This document shows positions 1 through 64,000 of a stretch of DNA of 64,000 nt, piece by piece. Positions within the stretch are counted from its first letter, which is position 1; every line of letters begins with the position of its first letter. The notes below the pieces were generated by a model. The model did no database searches and was not told the DNA's origin. It was given only the letters and a program-made list of their open reading frames with translations. Position numbers and translations under genes: made by a program. The stretch covers positions 1-64,000 of the forward strand of contig NZ_AFGF01000056.1 of NCBI RefSeq assembly GCF_000219125.1, in the 5' to 3' direction. The DNA is from Acetonema longum DSM 6540 (GTDB lineage Bacteria > Bacillota > Negativicutes > Sporomusales > Acetonemataceae).

Positions 1-4
1 TTAT

Positions 5-184
5 ATGCCGGTTATATCCATCAAAATGTATGAAGGCCGGACCCAGGCGCAGAAAGACGAGATTTCCCAAACATTCACCCGGGAAATATCCCGCATTCTT
101 AAAGGGGATCATGGACCCGTCACAGTCGAGTTTAACGAGATACCGCGGCCTGAAGCGGATTCGAAGCAGACTCCCACGGCGTAA
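5..184 (+). CDS. 4-oxalocrotonate tautomerase family protein (small)
   Basis: Predicted 59-residue protein starting MPVISIKMYEGRT. Pro2 directly after Met matches the catalytic N-terminal proline (Pro1 after Met removal) of 4-oxalocrotonate tautomerases. Lys and Arg residues at the usual spacing and a beta-alpha-beta pattern fit this family of about 60-residue subunits that assemble into hexamers. The physiological substrate cannot be read from sequence; in Firmicutes these are usually annotated as generic tautomerases (YwhB/DmpI-like). The start is fixed by the required Met-Pro, but the ribosome binding site lies before the window. A small hairpin follows the stop. Confidence 0.85.
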   Translation: MPVISIKMYEGRTQAQKDEISQTFTREISRILKGDHGPVTVEFNEIPRPEADSKQTPTA

Positions 185-197
185 CTCTGGGGGATTA

Positions 198-223
198 AAA
201 CAGCAGATTGAAATCTGCTGTTT
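198..223 (+). terminator. hairpin after tautomerase gene
   Basis: Perfect 12-bp inverted repeat (AAACAGCAGATT / AATCTGCTGTTT) with a 2-base centre, 14 bases after the tautomerase stop. The following T-run is only three bases, so it is a weak intrinsic terminator or an mRNA-end hairpin. Confidence 0.5.
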
Positions 224-262
224 GGTTCATAACGTAATGCATATTTAGAAGAGGCGAGTGGC

Positions 263-853
263 ATGCTTCCCTTTGACTGGATTATTGGTTTTGTATGGGG
301 CAATGGAACGATAACCGACTATGGGCTGCGTATACAATACCGTAATAAAGCATTATTGCAATTGATAGCGAATAGTCTCCAAAGCAAAAATGCTTTAAAG
401 CTGCGTCAGTATGAAAACAAAATGATGCTGCTCATTCCGATGGAAGAAGAATTGACGCAAACACTGCTATCTTGGGGCTGGTCCGGACGAAAAGATAAGC
501 ATCGGCAATATCCACAGGGTGATATTAGTCACTTGCATTTTATCAAAGGGTATTGTTATACAAAAGCATGCATAAGTTCCTGGACATACAAAAGCAGAAA
601 GGGCGTAGTTCATACCACTCCATCGTTGCGGATTTTCGGAGGTGCCGGCGTGATTCGCCAAATCGATGATTATTTTGTTGCCAATCTGGATACTACCCCG
701 AAAAGAATATATCGGAACCGATGTATGAACCAGACCGGACATGTAGGCGAATGTCATTATCTCCAATACCTATCCAAAAAGGAAGTCCCGCGATTAATCG
801 CTGCTATCGAAACCGAGGAATTAAGCAAGCTTCCGGCAGTTAAAGGAATATAA
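263..853 (+). CDS. LAGLIDADG-like homing-endonuclease-fold protein, function unknown
   Basis: 196 residues. Two repeats resemble the LAGLIDADG fold. The first begins DWIIGFVWGNGTI (residues 5-17) followed by a strand-rich stretch and the helix ALLQLIANSL. The second begins around HFIKGYCYTK (92-101), followed by TPSLRIFG and the helix VIRQIDDYF. The acidic residue expected at the end of each LAGLIDADG helix (after G-x-x-x-G) is not evident: Asn14 in the first helix and Tyr/Thr in the second. It may therefore bind DNA without cutting it. It stands alone, not inside an intron or intein. ATG start with an AGAAGAGG ribosome site. The family assignment rests on pattern only. Confidence 0.5.
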   Translation: MLPFDWIIGFVWGNGTITDYGLRIQYRNKALLQLIANSLQSKNALKLRQYENKMMLLIPMEEELTQTLLSWGWSGRKDKHRQYPQGDISHLHFIKGYCYTKACISSWTYKSRKGVVHTTPSLRIFGGAGVIRQIDDYFVANLDTTPKRIYRNRCMNQTGHVGECHYLQYLSKKEVPRLIAAIETEELSKLPAVKGI

Positions 854-1068
854 CCCATTCCAGAGCGGTTTTCATGGCACCACTTTTGCCGCAGGTCTTT
901 ATGCGCAGCCTCTCCGAGGCAATGTCCCGGCAGTGGCAATAACGCGGGTGCTTCCGCCCCGTTTGTTCGATCGAAATTCTTCTCTTATTCCATGTGATAA
1001 TTAAAAGATAGTAAAAAGAAGTACGCGGATAGGGCGGAAAGTTCCGAAAGAAAAAATGAAATATGCTG

Positions 1069-1097
1069 TTGACAAAAGTAATACTGTTGTGTAAAAT
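1069..1097 (+). promoter_or_regulatory. sigma-A type promoter of tRNA-Gly
   Basis: Perfect -35 TTGACA (1069-1074), 17-base spacer and -10 TAAAAT (1092-1097), about 40 bases before the tRNA. This is a strong housekeeping-type promoter. Confidence 0.8.
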
Positions 1098-1138
1098 AAA
1101 ATACGTTGTTAGACAGCAGTCACCTGAAATGAGAGCAT

Positions 1139-1213
1139 GCGGAAGTAGCTCAGCGGTAGAGCATCGCCTTGCCAAGGCGAGGGTCGCGAGTTCGAATCTC
1201 GTTTTCCGCTCCA
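1139..1213 (+). tRNA. tRNA-Gly (anticodon GCC)
   Basis: Cloverleaf folds by eye. The acceptor stem GCGGAAG pairs with TTTCCGC (one G-T pair). The D-arm is AGCTCAGCGGTAGAGC. The anticodon stem TCGCC/GGCGA carries loop TTGCCAA with anticodon GCC at 1171-1173. The T-arm has the GTTCGAATC motif. CCA is encoded at 1211-1213. The gene is single, with its own promoter and terminator. Confidence 0.97.
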
Positions 1214-1227
1214 TACTTGATTTGATC

Positions 1228-1250
1228 CCCAGCAGCAATGCTGGGTTTTT
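1228..1250 (+). terminator. intrinsic terminator of tRNA-Gly
   Basis: Stem CCCAGCA / TGCTGGG with loop GCAA, followed directly by TTTTT. Textbook rho-independent terminator. Confidence 0.9.
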
Positions 1251-1265
1251 CTATATCACTTGTTT

Positions 1266-1293
1266 TTGCTGTATAGTTATGGTATCATATAAT
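1266..1293 (+). promoter_or_regulatory. candidate promoter of the tig operon
   Basis: A consensus -10 TATAAT (1288-1293) is preceded at 16 bases by a weak -35 TTGCTG. It lies between the tRNA terminator and the trigger factor gene, where a promoter is expected. Confidence 0.5.
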
Positions 1294-1380
1294 GCATGGC
1301 ATCACTAGATACTGTGAGTTTTACGGCCAGTGGCTGCGCTGACCGGCGGGTATAATTTAATTAAGGAGGATGTCCTAATA

Positions 1381-2670
1381 GTGAAGGTTACCGCAGAACG
1401 AATTGACAATCATAAAATGGTGCTGGAAATGGAAGTGCCTCAGGTAGAAGTTAAGAAGGCATTTGATCGTGCTTATCAAAATCTAGCGAATAAAGTTAAT
1501 ATACCGGGTTTCCGTAAAGGCAAAACGCCCCGTAAGGTGCTGGAAATGCGCATTGGCAAAGAAGCCTTCGCCGATGAGGCATTTGAACTTCTGGCGCCGG
1601 CTGCCTATGGCAAAGCTCTGGAGGAGCAGGATGTGGAACCGGTCAGCCGCCCGCAAATTGATGTCGTTATCTTAGAAGAAGACAAACCGTTCGTTTTTAA
1701 GGCCACGGTTATTACTAAACCCGAAATTTCTATCGGGCAGTATAAGGATCTCAAAGTGGAGCATAAACCGGCGGAAATCGGTGAAACGGAAATTAATAAG
1801 GCACTTGAGGATCTGCGGGAAAAGAACGCCAAAATGTCAGTAGTGGAAAACGCTGTGCTGCAAAAGGGCGATTTTGCCATTATTGACTTTGCCGGCTATA
1901 TTGACGGGCAGCCTTTTAAAGGCGGCGATGCTAAAGGATATCCTCTGGAAGTAGGTTCCGGCAGCTTTATTCCCGGATTTGAAGACCAGCTGATTGGTGC
2001 TAAAACCGAGGAAAACCGCGAAGTTACCGTTACCTTTCCCGCCGACTATTTTGTCGCCGAACTGGCCGGCAAAGAAGCGAAATTCACGGTTACTGTCCAT
2101 GATATCAAACGCAAGGAACTGCCTGTTCTGGATGACGAATTTGCGAAAGATGCCGGTGAGTTTAATTCCCTGGAGGAATTAAAGGCTGACATCAAGAATA
2201 AATTAGAAAAGGCCGCCGCGGAACGGAGTGAAAAAGAGTTCCGCAATCAGGCGATTAAGCAAGCTGTAGATAATGCAACAGTTGATATCCCGGATGTCAT
2301 GATCGAGGACAAAATTGACCAGATGATCCAGGATTTTGACATCAACCTGCAAAATCGCGGCATGGCCTTAGATCAGTATCTGAAATATCTGAATATGGAT
2401 ATCGCGGGACTACGGGAAAAATACCGTGAATCCGCTGCTGTCAGTGTAAAAACCGACCTGCTTTTAGATGCGGTGGTTAAAGCCGAAGAAATCAAAGCCG
2501 AGACCAAGGATCTGGAAGACGAAGTGGCGGCTATGGCTGCTGAATATCATGCGCCGCTGGAAGACGTGCGTAAAGTGATCCTGGAGCAAAACAGGGTAGG
2601 CGCCCTGGCTCTCAGCGTAGCCCGCAAAAAAGCGGCTAAACTGATCATTGACAGTGCTGTTAAACAGTAA
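1381..2670 (+). CDS. tig: trigger factor, ribosome-associated chaperone and peptidyl-prolyl isomerase
   Basis: 429 residues from the GTG start, the usual length. The N-terminus KVTAERIDNHKMVLEMEV and the ribosome-docking signature GFRKGKTPR are clear. These are followed by the FKBP-like PPIase domain (about 150-245, GDFAIIDFAGYIDG) and a long helical C-terminal chaperone domain. GTG at 1381 is chosen because AAGGAGG lies upstream and family members begin at this point; an in-frame GTG at 1330 lacks support. The protein binds the ribosome exit tunnel (L23) and shields nascent chains. It heads the tig-clpP-clpX-lon cluster. Confidence 0.97.
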   Translation: MKVTAERIDNHKMVLEMEVPQVEVKKAFDRAYQNLANKVNIPGFRKGKTPRKVLEMRIGKEAFADEAFELLAPAAYGKALEEQDVEPVSRPQIDVVILEEDKPFVFKATVITKPEISIGQYKDLKVEHKPAEIGETEINKALEDLREKNAKMSVVENAVLQKGDFAIIDFAGYIDGQPFKGGDAKGYPLEVGSGSFIPGFEDQLIGAKTEENREVTVTFPADYFVAELAGKEAKFTVTVHDIKRKELPVLDDEFAKDAGEFNSLEELKADIKNKLEKAAAERSEKEFRNQAIKQAVDNATVDIPDVMIEDKIDQMIQDFDINLQNRGMALDQYLKYLNMDIAGLREKYRESAAVSVKTDLLLDAVVKAEEIKAETKDLEDEVAAMAAEYHAPLEDVRKVILEQNRVGALALSVARKKAAKLIIDSAVKQ

Positions 2671-2753
2671 GTGAATAATCCCTGGTAATTTTGGTTAATA
2701 TTAGAGAATGAAGGCTTATTTAATGAGTCTTTAAGAACCGAGGTGTAATCTCT

Positions 2754-3362
2754 ATGAGTTTTGTACCTATTGTTGTAGAGCAGTCCAACCGAGGGGAGAG
2801 AGCGTATGACATTTACTCCCGTCTGTTGAAAGACCGTATTGTTTTTATCGGAGGACCTATTGACGACACTATGGCCAATTTGGTGATCGCTCAGTTGCTG
2901 TTCTTGGAATCGGAAGATCCGGAAAAAGACATCCATCTGTATATCAACAGTCCCGGCGGGGTTGTTACAGCCGGACTGGCTATCTATGATACCATGCAGT
3001 ACATCAAACCGGATGTTTCGACCATTTGTCTGGGATTAGCCGCAAGTATGGCGGCAATCCTTCTGACGGCCGGCGCTAAGGGCAAGCGTTACGCTCTGCC
3101 TTATGCCAGAGTGATGATTCACCAGCCCCACGGAGGCGCTCAGGGTCAGGCTACTGATATTGAAATTCATGCCCGCGAGATTTTGCGGTTGCGTGAAATC
3201 GGCGCCGACATTCTGGCCCGTCACTCCGGGCAGCCGGTGGAAAAAGTGCAGCGTGACCTGGAACGTGATTTCTTCATGTCCGGGCAAGAGGCCAAGGAAT
3301 ACGGCCTTATTGATTCGGTATTGGCGCGAGGTGAAAGGCCGGAAACCCAAAGTCCCAAATAG
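2754..3362 (+). CDS. clpP: ATP-dependent Clp protease proteolytic subunit ClpP
   Basis: 202 residues. The serine-protease triad is visible at the canonical positions: Ser98 (GLAASMAA), His123 (MIHQPHGG) and Asp172 (ERDFFMSG). The N-terminal [24 protein letters not shown] is typical of ClpP1-type housekeeping subunits. It forms the tetradecameric chamber fed by ClpX, encoded 12 bases downstream. Placement between tig and clpX is conserved in many Clostridia and Negativicutes, whereas Bacillus keeps clpP elsewhere. Confidence 0.98.
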
Positions 3363-3374
3363 AGAGGTGATAAC

Positions 3375-4637
3375 ATGTTAAAGTTTGGGGATGACAAGGG
3401 ACAACTTAAATGCTCGTTTTGCGGCAAGCTTCAGGAACAAGTAAAAAAGTTGGTAGCCGGTCCCGGTGTATATATCTGCGACGAATGCATTGAATTATGC
3501 AATGAGATCATTGAAGAAGAACTGAACGAAGACGTAGAAGTCGAACTGAAAGATGTTCCTAAACCCAAGGAAATTCGGAGCATCCTCGACCAATATGTTA
3601 TCGGTCAGGATGAAGCGAAAAAATCCCTTGCTGTAGCGGTTTATAATCACTATAAGCGCATCAATCTCGGCTCCAAAGTTGATGATGTAGAACTGCAAAA
3701 ATCTAATATCGTCATGTTGGGCCCTACCGGCAGCGGCAAGACTCTGTTAGCCCAGACTCTGGCTAAAATCCTGAATGTGCCGTTTGCCATCGCTGATGCC
3801 ACATCGTTGACGGAAGTCGGTTATGTGGGCGAGGATGTGGAGAACATCCTGCTCAAGCTGATTCAGGCAGCTGATTATGATGTGGAGAAAGCCGAAAAAG
3901 GGATTGTCTATATTGATGAAATTGACAAAATTGCCCGCAAGTCGGAAAATCCTTCAATTACCCGGGATGTTTCCGGTGAAGGTGTGCAGCAGGCACTGCT
4001 GAAAATTCTGGAGGGCACCATTGCCAGTGTTCCGCCTCAGGGTGGGCGCAAGCATCCGCATCAGGAATTTATTCAGATCGATACCACCAACATTCTCTTT
4101 ATCTGCGGTGGCGCTTTTGACGGCGTCGACAAGATCATCAGCGCCCGTACCGGTAAAAAAACCCTTGGCTTCGGTGCTGATGTGAAAACTAAAGAGACCA
4201 AAAAGGTAGGCGAGATTTTACGGCAGATTCTGCCGGAAGATCTTCTGAAATACGGCTTGATCCCGGAGTTTGTGGGACGTCTGCCGGTCATCGTGACTTT
4301 GGATGCCTTGGATGAAGACGCTCTGGTCCGCATTCTGGTTGAACCCAAAAACGCTCTGGTCAAGCAATATCAAAAATTCCTGGAGCTCGATAACGTTCAG
4401 CTGGAATTTAAAGAAGACGGCCTTCGGGCAATCGCGGCGGAAGCCTTAAAGCGCAATACCGGCGCCAGGGGCCTGCGGGCGATTATCGAAGCCATCATGC
4501 GCAACGTAATGTACGACGTTCCTTCTCGTAACGATGTGACTAAGTGCATTGTGACCAAGGAAGTGGTTGTGAACAAGGAAGAGCCCATTGTCGTCACAGC
4601 GGAGCGAAAAACAAAGAAAAAAGAAGAATCGGCATAA
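3375..4637 (+). CDS. clpX: ATP-dependent Clp protease ATP-binding subunit ClpX
   Basis: 420 residues. The N-terminal C4 zinc finger (CSFCGK...CDEC) recruits adaptors and substrates. The AAA+ core has Walker A GPTGSGKT and Walker [11 protein letters not shown]. The pore loop GYVGED and the sensor-2 region [10 protein letters not shown] are present. The hexameric unfoldase delivers tagged proteins to ClpP. It starts at ATG after AGAGGTGA. An intrinsic terminator ends the tig-clpP-clpX unit. Confidence 0.98.
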
Positions 4638-4640
4638 AAA

Positions 4641-4669
4641 GAGGGGATATTTAATCCCCTCCTTTTTTT
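4641..4669 (+). terminator. intrinsic terminator after clpX
   Basis: Stem GAGGGGAT / ATCCCCTC, loop ATTTA, then a run of seven Ts. Flanking GGCATAAAAA and TTTTTTTATGCC extend the helix. Confidence 0.9.
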
Positions 4670-4783
4670 ATGCCGATTTTTACTCTTTTAACGCCCTTTT
4701 TTGCCGGATAAAAACATTCCATATGCCAATACTAGTTCTAGAATGAGAAGAAAAATGCCAGGACTAACAAGGAGGTCTAACGC

Positions 4784-6475
4784 GTGGACTACGCTATTAA
4801 CGTCATAACGCTTATTCAGTTCTTTTTCGCCATTGTCATCGGGCTCTACTTCTGGAACTTGTTACGGTCGCAGCAAGGCAGCAGGGTAGCGGTAGAAAAG
4901 GAATCGAAAAAGGAAATGGATAAATTGCAGCGTTTGCGCGAAATATCCCTGACCGAGCCCCTTGCCGAGAGGACGCGTCCTGTCTCTTTTGGGGAAATTA
5001 TTGGCCAGGATGAAGGCATCAAGGCTCTCAAAGCAGCTCTTTGCGGTCCGAACCCGCAGCATGTTCTCTTATACGGCCCACCTGGGGTCGGGAAAACGGC
5101 GGCGGCGCGCCTGGTGCTGGAAGAGGCGAAACGCAATCCCCTGTCACCTTTTCGTAAATCCGCTAAGTTTATTGAGATGGATGCCACCACAGCCCGGTTT
5201 GATGAGCGAGGCATCGCCGATCCTTTAATCGGTACGGTGCATGATCCTATCTATCAGGGCGCGGGTCCTTTGGGCATGGCCGGTATTCCCCAGCCCAAAG
5301 CCGGAGCGGTTACCAAAGCCCACGGCGGTATGCTGTTTATCGACGAAATCGGTGAACTGCACCACGTACAAATGAATAAATTGCTGAAAGTGCTGGAAGA
5401 CCGTAAGGTGTTTTTGGAAAGTTCCTATTATAGCAGCGAAGATACCAATATACCCACCCATATCCATGATATCTTTCAAAATGGCCTGCCGGCTGATTTC
5501 CGGCTGGTGGGGGCGACGACCCGCCTGCCAGGGGATATTCCGCCCGCCATTCGCTCCCGCTGTGTAGAAATTTTTTTCCGGCCTCTTCTGCCGGATGAAG
5601 TGCGGCAAATCGCCAAAAATGCTGTCCAAAAAGTCGCGTTTAACATTGAAGACAATGCGGTGGATATTTTAAGCCGTTATGCCACTAATGGACGGGAAGC
5701 TGTGAATATCGTCCAGATTGCTGCCGGCATTGCCACCCATGAACAACGCCGGGAAATTTTGACCGCTGACATTGAATGGGTCGTGAATTTTGGCCAGTAT
5801 AATCCCAGGCCGGAAAAGAAAGTGCCGGCGAAACCACAGATTGGGCTTGCTAACGGATTGGCGGTTTATGGACCTAATGTAGGAACAGTGATGGAAATTG
5901 AGGTGTCAGTCCAGCCCAATCTGTTTGGCAGCGGTAAATTTGTCGTGACCGGCGTGGTGGATGAAGAAGAGCTGGGAACGCCGGGCCGGCTGATTCGGCG
6001 CAAAAGTATGGCCAAAGGCTCTCTGGATAATGTATTGACTGTTTTGACCGGCAAGTATGGCCTGGAATGCAATAAGTATGATATTCACGTCAATTTTCCC
6101 GGCGGCGGTCCCATTGACGGCCCTTCCGCCGGCATTACGGTAGCGGCTGCCATCTATTCGGCGGTGAAAGGAATTCCCATCGATAACACCGTAGCCATGA
6201 CCGGTGAGATCTCGATCCGAGGACTGGTGAAACCGGTGGGAGGCGTACCGGTTAAAGTAGCCGCAGCCATACAGGCCGGCGCACGCCGGGTGATCATCCC
6301 GAAAGAAAACTGGCAGGAGCTGTTTCAGTCCTGGAATGTGGAAGTGATTGCCGTAGAAACATTGGATGAGGTATTCAAGTATGCGTTAGTGAAACCGGCA
6401 GATCCCGTCCGCCTGGAAATCGTCGCTCCTCAACCGGAGCTCTTAACGGCGGCCGGCGCAGGCGTAAAAATGTAG
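4784..6475 (+). CDS. lonB: ATP-dependent protease LonB
   Basis: 563 residues from a GTG preceded by AAGGAGG. An N-terminal membrane helix (about 7-27, TLIQFFFAIVIGLYFW) is followed by an AAA domain (Walker [19 protein letters not shown]). The C-terminal Lon protease domain has the catalytic serine in DGPSAGITV and the partner lysine in PVKVAAAIQAG. It lacks the large LonA N-domain. In Bacillus, LonB is made in the forespore under SigF and sits between clpX and lonA, exactly as here, so a sporulation role is likely. Confidence 0.93.
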   Translation: MDYAINVITLIQFFFAIVIGLYFWNLLRSQQGSRVAVEKESKKEMDKLQRLREISLTEPLAERTRPVSFGEIIGQDEGIKALKAALCGPNPQHVLLYGPPGVGKTAAARLVLEEAKRNPLSPFRKSAKFIEMDATTARFDERGIADPLIGTVHDPIYQGAGPLGMAGIPQPKAGAVTKAHGGMLFIDEIGELHHVQMNKLLKVLEDRKVFLESSYYSSEDTNIPTHIHDIFQNGLPADFRLVGATTRLPGDIPPAIRSRCVEIFFRPLLPDEVRQIAKNAVQKVAFNIEDNAVDILSRYATNGREAVNIVQIAAGIATHEQRREILTADIEWVVNFGQYNPRPEKKVPAKPQIGLANGLAVYGPNVGTVMEIEVSVQPNLFGSGKFVVTGVVDEEELGTPGRLIRRKSMAKGSLDNVLTVLTGKYGLECNKYDIHVNFPGGGPIDGPSAGITVAAAIYSAVKGIPIDNTVAMTGEISIRGLVKPVGGVPVKVAAAIQAGARRVIIPKENWQELFQSWNVEVIAVETLDEVFKYALVKPADPVRLEIVAPQPELLTAAGAGVKM

Positions 6476-6491
6476 GGGAGCGTTGAAGTAT

Positions 6492-6519
6492 AAATGCAGC
6501 CAGAAAACTGGTTGCATTT
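6492..6519 (+). terminator. probable terminator after lonB
   Basis: Stem AAATGCAGCCAG / CTGGTTGCATTT (one G-U pair) with loop AAAA, then an AT-rich stretch. It separates lonB from lonA. Confidence 0.6.
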
Positions 6520-6620
6520 ATTATATATTGCAGCTTTTTGGAAAAGGATTTTTTCACATGCCTAAGAATATTAATAAAGAAGTACGCTGAAACTACCGAT
6601 GAATATACTTGCTAGGGGTT

Positions 6621-6892
6621 TGTTGTAAAATGCATCTGCAGCCTCGAATCTGGGACCGTTCAAAAAGGTTCAGATGCTGGGCGCGACGAGGACGGGCGTG
6701 AGACTGTACGTTCGGAGGGTACGTCGATACTAGAACGATGCGAAGCATCGTGAGATCAGGAAGAAAACAAATCACCTTTTGCCGTAGTCACAACAAAAGG
6801 CTACTGTAATCTGAGTCCAAAAGGGAGGATGTTTTCCGAATGAGCCCGCCCGCAGGAGCAACAACGCAGATGGATCTTTTTCAACGGTCTCC
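6621..6892 (-). repeat. modular palindromic repeat, copy A (reverse orientation, compound)
   Basis: Fills most of the 443-base lonB-lonA gap. It opens with the reverse complement of the family tail (GCAGCCTCGAATCTGGGACC). The arm CCGTTCAAAAAGGTTCAGATGC follows near 6655-6677, and the opposite arm TTTTTCAACGGTCTC lies near 6878-6892. The inner part carries the GACGAGGACGG / ACTGTACGTTCG module shared with copy F, plus about 100 extra bases including the small hairpin CGATGCGAAGCATCG. No gene is evident here. Confidence 0.8.
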
Positions 6893-6918
6893 TACGGTTA
6901 CCAAGAGGGGGATACCTG

Positions 6919-9252
6919 ATGAGTTCTGGGATTGAGACACGCTTTATACCACTGTTGCCGCTTAGAGGAATATTAGTTTTCCCATATATGATCATTCATC
7001 TGGATGTGGGACGGGAAAAATCGATCAGCGCGCTGGAAGAGGCTATGGTCCATGATCGCCTTATCATGCTGGCGACACAGAAAGACGCGCAAAATGATAA
7101 ACCCGCGCCGGAGGATATCTATTCCATCGGCACGATTGCGGAAGTCAAACAGCTATTAAAACTGCCAGGAGGCACCATCCATGTCTTAGTGGAAGGCTTG
7201 CGCCGGGCTGAGATCATCGCTTATAACGAATTTGATCCTTATTTTACGGTGGAAGTAAAAGAATATGAGGAAATCCAGACCAAGACGCCTGAAATTGAAG
7301 CCCTGATCCGCACTACCATCCATCAGTTCGAGCAATGGGTCAAACTCAGTAAAAAGATTCCACCTGAGACTCTGGTATCAGTGGTCACGGTGGAAGAACC
7401 GGGACGGCTTTCAGACTTGATCGCCAGTCATCTTTCCCTGAAAATCGAAGATAAGCAGATGCTGCTGGCGGCCATTCCTGTAAAAGAACGGCTGGAGGTC
7501 CTTTGCGACATTCTGGGGCGGGAACTGGAGATTCTGGAACTGGAAAAGAAGATCAATGTCCGGGTCCGCAAACAGATGGAAAAAACCCAGAAGGAGTACT
7601 ATCTGCGCGAGCAGATGAAGGCCATCCAAAAAGAACTGGGCGATAAGGACGATCGGATGGCGGAAGCCGAAGAATACCGGCAGCGGCTGAAAGAGCAGGA
7701 CCTGCCGAAAGAAGTGGCGGAAAAGATCCAAAAGGAAATCGAACGCCTGGAAAAAACACCGCCTATGGTGGCCGAAAGCTCTGTGATTCGTACGTATCTG
7801 GATTGGCTCCTGTCTCTTCCCTGGACGAAGGAAACTGAGGACCGGCTGGATATTAACGTAGCGGAAAAGATCCTGGAAGAGGATCATTACGGTTTGGAAA
7901 AAGTCAAGGAAAGAATTCTGGAATACCTGTCTATCCGTAAACTGAATGAACATATGAAAGGGGCTATCCTTTGCCTGGTGGGACCGCCGGGGGTGGGTAA
8001 GACTTCTCTGGCCAGATCGATAGCACGTTCTATGGAACGGAAATTTGTGAGGGTATCCCTGGGCGGGGTCCGGGATGAAGCCGAAATTCGCGGACACCGG
8101 CGCACCTATGTGGGCGCTTTGCCGGGACGGATCATCCAGGGCATGCGCACTGCCGGCTCGAAAAACCCGGTATTCCTGCTGGATGAAGTCGATAAGATGA
8201 GCGCCGATTTCCGCGGCGATCCATCGGCCGCCCTGCTGGAGGTTTTAGATCCGGAACAAAATAATACCTTTAGCGATCACTACGTGGAATTACCCTTTGA
8301 TTTGTCCCGGGTTCTATGGGTCATTACCGCCAATGCCATGCATAATATTCCCCGTCCTTTACTGGATCGGATGGAAATCATAACTATTGCCGGCTATACT
8401 GAAGAGGAAAAAATTCAGATTGCTTTGCGTTATTTGATTCCTAAACAATTAAAGGAACACGGGCTAACTGAAAAGCAGCTGATGTTTTCGGAAGGCACCC
8501 TGCAAAAAGTGATTCGGGACTATACCCGGGAGGCAGGAGTCAGAAGCCTGGAACGAAATATCGCCGGACTTTGCCGCAAGGCAGCCAGGCGGATTGTTCA
8601 GCATAAGCGGACTGCCGTGAAACTGACCGCGCAAAATCTGCATACGTATTTAGGCGCTCCTAAATACCGCAAAACTCCAACCGAGCTGAATCATCAGGTG
8701 GGTTTGGCTACCGGACTGGCCTGGACCGAAGTGGGCGGCGATGTGTTATCCGTGGAAGTATCGGTTATGCCGGGCAAAGGACAGCTAACCCTCACCGGAC
8801 AGTTGGGCGATGTGATGCGGGAGTCAGCCCAAGCCGGATTTACCTATATCCGTACCCGGATGAGGGAATTGGGGATTCAGGAGGATTTCCATGAAAAAAC
8901 TGATATCCACGTCCATTTGCCGGAAGGCGCCATTCCTAAAGACGGGCCTTCAGCCGGTATTACCATGGCCACAGCTATGGCTTCGGCTCTGACCGGCCGG
9001 CCGGTCAGAACGGAAATCGCCATGACCGGCGAGATCACTCTGCGGGGCAGGGTGCTGCCGGTGGGCGGCATCAAGGAGAAAGTTCTGGCAGCCCATCGCA
9101 TCGGCATTAAAAAGGTGATCATGCCCAAAGAAAATAAACGGGATACTGATGAGATCCCGGTCAATGTGAAGCGGGCCCTGGAGTTTATCTTTGTAGAGCA
9201 CATGGATGAAGTATTGCGGGCAGCCCTGATCGAAGGGAACAATCATGAGTGA
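6919..9252 (+). CDS. lon: ATP-dependent protease La (LonA)
   Basis: 777 residues. The full LonA architecture is present. The N-terminal substrate domain starts [15 protein letters not shown], and a coiled-coil region lies near residues 200-270. The AAA domain has Walker [10 protein letters not shown]. The protease domain carries the catalytic Ser in [11 protein letters not shown] and the Lys in [12 protein letters not shown]. It is a cytosolic homo-hexamer that degrades misfolded and regulatory proteins. The ATG follows GAGGGGG. Its 3' end overlaps engB by 8 bases, so the two are translationally coupled. Confidence 0.98.
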
Positions 9253-9889
9253 GTTGCATCCGGCTCAAAAGCCGGATGTCATCCGGGCGGAATATCTGAT
9301 CTCGGCGGTGCGGCAAGAGCAGTATCCGCCCGGCGATGAGCCGGAAATCGCCTTTATCGGCCGTTCCAACGTGGGAAAATCTTCCCTCATTAATTCGGTT
9401 TGCCGTCATCGGGGATTGGCCCTGACCAGTGCGACTCCCGGCAAGACTCAGACTATTAATTTCTTTCGCGTGTTCTTTAAGCTGTCCCATAACAATAGTG
9501 AAGCCCGGCGTCAGATTTTTTTTGTGGATCTGCCGGGCTATGGCTATGCTAAAACCGGTCGAAGCACCAGGCGGCAGTGGGCTAAGTTTATCGAAGAATA
9601 TTTTCTTCAGTCCTCTCGGCTCAAACGCATTTATCAGCTGATCGACATCAGGCACCCTCCCATGGAAAGTGACATTCTTTTTCATCAATGGCTGAGGCGG
9701 CAGGGACTGCCGGTAAAAATCGTCGCTACCAAGTCGGATAAAATCACCCGTTCCCGCATGAAGGAGCATATGGGGGTGATCGCCCGGACCCTGGGAATCG
9801 AGCCGGAACAGATCCTGATCCATTCGGCTTTAAGCGGCGCCGGACGCGATGAGTTGCTTGACGATATTGTACAAATTTTGCTACAATAG
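9245..9889 (+). CDS. engB: ribosome biogenesis GTP-binding protein EngB/YsxC
   Basis: 214 residues. GTPase motifs: G1 [10 protein letters not shown]3 DLPGYG, G4 TKSDK and G5 SALSG. EngB (YsxC/YihA) acts in assembly of the 50S subunit and is essential in Bacillus. The lonA-ysxC gene order is conserved in Firmicutes. The start overlaps the lon stop. Confidence 0.96.
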
Positions 9890-10019
9890 AAAAAGACAGG
9901 AAAGAGTTAGCAGGGCGGCCAGTGCGCCATAACCTTTAAAACGGGCAGTATATTTAGAGGTTGCAGATCGCAAGGGCTGTCCTGCTGCCATGTTTGCATT
10001 GTACAGATGGGAGAATTAC

Positions 10020-10472
10020 ATGTTAACAGCTTTTGATAAACAGTTGCTCAATTTAATTCAAAATAATCTGCCACTGGAATCCCGTCCTTTTACCTGCCTG
10101 GCTCGGCAACTGGGGACAGATGAATCCAGGGTGCTGGAGCGTCTGTCCGTTTTGCGGGAACATGGCTATATCCGGCACATCGGACCTTTTTTTGATTCTA
10201 CCCGTCTGGGGTATGTGGGCACGCTGGTGGCTTTGCGGGTCAGTCCGGAAAAGCTGGAGACGGTAGCCCGTCAAATCAACAGTTACATCGGTGTTACTCA
10301 CAATTACGAACGGGAAGGCAGCTTCAATTTATGGTTCACATTACTGTCACCCAGCCGGGAGGAACAGCAAAGAACACTGGCTGAGGTAGAGGCTTTCGAC
10401 GGTGTGGAAAAGCTTCTCAACCTGCCGTCTACGAAAAAATTTAAGGTCAACGTGCGATTTACCCTCGATTAA
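10020..10472 (+). CDS. ahbA: siroheme decarboxylase subunit alpha (AhbA), Lrp/AsnC fold
   Basis: 150 residues. An N-terminal winged helix (FDKQLLNLIQNNLPLESRPF) and a C-terminal RAM-like beta-alpha domain resemble AsnC/Lrp regulators. The signature RHIGPFFDSTRLGYVGTLVA is typical of AhbA/NirDL-type siroheme decarboxylases. With AhbB it would convert siroheme to 12,18-didecarboxysiroheme in the alternative heme pathway. ATG at 10020 has GGGAG upstream; an in-frame ATG at 9990 lacks one. ahbC and ahbD are not in this window. A regulatory role remains the alternative. Confidence 0.8.
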   Translation: MLTAFDKQLLNLIQNNLPLESRPFTCLARQLGTDESRVLERLSVLREHGYIRHIGPFFDSTRLGYVGTLVALRVSPEKLETVARQINSYIGVTHNYEREGSFNLWFTLLSPSREEQQRTLAEVEAFDGVEKLLNLPSTKKFKVNVRFTLD

Positions 10473-10490
10473 ATCTGCAGGCGGTGTGCT

Positions 10491-10964
10491 ATGTTTGATA
10501 CTCTAGATCGAAAAATCATTCAAATGATGCAGAATGAATTTCCGCTGGTCGCTGAGCCTTATAAGGAACTGGCTTCTCAGATCGGCATCAGCGAAGAGGA
10601 ACTGTTAAAACGGTTGCAGCGATATCAGAAAGAAGGCCAGATTCGCAAAATGGGAGTTGTGCTGTGGCACCGTAAGGTGGGATTTGCGGCTAACGCCTTA
10701 TGCGCCTGGCAGGCGCCAACTGATCGTCTGGAAGAGGCAGGGATAATGATGGCGCAGATGCCCAGCGTAACCCATTGCTACACCCGGACTCCCTATTCTG
10801 ACTGGCCTTATAATTTATATACCATGATTCATGCCCAAACCCGAGAGGAGTGCAAGCAGCTGGCGGAGGAGCTGGCGGCATTAACCCGGCTTACCGACTA
10901 CACTTTGTTATTTAGTACCAAAGAGTGGAAAAAGACCAGTATGCGCTATTTTCAGGAAGGATAA
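10491..10964 (+). CDS. ahbB: siroheme decarboxylase subunit beta (AhbB), Lrp/AsnC fold
   Basis: 157 residues, homologous to the preceding protein. The motif IRKMGVVLWHRKVGFAANAL is the AhbB hallmark, with a histidine-arginine pair near the substrate pocket. YTRTPYSDWPYNLYTMIH is also typical. It should pair with AhbA as a heterodimer. The start lies 18 bases after ahbA, consistent with co-transcription. The function is assigned from family resemblance. Confidence 0.8.
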   Translation: MFDTLDRKIIQMMQNEFPLVAEPYKELASQIGISEEELLKRLQRYQKEGQIRKMGVVLWHRKVGFAANALCAWQAPTDRLEEAGIMMAQMPSVTHCYTRTPYSDWPYNLYTMIHAQTREECKQLAEELAALTRLTDYTLLFSTKEWKKTSMRYFQEG

Positions 10965-11004
10965 TTCCTAGCCATAGGTGCCTTACTTGGCTAAGAGACC
11001 TAAG

Positions 11005-11125
11005 GACTATTAAAAAGATCCATTTGCGTTGTTGCTCGCAGGGGGGCGCACATGAGCCGGTCGGTTCATGTGCGCCCCCCTGTTGTGTTGCAGCAGATTT
11101 ACAGCATTTGCGGAAGTGGCGGTAG
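11005..11125 (+). repeat. degenerate repeat remnant with long palindrome (copy B)
   Basis: The 325-base gap after ahbB has no gene. The stretch near 11007-11040 resembles the left arm of the window's repeat family (AAAAAGATCCATTTGCGTTG, then TTGCTCGCAGG). It runs into a perfect 17-bp inverted repeat, 11039-11055 / 11066-11082 (CAGGGGGGCGCACATGA and its complement), with a 10-base centre. No T-run follows, so it is not a classic terminator. Confidence 0.65.
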
Positions 11126-11289
11126 CGGGAGTAAAGATTTATGGGAAAATGTATGCCGGTCACTGATTCCTGCCATGCTAAATCTGTAAATTCATGCTAT
11201 TGTACGCTTGGACTGTTATGGCAGCCGAGCTGTAGAGGCTGGCGTATAGTCTGACAGCATTGCAAAGCACTCAAGCAGGAGGTGCTCTT

Positions 11290-12363
11290 ATGGCTGAAGC
11301 TTCACTGGAAGGTGAACAAAGAGTATTCATGACAGGCAATGAAGTAGTTGCCTGGGCTGCTGTGGCAGCTAAAGCGGACATCATGTACGGCTACCCGATT
11401 ACGCCGCAAAATGAAATCATGCACTATTGGACCCGGCTTGCCCCAAAATACGGCAAACGCTTTTTGCAGACAGAAGATGAAATTTCCGCCGGCTTTACTA
11501 CTCTCGGCGGGGTGATGACGGGCAGAAAGGCTTTTACCGCCACTGCCGGTCCCGGTAACGTTTTGATGCAGGAATCAGCCGTTATGGCCGAGATGATGCG
11601 CCTGCCCATCGTGTATGTAATCCAGCAGCGAGGCGGTCCTTCTACGGCAACCGTTATCTATGCCCAGCAGGAATATCGGATGACGACCTTCGGCGGCAAC
11701 GGCGAAGGCCACCGCATTGTCTATTCCACCGCTACCCATCAGGAACTGTTCGACTATACGATCAAAGCGTTTAACATGGCTTGGACCTATCGGTTCCCCG
11801 CTTTTGTTCTGGGAGACGGATACCAGGCGAAAATGCGGGAAACCCTCACGATTTACGATCCGGAAGAAAGGGGCCAGACCCTCGCCAAGCCGGAGGCCAT
11901 TTTGGGCGAAACAAGCGAGCCTTTTCGCCACTTGCGCAACACTTACAACACCGAGGATGAACTGTATGAAGTAGTCCTGGCTCATCAAAAAGACTGGGAT
12001 GCCATGGCTCCTAAGATTGTAGAGTGGGACGAACAAGGCTGTGAGGATGCTGAGATCATTTTGGTCACTCATGGCGTTGTATCCCGGGCGGCTTTGGGAG
12101 CCTATAAACAACTGAGGGCTCAAGGCAAGAAGGTAGGCTGCTTCCGGCCGATTACTGTACGCCCTTTCCCGGAAGAACAGTTGGTGAAGTCAGTAAAAAA
12201 TGCTAAGAAACTGTTGGTGGCCGAATCAGCCTACGGGCAGTTCCTGCAATCAGTGCAAACAGCCCTCTATCGCAATCCGGTTGAAATCGTACCGGTACTG
12301 CGGCCGGGTGTGGGGATCACTACTGAGGAAATCTTAGAAGAATATGCGAAACTGTCAAAATAG
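11290..12363 (+). CDS. 2-oxoacid:ferredoxin oxidoreductase, alpha subunit
   Basis: 357 residues. Pyruvate-flavodoxin/ferredoxin oxidoreductase N-terminal domain (GNEVVAWAAVAA, YGYPITPQNEI, TATAGPGNVLMQES) and a C-terminal transketolase-like domain (FRPITVRPFPEEQL). First gene of a four-subunit enzyme that oxidatively decarboxylates a 2-oxoacid to acyl-CoA, CO2 and reduced ferredoxin, or runs in reverse. ATG at 11290 follows AGGAGGTG; an upstream in-frame start at 11260 is unsupported. The substrate (pyruvate, 2-oxoisovalerate or 2-oxoglutarate) cannot be fixed from sequence; the organisation is Vor/Kor/Por-like. Confidence 0.88.
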   Translation: MAEASLEGEQRVFMTGNEVVAWAAVAAKADIMYGYPITPQNEIMHYWTRLAPKYGKRFLQTEDEISAGFTTLGGVMTGRKAFTATAGPGNVLMQESAVMAEMMRLPIVYVIQQRGGPSTATVIYAQQEYRMTTFGGNGEGHRIVYSTATHQELFDYTIKAFNMAWTYRFPAFVLGDGYQAKMRETLTIYDPEERGQTLAKPEAILGETSEPFRHLRNTYNTEDELYEVVLAHQKDWDAMAPKIVEWDEQGCEDAEIILVTHGVVSRAALGAYKQLRAQGKKVGCFRPITVRPFPEEQLVKSVKNAKKLLVAESAYGQFLQSVQTALYRNPVEIVPVLRPGVGITTEEILEEYAKLSK

Positions 12364-12377
12364 AAGGGAGGATCCAT

Positions 12378-13148
12378 ATGCAAGAGGTCATGAAAAATAG
12401 TGAACTGCAGCCGGCAATGCCTGCCTGCTGGAACGAAGCAACCAAACCCCACAAATTTTGCCCTGGCTGCGGACATGGTATTATCCTGAAAGCTCTGGGC
12501 GAAGCCATTGATGAACTGGAATTAAAAGATAAGGTCGTTTTTGGCTGTGACATCGGCTGTTCTCTGTTAGCCTGGGACTTTTTCGCCGTGGATTCGGTGC
12601 AGACTCATCATGGCCGCACCACACCTGTCATCACCGGCATGAAGCGCGCCAATCCGGATATTGTAGGCGTGGCGTACATGGGCGACGGCGGCGGGTATGC
12701 CATCGGCTCCCAACACTTGTTCAATGCGGCCGTACGGAATGAAAGAATCACGATTATTCTTTGCAATAATTGCAACTATGGCATGACCGGCGGTCAAATG
12801 GCGCCCACCACTTTGCCCGGCATGAAAACCGAGACGACTCCCTATGGCCGTGACGTGGAGCAAACCGGTTATCCGACCAAGGGGCCGGAAATGGTGGCAG
12901 CTGTTGCGCCGGAGGGGGCTTATGTAGCTCGCGGCACGGTTTCCAATCCCCGCCAGATGAAAGCGTATCTTAAGAAAGCTCTGGAAAATCAAATGGCCGG
13001 AAACGGTATTTCCTTCGTGGAATGTTTGTCCGGCTGCCCCACCAACTGGCGCACCAATGCCAAACAAACCTGGGAATTCATCGAAAGAGATATGGCCCAG
13101 TATTTTAAATTGGGCGAATTGCGTACACCCCAAAGCGAGGAGGGCTGA
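12378..13148 (+). CDS. 2-oxoacid:ferredoxin oxidoreductase, beta subunit (TPP-binding)
   Basis: 256 residues. The N-terminal KFCPGCGHGIILKAL is typical of PorB/KorB-type subunits. The thiamine diphosphate motif is GDGGGYAIG followed by NNCNYGMTGGQ. It is the catalytic partner of the alpha subunit encoded 14 bases upstream, and it starts after AAGGGAGG. No separate 4Fe-4S motif is evident in this subunit, so electrons should pass to the delta subunit. Confidence 0.9.
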   Translation: MQEVMKNSELQPAMPACWNEATKPHKFCPGCGHGIILKALGEAIDELELKDKVVFGCDIGCSLLAWDFFAVDSVQTHHGRTTPVITGMKRANPDIVGVAYMGDGGGYAIGSQHLFNAAVRNERITIILCNNCNYGMTGGQMAPTTLPGMKTETTPYGRDVEQTGYPTKGPEMVAAVAPEGAYVARGTVSNPRQMKAYLKKALENQMAGNGISFVECLSGCPTNWRTNAKQTWEFIERDMAQYFKLGELRTPQSEEG

Positions 13149-13150
13149 GG

Positions 13151-13873
13151 ATGGCGAAAATAACAAAAATTGCGCTGGCCGGTGAAGGCGGTCAGGGGGT
13201 GCAGTCTATTGCGGAAATCTTGGCGGAAGCTGCCAATGAAGGGGGTAAACAGGCTCTTTATATTCCCAATTTTGGCGTGGAGCAGCGGGGCGGCGTTTCC
13301 ATTGCCTATGTGCAGATCAGTGACGACGCCATAGGCGCTCCTAAGTTCCAGAAAGCCGATATTTTGATTCCCTTAAGTGCTCGTGCGGTAAAACGAACCC
13401 GGATGCATGCCGGCAAAGACACCGTCTATATCTATGATAACTCCCTTATCGTCGAAGGTGAAGTCAATGACAATATCATAGGCCTGCAGTATTTTGACGT
13501 GACGCCGCCGAATCCTACCGCCGACGCCCCCAATAAGGATTTGCCCCGGGATATGATTGACGGCGAGCCCAAAACTGTCTCCTTTACCAAACCCGGGCCG
13601 GGGATCAATCCGGCGGATATTCCGTCGGTAAAAAAGGTGGTCGCCATTCCGGCCAATGATATGGCTAAAAATGAAGCAGGCCTGCATCCCCGCGTATTCA
13701 ATATGATTATCCTTGGCGCAGTGATCGCCGCTACCGAAGTATTGCCCTTAGATCAAATCAAGCAGGCGCTGGATGTCAAACTGGGCGATAAGTTTAAATC
13801 TAACCCCGAATTGCGCACCATGAATTTCCGGGCGTTGGAGCGTGGCTATCAACTCATAAGGAATGCGATGTAA
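13151..13873 (+). CDS. 2-oxoacid:ferredoxin oxidoreductase, gamma subunit
   Basis: 240 residues. The CoA-binding-type gamma domain has GEGGQGVQSIAEILAEAA and NFGVEQRGGVS signatures (POR gamma family). It starts two bases after the beta subunit stop, so it is tightly coupled. About 45 residues in the middle (PPNPTADAPNKDLPRD region) extend beyond a minimal gamma domain. Confidence 0.88.
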   Translation: MAKITKIALAGEGGQGVQSIAEILAEAANEGGKQALYIPNFGVEQRGGVSIAYVQISDDAIGAPKFQKADILIPLSARAVKRTRMHAGKDTVYIYDNSLIVEGEVNDNIIGLQYFDVTPPNPTADAPNKDLPRDMIDGEPKTVSFTKPGPGINPADIPSVKKVVAIPANDMAKNEAGLHPRVFNMIILGAVIAATEVLPLDQIKQALDVKLGDKFKSNPELRTMNFRALERGYQLIRNAM

Positions 13874-13891
13874 GGAGGCGGGAGGGATATC

Positions 13892-14140
13892 ATGGCGAAA
13901 ACAAACTGGAAAAGTGCGACATATAACAGCTCCAAGGGCTTTTGGACTGTATTTCCCGGATTGTGCAAAGGCTGCGGACTCTGTATCGAAAAATGCCCGG
14001 TAAAATGCATCAGCTGGTCTGATGATCTTGGCGTGTATGGAACGCCAAGAGTGGAAGCCAACATGGGAAAATGCATTCTCTGCGGCATGTGCCAAATGGT
14101 TTGTCCTGACTGTGCCATTCGGGTGGAGAAGAAAAAGTAA
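13892..14140 (+). CDS. 2-oxoacid:ferredoxin oxidoreductase, delta subunit (2[4Fe-4S] ferredoxin)
   Basis: 82 residues with two CxxCxxCxxxCP motifs (CKGCGLCIEKCP and CILCGMCQMVCP) that bind two [4Fe-4S] clusters and pass electrons to soluble ferredoxin. Last gene of the four-subunit operon; RBS AAGGAGG. Confidence 0.92.
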   Translation: MAKTNWKSATYNSSKGFWTVFPGLCKGCGLCIEKCPVKCISWSDDLGVYGTPRVEANMGKCILCGMCQMVCPDCAIRVEKKK

Positions 14141-14225
14141 TGGCCACCTTGCCAGGACATATAGACGTGGGGAATTTTTTGGTGTATTATAGACACAGAC
14201 TATCACGGTTAGGGTGTGTAGACTC

Positions 14226-15197
14226 GTGGAAGCAGCAGCTTTGGCATTAATTGAACGCGATATGGCAGAAGTTGAGACTCTGCTGATGTCTGTGACTTAT
14301 TCTCAGGTTGATATGGTAACGGATATTGGTCAGCATTTGGTACAGGCGGGCGGCAAGCGATTAAGGCCCGCGCTGTACCTTATATCTGCTAAGGGACTGC
14401 AAACGGATACCGGTCTGGATCAGGCCATTGTGGTGGCCGCTGCCATTGAACTCATTCATATGGCCACTCTGGTGCATGATGACGTAATTGATCATGCCTC
14501 CACCCGCCGGGGGATTCCGACGGCGAATTCCCGCTGGGGGGATCATCCCTCGGTGTTAGCTGGAGATTATCTTTTTGCCAGGGCATTTGCGCTGCTGGCC
14601 AAGACAAATGACAACCGGGTCATGAAAGAATTAGCGGAAGTAGTCTGTTCCTTATGCGAAGGAGAAATTCTGCAAGCAAACAGTGCGTTTCTGGCGGATC
14701 AGTCGGAAGATGACTATGCAATGCGTATCGCCAAGAAAACGGCTGACTTTCTGGCAGCCAGCTGTCAATTGGGAGCTATGGCCGCCGGCATGGAGGCGGC
14801 TGCGGTTCAGGCTGTGCGGCAGTATGGTTATTTAGTGGGGCTGGCTTTTCAGGTTACCGATGACATTTTGGACTTTACCGCTTCTGCACCCCAGCTGGGT
14901 AAACCGGTGGGCGGCGATCTGGCCCAGGGAATTATCACCCTGCCGGTTATCCGGGCTCTGGAGGTCAGCCCTCACAGAGAGGAACTGCGCATGGCTATTG
15001 TTGCCCGGGATATGTCGGATCCGGTATTGAATCGTTGTCTGGCGATCGTGAGAGACTGCGACGCTATCGAATATTCATACAGTAAGGTTCAAGCGCAGCT
15101 GCGGGAAGCAATCGCCGGGCTGCCCGCTTCACTGGCTCCTGAGGCACAGCGGGCGTTAGTGGCAATTGCCGACTTTGTCGGACTTCGTAAATTTTAG
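14226..15197 (+). CDS. polyprenyl diphosphate synthase (heptaprenyl/octaprenyl type)
   Basis: 323 residues. Trans-prenyltransferase motifs: GGKRLRPALYL, first aspartate-rich motif DDVID (85-89) and second DDILD. It elongates farnesyl diphosphate to a C35-C40 chain, probably for menaquinone given the nearby UbiA/UbiD-like genes. GTG at 14226 is preferred, with AGGGTG nine bases upstream; GTG at 14214 would add four residues. Product length cannot be set from sequence. Confidence 0.87.
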   Translation: MEAAALALIERDMAEVETLLMSVTYSQVDMVTDIGQHLVQAGGKRLRPALYLISAKGLQTDTGLDQAIVVAAAIELIHMATLVHDDVIDHASTRRGIPTANSRWGDHPSVLAGDYLFARAFALLAKTNDNRVMKELAEVVCSLCEGEILQANSAFLADQSEDDYAMRIAKKTADFLAASCQLGAMAAGMEAAAVQAVRQYGYLVGLAFQVTDDILDFTASAPQLGKPVGGDLAQGIITLPVIRALEVSPHREELRMAIVARDMSDPVLNRCLAIVRDCDAIEYSYSKVQAQLREAIAGLPASLAPEAQRALVAIADFVGLRKF

Positions 15198-15224
15198 CTG
15201 TTCGGATGGGTAGCGGAGGATAAC

Positions 15225-15965
15225 ATGTTCAATCCGGTAAAAACAAAAAAAGTATACGAAGAAATTGTGGCGCAAATCAAACAACTTATTATTGACGGCA
15301 AATTGCAGCCGGGCGATAAGCTGTTGTCGGAACGGGAACTTTCCGAAAAGCTCAATGTCAGCAGAGCCTCGGTGCGTGAGGCTTTCAGCGCCTTAGAAAT
15401 GATGGGAATCATTATGATACGTCCCGGCGAGGGCAGCTTTGTCCGGCAGGTATCCTATGAAGGCATGCTGGAACCCCTTTCGTTTTTGCTGCAGGTGGAT
15501 ATCGCCGATATTACCCAGGTCCTTGAGGTCAGGAAGATATTGGAGGCAGAAATGGCTGCCCTGGCGGCGATCCGGGCTACGGCGGAGAACTTGGAAGAAC
15601 TGCGCCGGACTCTTTCCTCCCTGATTGAGGAGGTAGACAGCGGCGGCATTGGCGACAAAGCGGATGATGCTTTTCATTTTGCCGTAGCCAGGGCTGCGAA
15701 CAATCCGGTTTTGGAAAAGGTCATGAGTACCATTACCGACGTGATGACCAACAGTTTCCGCGCTTCCCGGCAAAAGCTGTTTCTAGTGAAAAATATGCCT
15801 CAGCAGGTATATGAATCCCATTCCCGGGTCTATGCCGCTATTGCGGCATGCGATTCGAAACTGGCCCGTAGCCGGATGCACGAACATCTGGATATGGTGG
15901 AGAAAACTATGCTGCAGCTGAAACAGGATACAATGAACTCCGGTATCAAGATAAAAAAACAGTAG
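15225..15965 (+). CDS. FadR-family (GntR) transcriptional regulator
   Basis: 246 residues. GntR winged helix (LQPGDKLLSERELSEKLNVS, then RASVREAFSALEMMGI) and a C-terminal FCD-type helical ligand domain with metal-binding-type histidines (DDAFHFAVARAA, ESHSRVYAAI, RMHEHLDMV). FCD regulators sense small organic acids. The target is unknown; it lies between the prenyl synthase and tatA. Confidence 0.88.
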   Translation: MFNPVKTKKVYEEIVAQIKQLIIDGKLQPGDKLLSERELSEKLNVSRASVREAFSALEMMGIIMIRPGEGSFVRQVSYEGMLEPLSFLLQVDIADITQVLEVRKILEAEMAALAAIRATAENLEELRRTLSSLIEEVDSGGIGDKADDAFHFAVARAANNPVLEKVMSTITDVMTNSFRASRQKLFLVKNMPQQVYESHSRVYAAIAACDSKLARSRMHEHLDMVEKTMLQLKQDTMNSGIKIKKQ

Positions 15966-16049
15966 GCTTTTTTAAAATTAACCGGCGCACGCATGGGAAA
16001 AGTCTGATTTTTGGAATGATGACGATGGCGGCAAACAAGGTTTGACTGA

Positions 16050-16078
16050 TTGTTTTTTGCGGGACAGACAGTTATAAT
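16050..16078 (+). promoter_or_regulatory. candidate promoter of tatA-tatC
   Basis: -35 TTGTTT (16050-16055), 17-base spacer, consensus -10 TATAAT (16073-16078), 60 bases before tatA. Confidence 0.55.
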
Positions 16079-16137
16079 AAGAAATAGAAAACAGCATAGG
16101 AAATACGTTGTGAGATACTAACGAGGAGGGTGATTGT

Positions 16138-16353
16138 ATGTTTAATTTGGGTATGCCTGAATTAATTCTGATCCTGGTTATTGCTCTGGTGGTGTTTGGC
16201 CCTGGCAAATTGCCGGATATCGGCAAAGCGGTAGGCAAGGGTATTTCAGAATTCCGCCGGGCTACCAGCGGCGAGCAGAAAGAAGAAATCACCGTGCAGG
16301 CCAAAGCTGTTGAAGCAAAGTCAGACGGACTGACTCATGCTGAAAAAAAGTGA
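16138..16353 (+). CDS. tatA: Sec-independent protein translocase subunit TatA
   Basis: 71 residues. A short N-terminal membrane helix ([20 protein letters not shown]) is followed by the [17 protein letters not shown] hinge and amphipathic helix, then a polar tail. It forms the protein-conducting assembly of the twin-arginine pathway with TatC, encoded 11 bases downstream. RBS GAGGAGGGTGA. Confidence 0.95.
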
Positions 16354-16364
16354 GGAACTGTTGA

Positions 16365-17135
16365 ATGTCTGAAACGACAAGCCAACAGGAACAAGCAATG
16401 GATCAGGACCAGGCTCAGCTCAACTCCCAGCGGGAACTTCCGGTAGCTGAGATGACCATCGTAGACCATCTGCAGGAGCTGCGGCAGCGCATTATCATTG
16501 CCCTGACAGCAATTATCGCTGGCAGCACAGCCTGCTATTTTTTTGTGGAAAAAATTATAGCCTATATCATTCGGCCCGCCGGTAAGCTGTATTACATGAA
16601 TCCGGCTGAGGCTTTTATGGCCTATATTAAGACCGCCGTTTTCTCCGGCTTTCTGCTGGTTTTGCCAATTGTACTGTACCAGGCTTGGGCCTTCATCGTC
16701 CCGGCTCTTACCCGTAGCGAGCGGAAGCTGTTTGTCGCATTAATGCCGGTCTCGGTGGTTCTTTTTTATATAGGTCTGGCTTTTTCTTATTTTTTGGTCT
16801 TGCCCATGGCAGTTACCTTCTTTATGGGGTTTGCCACTGATACCTTACAACCCATGTTTTCATTGGGGCAATATATTTCCTTTGTCATTTCCCTGCTGTT
16901 TCCCTTTGGCTTTATTTTTGAATTACCGTTGTTCATCATGGTTCTCGCCAAAATGGGAATCATCAGTTCGACCTTCCTTGTGTCCAAGCGCAAGGTGGTT
17001 TTAGTGGGGGCATTTGTTGTCGGCGGTGTAGTGTCGCCGACGCCGGATATCTTCGGACAGCTTATGCTTGCGCTGCCGCTGATGCTGCTATTTGAGATGA
17101 GCGTTTGGGTCATCCGGGTATGGTTTGGCAAGTAG
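16365..17135 (+). CDS. tatC: Sec-independent protein translocase subunit TatC
   Basis: 256 residues, six predicted membrane helices. The N-terminal signature VDHLQELRQRIIIAL carries the conserved HLxELRxR twin-arginine recognition motif; the N-terminal 27 residues are a polar Gln-rich extension. The end of the protein abuts a partial copy of the window's repeat family. Confidence 0.95.
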   Translation: MSETTSQQEQAMDQDQAQLNSQRELPVAEMTIVDHLQELRQRIIIALTAIIAGSTACYFFVEKIIAYIIRPAGKLYYMNPAEAFMAYIKTAVFSGFLLVLPIVLYQAWAFIVPALTRSERKLFVALMPVSVVLFYIGLAFSYFLVLPMAVTFFMGFATDTLQPMFSLGQYISFVISLLFPFGFIFELPLFIMVLAKMGIISSTFLVSKRKVVLVGAFVVGGVVSPTPDIFGQLMLALPLMLLFEMSVWVIRVWFGK

Positions 17136-17185
17136 GAGACCCTCCCTTTTTGAACGGTCTCAGATTCGAGGAGGATGAGTTTTTT
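17135..17185 (+). repeat. partial palindromic repeat, copy C
   Basis: Starts at the tatC stop. GGAGACC is followed by the right arm TTTTTGAACGGTCTCAGATT and the tail CGAGGAGGATGAGTTTTTT. The left half and the inner module are missing. Confidence 0.75.
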
Positions 17186-17208
17186 CTCTTGTGAAAGGAG
17201 TATTTACT

Positions 17209-18666
17209 TTGGCATTTCAGGATTTGCGGGAATTTATCGCGGCCTTGGAAGAACGGGGCTGGCTTAAACGGATTCACCAACCGGTGGATTGCGAATTGGA
17301 AATCACCGAGATTACCGACCGGGTTTCCAAAATGTCGGGGGATAAAAATGTGGCTCTGCTGTTTGAAAATGTGAAAGGCTATGATGTGCCGGTGCTTATC
17401 AACGCCTTTGGCAGTGTGGAACGCATGGCTTTTGCCCTGGGGGTCGAAAAAATTGACGATATTGCCGATGAAATTCGTCAATTGCTGAAGCTGCCCTACA
17501 TTTCACTACAGAATAAACTCCAGTTGGTTTCGGTTATTCCTCAGATGAAACGGGCGATCAACTTTCCCCGTTACGTAAAGTCCGGTCCCTGTAAAGAGGT
17601 TATTATCAAAGATCAGCCGTCATTGGCGAAATTTCCCATCCTTAAATGTTGGCCTCAGGACGCTGGACGGTTTATCACCCTGCCGCTGGTGTTTACTAAG
17701 AACCCCCTAAATGGCAAACGGAACGTAGGGATGTACCGGCTGCAGGTATTTGATGAAAAAACGACCGGCATGCATTGGCACATTCACAAAGGCGGCGCCG
17801 ATAATTACCGGGCCCACAAGGATCTGGGCAAAGACCGGATTGAAGTGGCTGTGGCCATCGGCGGCGATCCGGCCATCACCTACGCCGCTACGGCTCCTCT
17901 GCCGCCGGACATCGATGAAATGCTGTTCGCCGGCTTTCTGCGCAAAAAACCGGTGGAATTAATCAAATGTGAAACCGTGGATATCGAAGTGCCTGCTCAC
18001 GCCGAGATTATTCTGGAAGGCTATGTCGAGCTGGACGAGACCCGGCTGGAGGGACCTTTTGGCGATCATACCGGTTACTACTCCCTGGCGGGGCAATATC
18101 CGGTCTTTCACATCACCTGCATCACTCACCGGAAGGACCCGATTTATCCGGCGACCATTGTGGGCAAGCCTCCCATGGAAGACTGCTTCATCGCCAAAGC
18201 CACCGAAAGAATCTTTTTGCCTTTTTTGCAGGTGGCCATGCCGGAAGTAAAGGATATCAACCTGCCTCTGGAAGGGGTATTTCATAACTGCGCCATTGTG
18301 TCCATCAAAAAACGCTATCCCCAGCAGGCGAAAAAAGTCATGCATGCCATCTGGGGCATGGGCCAGATGATGTTTACCAAGATGATTATTGTGGTAGACG
18401 ATCATGTGAACGTTCAGGATATGAATGAGGTCTGGTGGCGGGTCTATAATAACATTGACGCCCGGCGGGATGTGGTCATGGTGGACGGGCCCCTGGACGT
18501 GCTGGACCACTCGTCACCCATGCCCCACTGGGGAACGAAAGTCGGCATTGATGCTACCAAGACCTGGCCGGAGGAAGGCAATAGCCGGGAATGGCCAGAC
18601 GAGATCGTCATGTCGCCGGAGATCAAGAAACAGGTGGATGAGAAATGGGAAAATCTAGGATTGTAG
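17209..18666 (+). CDS. UbiD-family decarboxylase, probable menaquinone biosynthesis decarboxylase
   Basis: 485 residues. UbiD (prenyl-FMN-dependent) family: N-terminal AFQDLREFIAALEERGWL, a central region with GMHWHIHKGG and RIEVAVAIGGDP, and LEGPFGDHTGYYS, which holds the conserved Glu/Asp active-site region. TTG at 17209 is chosen because AAAGGAG lies eight bases upstream and the family begins MAFxDLREF. The next gene is a UbiA-type prenyltransferase overlapping by 22 bases, matching the MqnL/MqnP-like pair of menaquinone (futalosine) pathways. A ubiX-type partner is not in the window. Confidence 0.85.
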   Translation: MAFQDLREFIAALEERGWLKRIHQPVDCELEITEITDRVSKMSGDKNVALLFENVKGYDVPVLINAFGSVERMAFALGVEKIDDIADEIRQLLKLPYISLQNKLQLVSVIPQMKRAINFPRYVKSGPCKEVIIKDQPSLAKFPILKCWPQDAGRFITLPLVFTKNPLNGKRNVGMYRLQVFDEKTTGMHWHIHKGGADNYRAHKDLGKDRIEVAVAIGGDPAITYAATAPLPPDIDEMLFAGFLRKKPVELIKCETVDIEVPAHAEIILEGYVELDETRLEGPFGDHTGYYSLAGQYPVFHITCITHRKDPIYPATIVGKPPMEDCFIAKATERIFLPFLQVAMPEVKDINLPLEGVFHNCAIVSIKKRYPQQAKKVMHAIWGMGQMMFTKMIIVVDDHVNVQDMNEVWWRVYNNIDARRDVVMVDGPLDVLDHSSPMPHWGTKVGIDATKTWPEEGNSREWPDEIVMSPEIKKQVDEKWENLGL

Positions 18667-19505
18667 ACAAGATGCAAGCTCATGTAACCAATATTGCCTT
18701 GTCACACTCGGTGTTTGCTCTGCCGTTTGCCTATATGGGGGCTTTTCTGGCGGCCGGCGGCCGGCCGGGATGGGCTGAATTGGGCTGGATCACCCTGGCG
18801 ATGATTGGCGCCAGAAGTGCTGCCCTGGCTCTGAATAACCTGATCGATCTAAAATACGATAAGCTTCATCCCCGCTTTACCGCCCGGCCGATGGTCAAGG
18901 GAACGATTAAGCCCTGGGAGGCTTTTTCCTTTATCCTGGCGAGTCTGTCGGTATTTCTCTGGGCGGCGGCCCAATTGCATCCGAATTGTTTGCTGCTTTC
19001 CCCTTTGGCAATTTTGCCATTTTTGCTTTATCCTTACATGAAACGTTTTTCCTGGACCTGTCATTTGGTGCTGGGAGTGGCTCTGGCTTGCGCCCCGGTT
19101 GGCGCCTGGCTGGCCATCAGGGGCGATATGCCTTGGCCGGTTCTGATTTTAGGCGGATCGGTAGCGGCATGGATTGCTGCTTTTGATGTGATTTACGGCT
19201 GCCAGGACACGGTTTTTGATCAGGAGCACCAACTCCATTCCATACCGGTACGGTTCGGCATCCCCGGCGCTCTGCGGATTTCCCGCTGGATGCATGGCCT
19301 GAGCATTTTGGGCTTGATCACGGTGGGCCTGATGCTGAACTTAAAAGGGTATTACTACCTGGGGGTAGGACTGGCGGCGATGGTCCTTTGCTATCAGCAT
19401 CATATCGTCAGGCCCTGGGATTTGTCCCGGGTCACTCAGACTTATTTTATGCGCAACGGGCTGGTGTCGATTCTGATGTTTCTCTTTACTCTGGTTAGCT
19501 TGTAA
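18645..19505 (+). CDS. UbiA-family prenyltransferase (4-hydroxybenzoate/menaquinone type)
   Basis: 286 residues with about eight membrane helices. The first aspartate-rich motif is NNLIDLKYDKLHPR (NDxxDxxxD type), followed by RPMVKGTI; the second is FDVIYGCQDTVFDQE. It attaches a polyprenyl tail to an aromatic acid. It overlaps the UbiD-like gene and lies downstream of a polyprenyl diphosphate synthase, so the three probably serve quinone synthesis. An alternative start at MQAHVTN (18672) would shorten it by nine residues. Confidence 0.88.
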   Translation: MGKSRIVDKMQAHVTNIALSHSVFALPFAYMGAFLAAGGRPGWAELGWITLAMIGARSAALALNNLIDLKYDKLHPRFTARPMVKGTIKPWEAFSFILASLSVFLWAAAQLHPNCLLLSPLAILPFLLYPYMKRFSWTCHLVLGVALACAPVGAWLAIRGDMPWPVLILGGSVAAWIAAFDVIYGCQDTVFDQEHQLHSIPVRFGIPGALRISRWMHGLSILGLITVGLMLNLKGYYYLGVGLAAMVLCYQHHIVRPWDLSRVTQTYFMRNGLVSILMFLFTLVSL

Positions 19506-19520
19506 TATTGCGGTCATATC

Positions 19521-19549
19521 TTGACAAATATAGAAATAACAGATATAGT
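19521..19549 (+). promoter_or_regulatory. sigma-A promoter of the valS leader
   Basis: Perfect -35 TTGACA (19521-19526), 17-base spacer, -10 TATAGT (19544-19549). Transcription would start near 19556, giving about 300 bases of leader before valS. Confidence 0.8.
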
Positions 19550-19579
19550 AAATACTACTGTATAGTAAAATATAGAATC

Positions 19580-19830
19580 AACCATGATAGGCAGAGTACG
19601 CAATGATCGGCGGCTCAGAGAGGAACTCTTAGGCTGCGAAGTTTCCCGCGGATCATAGCCGAAGGTCAGCCTGGAGTTGTTGCGCTGAACTTGAGTAGGT
19701 GCAACCGGATAGCGCCGTTATCGCGTTTTGAGTGCCCAGGCTGTTTTGTATTCACTCTGGGAAGCAAGGTGGTACCACGGAAGATTAAGCACTTTCGTCC
19801 CTGCGGGGATGAAAGTGCTTTTTTATTTAT
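19580..19830 (+). ncRNA. T-box leader (tRNA-Val sensing) of valS
   Basis: Leader between a strong promoter and valS. The hallmark T-box sequence AAGGTGGTACCACGG (19766-19780) lies just before a terminator hairpin (AAGCACTTTCGTCCC pairing with GGGGATGAAAGTGCTT) followed by Ts at about 19787-19825. Upstream there is a stem I-like region. A GAAG-GTC-AGC segment at 19661-19670 makes GTC (19665-19667), a valine codon, the likely specifier, in keeping with the downstream gene. Uncharged tRNA-Val should favour the antiterminator. Confidence 0.88.
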
Positions 19831-19858
19831 AAAATTCGAGTTCCAGGGGGTATTATTC

Positions 19859-22507
19859 ATGGAAAAAGACAATATGCCGACCGTATATGATCCGCAGGCA
19901 GTAGAAACTAAGTGGTATGAATACTGGGAACAGGAAGCCCTGTTCCATGCTGAGGTCGAACCCGGGAAAAAACCGTTCAGCATTGTTATCCCACCGCCCA
20001 ATGTAACCGGGCAGCTGCATATGGGTCACGCTTTGGATAACACGCTGCAGGATATTCTGATCCGGTTCCGCCGGATGCAGGGATATAACACTCTTTGGAT
20101 GCCGGGGACCGACCATGCCGGCATTGCCACTCAGATCAAAGTCGAAGAAAACCTGGCCAAGGAAGGGCAATCCCGTTACGACCTGGGACGGCCTGCCTTT
20201 ATCGAAAAGGTTTGGGACTGGAAACATCAGTACGGCAGCCGGATCCTTACCCAACTGAAACGGATGGGAGCTTCCTGCGACTGGCAGAGAGAACGGTTTA
20301 CCATGGATGAAGGGTGCTCCCAGGCCGTAAAGGAAGTCTTCGTATCCTTATATGAAAAGGGACTGATCTATCAGGGCAACCGCATCACCAACTGGTGTCC
20401 CCGCTGCAATACCGCCCTCAGCGATATTGAGGTGGAGCATGAAGAGCAGCCGGGTCATCTGTATCATGTCCGTTACCCGGTGGAAGACAGCGACGGCCAG
20501 TATGTGACCGTGGCCACCACCCGGCCGGAAACCATTCTCGGCGACAGCGGCGTAGCGGTTCATCCCGATGATGTCCGTTACCGTCATCTGGTGGGCAGGT
20601 ATTTGGTTCTGCCTCTGGTGGGAAGACGGCTGCCCATTGTGGCCGACGAGTATGTGGACCCGTCCTTCGGCACCGGCGCCGTTAAGGTTACGCCTGCCCA
20701 TGACCCCAATGACTACGACATGGGGCTGCGGCATCAACTGGAGCAAATCGTGGTCATGAACCCGGATGGAACCATGGCCAAAGATACCGGCAAATATGCC
20801 GGCATGGACCGTTATGACTGCCGCAGGGCCTTGGTGGCTGATCTGAAAGAACAGGGATTCCTGGTAAAAATCGATGAGCATGCCCATGCCGTGGGCCATT
20901 GCCAGCGTTGCGCCACCGTGGTGGAACCCCTCATATCCAAGCAATGGTATGTAAAAATGCAGCCTTTGGCTGAGCCGGCCATTGAGGCGGTTACTTCCGG
21001 CAGAATTCAGTTCGTACCGGAACGGTTCACCAAGATCTATATCAATTGGCTGGAAAATATCCGGGACTGGTGCATTTCGCGGCAAATCTGGTGGGGACAC
21101 CGGATTCCCGCCTGGTATTGCCGGGATTGCGGCGAAATTACGGTATCCCGCACCGACGTAACCGCCTGCGGCAAATGCGGCAGCAGCCATGTGGAACAGG
21201 ATCCGGATGTTTTGGATACCTGGTTCAGTTCAGCCCTTTGGCCGTTCTCCACCATGGGATGGCCGGAAAATACGGCTGAATTGAAGCATTTTTATCCTAC
21301 CTCGGTGCTGGTTACCGGCTATGATATCATTTTTTTCTGGGTAGCCCGCATGATTTTCATGGGTCTGGAATTCCAAAAGGAGATTCCCTTTCGTCATGTA
21401 TTTATCCACGGCCTGGTGCGGGATTCCCAGGGCCGTAAAATGAGCAAATCCCTGGGCAACGGCATCGATCCCCTGGATGTAATTGAAAAGTATGGTGCCG
21501 ATACTCTTCGTTTTACCCTGGTGACCGGCAACACTCCGGGCAATGACATGCGCTTTTATTGGGAGAGGATAGAGTCCAGCCGCAATTTTGCCAACAAGAT
21601 CTGGAACGCTTCCCGCTTTGTTTTGATGAACCTGGCGGATTTTAATCCGTCTCAGCCGCCGGCGGGACTGACTCTGGCGGATCGCTGGATATTAAGCCGC
21701 TATACTCATACGGTAGAGGCAGTTACCGGCAATCTGGAGCGGTTCGAATTGGGCGAGGCCGCCAGGCTCTTATATGATTTTATCTGGAATGAGTATTGCG
21801 ACTGGTATATTGAAATGACCAAGGGCCGCCTGTATGATAAGGAGAATGTGGCGGCCAGGGCCACGGCTCAGTATGTTCTGTGGCATGTTCTGTCCAATAC
21901 GCTGAGACTGCTGCATCCCTTTATGCCTTTCCTGACAGAAGAGATTTGGCAGCATCTGCCTCATGAAGGCCGGAGCGTCATGACCTCGGCCTGGCCACAG
22001 CCGGAACCGCAATACGCCTCTGATGAGGCTGAACGGGATATGAGCCTTTTAATGGACACCATTAAAGCCATTCGTAATATGCGGGCGGAAATGAATGTGC
22101 CCCCCGGAAAACGCAGCGAGGTCATCCTGCAGGCAGCCAACCCTTCGTTAGCAGCCGTTTTTACTGCTAATATTCAATATTTAAAAACCCTGGGCGCCTC
22201 GGAACCGGTAATTGGGCTGATTCAGGCGGAAAAACCGGCCAATGCCGCGGCGGCGGTTGTCAACGGCGTGGAGGTCTATCTGCCCCTGAAGGGCTTGATT
22301 GATGTGGAAAAAGAAAGCACCCGGCTGAAAAAGGAACTGGACGGGCTGAAAAAAGAATTGACCCGCATTGCCGGCAAACTCTCCAATGAAGGGTTTGTCG
22401 CCAAAGCGCCGGCCGATGTGATCGAAAAGGAAAAAACCAAGCAAAAGGAATTTCAGGAAAAATGTGCGGTTATTAATGAACGGTTAGCCTATCTTGCTAC
22501 GTTATAA
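19859..22507 (+). CDS. valS: valyl-tRNA synthetase
   Basis: 882 residues. Class I motifs: HIGH-type HMGHALDN ([15 protein letters not shown]) and KMSKS ([11 protein letters not shown]). The editing domain has [10 protein letters not shown], the anticodon-binding region DRWILSRY, and the C-terminal coiled coil typical of ValRS ([16 protein letters not shown]). ATG at 19859 is chosen over an upstream in-frame start that would run through the T-box terminator. Confidence 0.98.
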
Positions 22508-22528
22508 TTAAGAGGAGGCGCCCGATTT

Positions 22529-23824
22529 ATGAATTATCCCGAGGCTTTAGCCTACCTTGCTTCATTATCCCGCTTCGGTATACAGCTTGGCCTGGAACGA
22601 ATTGAAACGCTGCTGGAATTGATGGATCATCCTGAGCGCTGTTATAAGACTGTGCACATAACCGGCACCAACGGCAAAGGCTCCACTTCCGCCATGCTGG
22701 CCAGTATCCTCAGGGCCGGCGGCATTAAAACCGGGTTATATACTTCACCTCATCTGGAAGACTATACTGAAAGGATGACGGTGAACGGGCATGATATCTC
22801 ACGGGAGTCTTTTGCCCAATCGGTGGCATACACCCGACGGTTTGTGGAACATGCCGTCGCTCAGGGAATGGAGCATCCTACCGAGTTTGAGGTGTTGACG
22901 GCGGCGGCATTTTATTTCTTTGCCGAGGCTGGGGTGGAATATGCGGTCATTGAGGTGGGCCTTGGAGGCTTATATGATTCCACCAATGTTATCCTGCCGG
23001 AAGTTTCGGTTATCACTAATGTAACTTTGGAGCATACGGATAAATGCGGTCCTACTGTCCTGGACATTGCCCGCCATAAAGCCGGCATCATTAAAGCGGG
23101 AAAACCGGTGGTGACAGCGGCTCAGGGACCGGCCGGCGACTTGATCGCCAGCCGGTCGGCTGAGTTGGGCTCTGCCTTGTATCTGTATGGCCGTGATATA
23201 TACGCTCAGTCCGAAGGGATAGAATCTTTCCGGCAAAAAATAACAATCCAGCTGCAGAAATCCGGCCTCAGCGGCACTTTCATCACACCTTTGCTGGGGC
23301 GGCATCAGGTGGAAAATGCCGCCCTGGCGATCATGACGGCTCAACTGCTGGCCGGACATGATCCCAGAATTTCTGTGTCCGCTATGAAAACGGGGATGGA
23401 GCAGACAGTCTGGCCCGGCCGGTTTGAAGTATTTCCCGGCAGTCCCACTATCGTGGTCGATGGCGCCCATAACCCGGACGGAGCTAGAATTTTGCGCGCC
23501 GCTTTGGATGAGGTGTTTCCTCAGGCATCGGTTATTTTTGTATTTGGCGTGCTGGCTGACAAGGACATTGCCGGGGTTATCCGTGAATTATTCCGGCCCC
23601 AGGACCGCATTATTCTGGTGAAGCCCTATTCAGAGCGGGCGGCGGCGCCGGAGTCGGTGGCCCAATTGTTAACGGGATATCAGACGAAGATAGCCGACAG
23701 CCTGGAAAACGGTCTGCAGCAAGCCGGCCGGTTGGCCGGGGCGGATCAGGTAATCTGTGTCGCCGGCTCTTTGTATTTAATTGGAAGCACCCGTCAAATA
23801 TTGCGGAATTGGACAAAAGAATAG
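22529..23824 (+). CDS. folC: folylpolyglutamate synthase / dihydrofolate synthase
   Basis: 431 residues. Mur-ligase-like ATPase: P-loop HITGTNGKGSTSAML, TSPHLEDYTERM, EVGLGGLYDSTN, and C-terminal VVDGAHNPDGA. It adds glutamate to folates. It sits 21 bases after valS, a common Firmicutes neighbour; RBS GAGGAGG. Confidence 0.96.
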   Translation: MNYPEALAYLASLSRFGIQLGLERIETLLELMDHPERCYKTVHITGTNGKGSTSAMLASILRAGGIKTGLYTSPHLEDYTERMTVNGHDISRESFAQSVAYTRRFVEHAVAQGMEHPTEFEVLTAAAFYFFAEAGVEYAVIEVGLGGLYDSTNVILPEVSVITNVTLEHTDKCGPTVLDIARHKAGIIKAGKPVVTAAQGPAGDLIASRSAELGSALYLYGRDIYAQSEGIESFRQKITIQLQKSGLSGTFITPLLGRHQVENAALAIMTAQLLAGHDPRISVSAMKTGMEQTVWPGRFEVFPGSPTIVVDGAHNPDGARILRAALDEVFPQASVIFVFGVLADKDIAGVIRELFRPQDRIILVKPYSERAAAPESVAQLLTGYQTKIADSLENGLQQAGRLAGADQVICVAGSLYLIGSTRQILRNWTKE

Positions 23825-23901
23825 GACTAGGATATAATGGTAAGGGTATTTATACGGATTAATGCTGTTTGCGTACCAATTCCGCACAAGGTGAAAATAT
23901 T

Positions 23902-25179
23902 GTGAAAGAAACTATATATCGCCAGATCAGCGCCGGCTATAGCGGACTGATGGAATATACCATTTTAGCTCTGGCATTCTTTCTGCCATTGTCGTTGCGA
24001 ATGTCCACCGTGCTGTTGATTTTTGGCATATTTCTTTGGCTGGCTAAAATGCTGGTGTGCCGTCAATGGGAATTCCAACGCACCCCTTTTGATGAGACCT
24101 TATTTTTCCTGGTGTTTTTAGGTCTGACGTCAGCTCTTGTTTCGGCTGACCGGGGGTTCAGTCTCTACAATTTTGTGCATCTGATGGGGCGTTACCTGGG
24201 TCTCTATTTTCTCATCAGCTATAATGTGACATCGCGGCAGCAGTTGAAACAGGTGGTGTATTCACTGCTGGCCTCATCGGTGGTGGTTGCTCTTTACGGG
24301 TTCTACCAATACATCCTGGGAGTCGATATTTCGGCTTTTGAATGGGTGGACAGCGATCAGTTTCCCGACCTGAAAGTACGAATATTTTCCACCCTGGAGA
24401 ACCCCAACTTGCTGGCCGGTTTTATGGTCATGATGATTGGGCTGGGGTTGGGGCTTGGATTAGGTACACGGGATTGGGACAAGAAGATTTTGCTGTTGAT
24501 TTTTATCCTGCTAATGAGCGGCTGTCTGGTTCTTACATATTCCCGGGGCGCCTGGGTGAGCTTGCTGGCAGTTATTCTGGCCTATGGCCTATTGTGCCGC
24601 CGCTGGGTTTTATGGCTGCTGCTGGCCGTGCCTCTGGCGGCCCTTTGTACGGACGATGTTTATCTTAGACTGGTTTCTATTTTGCACCCCACCGATACTT
24701 CCTCGACTTTGCGGTTTGCTCTGTGGGAAAGTACACTGGCCATGATCCATGACCGACCTTTATTGGGGTTTGGCTGGGGTACATACTGGATGGTCTATCC
24801 CCATTACGACTTTTTTATTCAAGACCCCTCGATTATTATTTTCCATGCACACAATATGTACCTGCATATGGCAGCGGAAACAGGTATTCCGGGCCTGGCG
24901 GCCTTTTTAATTCTCATGGGCTATCATGCCAAGATGGCCTTTACTCTGTATCGGAGCAAGGCTGAGCCATGGGTCAGCGGTTTGTCGGCGGGAATCCTGG
25001 CGGCTTTTTTCGGTATTGCCGTGAATGGCATGACCGACCACGTTTTGTTTAGTGTCCAGATGTCCATGCTGTTCTGGTTTTTTAATGCCATGGTTTTAGT
25101 GTTGTGGCGCACTGCCGAGCCGAAAAAAATATATAAGGACAGGCGAGGCAGCAGGAAAAATTTCTTTTTGAGCGAATAA
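23902..25179 (+). CDS. O-antigen ligase-like (Wzy_C family) membrane protein
   Basis: About 425 residues with 10-11 membrane helices. The Wzy_C signature is visible: YSRGAWVSLL, then a large loop with LRFALWESTLAMIHDRPLLG and HAHNMYLHMAAETGIPGLAAF. Such proteins ligate or polymerise surface polysaccharides at the outer face of the inner membrane, which would suit the Negativicutes outer membrane. GTG at 23902 has AAGGTGA upstream; an in-frame TTG at 23869 is the alternative. The actual substrate is unknown. Confidence 0.8.
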   Translation: MKETIYRQISAGYSGLMEYTILALAFFLPLSLRMSTVLLIFGIFLWLAKMLVCRQWEFQRTPFDETLFFLVFLGLTSALVSADRGFSLYNFVHLMGRYLGLYFLISYNVTSRQQLKQVVYSLLASSVVVALYGFYQYILGVDISAFEWVDSDQFPDLKVRIFSTLENPNLLAGFMVMMIGLGLGLGLGTRDWDKKILLLIFILLMSGCLVLTYSRGAWVSLLAVILAYGLLCRRWVLWLLLAVPLAALCTDDVYLRLVSILHPTDTSSTLRFALWESTLAMIHDRPLLGFGWGTYWMVYPHYDFFIQDPSIIIFHAHNMYLHMAAETGIPGLAAFLILMGYHAKMAFTLYRSKAEPWVSGLSAGILAAFFGIAVNGMTDHVLFSVQMSMLFWFFNAMVLVLWRTAEPKKIYKDRRGSRKNFFLSE

Positions 25180-25295
25180 AACAAATAGTAAATAAAATTA
25201 GATATATTAAGTCTAGTAGGGCTATGTGCCCTCTAATTTTTTATGTATTAATTTGTGAAAATTCGAACAAACAGCCGGAACCTAGGGGGGATTTG

Positions 25296-25667
25296 GTGAA
25301 GCTTTGTGAGGCAAAAATACTGCTCAACGCAGAAGTGGTTTTTGGGGGGCATCTTTTAGATAAGGAAGTAACCACTGCTTGTGGCGCGGATCTCATGAGC
25401 GATGTGTTGGCGTTCACCAAAGAACGGACCCTGCTGCTAACCGGATTGACGAACCTGCAGGTCATCCGGACCGCCGAGATGAGTGACTTGGCGGGAATTG
25501 TATTTGTCAGAGGCAAGCGGCCGAGTCAGGATGTCATTCAACTGGCCGCCAATAACGGTATTCCTTTGCTAGTTACGAGCTGGCCAATGTTTGAAGCTTG
25601 CGGCTTATTATACAGCGGCGGTATCAGGGGCTGTTCCTCTCCTCAAGGAGTTCATCATGAAAGCTGA
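25296..25667 (+). CDS. DRTGG-domain protein (hydrogenase cluster), first copy
   Basis: 123 residues from GTG after GGGGGG. DRTGG-type fold: KILLNAEVVFGGHLLDKEV, DVLAFTKERTLLLTGLTNLQVIRTAEMSDLAGIVFV, and GIPLLVTSWPMFEACGLLY. DRTGG domains occur in phosphotransacetylase and CBS proteins and may bind nucleotides. This gene and a second copy at 27632 flank a sensory hydrogenase-like gene. The stop overlaps the next start by 11 bases, indicating coupling. Confidence 0.8.
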   Translation: MKLCEAKILLNAEVVFGGHLLDKEVTTACGADLMSDVLAFTKERTLLLTGLTNLQVIRTAEMSDLAGIVFVRGKRPSQDVIQLAANNGIPLLVTSWPMFEACGLLYSGGIRGCSSPQGVHHES

Positions 25668-26085
25668 TGCCGGTTTGTCTCTGGAGTTTACTTTGCACGG
25701 CGCAGACTTTGAATTAGCCGGCGCCGCTTCCAGTAAAATAAAGCGAATCCTGCAGCAGGTCGGAGTCAAATCTGACGTGATCCGCCGCATTGCCATCAGT
25801 TCCTATGAGGCGGAAATGAATGTGATTATTCACGCTTATCACGGTGAAATGAGAGTTAGCATCTATCCTAACCGGACTGAAATCACCATTGAAGATGAAG
25901 GGCCGGGTATCCCGGATATTAAACTGGCCATGCAGGAAGGATATTCTACCGCCTCCGACCATATTCGGGAATTGGGTTTTGGCGCCGGTATGGGATTGCC
26001 GAATATAGCCCGCTGCTGTGATGCCTTTGAGATTACATCGGAAGTCGGGAAGGGGACTAGGATCTATATGATGATCCTCCACTAG
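25657..26085 (+). CDS. anti-sigma-factor-like ATP-binding (HATPase_c) protein
   Basis: 142 residues. GHKL ATPase motifs: N-box SYEAEMNVIIHAY, G1 EDEGPGIPD, G2 GFGAGMGLPNIA. It resembles RsbW/SpoIIAB serine kinases but is encoded with DRTGG and hydrogenase-like genes, so it probably acts as a kinase or ATP-dependent switch in a redox signalling module. The start with AAGGAG lies inside the previous gene. Confidence 0.85.
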   Translation: MKADAGLSLEFTLHGADFELAGAASSKIKRILQQVGVKSDVIRRIAISSYEAEMNVIIHAYHGEMRVSIYPNRTEITIEDEGPGIPDIKLAMQEGYSTASDHIRELGFGAGMGLPNIARCCDAFEITSEVGKGTRIYMMILH

Positions 26086-26224
26086 GAGACCGTTGAAAAA
26101 GGCCCATCTGCGTCGTTACTCCTGCGGGCGCGCGCTTGCCGTACCCTGCGAACGTACTGTCTGCGCGCGCGTCCTCGTCGCGCCTAGCATCTGAACTTTT
26201 TTGAACGGTCTCATATTCGAGGCC
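26086..26224 (+). repeat. modular palindromic repeat, copy D
   Basis: Begins at the HATPase stop. Left arm GAGACCGTTGAAAAAGGCCC. The inner module contains GCTTGCCGTACCCTGCGAAC and GTACTGTCTGCGCGCGCGTC. Right arm AGCATCTGAAC then TTTTTTGAACGGTCTC, and the tail ATTCGAGGCC. Nearly identical to copy G. Confidence 0.9.
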
Positions 26225-26228
26225 CCAG

Positions 26229-27602
26229 TTGTATGACAAAACTTCGTGGACAGAGGGGGTGGAGGCTATTAGTGAATACTTTCATTCTGTGCGGCTGATA
26301 GCGGAGCGCTGCAAGGGATGTGTGAATTGTATCAAACATTGTCCCACGGAAGCGATTCGCATTCGCGGCGGCAAAGCCCGGATCACGGAATCCCGCTGTA
26401 TAGACTGCGGCGAATGTATCAGGCGCTGCCCGAATCATGCCAAGACAGCTGTTACTGACTGTTTGGAACATATTAAACAATACCCATTTAATGTGGCCTT
26501 GCCGGCGCCTTCCCTGTACGGACAGTTTAATTCCGATGTGACTATTGAGAAAATTCTTGAATCTTTATTGCAAGTGGGATTTGATACAGTTTTTGAAGTC
26601 GCCTTGGGGGCGGATATTGTTTCCCGTGCCATTGCCGAATACTTAAAACGGCCGGATATTAAAAGGCCGGCCATATCTTCCGCCTGCCCGGCGGTAGTGA
26701 GGCTGGTGCAGGTGCAGTTTCCGGAATTGATTGATCATTTAATACCCATTGATGCGCCGGTAGAAGTTTCCACCCGCATTGCACGGGATGAAGCTGTTAA
26801 ACGAACCGGACTGGCGCCGGAGAACATCGGTGTTTGGTTTATTACCCCCTGTCCGGCCAAGATGACCACAGTAAAACAGCCGTTGGGATCGGAAACATCC
26901 AATATTTCCGGGGCAATCGGCATTTCTGAGATTTATGGGGACTTGCTCAGAGCGTTTCCTGACTGCAACGGTGGCCAAAAATTGCGGCGAGCTTCTCCGG
27001 CAGGTATCGGCTGGGCTCTCTCGGGCGGTGAGGTATCAGCCGTACAGGCTGCCAAAGCGTTGGTGGTTAATGAAATTGAAAGTGTCAACGGGGTGCTGGA
27101 ACAGGTTGCCTTAGGCAAACTTAAAGAAGTGGAGTATATTGAGTGCTTATCCTGTGCCGGAGGCTGTATTGGCGGACCTCTGACCGTGGAAAGCCGATTT
27201 GTAGCCCAATACCGTATGCAGCAGCGGGTTGATGGGAAGATGAACCCGGATGCTATTGGAAATTTGTCGGTGAATGTGGATTACGCTGCAGTTTTAGGAG
27301 GGGATGAACGACGGGTGATTGAACCGCGTCCGGTCATGCGGCTGGATGAAGATATTTCCAGGGCTCTATATAAAGTGGAGGTCATGGAAGACACACTAAA
27401 AAGACTGCCCGGATTAGACTGCGGCTCCTGCGGTTCCCCTAACTGCAAAGCATTAGCTGAGGACATTGCTCAGGGAACAGCCTGTGAGACCGATTGCCTT
27501 TTTAAACTGCGGGAGAAGGTAAGGGATTTAGCCCGGGAAATGGTTGAAGTGGCGGACAGACTGCCGCCGCCCCTGGTCAAACAATCAGGCGATGAGTCTT
27601 GA
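26229..27602 (+). CDS. sensory-type [FeFe] hydrogenase-like iron-sulfur protein (HydS-like)
   Basis: About 457 residues. Two [4Fe-4S] motifs (CKGCVNCIKHCP, CIDCGECIRRCP) are followed by an H-cluster-type domain with SSACPAVV (Cys153), TPCPAK (Cys208) and CLSCAGGCIGG. A C-terminal four-cysteine Fe-S domain (LDCGSCGSPNCKALAED) follows, then a short helix. The single Cys in the first motif and the absence of a small-subunit tail are features of group C/D sensory hydrogenases rather than catalytic enzymes. No PAS domain is present, so group D-like. Start uncertain: TTG 26229, or GTG 26259 which follows GAGGGG directly. Confidence 0.82.
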   Translation: MYDKTSWTEGVEAISEYFHSVRLIAERCKGCVNCIKHCPTEAIRIRGGKARITESRCIDCGECIRRCPNHAKTAVTDCLEHIKQYPFNVALPAPSLYGQFNSDVTIEKILESLLQVGFDTVFEVALGADIVSRAIAEYLKRPDIKRPAISSACPAVVRLVQVQFPELIDHLIPIDAPVEVSTRIARDEAVKRTGLAPENIGVWFITPCPAKMTTVKQPLGSETSNISGAIGISEIYGDLLRAFPDCNGGQKLRRASPAGIGWALSGGEVSAVQAAKALVVNEIESVNGVLEQVALGKLKEVEYIECLSCAGGCIGGPLTVESRFVAQYRMQQRVDGKMNPDAIGNLSVNVDYAAVLGGDERRVIEPRPVMRLDEDISRALYKVEVMEDTLKRLPGLDCGSCGSPNCKALAEDIAQGTACETDCLFKLREKVRDLAREMVEVADRLPPPLVKQSGDES

Positions 27603-27631
27603 TTATCGGTACAGGACAGGAGGTGAATCCC

Positions 27632-27973
27632 GTGACGGTGAGAGATCTTGTCAGTGCTTTATCCCTGGAGGTTGGCGCCGGGGAATCTATGCTGGACGAG
27701 CCTGTGACTGGCGGCTATGTTTCGGATTTGCTGAGCAATGTGATGGGGCAGGCACAGCCCGGTCAGATTTGGGTCACAGTGCAGGCCCACCAGAATATTA
27801 TTGCTGTAGCATCGTTGGCTGGGCTGGCGGCAGTGCTTCTGGCCGGAGAAGTGCGGCCGGAAAATGAGGTTCTTCAGAAAGCGGAAAGTGAAAAAGTCCC
27901 TGTACTACTATCGCCGCTGCCGGCTTATGAATTAGTGGGGCGCTTATTTCAACTTGGGGTCAGAGGTATGTAA
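27632..27973 (+). CDS. DRTGG-domain protein (hydrogenase cluster), second copy
   Basis: 113 residues from GTG after AGGAGGTGA. Same fold as the gene at 25296: LEVGAGESMLDEPVTGGYVS, GQIWVTVQAHQNIIAVASLA and VPVLLSPLPAYELVGRLFQL. Its stop overlaps the start of the PHP gene by one base, so both are in one transcript with the HydS-like gene. Confidence 0.8.
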   Translation: MTVRDLVSALSLEVGAGESMLDEPVTGGYVSDLLSNVMGQAQPGQIWVTVQAHQNIIAVASLAGLAAVLLAGEVRPENEVLQKAESEKVPVLLSPLPAYELVGRLFQLGVRGM

Positions 27974-28713
27974 TGGATGAGTTTGTTGCGGATTTGCACG
28001 TCCATTCCCTGCTTTCTCCCTGCGCTGCGGTGGAAATGACGCCTCGCAATATTATTTTGCATGCTGTTCGGCATGGAGTGAATATTATCGCCCTGGCCGA
28101 TCATAATGCCGGGGATAACGTAATAGCGGCGATAGAAGCGGCCAAGGGACTGGATGTGACCGTGCTGCCCGCCATGGAAGTGGAAACCAGGGAAGAGATC
28201 CACCTGGTCACTTTATTTGACAGCATGCATCGGTTTAAAGCCTGGGAGGAGATCGTCTCGCGCCATAGGCCGAAGCGCCTCAATGATGAAAAAAAATTTG
28301 GCGCCCAGTTCATTGTCGATGCACAGGATGAATTTGTGGCCGTAAAACAGGAACTTCTGCTGGCGTCCCTTTCTCTGGGAATCGCCGAAATCAGCCGGAA
28401 GGTCGCTGAACTGGGCGGTATTTCGATAGCCAGCCATATCGACCGCCCATCTTATAGCATTATTTCTCAATTGGGATTTATCCCGGCCGATGCGTTTTTG
28501 GCAGCAGTGGAAGTTTCACGGCTGACCAAACCTGGCGATGCCCGCCGTTTGTTCCCGGGGATCGGGAATCTGCCGGTGATTACCGCTTCCGATGCCCATA
28601 CTATACATGATTTTGTTACCGGACCGAAAATGGTCTTTCATATTCGGCAGCCGAATTTAGCCGAGATAGTTCAGGCTTTGCAGGGACAAAATGCACGAAA
28701 GGTGGTGGTCTAA
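27973..28713 (+). CDS. PHP-domain phosphoesterase (hydrogenase cluster)
   Basis: 246 residues. PHP metal motifs: ADLHVHSLLSPCA (HxH), LADHNAG, ISIASHIDRPSYS and ITASDAHTIHDF. PHP proteins are metal-dependent phosphoesterases; in clostridial hydrogenase operons this gene accompanies HydS and DRTGG proteins. Substrate unknown; a signalling phosphatase or nucleotide hydrolase is possible. Confidence 0.86.
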   Translation: MDEFVADLHVHSLLSPCAAVEMTPRNIILHAVRHGVNIIALADHNAGDNVIAAIEAAKGLDVTVLPAMEVETREEIHLVTLFDSMHRFKAWEEIVSRHRPKRLNDEKKFGAQFIVDAQDEFVAVKQELLLASLSLGIAEISRKVAELGGISIASHIDRPSYSIISQLGFIPADAFLAAVEVSRLTKPGDARRLFPGIGNLPVITASDAHTIHDFVTGPKMVFHIRQPNLAEIVQALQGQNARKVVV

Positions 28714-28730
28714 CCACTATACCGGCAGGG

Positions 28731-28870
28731 GTCGTTGAAAAAGGCCCATCTGCGTTGTCAGGTCTGCGAGAGCGCGCTTGCCGTACCCTCGCGAACGTAC
28801 TGTCTGCGCGCGCTTTCTCGACCTTCCTAGTATCTGGACCTTTTTGAACGGCCCCGGATTTGAGCCGCAG
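28731..28870 (+). repeat. modular palindromic repeat, copy E
   Basis: 17 bases after the PHP stop. Arms GTCGTTGAAAAAGGCCC and GGACCTTTTTGAACGGCCCC. The inner part contains the CTTGCCGTACCCTCGCGAAC hairpin module nested within GCGAGAG / CTTTCTCGACC flanks, then tail GATTTGAGCCGCAG. Confidence 0.9.
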
Positions 28871-28901
28871 ACGATCTTTGCAATCGAAGGAGGAATAGAT
28901 C

Positions 28902-29399
28902 ATGAGCAATGAAAACGAAGTAAAAAAATGCTGCTGTGGCGGCAACGCCAGTCAGATGGCGCAATTGGATGCGATTCTGGCCAAATATCAGGGTGTGCAA
29001 GGCGCCTTGATTCCGGTTCTGCAGGAGGCCCAAAATGCCTATGGGTACTTGTCGAAAGAAGTTGTAGAATGCATAGCGAAAAAAATGGGTATCCCGGTAA
29101 GTCAGGTTTATGGAGTCATTACCTTCTATTCGCAGTTTCATCTAAATCCCCGGGGTAAAAATATCATTCGGGTCTGTCAGGGAACAGCCTGCCATGTAAG
29201 GGGCGGTAAGGCGATCTTACAAGCCCTGGAGGATCAGCTTCATATTTCTGCCGGTCAAACCACGCCGGACCTGAAATTCACCTTGGAGACGGTGGCCTGT
29301 ATCGGCGCCTGCGGTCTGGCGCCAGTCATGATGATCAATGATGATACTCACGGGCGGCTCACCACCGATATTCTGCCGGAAATTCTGGCCAAATACTAG
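28902..29399 (+). CDS. NuoE-like [2Fe-2S] subunit of NAD(P)-linked hydrogenase (HydC/HndA type)
   Basis: 165 residues. Thioredoxin-like [2Fe-2S] domain with ligands in CQGTACHVRG and CIGACGLAP, preceded by the NuoE helical region (GALIPVLQEAQNAYGYLS). It is the small electron-transfer subunit of trimeric or tetrameric [FeFe] hydrogenases. The N-terminal CCCGGN is cysteine-rich and unusual. RBS GGAGG. Confidence 0.9.
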   Translation: MSNENEVKKCCCGGNASQMAQLDAILAKYQGVQGALIPVLQEAQNAYGYLSKEVVECIAKKMGIPVSQVYGVITFYSQFHLNPRGKNIIRVCQGTACHVRGGKAILQALEDQLHISAGQTTPDLKFTLETVACIGACGLAPVMMINDDTHGRLTTDILPEILAKY

Positions 29400-29411
29400 A
29401 CGCGGCATTTT

Positions 29412-29963
29412 ATGCATGAACTCTCGCTGCATATTTTAGATCTGGTTCAAAACTCCCTGGAAGCGGGAGCGAACGATATCTTTCTGGAAATTATCGAGGA
29501 CCGGCCAAAAGATGAGTTAATGCTCCGCGTGACTGATAACGGCAAAGGAATGCATGAAACTCTGCTGGGAACGGTTCGCGACCCGTTTGTAAGTACCCGA
29601 AAAACCCGCAAAGTTGGGCTGGGCTTGCCGCTCATTGACATGACGGCCCGGCAGGCCGGCGGCAGTCTGGATATCGAGTCGAAACCCGGTAAGGGAACGG
29701 TGGTTAAAGCGACCTATTGTTTAAATCATATAGACTGTCCGCCTCTGGGCAAAATTGGGGCTGCGCTGAAAGCTTTGCTGGTCGGCAATCCGGGAGTAAA
29801 TATCCGCTATTATCATCAGGTTGACAGTCAGACCTTTTCTCTTTCCACTCAGGAAATTCGCGGAATTTTGCATGGTATTCCGCTGACTCACCCGGATGTG
29901 CTGCTATGGCTTGACGGGCACATTCGGGAGAATTTGGCGAGACTTTACGGGGGTGTTAAGTGA
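29412..29963 (+). CDS. ATP-binding (HATPase_c) protein of the hydrogenase cluster
   Basis: 183 residues. GHKL motifs: LHILDLVQNSLEAGA (N-box), VTDNGKGM (G1) and KVGLGLPLI (G2). The C-terminal 70 residues are not recognisable. It has no dimerisation/His domain of a normal sensor kinase. It lies between the NuoE- and HndB-like genes; the stop overlaps the next start (TGATG). Its role in the hydrogenase module is unknown. Confidence 0.83.
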   Translation: MHELSLHILDLVQNSLEAGANDIFLEIIEDRPKDELMLRVTDNGKGMHETLLGTVRDPFVSTRKTRKVGLGLPLIDMTARQAGGSLDIESKPGKGTVVKATYCLNHIDCPPLGKIGAALKALLVGNPGVNIRYYHQVDSQTFSLSTQEIRGILHGIPLTHPDVLLWLDGHIRENLARLYGGVK

Positions 29964-30334
29964 TGAAAACACTGGAAGATTTAAAACGTCTGCGGGAAAA
30001 ACTACAGGACGAAACCCGCCTGCGTCACAGCAGCGGAACACAGATTATCATCGGTATGGGGACCTGCGGTATCGCCGCCGGAGCCAGGGAAGTAATGACT
30101 GCCATTTTGGATGAAATAGCCAAGCGTAATTTACAGGACGTGGAGGTCAGGCAAACTGGCTGTATTGGCATGTGTGAAAAAGAAGTGCTGGTGGATGTGG
30201 TGCGTCCCGGGGAGCCCAGGATTACTTATGGCAAAGTTAAACCCGCCGTGGTGTCTAAAATTATTGCAGAACATGTGGTAAACGGACGGATTGTGGAGGA
30301 GCTTGTAGTCGGCAAAATCACCAGAGACCGTTGA
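29963..30334 (+). CDS. thioredoxin-like [2Fe-2S] ferredoxin (HndB type)
   Basis: 123 residues. Ferredoxin of the HndB/NuoE-C-terminal type, with Cys ligands in GMGTCGIAAGA and QTGCIGMCEKE. It carries electrons to or from the flavin subunit encoded downstream. The last residues R-D-R and the TGA stop are encoded by the left arm of a palindromic repeat, so the native C-terminus has probably been altered. Confidence 0.88.
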   Translation: MKTLEDLKRLREKLQDETRLRHSSGTQIIIGMGTCGIAAGAREVMTAILDEIAKRNLQDVEVRQTGCIGMCEKEVLVDVVRPGEPRITYGKVKPAVVSKIIAEHVVNGRIVEELVVGKITRDR

Positions 30335-30586
30335 AAAAGGCCCGTATGCGTCACTTCAGCCTCTTGCGGACGGACACGTACTCTGCGAACGTACAGTCTC
30401 ACGCCGTCCTCGTCGCGCTGTATCAGAATTTGTGACTTTCCGGGAAATAGGTAGCGGCGGATGGTTTCTCATTAAGCCGCAAAGTCACCTGAATTCTTCA
30501 GTACGGCAACGCAGGCGTTGCTCTTACCCAGGCATCTGGACTTTTTTGAATGGTCTCAGATTCGTGGCCGCAGGTGAGTTTGCAAC
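30324..30586 (+). repeat. modular palindromic repeat, copy F (long)
   Basis: Starts inside the upstream coding end (GAGACCGTTGAAAAAGGCCC). It contains the GTACTCTGCGAACGTAC / GTCCTCGTCGCGC module, then a second module (GGTAGCGGCGG, TTTCTCATTAAGCC, AAAGTCACCTGAATTCTTC, AGTACGG) shared with copy J. It ends with GACTTTTTTGAATGGTCTC and the tail CAGATTCGTGGCCGCAGG. It fills the 309-base gap before the flavin-subunit gene. Confidence 0.88.
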
Positions 30587-30643
30587 AGTATGACAGGCGC
30601 CCATGATACTTTGAATGATGCTAAAGATTAGGAGGGGGAAAAT

Positions 30644-32434
30644 ATGCAACACATTAGAGCGCATGTGCTGATTTGTGCCGGAACCGGCTGTGTCTCGTCC
30701 GGCTCTAAAAAAGTAGAAACCGCCTTGCGGGACGAACTGGTGAAAAAAGGACTGGATCAGGAAATAAAAGTGGTTGAAACCGGCTGCCACGGCTTCTGTG
30801 AGATGGGGCCGATTCTGATCGTGTATCCGGAAGGTGTTTTTTATTGCCGGGTGCAGCCGGAAGACGTGCCTGAACTGGTAGACTCCCATTTATACAAGGG
30901 CCGTATTGTCGAAAGGCTCTTATACCGTGAACCGGTATCCCACGAAAAGATTCCGAATTATAATGATATTGCTTTCTATAAAAAACAACACAGGATGGTA
31001 CTGGCCAATTGCGGCCATATCAATCCGGAGGAAATCGGAGAATATATCGCTGCCGGCGGCTATGAAGCCCTGGCTAAGGCTCTGACAGTTATGAAGCCCG
31101 TCGAGGTTGTCGCCGAAATGAAAAAATCCGGCTTGCGCGGCCGGGGAGGCGGCGGTTTCCCTACCGGCACGAAATGGGAGTTCACCCGTAATGCTGCCGG
31201 TGACAAAAAATACGTGGTCTGTAACGCAGACGAAGGAGATCCGGGCGCTTTCATGGATCGCAGCGTTTTAGAGGGAGACCCTCACCGGGTGATTGAGGGC
31301 ATGGCTATCTGCGGTTATACCATAGGTGCGGATGAAGGCTATATTTATGTGCGGGCTGAATATCCATTGGCTATCAAACGCCTGCGCATCGCTATGAAAC
31401 AGGCGGAAGAAATGGGCCTGATCGGCGATAATATTTTTAATTCCGGTTTTAATTTTCATCTGAAAATCAAAGAAGGAGCCGGCGCTTTTGTCTGCGGTGA
31501 AGAAACGGCGCTGCTGCATTCCATTGAAGGAAAACGCGGCATGCCCCGACCCCGTCCTCCATTTCCGGCCATTGCCGGCTTGTGGGGTAAACCGACCAAT
31601 ATTAACAACGTAGAGACTTTTGCCAATGTACCTCAGATCATCACCAAAGGCGCCGATTGGTATGCTTCCATTGGCACCGAGCGCAGCAAAGGCACCAAAG
31701 TCTTCGCCTTAACCGGCAAAATTAACAATACCGGCCTGGCGGAAGTGCCCATGGGGATTACTATGCGGGAAATCATCTATGAAATCGGCGGCGGCATTCC
31801 CAACGGCAAAAAATATAAAGCCGTGCAAATCGGCGGCCCTTCCGGAGGCTGTCTGCCAGAACAGCTTTTGGACCTGCCGGTGGACTATGACTCCCTGATT
31901 CAGGCCGGAGCGATGATGGGTTCCGGCGGTTTGGTGGTCATGGATGAGACCACCTGCATGGTGGATATCGCCAAGTTTTTCCTGAACTTCACTCAGTCTG
32001 AATCTTGCGGCAAGTGTACCCCCTGCCGCGAAGGGACGAAACGGATGCTGGAAATTCTCAACCGCATTACCGAAGGCAAGGGCCAGGAAAACGATATTGA
32101 TCTCCTGGAGGAAATGGCCAAAAACATCAAGGCCACTGCCTTGTGTGGCTTGGGGCAGACCGCTCCCAATCCGGTGCTGAGCACATTGCGCTATTTCCGG
32201 GCGGAATATGAAGCCCATATTAAGGAAAAACGCTGTCCGGCAGGAGCTTGCAAAAGCCTTTCCGGGTATCAGATCACCGAATTATGCAAAGGCTGTGGCC
32301 TGTGCAAGAAGGTCTGCCCGGTAGACGCGATTAGCGGCGAAGTCAAAGCAATACACAGTATGGATCAGGCCAAATGCATCAAATGCGGTGCTTGTTTTGC
32401 CAAATGCCCCTTTAAAGCGATCGTCAAGGGATAA
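30644..32434 (+). CDS. NuoF-like flavin subunit of NAD(P)-linked [FeFe] hydrogenase (HydB/HndC type)
   Basis: 596 residues. The N-terminal [2Fe-2S] thioredoxin-like domain has CAGTGCVSSG and ETGCHGFCEMGP. The FMN/NAD(H) core has GLRGRGGGGFPTGTKW and CNADEGDPGAFMDR; the [4Fe-4S] site is CGKCTPCREGT. A C-terminal 2[4Fe-4S] ferredoxin domain (CKGCGLCKKVCP, CIKCGACFAKCP) completes it. This is the nucleotide-oxidising/reducing subunit of HydABC-type, potentially electron-bifurcating, hydrogenases. NADH versus NADPH use is not clear. Confidence 0.93.
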   Translation: MQHIRAHVLICAGTGCVSSGSKKVETALRDELVKKGLDQEIKVVETGCHGFCEMGPILIVYPEGVFYCRVQPEDVPELVDSHLYKGRIVERLLYREPVSHEKIPNYNDIAFYKKQHRMVLANCGHINPEEIGEYIAAGGYEALAKALTVMKPVEVVAEMKKSGLRGRGGGGFPTGTKWEFTRNAAGDKKYVVCNADEGDPGAFMDRSVLEGDPHRVIEGMAICGYTIGADEGYIYVRAEYPLAIKRLRIAMKQAEEMGLIGDNIFNSGFNFHLKIKEGAGAFVCGEETALLHSIEGKRGMPRPRPPFPAIAGLWGKPTNINNVETFANVPQIITKGADWYASIGTERSKGTKVFALTGKINNTGLAEVPMGITMREIIYEIGGGIPNGKKYKAVQIGGPSGGCLPEQLLDLPVDYDSLIQAGAMMGSGGLVVMDETTCMVDIAKFFLNFTQSESCGKCTPCREGTKRMLEILNRITEGKGQENDIDLLEEMAKNIKATALCGLGQTAPNPVLSTLRYFRAEYEAHIKEKRCPAGACKSLSGYQITELCKGCGLCKKVCPVDAISGEVKAIHSMDQAKCIKCGACFAKCPFKAIVKG

Positions 32435-32460
32435 ATAGGCGAATGAAGGAGTGTGAGACT

Positions 32461-34191
32461 ATGGACCAGGATAAAGTAACAATAACGATTGACGGCCAAA
32501 AGCTGCAAGTGCCAAAAACTTCGACCGTGCTGGAAGCGGCCCGGTCCGCAGGCGTTAAGATACCCAGCCTTTGTTATCATCCCGAGTTGAGACCGGAAGG
32601 GGCCTGCCGGGTGTGTATGGTGGAAGTGGAAGGGGCTCGCAGCTTGGTTGCCTCCTGCGTATATCCGGTCAACGAAGGCATGGTGGTCCGGACTAATACT
32701 CCGGCAGTGCGGGAAGGCCGCAAAATGGTGGTGGAACTGCTGTTGGCCAACCATCCTCAAGACTGCCTGTCCTGCCAGCGCAACCTAAACTGCGAGCTTC
32801 AAAGCATCGCCGGTGATTTGGGGCTGCGTCAGGTCCGGTTTGACGGAGAAAAGAAACACTATCCTCTGGATGATTCCAATCCTTCGCTAGTACGGGACCA
32901 GTCCAAATGTATTCTGTGCGGACGATGCATCCGGGCCTGCAGTGAACGCCAGGGAGTTCATGTCTACAGTTTCGTAAACCGGGGATTTGATACTACGGTT
33001 TCACCGGCCTTCAACCAGGGTTTGCATCAGGTAGCCTGTACTTTCTGCGGCCAGTGTGCGGCAGTATGTCCCACTGGTGCTATTGTGGAACGGGATAACA
33101 CAGCGGAAGTGTGGAAGGTTCTCAGCGATCCCCAGAAGCATGTAGTGGTCCAGACTGCCCCGGCGGTACGGGTGGCTCTGGGGGAAGCCCTGGGCCTGGA
33201 TGCCGGACAAATCGTGACTGGCAAAATGGTGGCGGCATTGCGCCGCTTAGGCTTTGATAAGGTGTTCGACACCGACTTCAGCGCCGACCTGACGATTATG
33301 GAAGAAGGTTCGGAATTTATCGAGCGCTTGACCAAAGGAGGCAAACTGCCGATGATTACCTCCTGCAGCCCCGGCTGGGTCAACTTTATCGAGCTGATGT
33401 ATCCGGATCTTCTGGAGCACCTGTCTACGGCTAAGTCACCGCAACAGATGTTTGGCGCTCTGGTTAAGACTTACTATGCCGAAAAGAGCGGCATCAGCCC
33501 CGCCGGCATTGTGTCGGTGTCCATTATGCCCTGCACGGCGAAAAAGGCCGAAGCAGCCCGTACTGAAATGAAGTCCAACGGGCATCAAGATGTGGATTAT
33601 GTCCTTACTACCCGGGAACTGGGGCGCATGATCCGGGAGGCGGGTCTCGACTTTAATGCTCTGCCGTCGGAGGAATATGATGCGCCGCTGGGCATTTCCA
33701 CAGGCGCCGGCGTTATTTTCGGCGCAACCGGCGGCGTGATGGAAGCGGCTCTCAGGACTGTGGCCGAAACAGTAACCGGTAAAGCGTTGCCCGACATCGA
33801 ATTTCATAATGTGCGCGGCTTGACCGGAATCCGGGAAGCTGTAGTGCCGGTGGGCGATTCAAAAGTCAAGGTGGCTGTGGCTCATACCCTGGGGAATGCC
33901 CGTATGCTTATGGAAAAGATTCGTGCCGGTGTGGCTGATTATCACTTTATTGAAATTATGGCTTGTCCCGGCGGCTGTATCGGCGGAGGCGGACAGCCGG
34001 CGCCAATTTCACAGGAAGTGCGCCAGCAGCGGATTAACGCCATTTACCAGTGCGATCAGGCTATGACACTGCGTAAATCCCATGAGAATCCGGCTGTAAG
34101 AGAACTTTATGATACCTGGCTGGGCAAACCGCTGGGCGAGAAATCGCATAAACTGCTGCATACTCACTATCATCCCCAGGAACGCTGCTAG
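32461..34191 (+). CDS. hydA: [FeFe] hydrogenase catalytic subunit (HydA/HndD type)
   Basis: 576 residues. The N-terminal [2Fe-2S] domain uses Cys38, 49, 52 and 66. A His-Cys [4Fe-4S] motif (HPQDCLSCQRNLNC) and two [4Fe-4S] motifs (CILCGRCIRAC, CTFCGQCAAVCP) follow. H-cluster motifs are TSCSPGW (Cys302), MPCTAK (Cys358) and MACPGGCIGGGGQP (Cys502, Cys506). The C-terminal small-subunit-like tail is present. It makes or consumes H2, coupled to ferredoxin and NAD(P)H with the NuoF- and NuoE-like subunits. ATG at 32461 follows AAGGAG. Confidence 0.95.
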   Translation: MDQDKVTITIDGQKLQVPKTSTVLEAARSAGVKIPSLCYHPELRPEGACRVCMVEVEGARSLVASCVYPVNEGMVVRTNTPAVREGRKMVVELLLANHPQDCLSCQRNLNCELQSIAGDLGLRQVRFDGEKKHYPLDDSNPSLVRDQSKCILCGRCIRACSERQGVHVYSFVNRGFDTTVSPAFNQGLHQVACTFCGQCAAVCPTGAIVERDNTAEVWKVLSDPQKHVVVQTAPAVRVALGEALGLDAGQIVTGKMVAALRRLGFDKVFDTDFSADLTIMEEGSEFIERLTKGGKLPMITSCSPGWVNFIELMYPDLLEHLSTAKSPQQMFGALVKTYYAEKSGISPAGIVSVSIMPCTAKKAEAARTEMKSNGHQDVDYVLTTRELGRMIREAGLDFNALPSEEYDAPLGISTGAGVIFGATGGVMEAALRTVAETVTGKALPDIEFHNVRGLTGIREAVVPVGDSKVKVAVAHTLGNARMLMEKIRAGVADYHFIEIMACPGGCIGGGGQPAPISQEVRQQRINAIYQCDQAMTLRKSHENPAVRELYDTWLGKPLGEKSHKLLHTHYHPQERC

Positions 34192-34201
34192 ACCGCTATC
34201 A

Positions 34202-34255
34202 CAGAATTGGCGCCTCCGGTTTTCCGGAGGCGCCAATTCTGTTTCCAATATTTTT
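34202..34255 (+). terminator. strong intrinsic terminator after hydA
   Basis: Perfect 18-bp stem (CAGAATTGGCGCCTCCGG and its complement, 34202-34219 / 34224-34241), loop TTTT, then TTTCCAATATTTTTTT. It ends the hydrogenase region. Confidence 0.92.
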
Positions 34256-34381
34256 TTAAATAAAGTACAAGGACAAAAGAGGAAAAAGTATTGGCCCAGT
34301 GGAAGCATATTTGATATGGATAAACAGAACTAGACATACTGATATTGTAGAGATTGACTAATCAACGGGAGGTTCTGACTG

Positions 34382-35020
34382 TTGAAAGACCATATTGTTA
34401 TTTCCCGGGCTACGATCGACCGTTTGCCGGTATATTTTCGCTGTTTGCGTCACATACAGGAAGAAGGAGCCGAAATTATTTCTTCTGAGGATTTGGGCCG
34501 CCGGGTCGGCGTTACACCGGAACAGATACGCAAGGACCTGGCCTCATTCGGAGAATTTGGCAAAAAAGGCGTTGGCTACTATGTCCGGGATTTGATCCGC
34601 AATATCGGCGAAATTCTGGGTTTGCATCGCAATTGGAATATTGCTATTGCCGGGGTGGGACATTTAGGCTGGGCTTTGGCCAACTATCGCAATTTTATTT
34701 CGCTAGGATTTAATTTAAAAGCGCTGTTTGACGTAGATCCGATGAAGATCGGCCAGATTGTCAATGGTGTGGAGGTTTTTTCCTGTGAAAAAATACCCCA
34801 GATTGTAGACGAATATGATATCCATATCGCCATTATTACCGTTCCGGCTTCCAATGCCCAGTCTATTGCGAATGTATTGGTGGAATGCGGCGTCAAAGGA
34901 ATTTGGAATTTTGCTCCGATACGGCTGAAGGTGCCGGACGATGTCCGTCTTGTCAGTGAAGATCTCTCCGTCGGCTTGAGCAGTATTTCCTACTATCTTA
35001 GCCGCGAATATAAACTTTAA
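34382..35020 (+). CDS. rex: redox-sensing transcriptional repressor Rex
   Basis: 212 residues from TTG with GGGAGG upstream. The N-terminal winged helix (SRATIDRLPVYFRCLRHIQ, RVGVTPEQIRKDLASFGEFG) is typical of Rex. The Rossmann domain has AGVGHLGWAL for NAD(H). Rex senses the NADH/NAD+ ratio and represses fermentation and hydrogenase genes in many Firmicutes, so its place directly after hydA suggests a regulatory link. I could not find a convincing Rex operator by eye. Confidence 0.96.
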   Translation: MKDHIVISRATIDRLPVYFRCLRHIQEEGAEIISSEDLGRRVGVTPEQIRKDLASFGEFGKKGVGYYVRDLIRNIGEILGLHRNWNIAIAGVGHLGWALANYRNFISLGFNLKALFDVDPMKIGQIVNGVEVFSCEKIPQIVDEYDIHIAIITVPASNAQSIANVLVECGVKGIWNFAPIRLKVPDDVRLVSEDLSVGLSSISYYLSREYKL

Positions 35021-35047
35021 AAAAATTTTTCAACAAAAAAAATTCCT

Positions 35048-35083
35048 AAAAGAAATCCTGGCGAATCGCAAGGATTTCTTTTG
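35048..35083 (+). terminator. probable terminator after rex
   Basis: Stem AAAAGAAATCCT / AGGATTTCTTTT around an 11-base loop, with Ts forming the end of the stem. Confidence 0.65.
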
Positions 35084-35176
35084 TTTATTGTAGAAGATAC
35101 ACATACTAGGTATAACGCTGAAGCTGAATTAGACTGGATTCGACACAAGATATCGCGTTATATTTTAGGGGGTACC

Positions 35177-35746
35177 ATGGCTATCATTTTAGCTTCGTCT
35201 TCGCCGCGCCGGCGGCAGTTATTGGAACAAGTCGGACTCTCCTTTACCGTTGTCACCAGTGAAGTAGAGGAAAAGAACTGTCAAGGTTCCTCACCGGCGC
35301 AGACAGCCACTCTCTTGGCTGAGAAAAAAGCATTAGCAGTGGCGGCGAAAGCAGAGGCGGATGATATTGTCATTGGGGCCGATACCATTGTGGTTGTGGA
35401 CAATCAGGTGTTTGGCAAGCCGGATCATCCCAGCCAAGCCAGAGAAATGCTGCATATCTTGTCAGGCCGTTGTCATCAGGTGATGACCGGCATAGCTGTG
35501 GTAAAAGGGAAAAGCGTCTGGTCAGACGTGCAAGTGACACAGGTTATATTCCGAAACTTGAAACCGGATGAGATAGAACGTTATATTGCCAGTGGAGAAC
35601 CTGCCGATAAAGCAGGCGGATATGCCATTCAGGGACTGGGAGTCCTTTTGGTGGAGAAAATCGAAGGATGCTATACCAACGTGGTCGGGTTGCCGTTAGT
35701 AACGCTTTCCCGATTACTGATAAAGGCTGGTGTTCGAATGTTATGA
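35177..35746 (+). CDS. maf: Maf-family nucleoside triphosphate pyrophosphatase
   Basis: 189 residues. Maf motifs: ILASSSPRRRQLLEQ, EKALAVAA, GADTIVVVD and the GYAIQGLG region. It hydrolyses non-canonical or dTTP/UTP nucleotides to monophosphates. ATG at 35177 (GGGGG upstream) is used; an upstream in-frame start runs from the rex terminator. It overlaps radC by four bases. The maf-radC-mreBCD order is a conserved Firmicutes block. Confidence 0.95.
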   Translation: MAIILASSSPRRRQLLEQVGLSFTVVTSEVEEKNCQGSSPAQTATLLAEKKALAVAAKAEADDIVIGADTIVVVDNQVFGKPDHPSQAREMLHILSGRCHQVMTGIAVVKGKSVWSDVQVTQVIFRNLKPDEIERYIASGEPADKAGGYAIQGLGVLLVEKIEGCYTNVVGLPLVTLSRLLIKAGVRML

Positions 35747-36435
35747 ATCAGGAGAAACCGCTGACAATTAAAGAACTGCCGGAAGAGGCCAGGCCGAGGG
35801 AACGGTTATTGTCATTCGGTCCTCAATCTTTAAGCAGCGCTGAGTTGTTAGCCATACTGATTCGGACAGGCACGCCCCAGGAGTCGGCCTTGCGCATTGC
35901 CGAGAAAATGCTCAAGCAATACGATGGGGTGAGCGGGTTGAGTGGTGTAACGCCGCAGGAACTTAGCCGGATGAAAGGGGTCGGAGCGGCTAAGGCCGTC
36001 TCGATTATTGCTGCCTTAGAAATTGGTAAGCGACTATCGACGGCCACGCCCCACGACAGACCGGTCATCCGACATCCCGGTGATGCGGCGGATCTATTAA
36101 TGCCAAGACTGCGCTATGAAACGAAAGAACACTTTATCGCCATTCTATTGTCTACTAAAAATCATGTTTTGGCGACGCCGACTGTCTCCATTGGTAGTCT
36201 CAACGCATCGGTTGCTCATCCTCGGGAATTGTTTCGTGAGGTTATTAATTATGCCGCTGCAGCCGTAATTGTGGCCCATAACCACCCCAGCGGAGACCCG
36301 TCACCCAGCAAGGAAGACATTGCGCTGACTAGAAAGCTGGTCGAAATCGGGCAATTAATCGAAATCCCGGTTCTCGACCATGTAATAATTGGCGATGGCA
36401 AGTATGTTAGCATGAAAGAAAAGGGAATAATATGA
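35743..36435 (+). CDS. radC: RadC-family JAB/MPN domain protein
   Basis: 230 residues. N-terminal helix-hairpin-helix region (LSRMKGVGAAKAVSI) and JAMM metal motif HNHPSGDPSPSKED. Historically called a DNA repair protein; its biochemical role is unsettled. The ATGA overlap with maf fixes the start. Confidence 0.94.
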   Translation: MNQEKPLTIKELPEEARPRERLLSFGPQSLSSAELLAILIRTGTPQESALRIAEKMLKQYDGVSGLSGVTPQELSRMKGVGAAKAVSIIAALEIGKRLSTATPHDRPVIRHPGDAADLLMPRLRYETKEHFIAILLSTKNHVLATPTVSIGSLNASVAHPRELFREVINYAAAAVIVAHNHPSGDPSPSKEDIALTRKLVEIGQLIEIPVLDHVIIGDGKYVSMKEKGII

Positions 36436-36502
36436 TCAATGAATGTGCCTGTGCAAGTTGCCTAAGTAAGCTGTCTAAGTAAGGAAGGGAGTATTGTCTT
36501 TT

Positions 36503-37531
36503 ATGGGTTTTTTCGGATCGTTTTCACGCGATATGGGTATAGATTTGGGGACTGCCAATACGCTTGTTTATGTGGGAGGTCGGGGCGTTGTGCTGCAGGA
36601 GCCGTCAGTGGTGGCCATGCAGAGAGATACCGGCGAAGTACTGGCGGTAGGGGATGAGGCCAAGCAAATGATCGGACGCACTCCGGGCAATATCGTGGCT
36701 ATCAGACCGCTGAAAGACGGTGTTATTGCTGATTTTGACGTGACTCAGTCCATGTTGAAATATTTTATCAAAAAGAGTATCGGCAGCCGGACGCTCATCC
36801 GCCCACGGGTGATTGTGGGAGTTCCTTCCGGCGTGACGGAGGTGGAAAAACGGGCAGTGATTGATGCCACCATTCAGGCCGGGGCCAGAGAGGCCTATCT
36901 GATTGAAGAACCGATGGCCGCCGCTATTGGCGCCGGATTACCGGTTCAGGATCCCATCGGCAATATGGTGGTGGATATCGGTGGCGGTACCACTGAGGTG
37001 GCAGTCATTTCACTGGGGGGCATTGTCAACAGCAAGTCCATCCGAATTGGCGGCGATGAAATGGACGAGGCCATTATCCATTATATTAAGCGCAACTATA
37101 ATATGATGATTGGCGAACGTACCGCCGAGGAAGTAAAAATCAAAATGGGATCGGCTACCATGCCGGCAAGCAATGAAACCCAGGAAGTCCGGGGACGGGA
37201 TTTGGTCTCCGGGCTTCCTAAGACGCTGAATTTAAGCGCACAGGAAGTGCAACAGGCTTTGCATGAGCCGGTGCTGGGCATACTGGATGCGGTAAAGGCA
37301 ACATTGGAAAAGACGCCGCCTGAGTTAGCCGCTGACATTATGGATAGAGGCATTGTTATGACCGGCGGCGGATCGCTGTTGCGCGGGCTGGATCTCATGA
37401 TCGCAAAAGAAACCGGTATGCCGGTGCATATTGCCGAGGAGCCTCTTTCCTGCGTGGCTATCGGCACGGGTAAGGCTCTGGACAGCATTGAGTTGTTGCA
37501 GCGAGTGCTCATTTCGTCCAAAAAGGGATAA
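36503..37531 (+). CDS. mreB: rod shape-determining protein MreB
   Basis: 342 residues. Actin-like ATPase: phosphate-1 motif [15 protein letters not shown], phosphate-2 [13 protein letters not shown], adenosine motif [12 protein letters not shown]. It organises lateral wall synthesis under the membrane. ATG at 36503 is preferred; a TTG at 36494 lies too close to the GGGAG ribosome site. Confidence 0.97.
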
Positions 37532-37546
37532 AGGAGAGATCATAGG

Positions 37547-38428
37547 GTGCAGTTGGCGCAAAGAAAGGCGATTGTTTTAGCTGTAGTGGTGCTAATAGTC
37601 TTTTTGCTGGCCAGTTCAGTTGCCAAAAATAGATACCAGTTTCCTCTGGCGGGGAAACTGGTATCCACAATTCTTTCACCGGTTGAATATGCAATAGCTC
37701 AGACAGGATATCGAATCCGAAACGCGATCAACTTCGCCGGTGATATTATGACAGTACACTGGAGTAACCAGACATTGGCCGCAGAAAATGAGCGTTTGCG
37801 TCTGGCGAACATGGAATTAACCGAAGCAATGGCGGAAAATGCGCGGCTGCGGACTTTGCTTGAGTATAAGAAAGAGGTGCCGCAGCTTACTTTTGCCGTG
37901 GCGGCAGTGATCGCCCGCAGCCCTAGTTCCTGGTCCAGCACTCTGGTGATTAATAAAGGTTCTGCCGATGGCATCGCCAAGGATATGCCGGTGGTTACCG
38001 CTCAGGGTCTGGTAGGCAATGTGGCTCAGGTTTTTCCTCATTCATCCCATATACAACTGATGATCGATGCCCGCAGCGCCGTCGGCGCTTTGGTGCAAAG
38101 ACCTGAATCCAGGGTAGCCGGAATCGTAGAGGGCAATGGGGCCAGACCATTGTCCCCCTGTTTGATCAATCTGGCCCGGGATGCAGATATTATCAAAGGG
38201 GATAAAGTAATTACCTCCGGCTTTGGTGGGATTTATCCCAAAAACATCATGATCGGGGAAGTCGTCGAGGTTGTGAATGAAGAAGGCGGTCTGCTAAAAT
38301 ATGCTGTCTTGAAGCCGGCAGTGAATTTTGACAAACTGGAAGAAGTCTTGGTGATTATCCGTTCTCCAATTATGACCCATCCTTCCGGAGCTCCCTCTCA
38401 GCCGCCGGCAAAAGGGACGGCACGATGA
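37547..38428 (+). CDS. mreC: rod shape-determining protein MreC
   Basis: 293 residues. One N-terminal membrane helix (AIVLAVVVLIVFLLASSVA), a coiled coil (about 70-105, ENERLRLANMELTEAMAENARLR, mostly heptad-like) and an extracytoplasmic beta domain (VINKGSADGI, GLVGNVAQV). It links MreB to PBP2/RodA. GTG start; 4-base overlap with mreD. Confidence 0.95.
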   Translation: MQLAQRKAIVLAVVVLIVFLLASSVAKNRYQFPLAGKLVSTILSPVEYAIAQTGYRIRNAINFAGDIMTVHWSNQTLAAENERLRLANMELTEAMAENARLRTLLEYKKEVPQLTFAVAAVIARSPSSWSSTLVINKGSADGIAKDMPVVTAQGLVGNVAQVFPHSSHIQLMIDARSAVGALVQRPESRVAGIVEGNGARPLSPCLINLARDADIIKGDKVITSGFGGIYPKNIMIGEVVEVVNEEGGLLKYAVLKPAVNFDKLEEVLVIIRSPIMTHPSGAPSQPPAKGTAR

Positions 38429-38907
38429 AAGCTTTGCAGTGGATACTGCTTCTTTTGGTTACAGTCGTTGTGCAGGCAACTGTCGTTCCATTTGTGCTGC
38501 CGTTTGTCGTCCGGCCTGATCTGCTCTTGGTTATCGTGGTATCGACCGGTTTTCTTTGCGGCAAGGAACGGGCCGTTGGGATCGGTTTTTTTGCCGGTTT
38601 GCTCCAGGACTTGGCTACCGGAAACTTGTTCGGTATTCATATTCTGTCCAAAATGGCGGTAGGTTATATCGCCGGCAGTGCAGAAAGACAAATATTTAAA
38701 GAAAATTTGTTTTTACCTGTGGCAGGCATGTTCATTTTTACATTGATCCACGGTTTCATTGCTCTGAGCCTGTTGGCCCTGTTAGGCTACAAGGCCGAGT
38801 GGCTGGCGACGGCCTTTTATCAATTGGTGCCAATGATCATGTATAATATGGCATTTTCTATCCCGGTGCACCAGGTGGTGTATCGACTATTAGCTCTTGA
38901 AAAATAG
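38425..38907 (+). CDS. mreD: rod shape-determining protein MreD
   Basis: 160 residues, about five membrane helices. The MreD pattern VRPDLLLVIVVSTGFLCGKE and GFFAGLLQDLATGNLFG is clear. The start overlaps the mreC stop. Confidence 0.94.
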   Translation: MKALQWILLLLVTVVVQATVVPFVLPFVVRPDLLLVIVVSTGFLCGKERAVGIGFFAGLLQDLATGNLFGIHILSKMAVGYIAGSAERQIFKENLFLPVAGMFIFTLIHGFIALSLLALLGYKAEWLATAFYQLVPMIMYNMAFSIPVHQVVYRLLALEK

Positions 38908-38968
38908 CTTTATCATATGACGATATTTCGCGATACCTTCTATAGGGGATCGTGAGAGAGGTGATAGC

Positions 38969-40798
38969 ATGATCGTACAACGTTTTATACACCGTCTGGA
39001 TACGTTAAGTATTGTTGTCGTTGTAATTTTTATTGCATTGATCAGTCGATTGGGCTATTTGCAGGTGGTGCAGGGAAAATATTATGAACGTTTGGCCGAT
39101 GGAAATCGTATTAAAATGATTCCCATCCATGCTCCCCGGGGAATTTTCTATGATCGGAACGGCGTGGCGCTGGTGTCCAATCGGCCCGGCTTTACGGTTT
39201 CGATTGTGTCCACGAATAAAGAGGTGCCGGATACAATCATTGATAAGCTGGCCGAGCTCTTGGAAATGGACCGGCAGGAGATCGTCGCCAAGCTAAAACG
39301 CCGCCAGGACTCCTATGAGCCTGTTCCGATAAAAATCGATGTGGGACAGGATGTGGTAGCTAAAATTGAAGAGCGGCGCGGGGAATTACCGGGTGTCGTT
39401 GTGGAGATCCAGTCGGTGCGCAACTATCTGAATAAGGAATACGCCGCCCATCTTTTCGGCTATGTCAGTGAAATTGACGATTTGGAACTGGCCAGACTGA
39501 AAGCGATTAAATATAAGCAGAGCGATCTGATCGGTAAATTTGGCCTGGAGAAGGTTTATGACCAGGATTTGCGCGGGGTAGACGGCGGCGGCCAGGTGGA
39601 AGTGGATGTGAATGGACGTCCGGTCCAGGTGCTGGGGAAACAGGAACCGGTGCCGGGGAATAATCTGGTATTAACCATTGACTGGAGAATTCAGACGGCG
39701 GCCGAGACCACGATCGATGAGCATCTCCGGTGGCTGCAAACCGCGTATAAAAAGCCAAATGCTAAAGCCGCGGCGGCAGTGGTGATGAATCCCAAGACAG
39801 GGGCGGTTTTGGCCATGGTCAGCCGGCCGGCTTTTGATCCCAATTTGTTTGCCGTGGGAATTTCCACGCAAGATTGGAAAGCATTGAGTGAAAATCCGTT
39901 TCACCCTATGACAAACCGGGCTATTGCCGGGGAATATCCCCCCGGCTCTCTTTACAAAATCGTAACCAGCACAGCGGCGTTGGAACTGGAGAAAGTAACA
40001 CCGGAAGAGAAAATCCTCGATAAAGGTACACACTGGCTGATTCCTAAAAGCAACTCTCAGGGCGAAGCATTGGGCTGGATCAATTTTCATACGGCATTGT
40101 CCATGTCTGATAATGTTTATTTTTACGAAATGGGCAATCGCCTGGGAATTGATGCTTTGGAAAAGTATTCACGGATGTTCGGCCTGGGAGAAGTCACCGG
40201 CATTAATCTACCAGGCGAGTCAGAAGGATTGGTCGCCAATCAGCGCTATAAACAACAGGTGTATGGTGAAAGCTGGTATTTATCGGAAACCTTTGATGCG
40301 GCTATCGGCCAGGGATTTCAACTGGCTACGCCGCTGCAAATGGCTTCTCTGGTCAGCCAGATCGCCAACGGCGGGCACCGATACCGGCCTTATTTAGTAA
40401 GCCGGATGACTTCGCCTGACGGTAAGGTGATTAAAGCGTTTGAACCGGAAGAAATGGGCCGTATCAAAATTACCGATAAAAATCTCAACATTATCCGGCA
40501 GGCCTTACATGAAGTATCCCGGACCGGTACGGCAGCCTATATTTTTGGCGATTTTCCGCTTTCTCTGGCCGGTAAGACAGGAACCGCTGAGAATTCCCAC
40601 GGTATGGATCACGGTTGGTTTGCGGCTTATGCTCCGTTTGAGGACCCGGGTCTGGTGGTAGTGGTTATCGTTGAGCAGGGCGGCTTTGGCTCAGTGTCTG
40701 CCGCGCCTATTGCCAAACGGATTATGGAAGCGGCCTTTAATCTGACCCAAAATCTGGATTATGTGCCGAGGGTGTATGGTCCGCATACCGCATTGTAA
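38969..40798 (+). CDS. mrdA: penicillin-binding protein 2 (peptidoglycan transpeptidase MrdA)
   Basis: 609 residues. N-terminal membrane anchor (LSIVVVVIFIALISRLGYL), pedestal/dimerisation domain, and transpeptidase domain with SxxK (PPGSLYKIV), SxN (SMSDNVYFY) and KTG (LAGKTGTAE). It works with RodA, encoded downstream, in elongasome wall synthesis. It ends at the edge of a repeat copy. Confidence 0.95.
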   Translation: MIVQRFIHRLDTLSIVVVVIFIALISRLGYLQVVQGKYYERLADGNRIKMIPIHAPRGIFYDRNGVALVSNRPGFTVSIVSTNKEVPDTIIDKLAELLEMDRQEIVAKLKRRQDSYEPVPIKIDVGQDVVAKIEERRGELPGVVVEIQSVRNYLNKEYAAHLFGYVSEIDDLELARLKAIKYKQSDLIGKFGLEKVYDQDLRGVDGGGQVEVDVNGRPVQVLGKQEPVPGNNLVLTIDWRIQTAAETTIDEHLRWLQTAYKKPNAKAAAAVVMNPKTGAVLAMVSRPAFDPNLFAVGISTQDWKALSENPFHPMTNRAIAGEYPPGSLYKIVTSTAALELEKVTPEEKILDKGTHWLIPKSNSQGEALGWINFHTALSMSDNVYFYEMGNRLGIDALEKYSRMFGLGEVTGINLPGESEGLVANQRYKQQVYGESWYLSETFDAAIGQGFQLATPLQMASLVSQIANGGHRYRPYLVSRMTSPDGKVIKAFEPEEMGRIKITDKNLNIIRQALHEVSRTGTAAYIFGDFPLSLAGKTGTAENSHGMDHGWFAAYAPFEDPGLVVVVIVEQGGFGSVSAAPIAKRIMEAAFNLTQNLDYVPRVYGPHTAL

Positions 40799-40800
40799 GG

Positions 40801-40955
40801 GGGCCGTTGAAAAGGGCCCATCTGCGTCGTTGCTCCTGCGGGCACGCGCTTGCCGTACCCTCTCGAACGTACTGTCTGCGCGCGCGTCCTCGTCGCGCCT
40901 AGCATCTGAACCCTTTTGAACGGCCCCAGATTCGAGGCCGCAGGTGAGCTTTCGC
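40801..40955 (+). repeat. modular palindromic repeat, copy G
   Basis: Two bases after the mrdA stop. GGGCCGTTGAAAAGGGCCC left arm, GCTTGCCGTACCCTCTCGAAC inner module, CTAGCATCTGAACCC / TTTTGAACGGCCCC right arm and GATTCGAGGCCGCAGGTGAG tail. It occupies most of the 317-base gap before minD; arm sequence differences (CCC/GGG versus CC/GG) are compensated on both sides. Confidence 0.9.
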
Positions 40956-41115
40956 GAGGGTGTGTTTTAGTTTTCTGCATAAACAAGCAGGAATATATAT
41001 AGTTAAGACGAATTTGTCCCAATAGAGATGAGTACACGAGATACGCACACAAGATAATCTCCGAAGATATTTCGGTTGAGAAGATGTGAGATGTGATGGG
41101 CTGAGGAGGATTTGC

Positions 41116-41907
41116 ATGGGGGAAATTTGGGTGATCACCTCGGGTAAGGGAGGTGTCGGCAAGACCACAACCACTGCCAATTTGGGCACTGGTTTTGCTC
41201 TCATGAAGAAAAAAGTAGTGTTGGTAGATGCCGATATTGGCCTGCGTAATCTGGATGTGGTCATGGGTTTGGAAAATAGGATCGTCTATGACCTGGTCGA
41301 TGTTACTGAGGGGAATTGTCGTCTAAAGCAGGCCTTGATCCGGGATAAACGTTTTGAAACACTGTATCTTCTGCCGGCGGCCCAGACCCGCAATAAGAAT
41401 GCAGTCAGTCCGGACCAGATGCAGCATCTGTGCAAGGAACTGGCTGAGGATTTTGATTATGTCCTCTTGGATTGCCCGGCCGGTATCGAGCAGGGATTCA
41501 TGAATGCCGTAGCCGGCGCAGAAAAAGCCATTGTGGTTACTACGCCGGAAGTCTCAGCTGTAAGGGATGCAGACCGGGTTATTGGTATCTTAAGCTCTGA
41601 GGGGAAAGTGAATCCCAAATTAATCATTAACCGGATTCGTCCTAAAATGGTCAAGAAGGGCGATATGATGGATATTGACGATATTATCGATATCCTGGCA
41701 GTAGATCTGGTCGGCATTATTCCCGAAGATGAATACATCATTATTTCCACTAACCGGGGTGAGCCGGCGGTGGTCAATTCTACGTCTCTTGCCAGTATGG
41801 CGTACAGAAATATAGTTCGGCGTCTTATGGGACAAAATGTACCTTTCCTGATGTTGGATCGTGATGACGGTTTCTTTGGTAAAATCAAAGGAATGCTTAA
41901 AATGTAG
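41116..41907 (+). CDS. minD: septum site-determining protein MinD
   Basis: 263 residues. Deviant Walker A KGGVGKTTTTANLG, switch regions DADIGLRNLDVVMG and LLDCPAGIEQG, and a C-terminal amphipathic membrane helix (FFGKIKGMLKM). The ATPase binds membrane in the ATP form and is driven off by MinE. ATG at 41116 follows GAGGAGG. No minC is present next to it. Confidence 0.96.
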   Translation: MGEIWVITSGKGGVGKTTTTANLGTGFALMKKKVVLVDADIGLRNLDVVMGLENRIVYDLVDVTEGNCRLKQALIRDKRFETLYLLPAAQTRNKNAVSPDQMQHLCKELAEDFDYVLLDCPAGIEQGFMNAVAGAEKAIVVTTPEVSAVRDADRVIGILSSEGKVNPKLIINRIRPKMVKKGDMMDIDDIIDILAVDLVGIIPEDEYIIISTNRGEPAVVNSTSLASMAYRNIVRRLMGQNVPFLMLDRDDGFFGKIKGMLKM

Positions 41908-41917
41908 GAGGATTGAC

Positions 41918-42379
41918 ATGCGGGAACTTTTTAGCAAGATCTTTGGAAAAGAACATGATAACATTGGATCAAAAGACATCGCCAAGGATCGCTTGCGCAT
42001 GGTCCTGGTACATGACAGAAAAGAAGCTTCGCCGCAGGTCTCAGAATACAGGGGGGTAGACATGCTGGACCTTTTCCATAAGATTTTTGGGAAAGAACAA
42101 GAATCCGGATCGAAAGATATTGCCAAAGAACGTCTGCGCATGGTCTTGGTGCATGATCGGGCCAATGCTTCACCGCAGTTCATGCAAAATCTCAAAGATG
42201 ATATGATCCAAGCGATATCGCATTATATGGACATTAATGAAAAAGATATGGAAATCAACCTGTCCCAGGATAACGACTCAGTGGCGCTGGTGGCTAACAT
42301 ACCGGTCAACCGGATGAAGCGGGTCATCGCGGAACAGTCTGGCCAGCGGAACGATTCAGATTCAGGCTGCGATGCGTAA
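41918..42379 (+). CDS. minE: MinE with tandem-duplicated N-terminal (MinD-binding) segment
   Basis: 153 residues versus about 85-105 for usual MinE. Residues 1-48 and 49-96 are two copies of the N-terminal segment: each has LFxKIFGKE (membrane-targeting helix), GSKDIAK and RLRMVLVHDR, the MinD-contact region. About 31 of 47 aligned positions match. Only the second copy continues into the dimerisation domain (FMQNLKDDMIQAISHYMDIN). ATG at 41918 follows AGGAGG. A second in-frame ATG at 42062 has GGGGGG six bases upstream and could make a normal 105-residue MinE. Confidence 0.9.
   Translation: MRELFSKIFGKEHDNIGSKDIAKDRLRMVLVHDRKEASPQVSEYRGVDMLDLFHKIFGKEQESGSKDIAKERLRMVLVHDRANASPQFMQNLKDDMIQAISHYMDINEKDMEINLSQDNDSVALVANIPVNRMKRVIAEQSGQRNDSDSGCDA
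42050..42064 (+). promoter_or_regulatory. possible internal ribosome binding site in minE
   Basis: AGGGGGG followed five bases later by in-frame ATG (42062-42064) at exactly the boundary between the duplicated segments. It would allow a conventional-length MinE from the same mRNA. Confidence 0.45.
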
Positions 42380-42414
42380 GCAAAAGTAAAGTATTAAAGT
42401 AAGGATAACAATCT

Positions 42415-43521
42415 ATGTTAAATCATCGTCTGGTAAGAAACTTAGACTTTGTTCTCATTGCCGTTACCTTATTAATCATTGCAATCAGTCTGATTTTTAT
42501 CGGCAGTGCTACCCATATTAACTCGTCCATAGAGGACAGGTATTGGTATGTGCAGCGGCAAGGCGCTTTTGCTCTGATCAATATTATTGTTGTATTCTGG
42601 CTGTTGCATTACGACTATAAGTCCCTGGGGAAAATGGCGCATGTGCTGTACGGAATTAATCTGGTCATGCTGCTGGCGGTTATGTTGATAGGGCAGTCAG
42701 CCTTGGGAGCGCAACGTTGGATTCAGATTGGCCCGATCAGTTTGCAGCCTTCTGAATTTTCCAAGCTGATCATGATTATTTCGCTGGCTCATATCCTGGA
42801 TAAGCGGTCAGGACAACTGAACACGATGAAAGATGTACTGCCGATTTTTATTTATGTGGGCATCCCGTTCCTCCTGGTCTTAAAACAGCCCGATTTGGGA
42901 ACAGCTCTGGTGTTTATGGCCATATTGTTCGGTATGCTTTTTATTGCCGGGATTAGGATGCAGCTGTTGGGCAAGATTGTCGGAGCCGGGATTGCCTTTC
43001 TGCCGATTTTCTGGTTTTTTCTGAAGGATTACCAGAAAAAGCGGCTTACCGTATTCATGGATCCGGGGACTGATCCGTTAGGTTCAGGCTACCATATCAT
43101 TCAGTCCAAAATTGCCATCGGGTCCGGTATGCTCTATGGAAAAGGCCTTTTTAGCGGCACCCAGAGCCAATTGAACTTTTTGCCGGAAAACCATACGGAT
43201 TTTATTTTCGCCGTCATAGGAGAAGAAGTAGGGTTCATCGGTTCGGTACTGGTATTGGCGTTATATATGCTTTTGCTGTATAGAGGCGTCAAAATCGCCG
43301 GAGCAGCCCGTGATAATTTTGGGACGCTGCTGGCAGCCGGAATTGTTTCGATGCTGGCCTTTCACTTATTGGTCAATGTGGGTATGACCGCCGGCATTAT
43401 GCCGGTTACCGGTATTCCTCTGCCACTGATGAGTTACGGCATCAGCGCCCTAACGACGAATATGGTCAGTTTGGGTATTTTACTGAATATCTATATGCGA
43501 CGACAAAAAATTATGTTTTAG
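42415..43521 (+). CDS. rodA: rod shape-determining protein RodA (SEDS glycosyltransferase)
   Basis: 368 residues, about ten membrane helices. SEDS motifs: GAQRWIQIGPISLQPSEFSK, KQPDLGTALVF, ENHTDFIFAVIGEEVGF and GIPLPLMSYG. It polymerises lipid II with PBP2. It follows minE by 35 bases. Confidence 0.96.
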   Translation: MLNHRLVRNLDFVLIAVTLLIIAISLIFIGSATHINSSIEDRYWYVQRQGAFALINIIVVFWLLHYDYKSLGKMAHVLYGINLVMLLAVMLIGQSALGAQRWIQIGPISLQPSEFSKLIMIISLAHILDKRSGQLNTMKDVLPIFIYVGIPFLLVLKQPDLGTALVFMAILFGMLFIAGIRMQLLGKIVGAGIAFLPIFWFFLKDYQKKRLTVFMDPGTDPLGSGYHIIQSKIAIGSGMLYGKGLFSGTQSQLNFLPENHTDFIFAVIGEEVGFIGSVLVLALYMLLLYRGVKIAGAARDNFGTLLAAGIVSMLAFHLLVNVGMTAGIMPVTGIPLPLMSYGISALTTNMVSLGILLNIYMRRQKIMF

Positions 43522-43530
43522 TTCTGCTAG

Positions 43531-43580
43531 AAGAACCAGGGACGTACGGTGCAAGTGCATTGTGTGTTCCTGGTTCTTTT
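43531..43580 (+). terminator. probable terminator after rodA
   Basis: AAGAACCAGG (43531-43540) pairs with CCTGGTTCTT (43569-43578) around a long loop; the stem ends in TTTT. Only ten bases after the rodA stop. Confidence 0.65.
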
Positions 43581-43640
43581 AAAACCATCCGCATAAAACG
43601 CCCTAGGACGATCATATATTTAGAATGATAAACCGGGAGG

Positions 43641-43764
43641 TTGTTGCAAAACTTATCTGCAACCTGGAATCTGGGACCGTTCAAAAAGGTCCAGATGCTA
43701 GGATGGCCGAGAAAGCGCTCTCTCGCTGGCCTGACAACGCAGATGGGCCTTTTTCAACGGTCCC
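43641..43764 (-). repeat. modular palindromic repeat, copy H (reverse orientation, short)
   Basis: Reads in reverse: family tail TTGTTGCAAAACTTATCTGC, then GGACCGTTCAAAAAGGTCC, inner GCCGAGAAAGCGC, and GGGCCTTTTTCAACGGTCC. Compared with copy E it has the same flanks but lacks the central CTTGCCGTACCC hairpin module. Confidence 0.88.
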
Positions 43765-43785
43765 CTGCTGGCGGAGGTCGATGGT

Positions 43786-44526
43786 ATGACACCTTGGAAT
43801 AACAGTCGTTTTCGTCCCTACCAGGAGCCGCTCGATTCCTGGCCCAGGAGCAGGAAACCAATGCGATTGGCCTGGCTCAAGAAAGTGTTGATAGCGGGGC
43901 TGCTCTTTATCATTACCTATGCAATTCATATATCTGACACGCCTTTGGCGCCGACAATGAACGCGGCTGTGAAATACCTCCTGACTGTGGAAACGGACCT
44001 GGATATGATCGTGGGCCAGATTACTCCCTATATGCCGCGGCAATTCGATTCCGCCTGGCTGAACCAAGTGAGGGCTACTGTCGCTAAACCGGCGAACCCG
44101 CTGTTGTATATGCTTAAACCCGTTGATGGCAAGCTGGTCGCCGCTTATGGCTGGCAAACCCATCAGGTCTTAAAGCAGCAGGTTATGTATGAAGGAATCG
44201 GCGTAGAGGCGTCCCAAGGCACCGGTGTGCGGGCAGCTGCCGCCGGCAAAGTCAAACTCACCGATGAAAGCGCCCAGTTTGGCAAAATTGTAATGCTGGA
44301 CCACGGTCAGGAGGTAAATACCTTGTATGGCCACTTGGGAGAAGTGCTGGTTAAACCGGGTGATATCGTGAGTCAGGGCCAGGTTATCGGCCGGGTAGGT
44401 AAAACCGGGATGACCTCATCTCCCAGGCTATACTTTGAAATTAGGGAGAAAGGACAGAGCATTGATCCGCTGCAGCGCATTCAGGGAACATTTACCGAGC
44501 AAAGTCAGGACCTGGGAAGGAAGTGA
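43786..44526 (+). CDS. SpoIVFA-like membrane protein with degenerate LytM (M23) domain
   Basis: 246 residues. A basic N-terminus and one membrane helix (about 32-49, VLIAGLLFIITYAIHIS), then an extracytoplasmic region ending in a LytM fold (GVRAAAAGKVKL, KIVMLDHG, NTLYGHLGEVLVKPGD). The first metal motif that reads HxGxD in active M23 enzymes is EGIGVE here, so catalysis is unlikely. Followed four bases later by a SpoIVFB-like protease, this matches SpoIVFA, the holding factor for pro-SigK processing in Bacillus. Confidence 0.75.
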   Translation: MTPWNNSRFRPYQEPLDSWPRSRKPMRLAWLKKVLIAGLLFIITYAIHISDTPLAPTMNAAVKYLLTVETDLDMIVGQITPYMPRQFDSAWLNQVRATVAKPANPLLYMLKPVDGKLVAAYGWQTHQVLKQQVMYEGIGVEASQGTGVRAAAAGKVKLTDESAQFGKIVMLDHGQEVNTLYGHLGEVLVKPGDIVSQGQVIGRVGKTGMTSSPRLYFEIREKGQSIDPLQRIQGTFTEQSQDLGRK

Positions 44527-44530
44527 GTTT

Positions 44531-45412
44531 TTGCGGGCCGGCAAAATTGCTGGTGTAACTCTGTCCTTAAATATCTGGTTTGTGGCCTTGATGCTCCTGT
44601 ACGGGGCTGTGGGTATGTTGGGACAGGTACTGATTGTCTTCGCCTGCGTAGCGGCCCACGAAGGAATGCATGCGCTGGCGGCAAGGTTTTTGGGATATAA
44701 GGTCCAAGAGGTGGAATTGCTTCCCTTTGGCGGCGTAGCCCGCATTGAGGGGCTGGATGCGGCGGCGCCGGGCAGTGAAATGTTCATGGCTGGCGCCGGA
44801 CCGGCTGCCAGCTTGTTGCTGGCGGGTATGCTGCGATTGAGCCGGGACGTATTTCCAGGCTGGGCCGGACCGTTAGAATTAGCCTATCAAACCAATGTCA
44901 TGCTGGCCTTGTTTAATTTATTACCGGCACTGCCCCTGGACGGAGGCAGGATTTTTCGCGCCTGGCTGTCTCAATACTCCACCTATCAGAAAGCAACCAA
45001 TGTTACGATCTATCTGGGCCTATTTTTGAGCAGCGCTTTATTTGCCGGCGTTATTGCCGATTTTGTCTATCGCCGCAATTTGAATATTACTCTTTTCGTA
45101 CTGGCTGTCTATCTGCCTCTGGCGGCTCGTAAGGAAATCGTGGCGGCAAATTTCCGCAGTATGCGGATTCTTTCGCGCAAAAAAATTGACTTAAAAAACA
45201 AAGGAATTATGCCTACCGGCCATTATACTGCACTGGAAACCCAACGGGCTCAAGATGTGCTGACATTGTTCGGAGCAGAGAAATATTATGTGGTATTGGT
45301 AGTAGATGATGGATTAAGGCTGAAAGGCAGTCTGACAGAAACCGAAATTTGGGAAGGGATGCCGTACCATGGGGTTCAGGCCAAGATGAAAGATTTCCTA
45401 CGGGACCGCTGA
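44531..45412 (+). CDS. SpoIVFB-like site-2 metalloprotease (M50)
   Basis: 293 residues from TTG with GGAAGGAAG upstream. Zinc motif AAHEGMHALAARF (HExxH) and third ligand region LLPALPLDGGRIFRAWL (NPDG-type). About six membrane helices and a C-terminal CBS-like region (VLTLFGAEKYYVVLVVDD). It likely cleaves a membrane-bound sigma factor precursor in the mother cell. The final residues R-D-R and the stop TGA come from the left arm of a repeat copy. Confidence 0.8.
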   Translation: MRAGKIAGVTLSLNIWFVALMLLYGAVGMLGQVLIVFACVAAHEGMHALAARFLGYKVQEVELLPFGGVARIEGLDAAAPGSEMFMAGAGPAASLLLAGMLRLSRDVFPGWAGPLELAYQTNVMLALFNLLPALPLDGGRIFRAWLSQYSTYQKATNVTIYLGLFLSSALFAGVIADFVYRRNLNITLFVLAVYLPLAARKEIVAANFRSMRILSRKKIDLKNKGIMPTGHYTALETQRAQDVLTLFGAEKYYVVLVVDDGLRLKGSLTETEIWEGMPYHGVQAKMKDFLRDR

Positions 45413-45522
45413 AAAAGGCTCATCTGCGTTGTCTCAGATTCGAGGCTGCAGATGAGTTTTGCAACAGACTCTCAGGGAGCTGTTGCAAAAAGGCCAGATT
45501 CGAGGCTGAAGAAGATTTTTCC
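45402..45522 (+). repeat. rearranged palindromic repeat, copy I
   Basis: Starts inside the SpoIVFB-like coding end (GGGACCGCTGAAAAAGGC). It jumps from TCATCTGCGTTG straight to the tail CTCAGATTCGAGGCTGCAG. A second, partly duplicated tail (TGTTGCAAAAAGGCCAGATT, CGAGGCTGAAG) follows. The right arm and inner module are lost. Confidence 0.8.
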
Positions 45523-45630
45523 ACCAGGATTTTGCAGGAGTTTATGAAAGGGTGTAGAATAGACTTACAATTATGGAATAATACTGGAAAATTTATACAT
45601 GCTAATGGTATCAGCATACGGAGGTACAAC

Positions 45631-47487
45631 ATGGTTATTTTGGAACCGACTGTCTTGAACCGGGTGGCTAAACCCGGGCGATATACGGGGCAGGAATGGA
45701 ACAGCGTCCGCAAAGATCCTTCTTCGGTAGACCTAACTTTTGCCCTAGCCTTCCCCGATGTATATGAAGTAGGGATGTCCAACCTGGGGTTAAAAATTCT
45801 GTATCATATTCTTAATCAGCGCCAAGATACCCTGGCGGAGCGGGTATATGCGCCCTGGGTCGATATGGAAGATGAAATGCGCCGGTCAGGGATGCCTTTA
45901 TATACTCTGGAAACCTTTCGCCCTGTCCGTGAAATAGATGCGTTTGGCTTTACCCTTCAATATGAGATGAGTTACAGCAATATCCTGAATATGCTCGATT
46001 TAGCCGGCATTCCACTTTTGAGCAGCCAACGCAGTGAAGAATATCCGATCATAATCGGCGGCGGCCCTTGTGCGTTTAATGCTGAGCCTCTCGTCGATTT
46101 TTTTGATTGCTTTGTCTTGGGAGAATCTGAGGAAAGCATTGAGGAGATAGCAGACTGCCTGATCCGGTGGAAACGCGGCCGCAAGCAGGGGGGCAAACCG
46201 GCATTGCTGCGAGAGCTGGCCGGGATTGACGGAGTCTATGTACCTTCCTTTTATGAGGTCAGCTATCATTTAGACGGGACTATCAGCTGGATTGAACCGC
46301 TGCAGCCGGAGGCAAAACCCCGGATTGTCAAGCGGATTGTCAAAGACCTGGATCAAGCGCCTTTTCCCACTCACCCGGTACTGCCTTATCTGGAGATCGT
46401 CCATGACCGGATCATGTTGGAACTGTTTCGCGGCTGTACCCGTGGCTGTCGTTTCTGTCAGGCCGGAACCATTTATCGCCCGGTCCGGGAACGGCGTCCG
46501 AAAACTCTGCGCCGGTTAGCACAGGAAATAGTGGATAGCACAGGTTATAATGAAATGTCCCTGATATCCCTGAGTTCCGCCGATTATTCCTGTTTGCGGG
46601 ACCTGGTATCGGCTCTGCAGGCAGACATGTCGGCCCAGCAGGTCAGCGTATCTCTGCCGTCTCTCAGAATTGACAGTTTCTCAGTGGAACTGGCCAATCA
46701 ACTGCAGAAAGTTCGCAAAAGCGGTCTGACCTTTGCTCCGGAAGCCGGCACCCAGCGTTTGCGGGATGTGATCAATAAAGGGGTCACGGAAGAAAACCTG
46801 GAAGAAGCGGTAAGATCGGCTTTTCAGGCAGGCTGGTCCAGCGTCAAGCTGTACTTTATGATCGGACTGCCTACAGAAACCGAGGAAGACGTCCGGGGTA
46901 TCGCCCGTTTAGCCTACCGGGTGCTGGATATCTATAAAGAAGTGAAAGGGCGGCGCGGCGCAACGGTGAATGTCAGCATATCTTCCTTTGTTCCTAAGCC
47001 TCATACTCCTTTTCAATGGTTTGGTCAAAACAGCATAGAGATGATTGAAGAAAAACAGGCATTGCTGAAATCCTTACTGAAAGATAAAAATATTTCTTTG
47101 CATTGGCATGATGCCCCGGTCAGTTTTATGGAAGGGGTCTTTGCCCGGGGGGACAGAAAACTGGGGCGGGTGCTGATGGAGGCATGGCAAAGAGGTGCCA
47201 AATATGACGGCTGGTCAGAACACTTCAAGTATGATGTTTGGCTGGCAGCCTTTGAGGCTGCCGGTGTGGACCCGCATTTTTACGCTAACCGGGAGCGGCA
47301 GGCAGGGGAGGTCCTGCCTTGGGACCATCTCTCTACCGGCGTTGACAAAGCGTTCATGTATAGAGAATATGAAAAAGCTTTGGAGGAACAAGGCACAGTA
47401 GATTGCCGCCGCGGTCAATGCGGCGTCTGTGGTGTCTGCCCGGGTCTGGGAGTAGCGGTGGTGGACTGGGAGGGAGCAAATGCATGA
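45631..47487 (+). CDS. B12-binding-like radical SAM protein (TIGR03960 family)
   Basis: 618 residues. N-terminal cobalamin-binding-like domain (FALAFPDVYEVGMSNLGLKI), radical SAM CxxxCxxC as CTRGCRFCQAG, and C-terminal Cys-rich end (CRRGQCGVCGVC). ATG at 45631 follows CGGAGGT. The gene pairs with a DUF2344 gene across an ATGA overlap and sits before RNase G and the L21 operon in many Firmicutes. Specific substrate unknown; an RNA- or protein-modifying role is suspected from context. Confidence 0.9.
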   Translation: MVILEPTVLNRVAKPGRYTGQEWNSVRKDPSSVDLTFALAFPDVYEVGMSNLGLKILYHILNQRQDTLAERVYAPWVDMEDEMRRSGMPLYTLETFRPVREIDAFGFTLQYEMSYSNILNMLDLAGIPLLSSQRSEEYPIIIGGGPCAFNAEPLVDFFDCFVLGESEESIEEIADCLIRWKRGRKQGGKPALLRELAGIDGVYVPSFYEVSYHLDGTISWIEPLQPEAKPRIVKRIVKDLDQAPFPTHPVLPYLEIVHDRIMLELFRGCTRGCRFCQAGTIYRPVRERRPKTLRRLAQEIVDSTGYNEMSLISLSSADYSCLRDLVSALQADMSAQQVSVSLPSLRIDSFSVELANQLQKVRKSGLTFAPEAGTQRLRDVINKGVTEENLEEAVRSAFQAGWSSVKLYFMIGLPTETEEDVRGIARLAYRVLDIYKEVKGRRGATVNVSISSFVPKPHTPFQWFGQNSIEMIEEKQALLKSLLKDKNISLHWHDAPVSFMEGVFARGDRKLGRVLMEAWQRGAKYDGWSEHFKYDVWLAAFEAAGVDPHFYANRERQAGEVLPWDHLSTGVDKAFMYREYEKALEEQGTVDCRRGQCGVCGVCPGLGVAVVDWEGANA

Positions 47488-48173
47488 TCGTACGCTGTGA
47501 AATCACAAAAGGGGAAGCAGTCAGGTATCTATCCCATCTTGACTATGCGGGCGCCATTGAACGGGCCTTGCGCCGTTCCAAGCTGCCACTGGCCTATTCC
47601 GAAGGGTTCAATCCCCATATGCGTATGGCATTCGCCTCCGCTCTGGCGGTAGGCGTAACCAGCCAGGCCGAGTATATGGATGTGACCATGACTCAAGAAA
47701 TCCCCATGTCCCAGGTGCGGGAAAGGTTGGTTCCCCAGCTGCCGCCAGGAATTTCACTGCAGGAACTCAGGCAGATTACACCTCAGCATAAGTCGCTGAT
47801 GGCTTTGGTGAATGGGGCCACCTACCGGATTACCGCTCACAGAAGGGGAGGGAGCGGCGACCCGGCGCTCAGTCTGGAGCGATTTAACCGGGAAAGTTCG
47901 GTTGATTATACCCGGGTTACGCCGAAAGGCCGGCGGGACATAAACCTGAAAGAATTTCTGCCGGAACCGGTCAGGTTCCTGGAGACCGGGTCTGACATCA
48001 TTATGGAGATGGCCATTGCCGTTACACCTGCCGGCAGTGTGAAGCCGGGAGAGGTACTGGAAGTGCTGGCAGAGAGGTATGATCTGTCGGTTGACCCGGC
48101 TGGAGCGGCGATTCACCGGTTAGGCCTCTGGGTTCATGAGGCCGGATCTTATGTTTCCCCTATGAAAATATAA
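47484..48173 (+). CDS. DUF2344 (TIGR03936) protein
   Basis: 229 residues. Signature RYLSHLDYAGAIERALRRS and YSEGFNPHMRMAFASALAVG. Always found beside, or fused to, the preceding radical SAM protein; function unknown. The four-base overlap fixes the start. Confidence 0.9.
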   Translation: MIVRCEITKGEAVRYLSHLDYAGAIERALRRSKLPLAYSEGFNPHMRMAFASALAVGVTSQAEYMDVTMTQEIPMSQVRERLVPQLPPGISLQELRQITPQHKSLMALVNGATYRITAHRRGGSGDPALSLERFNRESSVDYTRVTPKGRRDINLKEFLPEPVRFLETGSDIIMEMAIAVTPAGSVKPGEVLEVLAERYDLSVDPAGAAIHRLGLWVHEAGSYVSPMKI

Positions 48174-48269
48174 ACAGCCGGTAATTTCAGGAGACACTAT
48201 TTTTCGGCTGTTTCCGATGCGGCGCTTCTGTCGGGACTCCCGAAAAGGAATCGCTTTCCTGCTTACTCC

Positions 48270-48296
48270 GAGATGCCTGGCATCTCTTTAGGAGGC
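48270..48296 (+). promoter_or_regulatory. hairpin directly before the rng ribosome site
   Basis: GAGATGC / GCATCTC stem with loop CTG ends a few bases before GGAGG. A similar AGATGC / GCATCT hairpin precedes the proB ribosome site. It may influence translation initiation. Confidence 0.4.
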
Positions 48297-48302
48297 TGAA
48301 CC

Positions 48303-49766
48303 ATGGCCAAGAGAATCATTACGAATATCTCGCCGGATGAAACCCGCATGGCTGTACTGGAAGACGGCGAACTAATCGACGTCTCCATTGAGAGAAATCA
48401 AAGCGGACATATTGTCGGCAATATTTACAAAGGCAAGATCAAAAATGTCCTGCCGGGGATGCAGGCGGCTTTTATCGATATCGGTATCGATAAAAACGCT
48501 TTTTTGTACGTGGGCGATATTTTCCCCTACGTTCCGTCACGGGCAACGCCTAAGGACAAGATCCTGACTGTAGGACAGGATATTCTGGTACAGATTGTCA
48601 AGGACGCCTTTGGCGCCAAAGGGCCTCGAGCCACAACCCACCTGACTCTGCCCGGCCGTTATGTGGTTTTGATGCCCACGGTAGATTACATCGGCATTTC
48701 CCGGCGAATTGCCGCCAATGGCGAACGGGAACGCCTGCGGGAACTGGCGGAAAAAGTCCGTCCCGCCGGCATGGGTGTGATTATCCGGACTGTGGCGGAG
48801 GGGAAAACCGAGGAAGACCTGATCAAGGATATAGAATACCTGCACAATTTGTGGCAGTCTCTCACCGTCCGTTCCAAGCGTTCCAAAGCACCCTGCGTCC
48901 TGTACCGGGACGTGGACCTGGTGATTCGCATCGTCCGGGACTATTTTTCAGCCGATGTGGAAGAGTTCATTGTCGATCATCAGGAAGCCCACACACGGGT
49001 ATTGGATTTATTGGCCCATCATTCCCCGGAATTGGCCACCCGGACCAAACTATATCAGGGAGATGACATTTTTAGTTTTTACGGGCTGGAAAGTGAAATG
49101 AAGAAACTGGAGGAACGCCAGATAGAGCTTCATTGCGGCGGCTACATTATCATTGACCGGACCGAAGCACTGACTGTGGTGGATGTAAATACCGGCAAAT
49201 TTATCGGCCGGACCAATCTGGAGGATACGGTATTCCGCACCAATCTGGAAGCCGCAGCCGAAATCGCCAGACAGATCCGCCTGCGGGATATTGGCGGCAT
49301 TATTATCATTGACTTCATCGATATGGAGTCAACTGAACATCAGAAGGCGGTTCTCGACGCGCTGACGGAAAAATTGAAGCAAGATCGTACCAAAAGCAAT
49401 GTGGTTGGCATTACCGGCCTGGGACTGGTGGAGATGACCCGTAAAAAATCCCGTCAAAGCCTGGATGCCGTGCTATTCTCCGACTGTCCCTGCTGTGAAG
49501 GCCGCGGCAAAGTAAAATCGCCAGCTACGGTTGCCATCAACGTACGGCGGCAACTGCGGCGACTGGCAGGCAGCGGCCGCTCTGGCGACAAACTGATTAT
49601 CCAGGTGCATCCCCAGGTCGCTGAGGTTTTTCTGCAAAAGGGAGAACTGGAGCGTCTCAATCAGGAAATGGCCCGGACCATATCGGTGGAGCCGGTTCCG
49701 GCTATGCATCCGGAAGCTTTCTCTATTTTGCAGGATCAAAATCAATCAATAAAGGGAAGTACATAA
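48303..49766 (+). CDS. rng: ribonuclease G (RNase E/G family)
   Basis: 487 residues. S1 RNA-binding domain (VGNIYKGKIKNVLPGMQAAF), DNase I-like catalytic core with VVDVNTGKF and IIIDFIDM (metal-binding Asp residues), and the zinc-link CPCCEGRGKVKS. It processes rRNA and decays mRNA. Located upstream of rplU as in many Clostridia, though here an insert separates them. Confidence 0.96.
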   Translation: MAKRIITNISPDETRMAVLEDGELIDVSIERNQSGHIVGNIYKGKIKNVLPGMQAAFIDIGIDKNAFLYVGDIFPYVPSRATPKDKILTVGQDILVQIVKDAFGAKGPRATTHLTLPGRYVVLMPTVDYIGISRRIAANGERERLRELAEKVRPAGMGVIIRTVAEGKTEEDLIKDIEYLHNLWQSLTVRSKRSKAPCVLYRDVDLVIRIVRDYFSADVEEFIVDHQEAHTRVLDLLAHHSPELATRTKLYQGDDIFSFYGLESEMKKLEERQIELHCGGYIIIDRTEALTVVDVNTGKFIGRTNLEDTVFRTNLEAAAEIARQIRLRDIGGIIIIDFIDMESTEHQKAVLDALTEKLKQDRTKSNVVGITGLGLVEMTRKKSRQSLDAVLFSDCPCCEGRGKVKSPATVAINVRRQLRRLAGSGRSGDKLIIQVHPQVAEVFLQKGELERLNQEMARTISVEPVPAMHPEAFSILQDQNQSIKGST

Positions 49767-49775
49767 ATGACTCAG

Positions 49776-49818
49776 AATCAGTCAGGCCCATCCATAAAAC
49801 GGATGGGCCTGACTGATT
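49776..49818. terminator. bidirectional terminator between rng and the EVE gene
   Basis: 18-bp stem (AATCAGTCAGGCCCATCC and its complement) with loop ATAAAAC, placed between convergent genes. The left-hand A-rich and right-hand T-containing flanks are short. The EVE stop lies within its right edge. Confidence 0.8.
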
Positions 49819-50224
49819 AATGTTCGGATAATTTCTGAACGAGGCGCCAATGATTTTCTGAAACAGGCATGACGGATAAACGGGATTGGCGGACCAGCTC
49901 CCAGTCGGCAAAATCAGGCGTAGCTTTAATCTCCCGCAGCGTGATAGGACGTTTTAAGCGATAACGTGGTATAACATCCACAGTGAAAAAGCGAGAATCA
50001 GAGCTCGTTGGATCAGGATAGGGTTCGGAGCTTGTTTCTGCTACCCCGACAATCGCTTTTTCTTTCCCTGAATGATAGATATAGATGAGGTCGCCAGGCT
50101 TCATGCTTCTAATATGCTTAGCAGCCGTAAAATTGCGTACCCCATCCCACATATCCTTTTTCAAACGCTCCAGATCATCGTAACTAAAGGTCGTAGGCTC
50201 TGTTTTTGCCAGCCAAAAGGCCAT
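49817..50224 (-). CDS. EVE domain-containing protein
   Basis: 135 residues. EVE/PUA-like fold: AFWLAKTEPTTFSYDDLERL at the N-terminus, WDGVRNFTAAKHIRSMKPGD and GDLIYIYHSG. EVE domains resemble YTH/ASCH readers and bind modified nucleic acid bases; some are linked to defence or modification systems, but no such neighbours are present. Good ribosome site GGAGGTG on the minus strand. Confidence 0.9.
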   Translation of the reverse strand: MAFWLAKTEPTTFSYDDLERLKKDMWDGVRNFTAAKHIRSMKPGDLIYIYHSGKEKAIVGVAETSSEPYPDPTSSDSRFFTVDVIPRYRLKRPITLREIKATPDFADWELVRQSRLSVMPVSENHWRLVQKLSEH

Positions 50225-50580
50225 AAAATTGCACCTCCGTTATGAGTAGGTTATTAAAAAAGAACCTTTTCGCCTTAATAGGATGAGGAGGTTCTTAATT
50301 CTTTATGTAGCCAAACCGATGAACAGATATCGATTCGAACAACACGAGGTTGGAAAGCAAAGAAATAACGCAAAAAGATAAGATTAGATGAAATAGTTGT
50401 AAGAAAATGAGCTTTTTTGGCATATTCTCTTTATATTTTTCGTCATATCGAATATAATAAGGACAATCAGGGAGGACGCAATAAGAATTAGTCAGTCTTT
50501 CTACAGTGTAAGTGGTTGTACAAGCGTGCCCCGGAAGAATCCTTTTCGAGTTTACAAAATGTGTAAAAGGAGGTTGGGTA
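50225..50580. other. AT-rich gap between divergent EVE and prohibitin-like genes
   Basis: 356 bases without a gene I can support. A consensus -10 TATAAT at 50453-50458 with a poor -35 could serve the prohibitin-like gene. No repeat copy or strong hairpin seen. Confidence 0.5.
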
Positions 50581-51420
50581 ATGGATCTGGATAATGTTGT
50601 TAAAATGAAATTTGATTCTGGAGGCAAAGCGCCTAGAGTGTTAGTGCCCCTTGTAGCAGGATTGATTCTATTTTTTGTTGCTTTTAATTCTATCGTTATT
50701 ATTCAAGCCGGTACACGGGGAATCGTACTCCAGCTAGGTGCAGTGCAGCCCCTTGTCTTACATGAAGGATTTCATTTTAAAATTCCATTCGTTCAACAAA
50801 TTATTCCCATTGATGTGCGAGTGGGTAAAGCTCAGTCAGATCAGACTGCTTCTTCTAAGGACTTACAAACTGTTAATACAACGGTTGCTGTTAACTTTCA
50901 TTTAGTTCCGGAGGAAGTCAACAAGCTTTATCAAAATGTCGGCTTAGCCTATGAGGATCGGATTGTAGCTCCTGCGATTGGAGAAGCCGTTAAAGCGGTT
51001 ACGGCGCAATATACGGCTGAAGAACTGATTTCCAAACGTTCAGAAGTTAGTGCCAAGGTCAAGGAAACCCTTGCTGCCAAGCTTTCAACTTACTTTATGG
51101 CGCTTGATGAAATTAACATTACGGAGTTCAAGTTCAGCGCAGAATATAATAACGCTATTGAACAAAAGCAAATCGCTGAGCAAAATGCTTTAAAAGCCAG
51201 ACTTGACCTGCAGCGTATCGAGGTTGAGGCACAGCAAGCAATTGAGCGGGCTAAAGCTGAGGCTGAATCCCTGCGTCTTCAAAAGCAAGAAGTTACTCCA
51301 GAATTAATTGAATTAAGGAAAATTGAAGCTCAAATGAAAGCTATTGAGAAATGGGACGGTAAACTTCCAACTGTAACTGGTGGAGCGAATCCGTTCATTG
51401 ATATAAACAAGATGAAATAG
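50581..51420 (+). CDS. prohibitin/HflC-like SPFH membrane protein
   Basis: 279 residues. Short cytosolic N-terminus, one membrane helix (about 22-43, VLVPLVAGLILFFVAFNSIVII), SPFH/PHB domain (GTRGIVLQLGAVQPLVLHEG, FKIPFVQQIIPIDVR) and a C-terminal coiled coil (about 195-245). It is expected to form membrane-scaffold rings. ATG at 50581 follows AAAGGAGG. The gene is monocistronic and visibly more AT-rich than its neighbours, suggesting transfer. Confidence 0.88.
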   Translation: MDLDNVVKMKFDSGGKAPRVLVPLVAGLILFFVAFNSIVIIQAGTRGIVLQLGAVQPLVLHEGFHFKIPFVQQIIPIDVRVGKAQSDQTASSKDLQTVNTTVAVNFHLVPEEVNKLYQNVGLAYEDRIVAPAIGEAVKAVTAQYTAEELISKRSEVSAKVKETLAAKLSTYFMALDEINITEFKFSAEYNNAIEQKQIAEQNALKARLDLQRIEVEAQQAIERAKAEAESLRLQKQEVTPELIELRKIEAQMKAIEKWDGKLPTVTGGANPFIDINKMK

Positions 51421-51543
51421 ATCATTTAAACTAAGAGGAGATCATAAAAATGCGATTGTGTGGATATTGACGTAAAGAACCGTCGCCATGATTGCGTGCA
51501 TAGATCTAACAATAATCATCATATAGAGGCTTTTAGTGTTTAA

Positions 51544-51593
51544 TTAGCCGAAGTGCCTGCAAATGTGTAAAAACTTGCAGGCACTTCGGCTAA
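51544..51593. terminator. long hairpin, bidirectional terminator
   Basis: Perfect 19-bp inverted repeat (51544-51562 / 51575-51593, TTAGCCGAAGTGCCTGCAA and complement) with a 12-base loop. It lies between the convergent prohibitin-like gene and the ABC permease gene. Confidence 0.8.
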
Positions 51594-51636
51594 TCTTATG
51601 GTTTGTTTTTATTTTTCAACGGCCTCAAAAGAGTCG

Positions 51637-52752
51637 TTATTCTTCCTGAAGCGTCTTCTTTTTTGCCTTCATATACTTATGCCAGGCATGCAGCAGCAGT
51701 GACATGCCGATGACGCCATAGGCGATAAACACGCGGAAAAATTCGCCGATTTGCGCGTCGCCGAACAGGTTGTTGCCGGCCTGGGGGGAGACGATGAACA
51801 GGGTGTGGAACAAGGCCGTGCCGATGATGGCATCGCCGATGGTCGCCTTGGTGACGGTGGCGCCACCGATCAGCAGTGCGGCAATCGAAAACATGCCGAC
51901 CTGTTCGTGGCTGGCGTAAGTATTCAGGGTGCCGATGTTCTGCAAAAAGATGATTTGCCCCCAGGCCGCCAGCACGGTGGAAATGGTGATGGCGATGATC
52001 CTGATTTTATTGGTAGGGATGCCGGCGACCTGGGCAATATTGAGGTCCTGCCCCAGGGACCGGAACTCCTGGCCGAGCTTGGTGGTGACGATGAAACGGG
52101 TGAACCAGCACAGCAGACCGATGGCCAGGAACGTGACAATCGGTATTTCCAGGCCCATGATATTGATGTAGAGCATCCGGTCAAGAGCGTATTGCACGAA
52201 TTTTAGATCGAGAGCATTTTTCAGACCTACGCCGCCTTTTAAGATGATTTCCGGGTTATAGACAGGGATCAGCGTGCCCATGAACAGCAGAAATACCAAT
52301 TGATACAGGCCGTTGGCGAAGAAACCCAGGATCATGCTGGTAATCATTTCCCGGCCTTTGGTTTTGTTTAGAGTAATCCCGGTGAGGTAGCCGAACAGCA
52401 GGGCAAAGGGAGTGGAAACCAGCACGGCGGCGAGAAAGCCGCCAAAGCCGCCTAAATCCCACACTTTGACGGCGATAAGGCCGATTTGTCCCGCCATGGC
52501 GCCGATGACCAGCGCAAAATTGAGGCCCATGCCGGCCAGAACCGGAATGATCAGGGACAATACCATAAATAAATTTCTCGACAGCCGGGTGATTAGCTCA
52601 TTGACCACAAATACCGGCGGTAGCTCCGAAGCGATGACGGCAGCGATGCATAAGACGAGGAAAAACAAGGGTACGGGATGGCTGGTGAAAAATTTGCGCA
52701 GCCTGCTTTTCAGCATCAGGTTGCCCTGGTTAGTTGCAATGCCTGTATTCAT
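51637..52752 (-). CDS. ABC transporter permease (BMP/ribose-type), second
   Basis: 371 residues, about nine membrane helices, branched-chain/ribose-type permease family (BPD_transp_2): GAMAGQIGLIAVKVWDLGG, TGITLNKTKGREMITSMIL and LLIGGATVTKATIGDAI. Last gene of a four-gene operon; start overlaps the preceding permease stop by four bases. Cargo unknown, possibly nucleosides or a related small molecule. Confidence 0.87.
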   Translation of the reverse strand: MNTGIATNQGNLMLKSRLRKFFTSHPVPLFFLVLCIAAVIASELPPVFVVNELITRLSRNLFMVLSLIIPVLAGMGLNFALVIGAMAGQIGLIAVKVWDLGGFGGFLAAVLVSTPFALLFGYLTGITLNKTKGREMITSMILGFFANGLYQLVFLLFMGTLIPVYNPEIILKGGVGLKNALDLKFVQYALDRMLYINIMGLEIPIVTFLAIGLLCWFTRFIVTTKLGQEFRSLGQDLNIAQVAGIPTNKIRIIAITISTVLAAWGQIIFLQNIGTLNTYASHEQVGMFSIAALLIGGATVTKATIGDAIIGTALFHTLFIVSPQAGNNLFGDAQIGEFFRVFIAYGVIGMSLLLHAWHKYMKAKKKTLQEE

Positions 52753-53795
52753 GCCTGGCTACCTCCCGCTTTGGTCAGTGCGTATAAGATTACGCCATTG
52801 CTGACAATGATCCGAACGACTTCCGACAGATTGCCCACCGGCATCAGCTCATTGATGACCGGCAGCGAGATGGTCAGGAGCGCTTGAAACAGGATCGTGC
52901 CGGAGATGACATGGCTGATGGTGGCTTTTCGCGCGCTGGCGCCGCCGATGAGAATAGCGGCGGTGGCGGCAAAGGGCATCATCAGGGGCGCCTGGTATAA
53001 TTGCAAAAAACCGAAACTTTGGGCATACACCAAAATGCCGATTCCGCCGAGAACGGTGGAAATCACTGTGCCAATGATGCGCTGCCGGTTTACATTGATG
53101 CCGGAAGCTGCGGCAAAGCGGGGATTGTCACCGGCAGCCATCATTGCCATGCCGGTCTTGGATTTCATAAACAAATAGACCAACAGGCAGCAGCCGCCAA
53201 AGAATAGCAGCGCACCGGTGGGGATTTTCGCGCCGAATATCGTTACGGACAGAAAATCATCCAGCACCTTGGCGTAACGGCTGGTAAGGGCAATGGTCGT
53301 CCTTAAACCGGAGCCGCCAATGGCCCAGATCATTTCCGGACTCTTAAACGGGATCAGCAGCCAGCCGATCGACATAAGGGAAACAATGGAAAATCCGAGG
53401 TAGGTGCCGACCGTCATCTCATCTCCCTTAACCCGGTTCAGCAGCCAGCCATAGCAATATCCCACTGCTACGGAAAAAGGAATGGAGATGATGACCGCCC
53501 AGAAAAAAGCTGACGCTCCTCTGAGATCAAGCTCAATGCTGATGCAGCCGGCTAAGAGCCCGGAGATGATGCCCAGGGACAAGCCGAAGTTCAGTCCGGC
53601 GCCGGAGACAATGCTCGGCGCCATGGCCAGCACCAACACTCCGTTCATGCCGATGCGCACCAGCGAATCCCCCACCATGGCCGCCACATCCTGCTTAAGT
53701 ATAAATGCCAGGACGATGAGCATTGACAAAAAAATGACAATACATACTTTGGGGAAACCATATTTTTCCGTTAATTGCTGCCATAATGCCTGCAT
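52749..53795 (-). CDS. ABC transporter permease (BMP/ribose-type), first
   Basis: 348 residues, about nine helices, same family as the following permease: APSIVSGAGLNFGLSLGIISG, GWLLNRVKGDEMTVGTYLGF and AILIGGASARKATISHVISG. The two probably form a heterodimeric membrane channel. RBS GGGAGG; two bases after the ATPase gene. Confidence 0.87.
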   Translation of the reverse strand: MQALWQQLTEKYGFPKVCIVIFLSMLIVLAFILKQDVAAMVGDSLVRIGMNGVLVLAMAPSIVSGAGLNFGLSLGIISGLLAGCISIELDLRGASAFFWAVIISIPFSVAVGYCYGWLLNRVKGDEMTVGTYLGFSIVSLMSIGWLLIPFKSPEMIWAIGGSGLRTTIALTSRYAKVLDDFLSVTIFGAKIPTGALLFFGGCCLLVYLFMKSKTGMAMMAAGDNPRFAAASGINVNRQRIIGTVISTVLGGIGILVYAQSFGFLQLYQAPLMMPFAATAAILIGGASARKATISHVISGTILFQALLTISLPVINELMPVGNLSEVVRIIVSNGVILYALTKAGGSQA

Positions 53796-53797
53796 GT

Positions 53798-55402
53798 CTA
53801 TACGGCCTCCCTGCGTGCTTTATATTTGCCGGCCATTGCCAATCCATAGTCGACATCGGCCGCCGTTGGGCTCAGGGTAGCTTCTACCTGCCCTTCATAC
53901 ACAATGGCGATCCGGTCGCAGATGGCCCTGAGCTCGCTCAGTTCACTGGATGTTACCACAATGGTCATACCGAGCTCGCGATTGAGTTTGAGTAAAAGGT
54001 CCAGCACCAGCTTTTTGGCGCCGATATCAATGCCGCGGGTGGGTTCCGACACGAACAAGATTTCCGGTTCCAGCGTCAACGCCCTGGCGATGCAGACCTT
54101 TTGCTGGTTGCCGCCGCTTAGACGTCGCGTAATTTGGGTTGAACCGGTGCAGCGGATGTCAAGGTCCTTGATCATATTTAATGCATGGGTACGGATTGCT
54201 TGGGCATCCGCCATCTGCACTTTGCCGATGCCCAGGAAGGGTTTCAAGAATTTTTCCCGCACCTGCATGCTGGTTATGGCAATGTTCAGTTCGATGGAAT
54301 TATCCAGCAGCAAGCCTATCCCCCGCCGATCCTCCGATACAAATGCCAGCTTACGGCTGATGGCCTGCCGGGGGTTATTGAGGGCGATTTTTTCCCCATG
54401 GATACATACTTCCCCTTCCGCCGGGTATAGTCCCATCACACCGTTAGCAACGCCGATTTTGCCTTGGCCGGCCAGACCGCCGATACCCAGGATCTCTCCT
54501 TTTTGGACCTCCAGGCTGATATCTTTGACCATTTCGCCAGGCATGTTCACTCGCAGATTGCGGATCGACAGAGCCGTTTCCCCGGCTGCTTTTTCCTCTG
54601 CCACATTGATCTTCAGCCGCTCAATCTGACGGCCGACCATCATTTCTGCTATTTTTTCCAGGGTCGCTTCAGCCTTCGCCATAGCGCCCACCTTTTCTCC
54701 GTCCCGCAGCACGGTGATCTGATCTGCCACCGCCAATACCTCGTCCAGTCGGTGGGTGATGAACAGGATGGCCACTCCTTTAGCCGTCAGTTTTTTCATC
54801 ACCGCCAGCAGGGTACTGGCTTCACTTTCCGTTAGCACCGCTGTCGGCTCGTCAAATACCAGCAGTTTCAGGTTTTCTTTGTCAATCTCCCGGGCAATTT
54901 CAACAAATTGCATGTACCCCACCGGCAGACCGGCGATGGGCAGCCATTCATCCACATTCATGCCCAGCACGTCCAGTGCTTTTTTTGCATCTTGCCGCAT
55001 GGTTGCAAAGTCCAGTGACTTGAACCCATCGCCGCCGATTTTGCTGAAGGCGTTGGGCTTGGTGATTTCCCGGTTGAGCTTGATATTTTCCGTAATTGTA
55101 AAACCCGGCAGCAGCATAAATTCCTGGTGAACCATGCCGATACCTAAGTCAAGAGCATCCTTGGGCGACTGGATCAGGACCGGCTCCCCGTTAAACAATA
55201 TTTCGCCCTTGATGCCGCCCGTGTTGTAAATAACCGGCATACCGAACAGGATATTCATCAGTGTGGATTTTCCCGCCCCGTTTTCGCCGACGATGGCGTG
55301 GATTTCCCCTGGTTTGAGCGTTAAAGAGACTCCTTTTAAGACCCGGTTGCCGAAGTATTCTTTTTCAATGCTACGCATTTCCAGTAAGTTGCTCGCGTCC
55401 AT
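53798..55402 (-). CDS. ABC transporter ATP-binding protein (two nucleotide-binding domains)
   Basis: 534 residues with two ABC domains, as in sugar/nucleoside (RbsA/YufO-like) importers. First domain: Walker A GENGAGKSTLMNILFG and Walker B LLVFDEPTAVL. Second domain: degenerate Walker A GLAGQGKIG, signature RRLSGGNQQKVCIARAL. ATG at 55402 has GGGAGG upstream; an in-frame ATG at 55429 does not. Confidence 0.93.
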   Translation of the reverse strand: MDASNLLEMRSIEKEYFGNRVLKGVSLTLKPGEIHAIVGENGAGKSTLMNILFGMPVIYNTGGIKGEILFNGEPVLIQSPKDALDLGIGMVHQEFMLLPGFTITENIKLNREITKPNAFSKIGGDGFKSLDFATMRQDAKKALDVLGMNVDEWLPIAGLPVGYMQFVEIAREIDKENLKLLVFDEPTAVLTESEASTLLAVMKKLTAKGVAILFITHRLDEVLAVADQITVLRDGEKVGAMAKAEATLEKIAEMMVGRQIERLKINVAEEKAAGETALSIRNLRVNMPGEMVKDISLEVQKGEILGIGGLAGQGKIGVANGVMGLYPAEGEVCIHGEKIALNNPRQAISRKLAFVSEDRRGIGLLLDNSIELNIAITSMQVREKFLKPFLGIGKVQMADAQAIRTHALNMIKDLDIRCTGSTQITRRLSGGNQQKVCIARALTLEPEILFVSEPTRGIDIGAKKLVLDLLLKLNRELGMTIVVTSSELSELRAICDRIAIVYEGQVEATLSPTAADVDYGLAMAGKYKARREAV

Positions 55403-55490
55403 TGCTTTCCTCCCGGTGGACGGCTGCATGCAGCCGCGCTAGATTGTGTGTATCTTTAGCATGTAGTCTGCTTATGATAATGGATATGGG

Positions 55491-55524
55491 AAAGGTTGCT
55501 ACTACGGTACCAGTAGCAACCTTT
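55491..55524 (-). promoter_or_regulatory. intercistronic hairpin between lipoprotein and ATPase genes
   Basis: Perfect 13-bp inverted repeat (AAAGGTTGCTACT / AGTAGCAACCTTT) with an 8-base loop and no T-run, in the 158-base gap after the binding-protein gene. Such hairpins commonly stabilise the upstream mRNA so that the binding protein is made in excess. Confidence 0.65.
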
Positions 55525-55560
55525 CTGATTTACCCTGCAGGGCGTTCATCCGTTAGACTA

Positions 55561-56712
55561 TTAAAACGTGATATAATCGGAAAGAACCATGTAGAAGTTG
55601 TCGAATTTTACTTCTTTGCCGGTTTTATCGGTACCAGCGTAAGTCTGGTACTGGACTTTCTTGCCGTTTGCAGCCTCCGACAGTTTTTGGGCTAGGGCCT
55701 CTTGATCATTTTTGCTCTTGATCTTGCCTTCTGCCCAATCTTTGGCGTATTCCACGCCTGCTTCGACAAACATCATGTTGACCGGTACCGGCCAGGTGGC
55801 GAATTTTCCAGTGCCGTTCTTAGCCGCGACTTTCGTTTTGATTTGCTCTACGACATAGTTGATGTCGCCAGCTTTTTCCGGGGGAATTTCGATCCCCAGG
55901 GCGCCCGGATAGCCGTGGAAGGGACTCGGGCAGCATTGCTGCGCGAGAATCGCACCGTTGTCCAGAGTCGCTTTGATCAGCGGCTCCTGCATAGCGCAGT
56001 TGGTGCTGAAGAAGTTGGTTTCTTTACCATACTGGTTTACTTTACGAGGCACATCCTCAAGGATAAATTGCTGAGCGCCGGGTACGCCGGCATCTCCCAG
56101 CGGATCGGGAGCAGTGGCGTCAATAAATTTCAATCCGAGTTTTTCTGATTCCTCTCTCATAATTTCGCGGCGCTGAGCCAGCAGAGGATAGGACATATGC
56201 CGGGGGAAGGAATAGTGAACCAAGGTTTTTGCGCCCATTTTCTTGGCTTGAGCGGGGATGGTCTTGCCCATCGTCAGTTCATCCGCCTGCAGGACAATAT
56301 CCGACTTCTTAGCGATCATATCCGGATCTTCGCCCGGTACGCCGCTGATCAGCAGTATGTCGGGCCGTTTTTCTCTGACCTTTTCAAAGCCAGCGGCGGC
56401 GCCGGGTACAGCCTGTACCATGACGATAGCCTTGACATCAGGGTCGGCAGCAAACGCCAGCAGGTTGGAGATGGTAGTTTCCTGTTCTTTCATGAAGTTA
56501 TCAGGATAGGTCTTGAACAGGATCACATCTTTGCCGTACTTCTTAACCATTTTTTCCGCTGCCCGGTATTCTTCCTCGCCCTGGGCGACAGTACCGGTGA
56601 TGACGCCGATTTTGATTTTTTTCTTGGCATCAGTGGTTGAGGTGGACTGGCCGCAACCGACCACGCTTATCAGCACGATCGCTGCCAGCAGCATTGCTAA
56701 CCATTTTTTCAA
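55561..56712 (-). CDS. DUF3798/BMP-like substrate-binding lipoprotein
   Basis: 383 residues from TTG after AAGGAGG. Lipoprotein signal peptide KKWLAMLLAAIVLISVVGC with lipobox VVGC. The periplasmic-binding fold (KIGVITGTVAQGEEEYRAAE, ISGVPGEDPDMI, TLDNGAILAQQCCPSPFHG) resembles DUF3798, a ribose-binding-protein-like family. It heads the operon with one ATPase and two permeases. The ligand is unknown; the paired cysteines in AQQCCPSP and the Cys in NCAMQ are notable. An upstream in-frame ATG (56793) gives an unlikely charged extension before the signal peptide. Confidence 0.83.
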   Translation of the reverse strand: MKKWLAMLLAAIVLISVVGCGQSTSTTDAKKKIKIGVITGTVAQGEEEYRAAEKMVKKYGKDVILFKTYPDNFMKEQETTISNLLAFAADPDVKAIVMVQAVPGAAAGFEKVREKRPDILLISGVPGEDPDMIAKKSDIVLQADELTMGKTIPAQAKKMGAKTLVHYSFPRHMSYPLLAQRREIMREESEKLGLKFIDATAPDPLGDAGVPGAQQFILEDVPRKVNQYGKETNFFSTNCAMQEPLIKATLDNGAILAQQCCPSPFHGYPGALGIEIPPEKAGDINYVVEQIKTKVAAKNGTGKFATWPVPVNMMFVEAGVEYAKDWAEGKIKSKNDQEALAQKLSEAANGKKVQYQTYAGTDKTGKEVKFDNFYMVLSDYITF

Positions 56713-56947
56713 ACTTGAACCCCTCCTTATAAAATTATCTTTTCTATTTCGACTAAAATCAGAATAATCCTTTTCTTTATTTTTTTTCATCAACTGCTGC
56801 AGGATAAGTCATAAGGCAGTGGGACTTACATGCATAAATATCCATTAAAACAGTACAATATTCGACCTATCCCGTCAACACATTATTTAAAAAGCACGCG
56901 CTGCGAAAATGTTCCGGTTAGTGTATATGTAATGAGGATTGCTAATA

Positions 56948-56976
56948 TTGACATCCGCCTTTTTATATGCTACCAT
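56948..56976 (+). promoter_or_regulatory. sigma-A promoter of the rplU operon
   Basis: Perfect -35 TTGACA (56948-56953), 17-base spacer, -10 TACCAT (56971-56976). It drives the L21/Prp/L27 operon. Confidence 0.8.
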
Positions 56977-56982
56977 TTAATT

Positions 56983-57078
56983 CTGCAGGCGTATGCGCGC
57001 CTGCGCGCCCAGCCGCTCGGAGAGGCTGTAAAACCGGTGACGGTGCCGTATCCGGCGAGACTTGACCAGGGGAGGTGT
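56983..57078 (+). ncRNA. structured leader of rplU (L21 leader candidate)
   Basis: About 100 bases between promoter and rplU with serial hairpins: GCAGGCG / CGCCTGC (56985-57004), AGCC / GGCT, ACCG-GTGA-CGGT and GCCG-TATC-CGGC. Firmicutes rplU genes often carry an L21 leader that mediates autoregulation by ribosomal protein; I assign it from position and structure only. Confidence 0.55.
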
Positions 57079-57084
57079 ACCAGA

Positions 57085-57396
57085 ATGTATGCAATTATTC
57101 AAACCGGTGGCAAGCAGTATCGGGTAAGTGAAGGCGACGTTATTTCAGTGGAGAAGCTGGATGCTGCCGCAGGGGAGGCTGTTTCCTTCGATCAGGTGCT
57201 GACAGTTGTCAAAGACGACAGTGTCCAGGTCGGCAAACCCTATCTTGCATCGGCCAAAGTGACCGCTAAGGTTGTGGATCATGGCAAAGGCAAGAAAATT
57301 CTTGTCTTCAAGTATAAAGCCAAATCCAACTACCGCAGACGCCAAGGCCATCGTCAGCCGTTTACCAAAGTTGTTATCGAAAAAATCGAAGCGTAA
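57085..57396 (+). CDS. rplU: 50S ribosomal protein L21
   Basis: 103 residues, [18 protein letters not shown] at the start and the RNA-binding [18 protein letters not shown] near the end. ATG at 57085 follows GGGGAGG. Confidence 0.98.
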
Positions 57397-57417
57397 GCTG
57401 TCTTTAGAACTAAGCCA

Positions 57418-57762
57418 ATGATTAAGATAACAATTACCCGTGATCAATCCGGTAACATTGTTACATTTTACGTAAAAGGACATGCTGGTATTGCTCCGCG
57501 AGGGCAAGACATTGTCTGTGCCGGTGTTTCCGCTCTTGCTCAGGCGGCGCTTCTGGGGATAAAGGTTCATTTGAACCGGGATTTTCAGTGGCGAGTGGCT
57601 CATGGGGATATAGAGATGAGATTAGCCGGCAAGCCAGACGCATTAACTAATGCGGTTTTGGAAACGATGGTGCTTGGCTTATTGGAAATTGTCAGGAACT
57701 ATCCTAAAAATATCCGGATGATCGAAGCAAAATTGGATTTGGGAGGTGAACCAAATGTTTAA
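57418..57762 (+). CDS. prp: ribosomal-processing cysteine protease Prp
   Basis: 114 residues. Catalytic His22 (KGHAG) and Cys34 ([10 protein letters not shown]) at the canonical spacing. Prp removes the N-terminal extension of L27 in Firmicutes and related groups. It lies between rplU and rpmA and overlaps the rpmA start by eight bases. Confidence 0.95.
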
Positions 57763-58033
57763 GTTTGATTTACAGTTGTTTGCTCATAAAAAAGGTGTTG
57801 GCAGCTCCCGTAACGGCCGGGATAGCGAATCCAAACGCCTTGGCGTGAAGAAACATGCCGGCGAGGCAGTTGTGGCCGGTAACATTCTGGTCCGCCAAAG
57901 AGGTACCCGTTTTTACCCTGGTGAAAACGTCGGTATGGGCAAAGATCACACTTTGTTTGCGAAAATTGACGGAAAAGTAACCGTCGAGCGCAGAGGCCGC
58001 GAAGACCGTCAAATCAGTGTATATCCTGCATAA
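57755..58033 (+). CDS. rpmA: 50S ribosomal protein L27 with cleavable N-terminal extension
   Basis: 92 residues. Begins [18 protein letters not shown]: the extension before AHKKG fits a Prp cleavage site, LQLF|A, a variant of the usual LQFF|A. The rest is typical L27 ([18 protein letters not shown]). ATG at 57755 is chosen; a GTG at 57746 sits on the ribosome site. Confidence 0.97.
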
Positions 58034-58047
58034 GTAGCCGGAAACTT

Positions 58048-58076
58048 AGCCTGCGGTGACACAACCGCAGGCTTTT
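58048..58076 (+). terminator. intrinsic terminator after rpmA
   Basis: Stem AGCCTGCGGT / ACCGCAGGCT, loop GACACA, then TTTTT. Confidence 0.9.
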
Positions 58077-58192
58077 TCGTAGGCGGCATCTTGGACTTCA
58101 AAAGTATGTGCGGTTGTCAGCTTTTTACGCTATAAAACAGGATTTTATCGTTCCTGAGTGGAATTTTCCTGTCATGAGGGGAGAGATGCTAG

Positions 58193-58447
58193 GTGACAAA
58201 GAATGAGGTTTGCCCGGAATTGACCCGTTTGCTGCGGTTGCAGCGTCATGAATTCATTAATCATATCCAGGTGGTGCATGCTTTGCTTCAACTGGGGAAG
58301 GCCGAGAAAGCCAAACAGTATTTGGAAGACCTAGCTAAGAGCCCCGACCTCGCTTCCAGTGTGATGTCTGATTACAGACCGGAAAATTGCAACATACAGG
58401 CGCTGCATCCTCCGGCGGGGAGTGGAAATAGAGTGGAAGAAAAATAA
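58193..58447 (+). CDS. short Spo0B-like phosphotransfer protein
   Basis: 84 residues from GTG. The segment LLRLQRHEFINHIQVVHALL, then QLGKAEKAKQYLEDLAK, matches the helical-hairpin (SPOB_a) domain of Spo0B, with the RHEFxNHxQ phospho-accepting histidine at about residue 19. The C-terminal ATPase-like domain of Spo0B (about 190 residues in Bacillus) is absent; 92 non-coding bases follow before obg. Its place between rpmA and obg is exactly that of spo0B in Bacillus. It may relay phosphate to Spo0A or be a remnant. Confidence 0.78.
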   Translation: MTKNEVCPELTRLLRLQRHEFINHIQVVHALLQLGKAEKAKQYLEDLAKSPDLASSVMSDYRPENCNIQALHPPAGSGNRVEEK

Positions 58448-58463
58448 AACTAACTTTTTGTAA

Positions 58464-58491
58464 TTGCAGGCTAAGCGGGCATACTTATATT
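58464..58491 (+). promoter_or_regulatory. candidate promoter of obg
   Basis: TTGCAG (58464-58469), 16-base spacer, TATATT (58486-58491) in the gap before obg. Confidence 0.4.
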
Positions 58492-58539
58492 ATACAATAA
58501 AATACAGGAGTCTCTTTTTAGAGAGACAAGGTGAACCGA

Positions 58540-59811
58540 ATGTTTATTGATAAAGCTAAAATTTTTGTGAAAGCCGGTGACGGTGGCAATGGCATGTCCA
58601 GCTTCCGGCGGGAAAAATACGTGCCACGGGGCGGCCCTGACGGCGGCGATGGCGGCCGGGGCGGTAACGTCATTTTAGTAGTGGATTCTAATATGAATAC
58701 CTTGATTGATTTTCGCCATAAGCGGAAATTCAAAGCGGATGACGGCGGTAAAGGCGATACCAGCAATATGATCGGTCGCAGCGCGTTGGACCTGAAGATT
58801 AAAGTGCCGCCCGGCACCTTGGTTAAAGAGGAAGAAAGCGATGCCCTCCTGGCTGATTTAACCGAACTGGGCCAGGAATACATTGTGGCCCAAGGCGGCC
58901 GGGGCGGCCGGGGCAATGCCCGGTTTGTGAACAGTGTACATAGGGCCCCCACTTTTGCCGAAAAGGGCGAACCAGGCGAAGCAAAAAATATTGTTTTGGA
59001 GCTCAAACTGTTGGCGGATGTAGGCTTGATTGGCTATCCCAGTGTGGGCAAATCCAGCATCCTGGCCAGAGTATCCGCAGCCAAGCCGGAGGTCGCTGCT
59101 TATCACTTTACCACTTTGACCCCGGTGCTGGGGGTGGTCAGCCTGACAGAAGGCAAGAGCTTCGTTTTAGCTGACATACCGGGACTGATCGAGGGGGCGC
59201 ACGAGGGAAAAGGCTTGGGACATGACTTTCTGCGTCATATTGAGCGAACCAAGGTTTTGATCCATGTTTTGGATATATCCGGCATGGAGGGGCGGGACCC
59301 TCTCGCCGATTATCATAAAATCAATGAAGAATTGAGCTTATATAACGAAAGGTTGGCCCGACGGCCGCAAATTATAGCCGCCAACAAGATGGACCTGCCG
59401 GAAGCCCGGGAAAACTTTCAGCGGATCACGGATCTGCTGAAACAACAGGGCCGTGAAGTGTATCCTATTTCCGCCGCTACCGGCGAAGGACTGGACGATC
59501 TCATGTGGCGGGCTTTGCAGCTAATCGCCGAATATGTTCCCGAACCGGAGCCCGCCAGCGAAGTTAAAGTATATACTGATGCTCAGGAACCTGCATACAT
59601 CATCCGCCGGGACGATGACGGCGCCTATGTGGTAGAGGGAAAAGACCTGGAACGTTTGGTAGCCATGACCAACTTCAGCGATGACGAAGGTCTGAGGCGC
59701 TTCCAAAAGATCTGGCGCAAGCTGGAGATTGACGCAGCTCTGCGGGAACGCGGGATTAAGGAAGGCGATACCGTACGGATACGGGACATGGAATTCACCT
59801 TCCAGGACTAG
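58540..59811 (+). CDS. obg: GTPase Obg/CgtA
   Basis: 423 residues. Glycine-rich Obg fold (KAGDGGNGMSSFRREKYVPR), G domain with GYPSVGKSS, DIPGLIEGAHEGKGLGHDFL, NKMD and SAAT, and a C-terminal OCT domain (RRDDDGAYVVEGKDLERL). Ribosome assembly and stress GTPase, linked to the sporulation phosphorelay in Bacillus. ATG at 58540 has AAGGTGA upstream; GTG at 58531 would add three residues. Confidence 0.97.
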   Translation: MFIDKAKIFVKAGDGGNGMSSFRREKYVPRGGPDGGDGGRGGNVILVVDSNMNTLIDFRHKRKFKADDGGKGDTSNMIGRSALDLKIKVPPGTLVKEEESDALLADLTELGQEYIVAQGGRGGRGNARFVNSVHRAPTFAEKGEPGEAKNIVLELKLLADVGLIGYPSVGKSSILARVSAAKPEVAAYHFTTLTPVLGVVSLTEGKSFVLADIPGLIEGAHEGKGLGHDFLRHIERTKVLIHVLDISGMEGRDPLADYHKINEELSLYNERLARRPQIIAANKMDLPEARENFQRITDLLKQQGREVYPISAATGEGLDDLMWRALQLIAEYVPEPEPASEVKVYTDAQEPAYIIRRDDDGAYVVEGKDLERLVAMTNFSDDEGLRRFQKIWRKLEIDAALRERGIKEGDTVRIRDMEFTFQD

Positions 59812-59830
59812 AGGAGAAAGGACTGCTTTT

Positions 59831-60127
59831 ATGCTGACAACAAAGCAAAAGCGTTATTTAAAATCCCTGGGGATGACTCAGGACCCTATCGTGCAGATCG
59901 GCAAGGCCGGCGTCACAGCCACTGTGGTGGCAGGGACCGAGGCGGCGCTGCTGGCACGGGAACTGATAAAAGTGCGGGTCTTGAACAACAGCCCGCAGGA
60001 AGTTAAGGAAGCCATTCAGGAACTGGCAATTGAAACCGGCGCGCAACTGGTGCAGGTGATCGGCCATAACGGCCTGTTATACAAGCAGAATCCAGATCCG
60101 GAAAGGTCCAAGCTGGAATTGCCATAG
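59831..60127 (+). CDS. yhbY: ribosome assembly RNA-binding protein YhbY (CRM domain)
   Basis: 98 residues. LTTKQKRYLKSLGMTQDPIV, QIGKAGVT and VLNNSPQEVKEA are typical of YhbY/CRM proteins that bind pre-50S particles. It starts 19 bases after obg. Confidence 0.93.
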   Translation: MLTTKQKRYLKSLGMTQDPIVQIGKAGVTATVVAGTEAALLARELIKVRVLNNSPQEVKEAIQELAIETGAQLVQVIGHNGLLYKQNPDPERSKLELP

Positions 60128-60133
60128 TACTTA

Positions 60134-60160
60134 AGATGCTTTGCATCTCTCATGGAGGGC
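60134..60160 (+). promoter_or_regulatory. hairpin before the proB ribosome site
   Basis: AGATGC (60134-60139) pairs with GCATCT (60143-60148) around TTT, just before GGAGGG. The same stem motif precedes rng. Confidence 0.4.
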
Positions 60161-60168
60161 GATAAGGC

Positions 60169-61296
60169 ATGTTAACCCGTGATACATTATCAGCTGCCGG
60201 ACGTATTGTGGTTAAAGTGGGTACCAGCACATTATCCCATGTTACCGGCAAACTGAACCTTTTGCGAATCGAAAAACTGGTGAGAGAACTATCCGACCTG
60301 GCTAATCAAGGCAAAGAAATTATCCTGGTTACTTCCGGGGCGGTGGGGGTTGGCATGGATAGACTGGGCCTGAAAGAGCGGCCCAAGACCATTCCGGAAA
60401 AACAGGCTGCTGCGGCGGTAGGCCAGGGAATCCTCATGCATACTTATGAGAAAATGTTCGGCGAATATGGTCAGATTGTGGCTCAGGTACTGTTGACCCG
60501 GGAAGATTCGGTGAAACGGCAGCGCTATGTCAACTCTCGCAATACCCTGCTCACCCTCTTGCGTATGGGCGTGATTCCAATTATTAATGAGAACGATGTG
60601 GTGGCTATTGACGAGCTGAAGATCGGTGATAATGACACGCTTTCAGCCATGGTCGCCAGTATTGTGGAAGCCGATGTGCTGATTATTCTTTCGGACGTGG
60701 AAGGGGTTTATACCGACAATCCCCAAAATAATTCGGATGCCCGCCTTATTCCCGAAATCAGCGAAATTACGCCTGAAATTGAAGCATTGGCCGGCGGAGC
60801 GGGATCCATCAGGGGAACCGGAGGCATGAACACAAAAATTCAAGCCGGAAAGATCGCCGTGAATTCCGGTGTAGTGATGGTCATTGCCTCCGGTTCCAGA
60901 GACGGGGTGGTGAAAGACATTCTTGCCGGTGAGTCTGTAGGTACGGTCTTTTTATCCAAGGAAAACCGCCTGCAGATCCGAAAGCGCTGGCTGGCTTTCG
61001 GCGCCCGGCTCCATGGCTCGGTCAAGGTGGACAAAGGTTGCGAGAAAGCCATTTTGGACGGTGGCTCCAGTTTACTGGCTGCCGGCATCATTGAGGTGGA
61101 GGGTGATTTCGATCATGGCAATACCGTACGGATCATCACCCTGGAAGGCCGTGAAATTGCCAGAGGCCTGGCCAATTACAATTCCTCCGATACCCGTAAA
61201 ATCATGGGCGCTCACACCAATGACATTGCCGGCATTCTTGGTCATAAATCCTATGATGAGGTTGTACACAGAGACAATATGGTATTACTGGCCTAA
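60169..61296 (+). CDS. proB: glutamate 5-kinase
   Basis: 375 residues. Amino-acid-kinase domain (VVKVGTSTLSH, VTSGAVGVGMDRLGL, INENDVVAIDELKIGDND, RGTGGMNTKIQAGKIA) and C-terminal PUA domain (LDGGSSLLAAGIIEVEG). First step of proline synthesis. ATG follows GGAGGG; coupled to proA. Confidence 0.97.
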   Translation: MLTRDTLSAAGRIVVKVGTSTLSHVTGKLNLLRIEKLVRELSDLANQGKEIILVTSGAVGVGMDRLGLKERPKTIPEKQAAAAVGQGILMHTYEKMFGEYGQIVAQVLLTREDSVKRQRYVNSRNTLLTLLRMGVIPIINENDVVAIDELKIGDNDTLSAMVASIVEADVLIILSDVEGVYTDNPQNNSDARLIPEISEITPEIEALAGGAGSIRGTGGMNTKIQAGKIAVNSGVVMVIASGSRDGVVKDILAGESVGTVFLSKENRLQIRKRWLAFGARLHGSVKVDKGCEKAILDGGSSLLAAGIIEVEGDFDHGNTVRIITLEGREIARGLANYNSSDTRKIMGAHTNDIAGILGHKSYDEVVHRDNMVLLA

Positions 61297-61316
61297 AGGG
61301 AAAGGGGAGAGGGACC

Positions 61317-62570
61317 GTGGATTTTCAGGCAGAACTGAAACAAAAGGGCGAGCGGGCTAAAATAGCCGCCCGTAAACTGGCTACAGTATCTGCGGCTGCC
61401 AAAAATCAGGCGCTTCAGGCTATAGCAGATGCGCTTTTAAGTAATACAGCCGCTATTTTGGCGGCCAATGTCCTCGATATGGAGGCAGCAAAAGGGAGAA
61501 ACATTCCCGGTCCCCTGCTGGACCGGCTGAAGCTGGATGAAGCGCGTATCAAGGCGATGGCCGAGGGGCTGCGGCAGGTGGCGTTCTTGCCGGACCCGAT
61601 AGGCGAGGTGCTAAGCGGCGGCAAGCGTCCCAACGGCTTGCTCATTCAGAAAGTGCGGGTTCCCTTGGGGGTGGTGGGCATGATCTATGAAGCCAGACCC
61701 AATGTGACGGTGGACGCGGCCGGGCTCTGCCTAAAATCAGGCAATGCGACCATACTGAGGGGCGGCTCGGAAGCCATACAGTCCAATACCGCCATCGTGC
61801 AGGTCATTGCTGATGCTGCCCGGCAGGCTGATATGCCGGCCGATGTGGTTCAACTGATTGCGACAACCGATCGGGAAGCTGTGAATGCCATGCTCAAGCT
61901 CAATGAATATATTGACGTCATCATTCCCAGAGGCGGCGCCGGCCTGATTAAGACGGTCGTGCACAACAGCACTGTACCGGTAATAGAGACCGGAACCGGC
62001 GTTTGCCATACTTTTGTTGATGTCAGCGCTGATCTGCAGATGGCGCAAACCATTGCCTTCAACGCCAAGGTTTCCCGTCCGGCGGTCTGCAATGCCATGG
62101 AGACGCTCTTGGTTCATGCAAAGGCTGCCGACCAATTTCTGCCCCCCATGCTGGAACAGTTTCATCAAGCCGGCGTGGAACTGCGGGGCTGTCCGGTCAC
62201 CCAGAGACATCACCGGGCGGTGAAGCCGGCGACCCAGGCGGATTGGGCTACCGAATACTCGGATTACATCCTTTCGGTAAAAGTGGTTTCCGGTTTGGAA
62301 GAGGCCCTGGAGCATATTGCAAAATACAGCACCAAGCATTCCGAGGCGATTGTGACTTCCGATTATGGGAATGCTCTGCGTTTCCAGCAGGAAGTGGATG
62401 CAGCCTGTGTGTACGTCAACGCCTCCACTCGCTTTAGCGACGGCTTTGAATTTGGCTTGGGCGCCGAGATCGGCATCAGCACGCAAAAATTGCATGCCCG
62501 GGGTCCCATGGGCCTGACTGCGTTAACCAGCTTCAAATATATGATCTCCGGTCAGGGGCAAATCCGATAA
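61317..62570 (+). CDS. proA: gamma-glutamyl phosphate reductase
   Basis: 417 residues from GTG. Aldehyde-dehydrogenase-like: VPLGVVGMIYEARPNVTVDA, GNATILRGGSEA, and catalytic cysteine in SRPAVCNAMETLL. Converts glutamyl phosphate to glutamate semialdehyde. Confidence 0.97.
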   Translation: MDFQAELKQKGERAKIAARKLATVSAAAKNQALQAIADALLSNTAAILAANVLDMEAAKGRNIPGPLLDRLKLDEARIKAMAEGLRQVAFLPDPIGEVLSGGKRPNGLLIQKVRVPLGVVGMIYEARPNVTVDAAGLCLKSGNATILRGGSEAIQSNTAIVQVIADAARQADMPADVVQLIATTDREAVNAMLKLNEYIDVIIPRGGAGLIKTVVHNSTVPVIETGTGVCHTFVDVSADLQMAQTIAFNAKVSRPAVCNAMETLLVHAKAADQFLPPMLEQFHQAGVELRGCPVTQRHHRAVKPATQADWATEYSDYILSVKVVSGLEEALEHIAKYSTKHSEAIVTSDYGNALRFQQEVDAACVYVNASTRFSDGFEFGLGAEIGISTQKLHARGPMGLTALTSFKYMISGQGQIR

Positions 62571-62594
62571 TTACCGGTAAAGATATGCTTGATT

Positions 62595-62629
62595 CCTCTT
62601 ATTGCGGTGCGATGAGAGGTTTTCTTTTT
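62595..62629 (+). terminator. intrinsic terminator after proBA
   Basis: CCTCTTAT pairs with ATGAGAGG (one G-T pair) around nine bases, then TTTTCTTTTT. Confidence 0.8.
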
Positions 62630-62735
62630 AAAACAGCCCTATTTTTGCCAGTCCCAAGATTGACGCACCGGTCCTGATCGTCGTACAATGAAATTAAGAA
62701 CAGGTGCGTGTCGTGAAACAATGTGGAGGTGTGTC

Positions 62736-63506
62736 GTGCAGGCGGTTTTCCAGAAGTTGTTACAACATAAAAAATGGCTATTGCTGCTTGTTGTACTGGC
62801 AATTGCGGTGAGAGCCGACATGCTGCAGGCTGAGGATCAGAAACAACCGGCTCATAGGATTCTGGTGGTCAAACGAGGCAATATCGCCACTGTCGTTGCC
62901 GCCAAAGGAATTGTTGTGCCGGTAAACACCGTGAATACCCCGATGGCTCCCGGTTCAGGCGAGAATTCTGCTCCTGTAGTTCTGTTGGATGCTGCCAGAA
63001 TAAAAATGCAAATTGAAGCACAGATCAGCGAGTTCGATATCGATAAAATTCTGGTTGGACAAAAAGTGAAATTTACAGCGGACGCATGTCCGGATCAGAT
63101 TTACAGCGGAAATGTAGCCAGTATATCCCGTAAGGGCCATTGGCGGCAGCATCATATATATTATCCGGTCATTATTGATATGGATGAAGGTAAAGGAAGC
63201 GAGGGAGTCTTGCGGCCGGAGATGACCGCCCGGATTTCGATCTGGGTGGGAGAGAGACTGAATGTTTTAGCGGTGCCCCTTAAGGCAGTCAAAGAGAGCA
63301 GAAACCAACGTTATGTCCAGGTACTAAAGGACGGACAGCCGCATAATATCACAGTAACCACCGGTTTAGCCAATGATGCCAGCATCGAGATTATTGAGGG
63401 ACTACAGGAAGGGGATCGGCTCATCCTGCCGCAGGCTAAAGTGCGGGGACAAAAGAAAATTTCCGGTTTTATCCGTCAATTTTTTGGCAGTCCTGGGATT
63501 GAATAA
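62736..63506 (+). CDS. HlyD/MFP-like periplasmic adaptor protein, compact form
   Basis: 256 residues from GTG with GGAGGTG upstream. One N-terminal membrane helix (about 13-29, WLLLLVVLAIAVRADML). The following region looks like an adaptor beta barrel (VVLLDAARIKMQIEAQISEFDIDKILVGQ with KVKFTADACPDQIYSGNV). RPEMTARISIWVGERLNVLAVP and a C-terminal membrane-proximal domain (GLANDASIEIIEGLQEGDRL) follow. The long coiled-coil hairpin usual in tripartite-pump adaptors is absent. No transporter genes follow; the next gene is a 56-residue membrane protein. Function unknown. Confidence 0.7.
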   Translation: MQAVFQKLLQHKKWLLLLVVLAIAVRADMLQAEDQKQPAHRILVVKRGNIATVVAAKGIVVPVNTVNTPMAPGSGENSAPVVLLDAARIKMQIEAQISEFDIDKILVGQKVKFTADACPDQIYSGNVASISRKGHWRQHHIYYPVIIDMDEGKGSEGVLRPEMTARISIWVGERLNVLAVPLKAVKESRNQRYVQVLKDGQPHNITVTTGLANDASIEIIEGLQEGDRLILPQAKVRGQKKISGFIRQFFGSPGIE

Positions 63507-63521
63507 GCGGGGTGATTTTCG

Positions 63522-63692
63522 ATGAAAATTGTAAAATGGTTCCATTATGTACAGTCTTACCGGGATTACTTGAAAAGCGAAAAAGGCTGGTTCGATTTCG
63601 TTGACACTATCCAGGCTTTGTTGATTATGATGGGTGTGATGGCAGCGGCGGCAGCTTGTCTTTATATTGCCAGACTTATGTTAGGTTTTTAA
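63522..63692 (+). CDS. small single-pass membrane protein, 56 residues
   Basis: Reads MKIVKWFHYVQSYRDYLKSE, then KGWFDFVDTIQALLIMMGVM and a hydrophobic helix (AAAAACLYIARLMLGF). GTG-ATTTTCG spacing gives a modest ribosome site GGGGTGA. It lies 15 bases after the HlyD-like gene and stops just before a repeat copy, so it is probably the second gene of a two-gene unit. No family recognised. Confidence 0.65.
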   Translation: MKIVKWFHYVQSYRDYLKSEKGWFDFVDTIQALLIMMGVMAAAAACLYIARLMLGF

Positions 63693-63694
63693 AC

Positions 63695-63846
63695 GGACCG
63701 TTGAAAAAGGCTTGGTAGCAGTAGGTAATCTCTCATCAGTGAAAAGTCACACGAGTTCTTCACAGTACGGAGGCGCAGAGCGTCTCTCTGATCTAGCATC
63801 TGAACCTTTTTGAACGGTCACGGATTCGAGATTGAAGATGAGTTGG
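63695..63846 (+). repeat. modular palindromic repeat, copy J
   Basis: Left arm GGACCGTTGAAAAAGGC. The inner module (GGTAGCAGTAGG, TCTCTCATCAG, AAAAGTCACACGAGTTCTTC, CAGTACGG) is shared with copy F. Right arm CTAGCATCTGAACC / TTTTTGAACGGTC, tail CGGATTCGAGATTGAAGATG. Confidence 0.88.
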
Positions 63847-63879
63847 AAAGATTCCTGAAAATAGATAGATGGTGAGCGT

Positions 63880-64000
63880 ATGAAACAGCATGGCAGGAAA
63901 AAAATCGGCGTCATGGGCGGGACGTTTGATCCCATTCATATTGGACATCTGGCTACAGCAGAAATCGTAAGAATGGCTTACCGGTTGGACCAGGTATTAT
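63880..64000 (+). CDS. nadD: nicotinate-nucleotide adenylyltransferase (5' part, cut by window end)
   Basis: The 40 visible residues include [18 protein letters not shown], the nucleotidyltransferase GGTFDPxHxGH motif of NadD. It makes deamido-NAD from nicotinate mononucleotide. Location after obg/yhbY is common in Firmicutes. Confidence 0.92.

Follow-up and report, generated by a model that had tools for sequence, protein, structure and literature searches.

What kind of MinE is encoded by a gene with two N-terminal heads, and what would such a protein do in a genome where minC cannot be found? MinE is a division-positioning protein, and MinC is the Min partner that normally blocks division. 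The question is raised by a minE gene of Acetonema longum DSM 6540, a relative of Sporomusa, lying in the 64,000-nucleotide stretch of DNA analyzed here (the window). The favored reading, with a probability of about 0.55, is that the gene encodes a genuine MinE that arose by an in-frame tandem duplication. It would probably belong to a MinDE system free of MinC, would bring additional MinD-contact and membrane segments, and may exist as two isoforms.

A MinE with two heads

The 153-aa product matches TIGR01215 at 89.5 bits (cut-off 49.3) and PF03776 at 114.9 bits (cut-off 25), each profile in two separate stretches. Heads 1 and 2 (Table 1) share 30 of 39 aligned residues; their local alignment score is 142, whereas none of 1000 shuffles exceeds 47, and head 2 as a query against the entire genome retrieves head 1 at E=2.5e-13. 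The first-pass annotation of this DNA correctly placed the gene at 41918–42379, with a repeat of about 65% identity over 48 residues, and its description of two heads joined to one dimerisation domain is confirmed by the alignment score and the paired profile matches. MinE usually has one head per subunit and about 80–100 aa, a norm from which this protein departs in both respects. The other features of MinE, namely the profile score, the membrane-targeting sequence (MTS), the contact segment and the dimerisation domain, are all present, the dimerisation domain as judged by sequence match and a low-confidence model. In this AF2 model, the dimerisation domain consists of a helix (86–104) and two strands (112–117 and 122–130), and the top structure matches include the solved MinE structures 2kxo and 6u6p, although at a pLDDT of 57 the AF2 models are too uncertain for placing head 1 or its fold. 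Judged from sequence, the ORF is a genuine natural MinE variant with a tandemly duplicated head. An Rfam search of the region returned zero families.

Table 1. Features of the Min region (positions in the window)
Feature	Position	Strand	Remarks
mrdA (PBP2)	38969..40798	+	TIGR03423
mrdA–minD spacer	40799..41115	+	317 bp; minC slot of relatives, without minC
minD	41116..41907	+	TIGR01968, 406.7 bits
Duplication unit, copy 1	41896..42039	+	end of minD, Shine-Dalgarno (SD), minE codons 1–40
minE	41918..42379	+	153 aa, two heads; ORF with strong SD before ATG 41918
Head 1	41918..42037	+	residues 1–40; membrane-targeting helix and MinD-contact segment; aligned with head 2 and 22 relatives
Linker VSEYRGVD	42038..42061	+	from minD tail, minE leader and SD
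Duplication unit, copy 2	42040..42181	+	nucleotide alignment with copy 1
Internal SD AGGGGGG	42050..42056	+	before ATG 42062
Head 2	42062..42178	+	residues 49–87; possible second start of translation, from which a 105-aa MinE would be made
Single topological-specificity/dimerisation domain	42179..42325	+	PF03776 best stretch 65–130
C-terminal extension	42326..42376	+	17 aa past the MKR end; relatives stop about 5–7 residues after MKR
rodA	42415..43521	+	TIGR02210

The repeat reaches back beyond the coding start. Before head 1 stands CTTAAAATGTAGGAGGATTGACATG, which comprises the end of minD, its stop codon, the SD and the ATG; it matches CTCAGAATACAGGGGGGTAGACATG preceding head 2 with mainly transitions between them, and the linker DNA differs from 41890–41920 at 7 of 22 nt, again predominantly by transitions. 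The duplicated unit is thus about 141–144 bp long and contains the last codons of minD, the ribosome-binding site, the ATG and the first 40 codons of minE. Since the open frame of minE has 175 codons, of which 22 precede the start, the two copies could be joined in frame. In a tree of 57 heads, most of which is poorly resolved, heads 1 and 2 are sisters with support of 100/94, and both have Met in RLRM, which is found in none of 55 other MinE proteins. MinE of G001, the only other genome of the same family, has one head. The two heads therefore come, most simply, from a single lineage-specific duplication after the lineage of the window genome split from that of G001. The DNA copies of the heads are 75% identical over 75 nt, and 14 of the 28 codons that encode the same residue in both heads and allow synonymous change differ. 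This level (50%) is close to the mean of 55% obtained when head 2 is compared with MinE from other genera and families, and these values make a recent duplication, or a simple duplication in assembly, unlikely. The annotation's view that the duplication is old and is not an assembly artefact is in line with these figures.

The search of Negativicutes suggested in the annotation has been carried out, and among the 249 MinE-bearing genomes (of 380) no two-headed MinE is found except that of the window genome. Nor is a second case found among 28 genomes of the order, or in a phylum sample of 398 genomes, of which 322 have MinE. Several genomes have two matches: those of G260 lie on two contigs, those of G529 are parts of one gene broken across two contigs, and in the remaining double-match genomes they are separate paralogous genes. 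In the part of the literature covered, neither a two-headed MinE nor a naturally MinC-less bacterial MinDE system is reported. The two-headed form is apparently unique to the lineage of the window genome.

Loss of minC and divergence of MinD and MinE

In relatives, the gene order is mreC-mreD-mrdA-minC-minD-minE-rodA, and of 24 reference loci all but one have minC immediately 5' of minD (23 loci), the exception (L048) being the record of G020. At this locus minC is missing from both the window genome and G001, and in neither genome is MinC found with the MinC_C profile or with full MinC proteins as queries; the only MinC_C match in the window genome is below the threshold and falls on another contig, within a frame of 476 aa. 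Loss of the gene from the locus, together with the lack of a homologue in the genome, points to a MinC-less Min system, a context missed by the annotation. Eight of the 249 MinE-positive genomes have no MinC match. Three of these (G050, G128 and G244) were set aside, as their minE is so close to a contig end that minC may fall outside the assembly, and G019, which is 72% complete with a rearranged locus, is weak evidence for loss. On these sequence searches, the absence of MinC is convincing in the window genome (G000), G001 and G016, and probable in G020.

Divergence was measured as mean identity to 15 MinC-bearing references. The values for MinE are 70.7, 61.9 and 61.1 in G000, G001 and G016, respectively (reference range 74.5–82.8), and those for MinD are 81.5, 74.8 and 75.2 (86.3–90.4). 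For the neighbouring RodA they are 78.1, 79.9 and 80.5 (78.8–84.3), and MrdA, at 68.4–71.9 in the same genomes, is somewhat low yet inside its range (65.1–78.3, 11 references). MinD and MinE of these three genomes thus fall outside the reference range while RodA hardly does, so that the two Min proteins appear to have diverged more than their neighbour. Of the four MinC-less genomes whose locus was checked, three would therefore combine MinC loss with divergence of MinD and MinE. This is not universal, since G020, which lacks minC at the locus, has ordinary MinD and MinE; the genomes being few and related, the link is an association and no proof of cause.

Some minor features of these loci were also recorded. 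A dispersed imperfect-palindromic repeat of about 150–155 bp, MITE-like or REP-like, occupies the first part of the mrdA–minD spacer (40798–40952), and further full or partial copies occur in the window at 26084–26231 (90.6%), 28728–28879 (82%), 6633–6893 and 43648–43766. The copy in the minC slot could be a scar or an agent of minC loss. In G020 (L129) and G016 (L130), the mrdA–minD interval has no minC and carries a small frame and one of about 670–680 aa that resembles a molybdopterin oxidoreductase. The MinE of G001 (L055/L128) is divergent and extended by about 44 aa at the C-terminus.

Constraint on the heads and the internal start

Between the two heads, dN is 0.18 and dS is 1.5, a dN/dS of about 0.12 (a rough value from 39 codons) indicating that both heads are under purifying selection, as the annotation had held. 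The IAK(D/E)RL core and every class-invariant MinD-contact residue are present in both. Head 1 keeps the class-invariant M1, F9, S18, A22, R25, L26, V29, L30, H32, D33 and R34, which cover the MTS and the contact segment. Its first departure from the class-invariant residues, N83 to E36, lies past the contact segment, near the end of the region corresponding to the E. coli 13–31 peptide. The annotation would have given up its proposal if one head had carried inactivating changes at the contact residues; none is seen in head 1. The two heads nevertheless differ in rate. With tip branches of 1.0 for head 1 and near zero for head 2 in the tree of 57 heads, head 1 evidently evolves much faster. 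Its MTS is less hydrophobic than that of head 2, and its amphipathic moment is 0.45 as against 0.58 for head 2 and 0.58–0.71 for three Negativicutes comparison sequences. Faster change and the weaker moment suggest that head 1 may be only partly functional.

Because the duplicated unit includes the SD and the ATG, head 2 retains a strong ribosome-binding site of its own, from which a one-headed MinE of 105 aa may also arise. The predicted anti-SD duplex is -11.4 kcal/mol at the start of head 2 versus -10.2 at that of head 1, the internal SD places its ATG close to the top 1% of those in the window, and the G run of this SD is unpaired in the predicted local fold. In the SD and ATG, 12 of 15 bases are unchanged; the chance probability of this varies with the assumed neutral identity, from 0.0005 to 0.09. 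The short form on its own matches TIGR01215 at 70 bits. A one-headed MinE is thus plausible as a second product, and it could combine with the long form into mixed dimers of two to four heads.

Possible action of the two heads and other readings

The MinC and MinE sites on helix 7 of MinD overlap, and the latent MinE dimer buries both the MTS and the contact helix (PMC6803595). The MinD residues named in that work occur in the present MinD, where S147, D153 and I158 of helix 7 correspond to S148, D154 and I159 of E. coli. The long MinE would dimerise via its single C-terminal domain, and such a dimer would carry up to four membrane-targeting helices and up to four MinD-contact segments; the annotation had proposed four contact segments per dimer, with a possible effect on oscillation wavelength or membrane affinity. 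As the latent dimer has room for two buried contact strands, each subunit should have at least one head that stays exposed, which would increase recruitment by membrane-bound MinD and lower the barrier to activation. Initiation at the internal start probably supplies some one-headed MinE, and the resulting mixed dimers would have from two to four heads. The MinD–MinE pair would run without MinC, so that there would be no MinC for MinE to displace from their common site on MinD. The minimal activator of the MinD ATPase is MinE(13–31); in reconstitutions, patterns return when an MTS is added to this peptide or when it is made to dimerise, and they then differ in wavelength and type (PMC6922632). 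It is conceivable, as a tentative extension of the favored reading, that one gene supplies a MinC-free MinDE oscillator with two MinE isoforms, in which the number of heads per dimer (two to four) tunes the length or stability of the pattern.

In vitro, MinDE waves pattern FtsA-anchored FtsZ without MinC (PMC9262947). The present system likewise has MinD and MinE without MinC, but MinC was omitted by design there, whereas the present genome lacks it and no FtsA is detected. The SHS2 domain of FtsA (PF02491) is found neither in the window genome and G001 nor in the MinC-bearing G012, so the FtsA-based route may not apply; DivIVA is present in all three, which may use a tether of FtsZ other than FtsA.

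Some of the same evidence can be read otherwise. Head 1 might be a remnant that is tolerated or decaying, with the 105-aa MinE from ATG 42062 as the functional product and the two-headed form as a by-product. The internal SD equals the upstream one in strength, all tip-branch change of the head pair falls on head 1, and the MTS is less hydrophobic there. However, an unconstrained copy at a dS of about 1.5 would have lost its 77% amino acid identity, its open frame and the class-invariant contact residues, and a strong SD precedes the upstream start as well, so that this is rather improbable. A similarly low probability is assigned to a near-neutral novelty, in which MinC loss relaxed the constraint on MinD and MinE and the duplication was fixed with little change of function. 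The divergence of both proteins in MinC-less G000, G001 and G016 would fit this, as would the presence of G001 and G016, along with the poorly determined G019 and G050, among the longest MinE head branches; purifying selection nevertheless persists on both heads, independent losses are few, and one of the genomes without minC at the locus (G020) has ordinary MinE and MinD.

That the second head is an artefact of assembly or sequencing would be suggested by its occurrence in one draft genome of 295 contigs, with no second genome having two heads. At the DNA level, however, the copies share only about 75% identity, the differences being mostly synonymous and transitions, and both lie inside a 105-kb contig, which makes such an error very improbable.

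A functional two-headed MinE, which remains the favored reading, resembles known systems in part. Like E. coli and N. gonorrhoeae MinE, it has an MTS, a contact segment with the IAK(D/E)RL core and a dimerisation domain, and its gene adjoins minD; unlike them, it has tandem heads, an internal start, a 17-aa C-terminal extension and no MinC partner found. In engineered MinE(1–31) and MinE(13–31) fused to GFP or leucine zippers (PMC6922632), the valency of the contact segment is likewise changed, and head 1 closely matches MinE(1–31), although here the additional head is natural and in cis with a complete MinE. Some Bacillota, for example the f50 genomes, also have more than one MinE head per genome owing to paralogous second MinE genes; these are separate complete genes, whereas here the two heads are in one protein. 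The valency, latency and membrane binding of MinE are variables that have been engineered in vitro to study Min pattern formation, and a natural two-headed MinE without MinC offers a ready test of whether added contact segments alter the wavelength. The lineage is also a test of how far MinC constrains MinD–MinE evolution, and the link between MinC loss and faster change of MinD and MinE can be tested across genomes. As a minor feature of the MinD partner, its C-terminal helix (41860–41904) ends in ...GFFGKIKGMLKM, the ending in many relatives being KKxFGF or KKxLGF.
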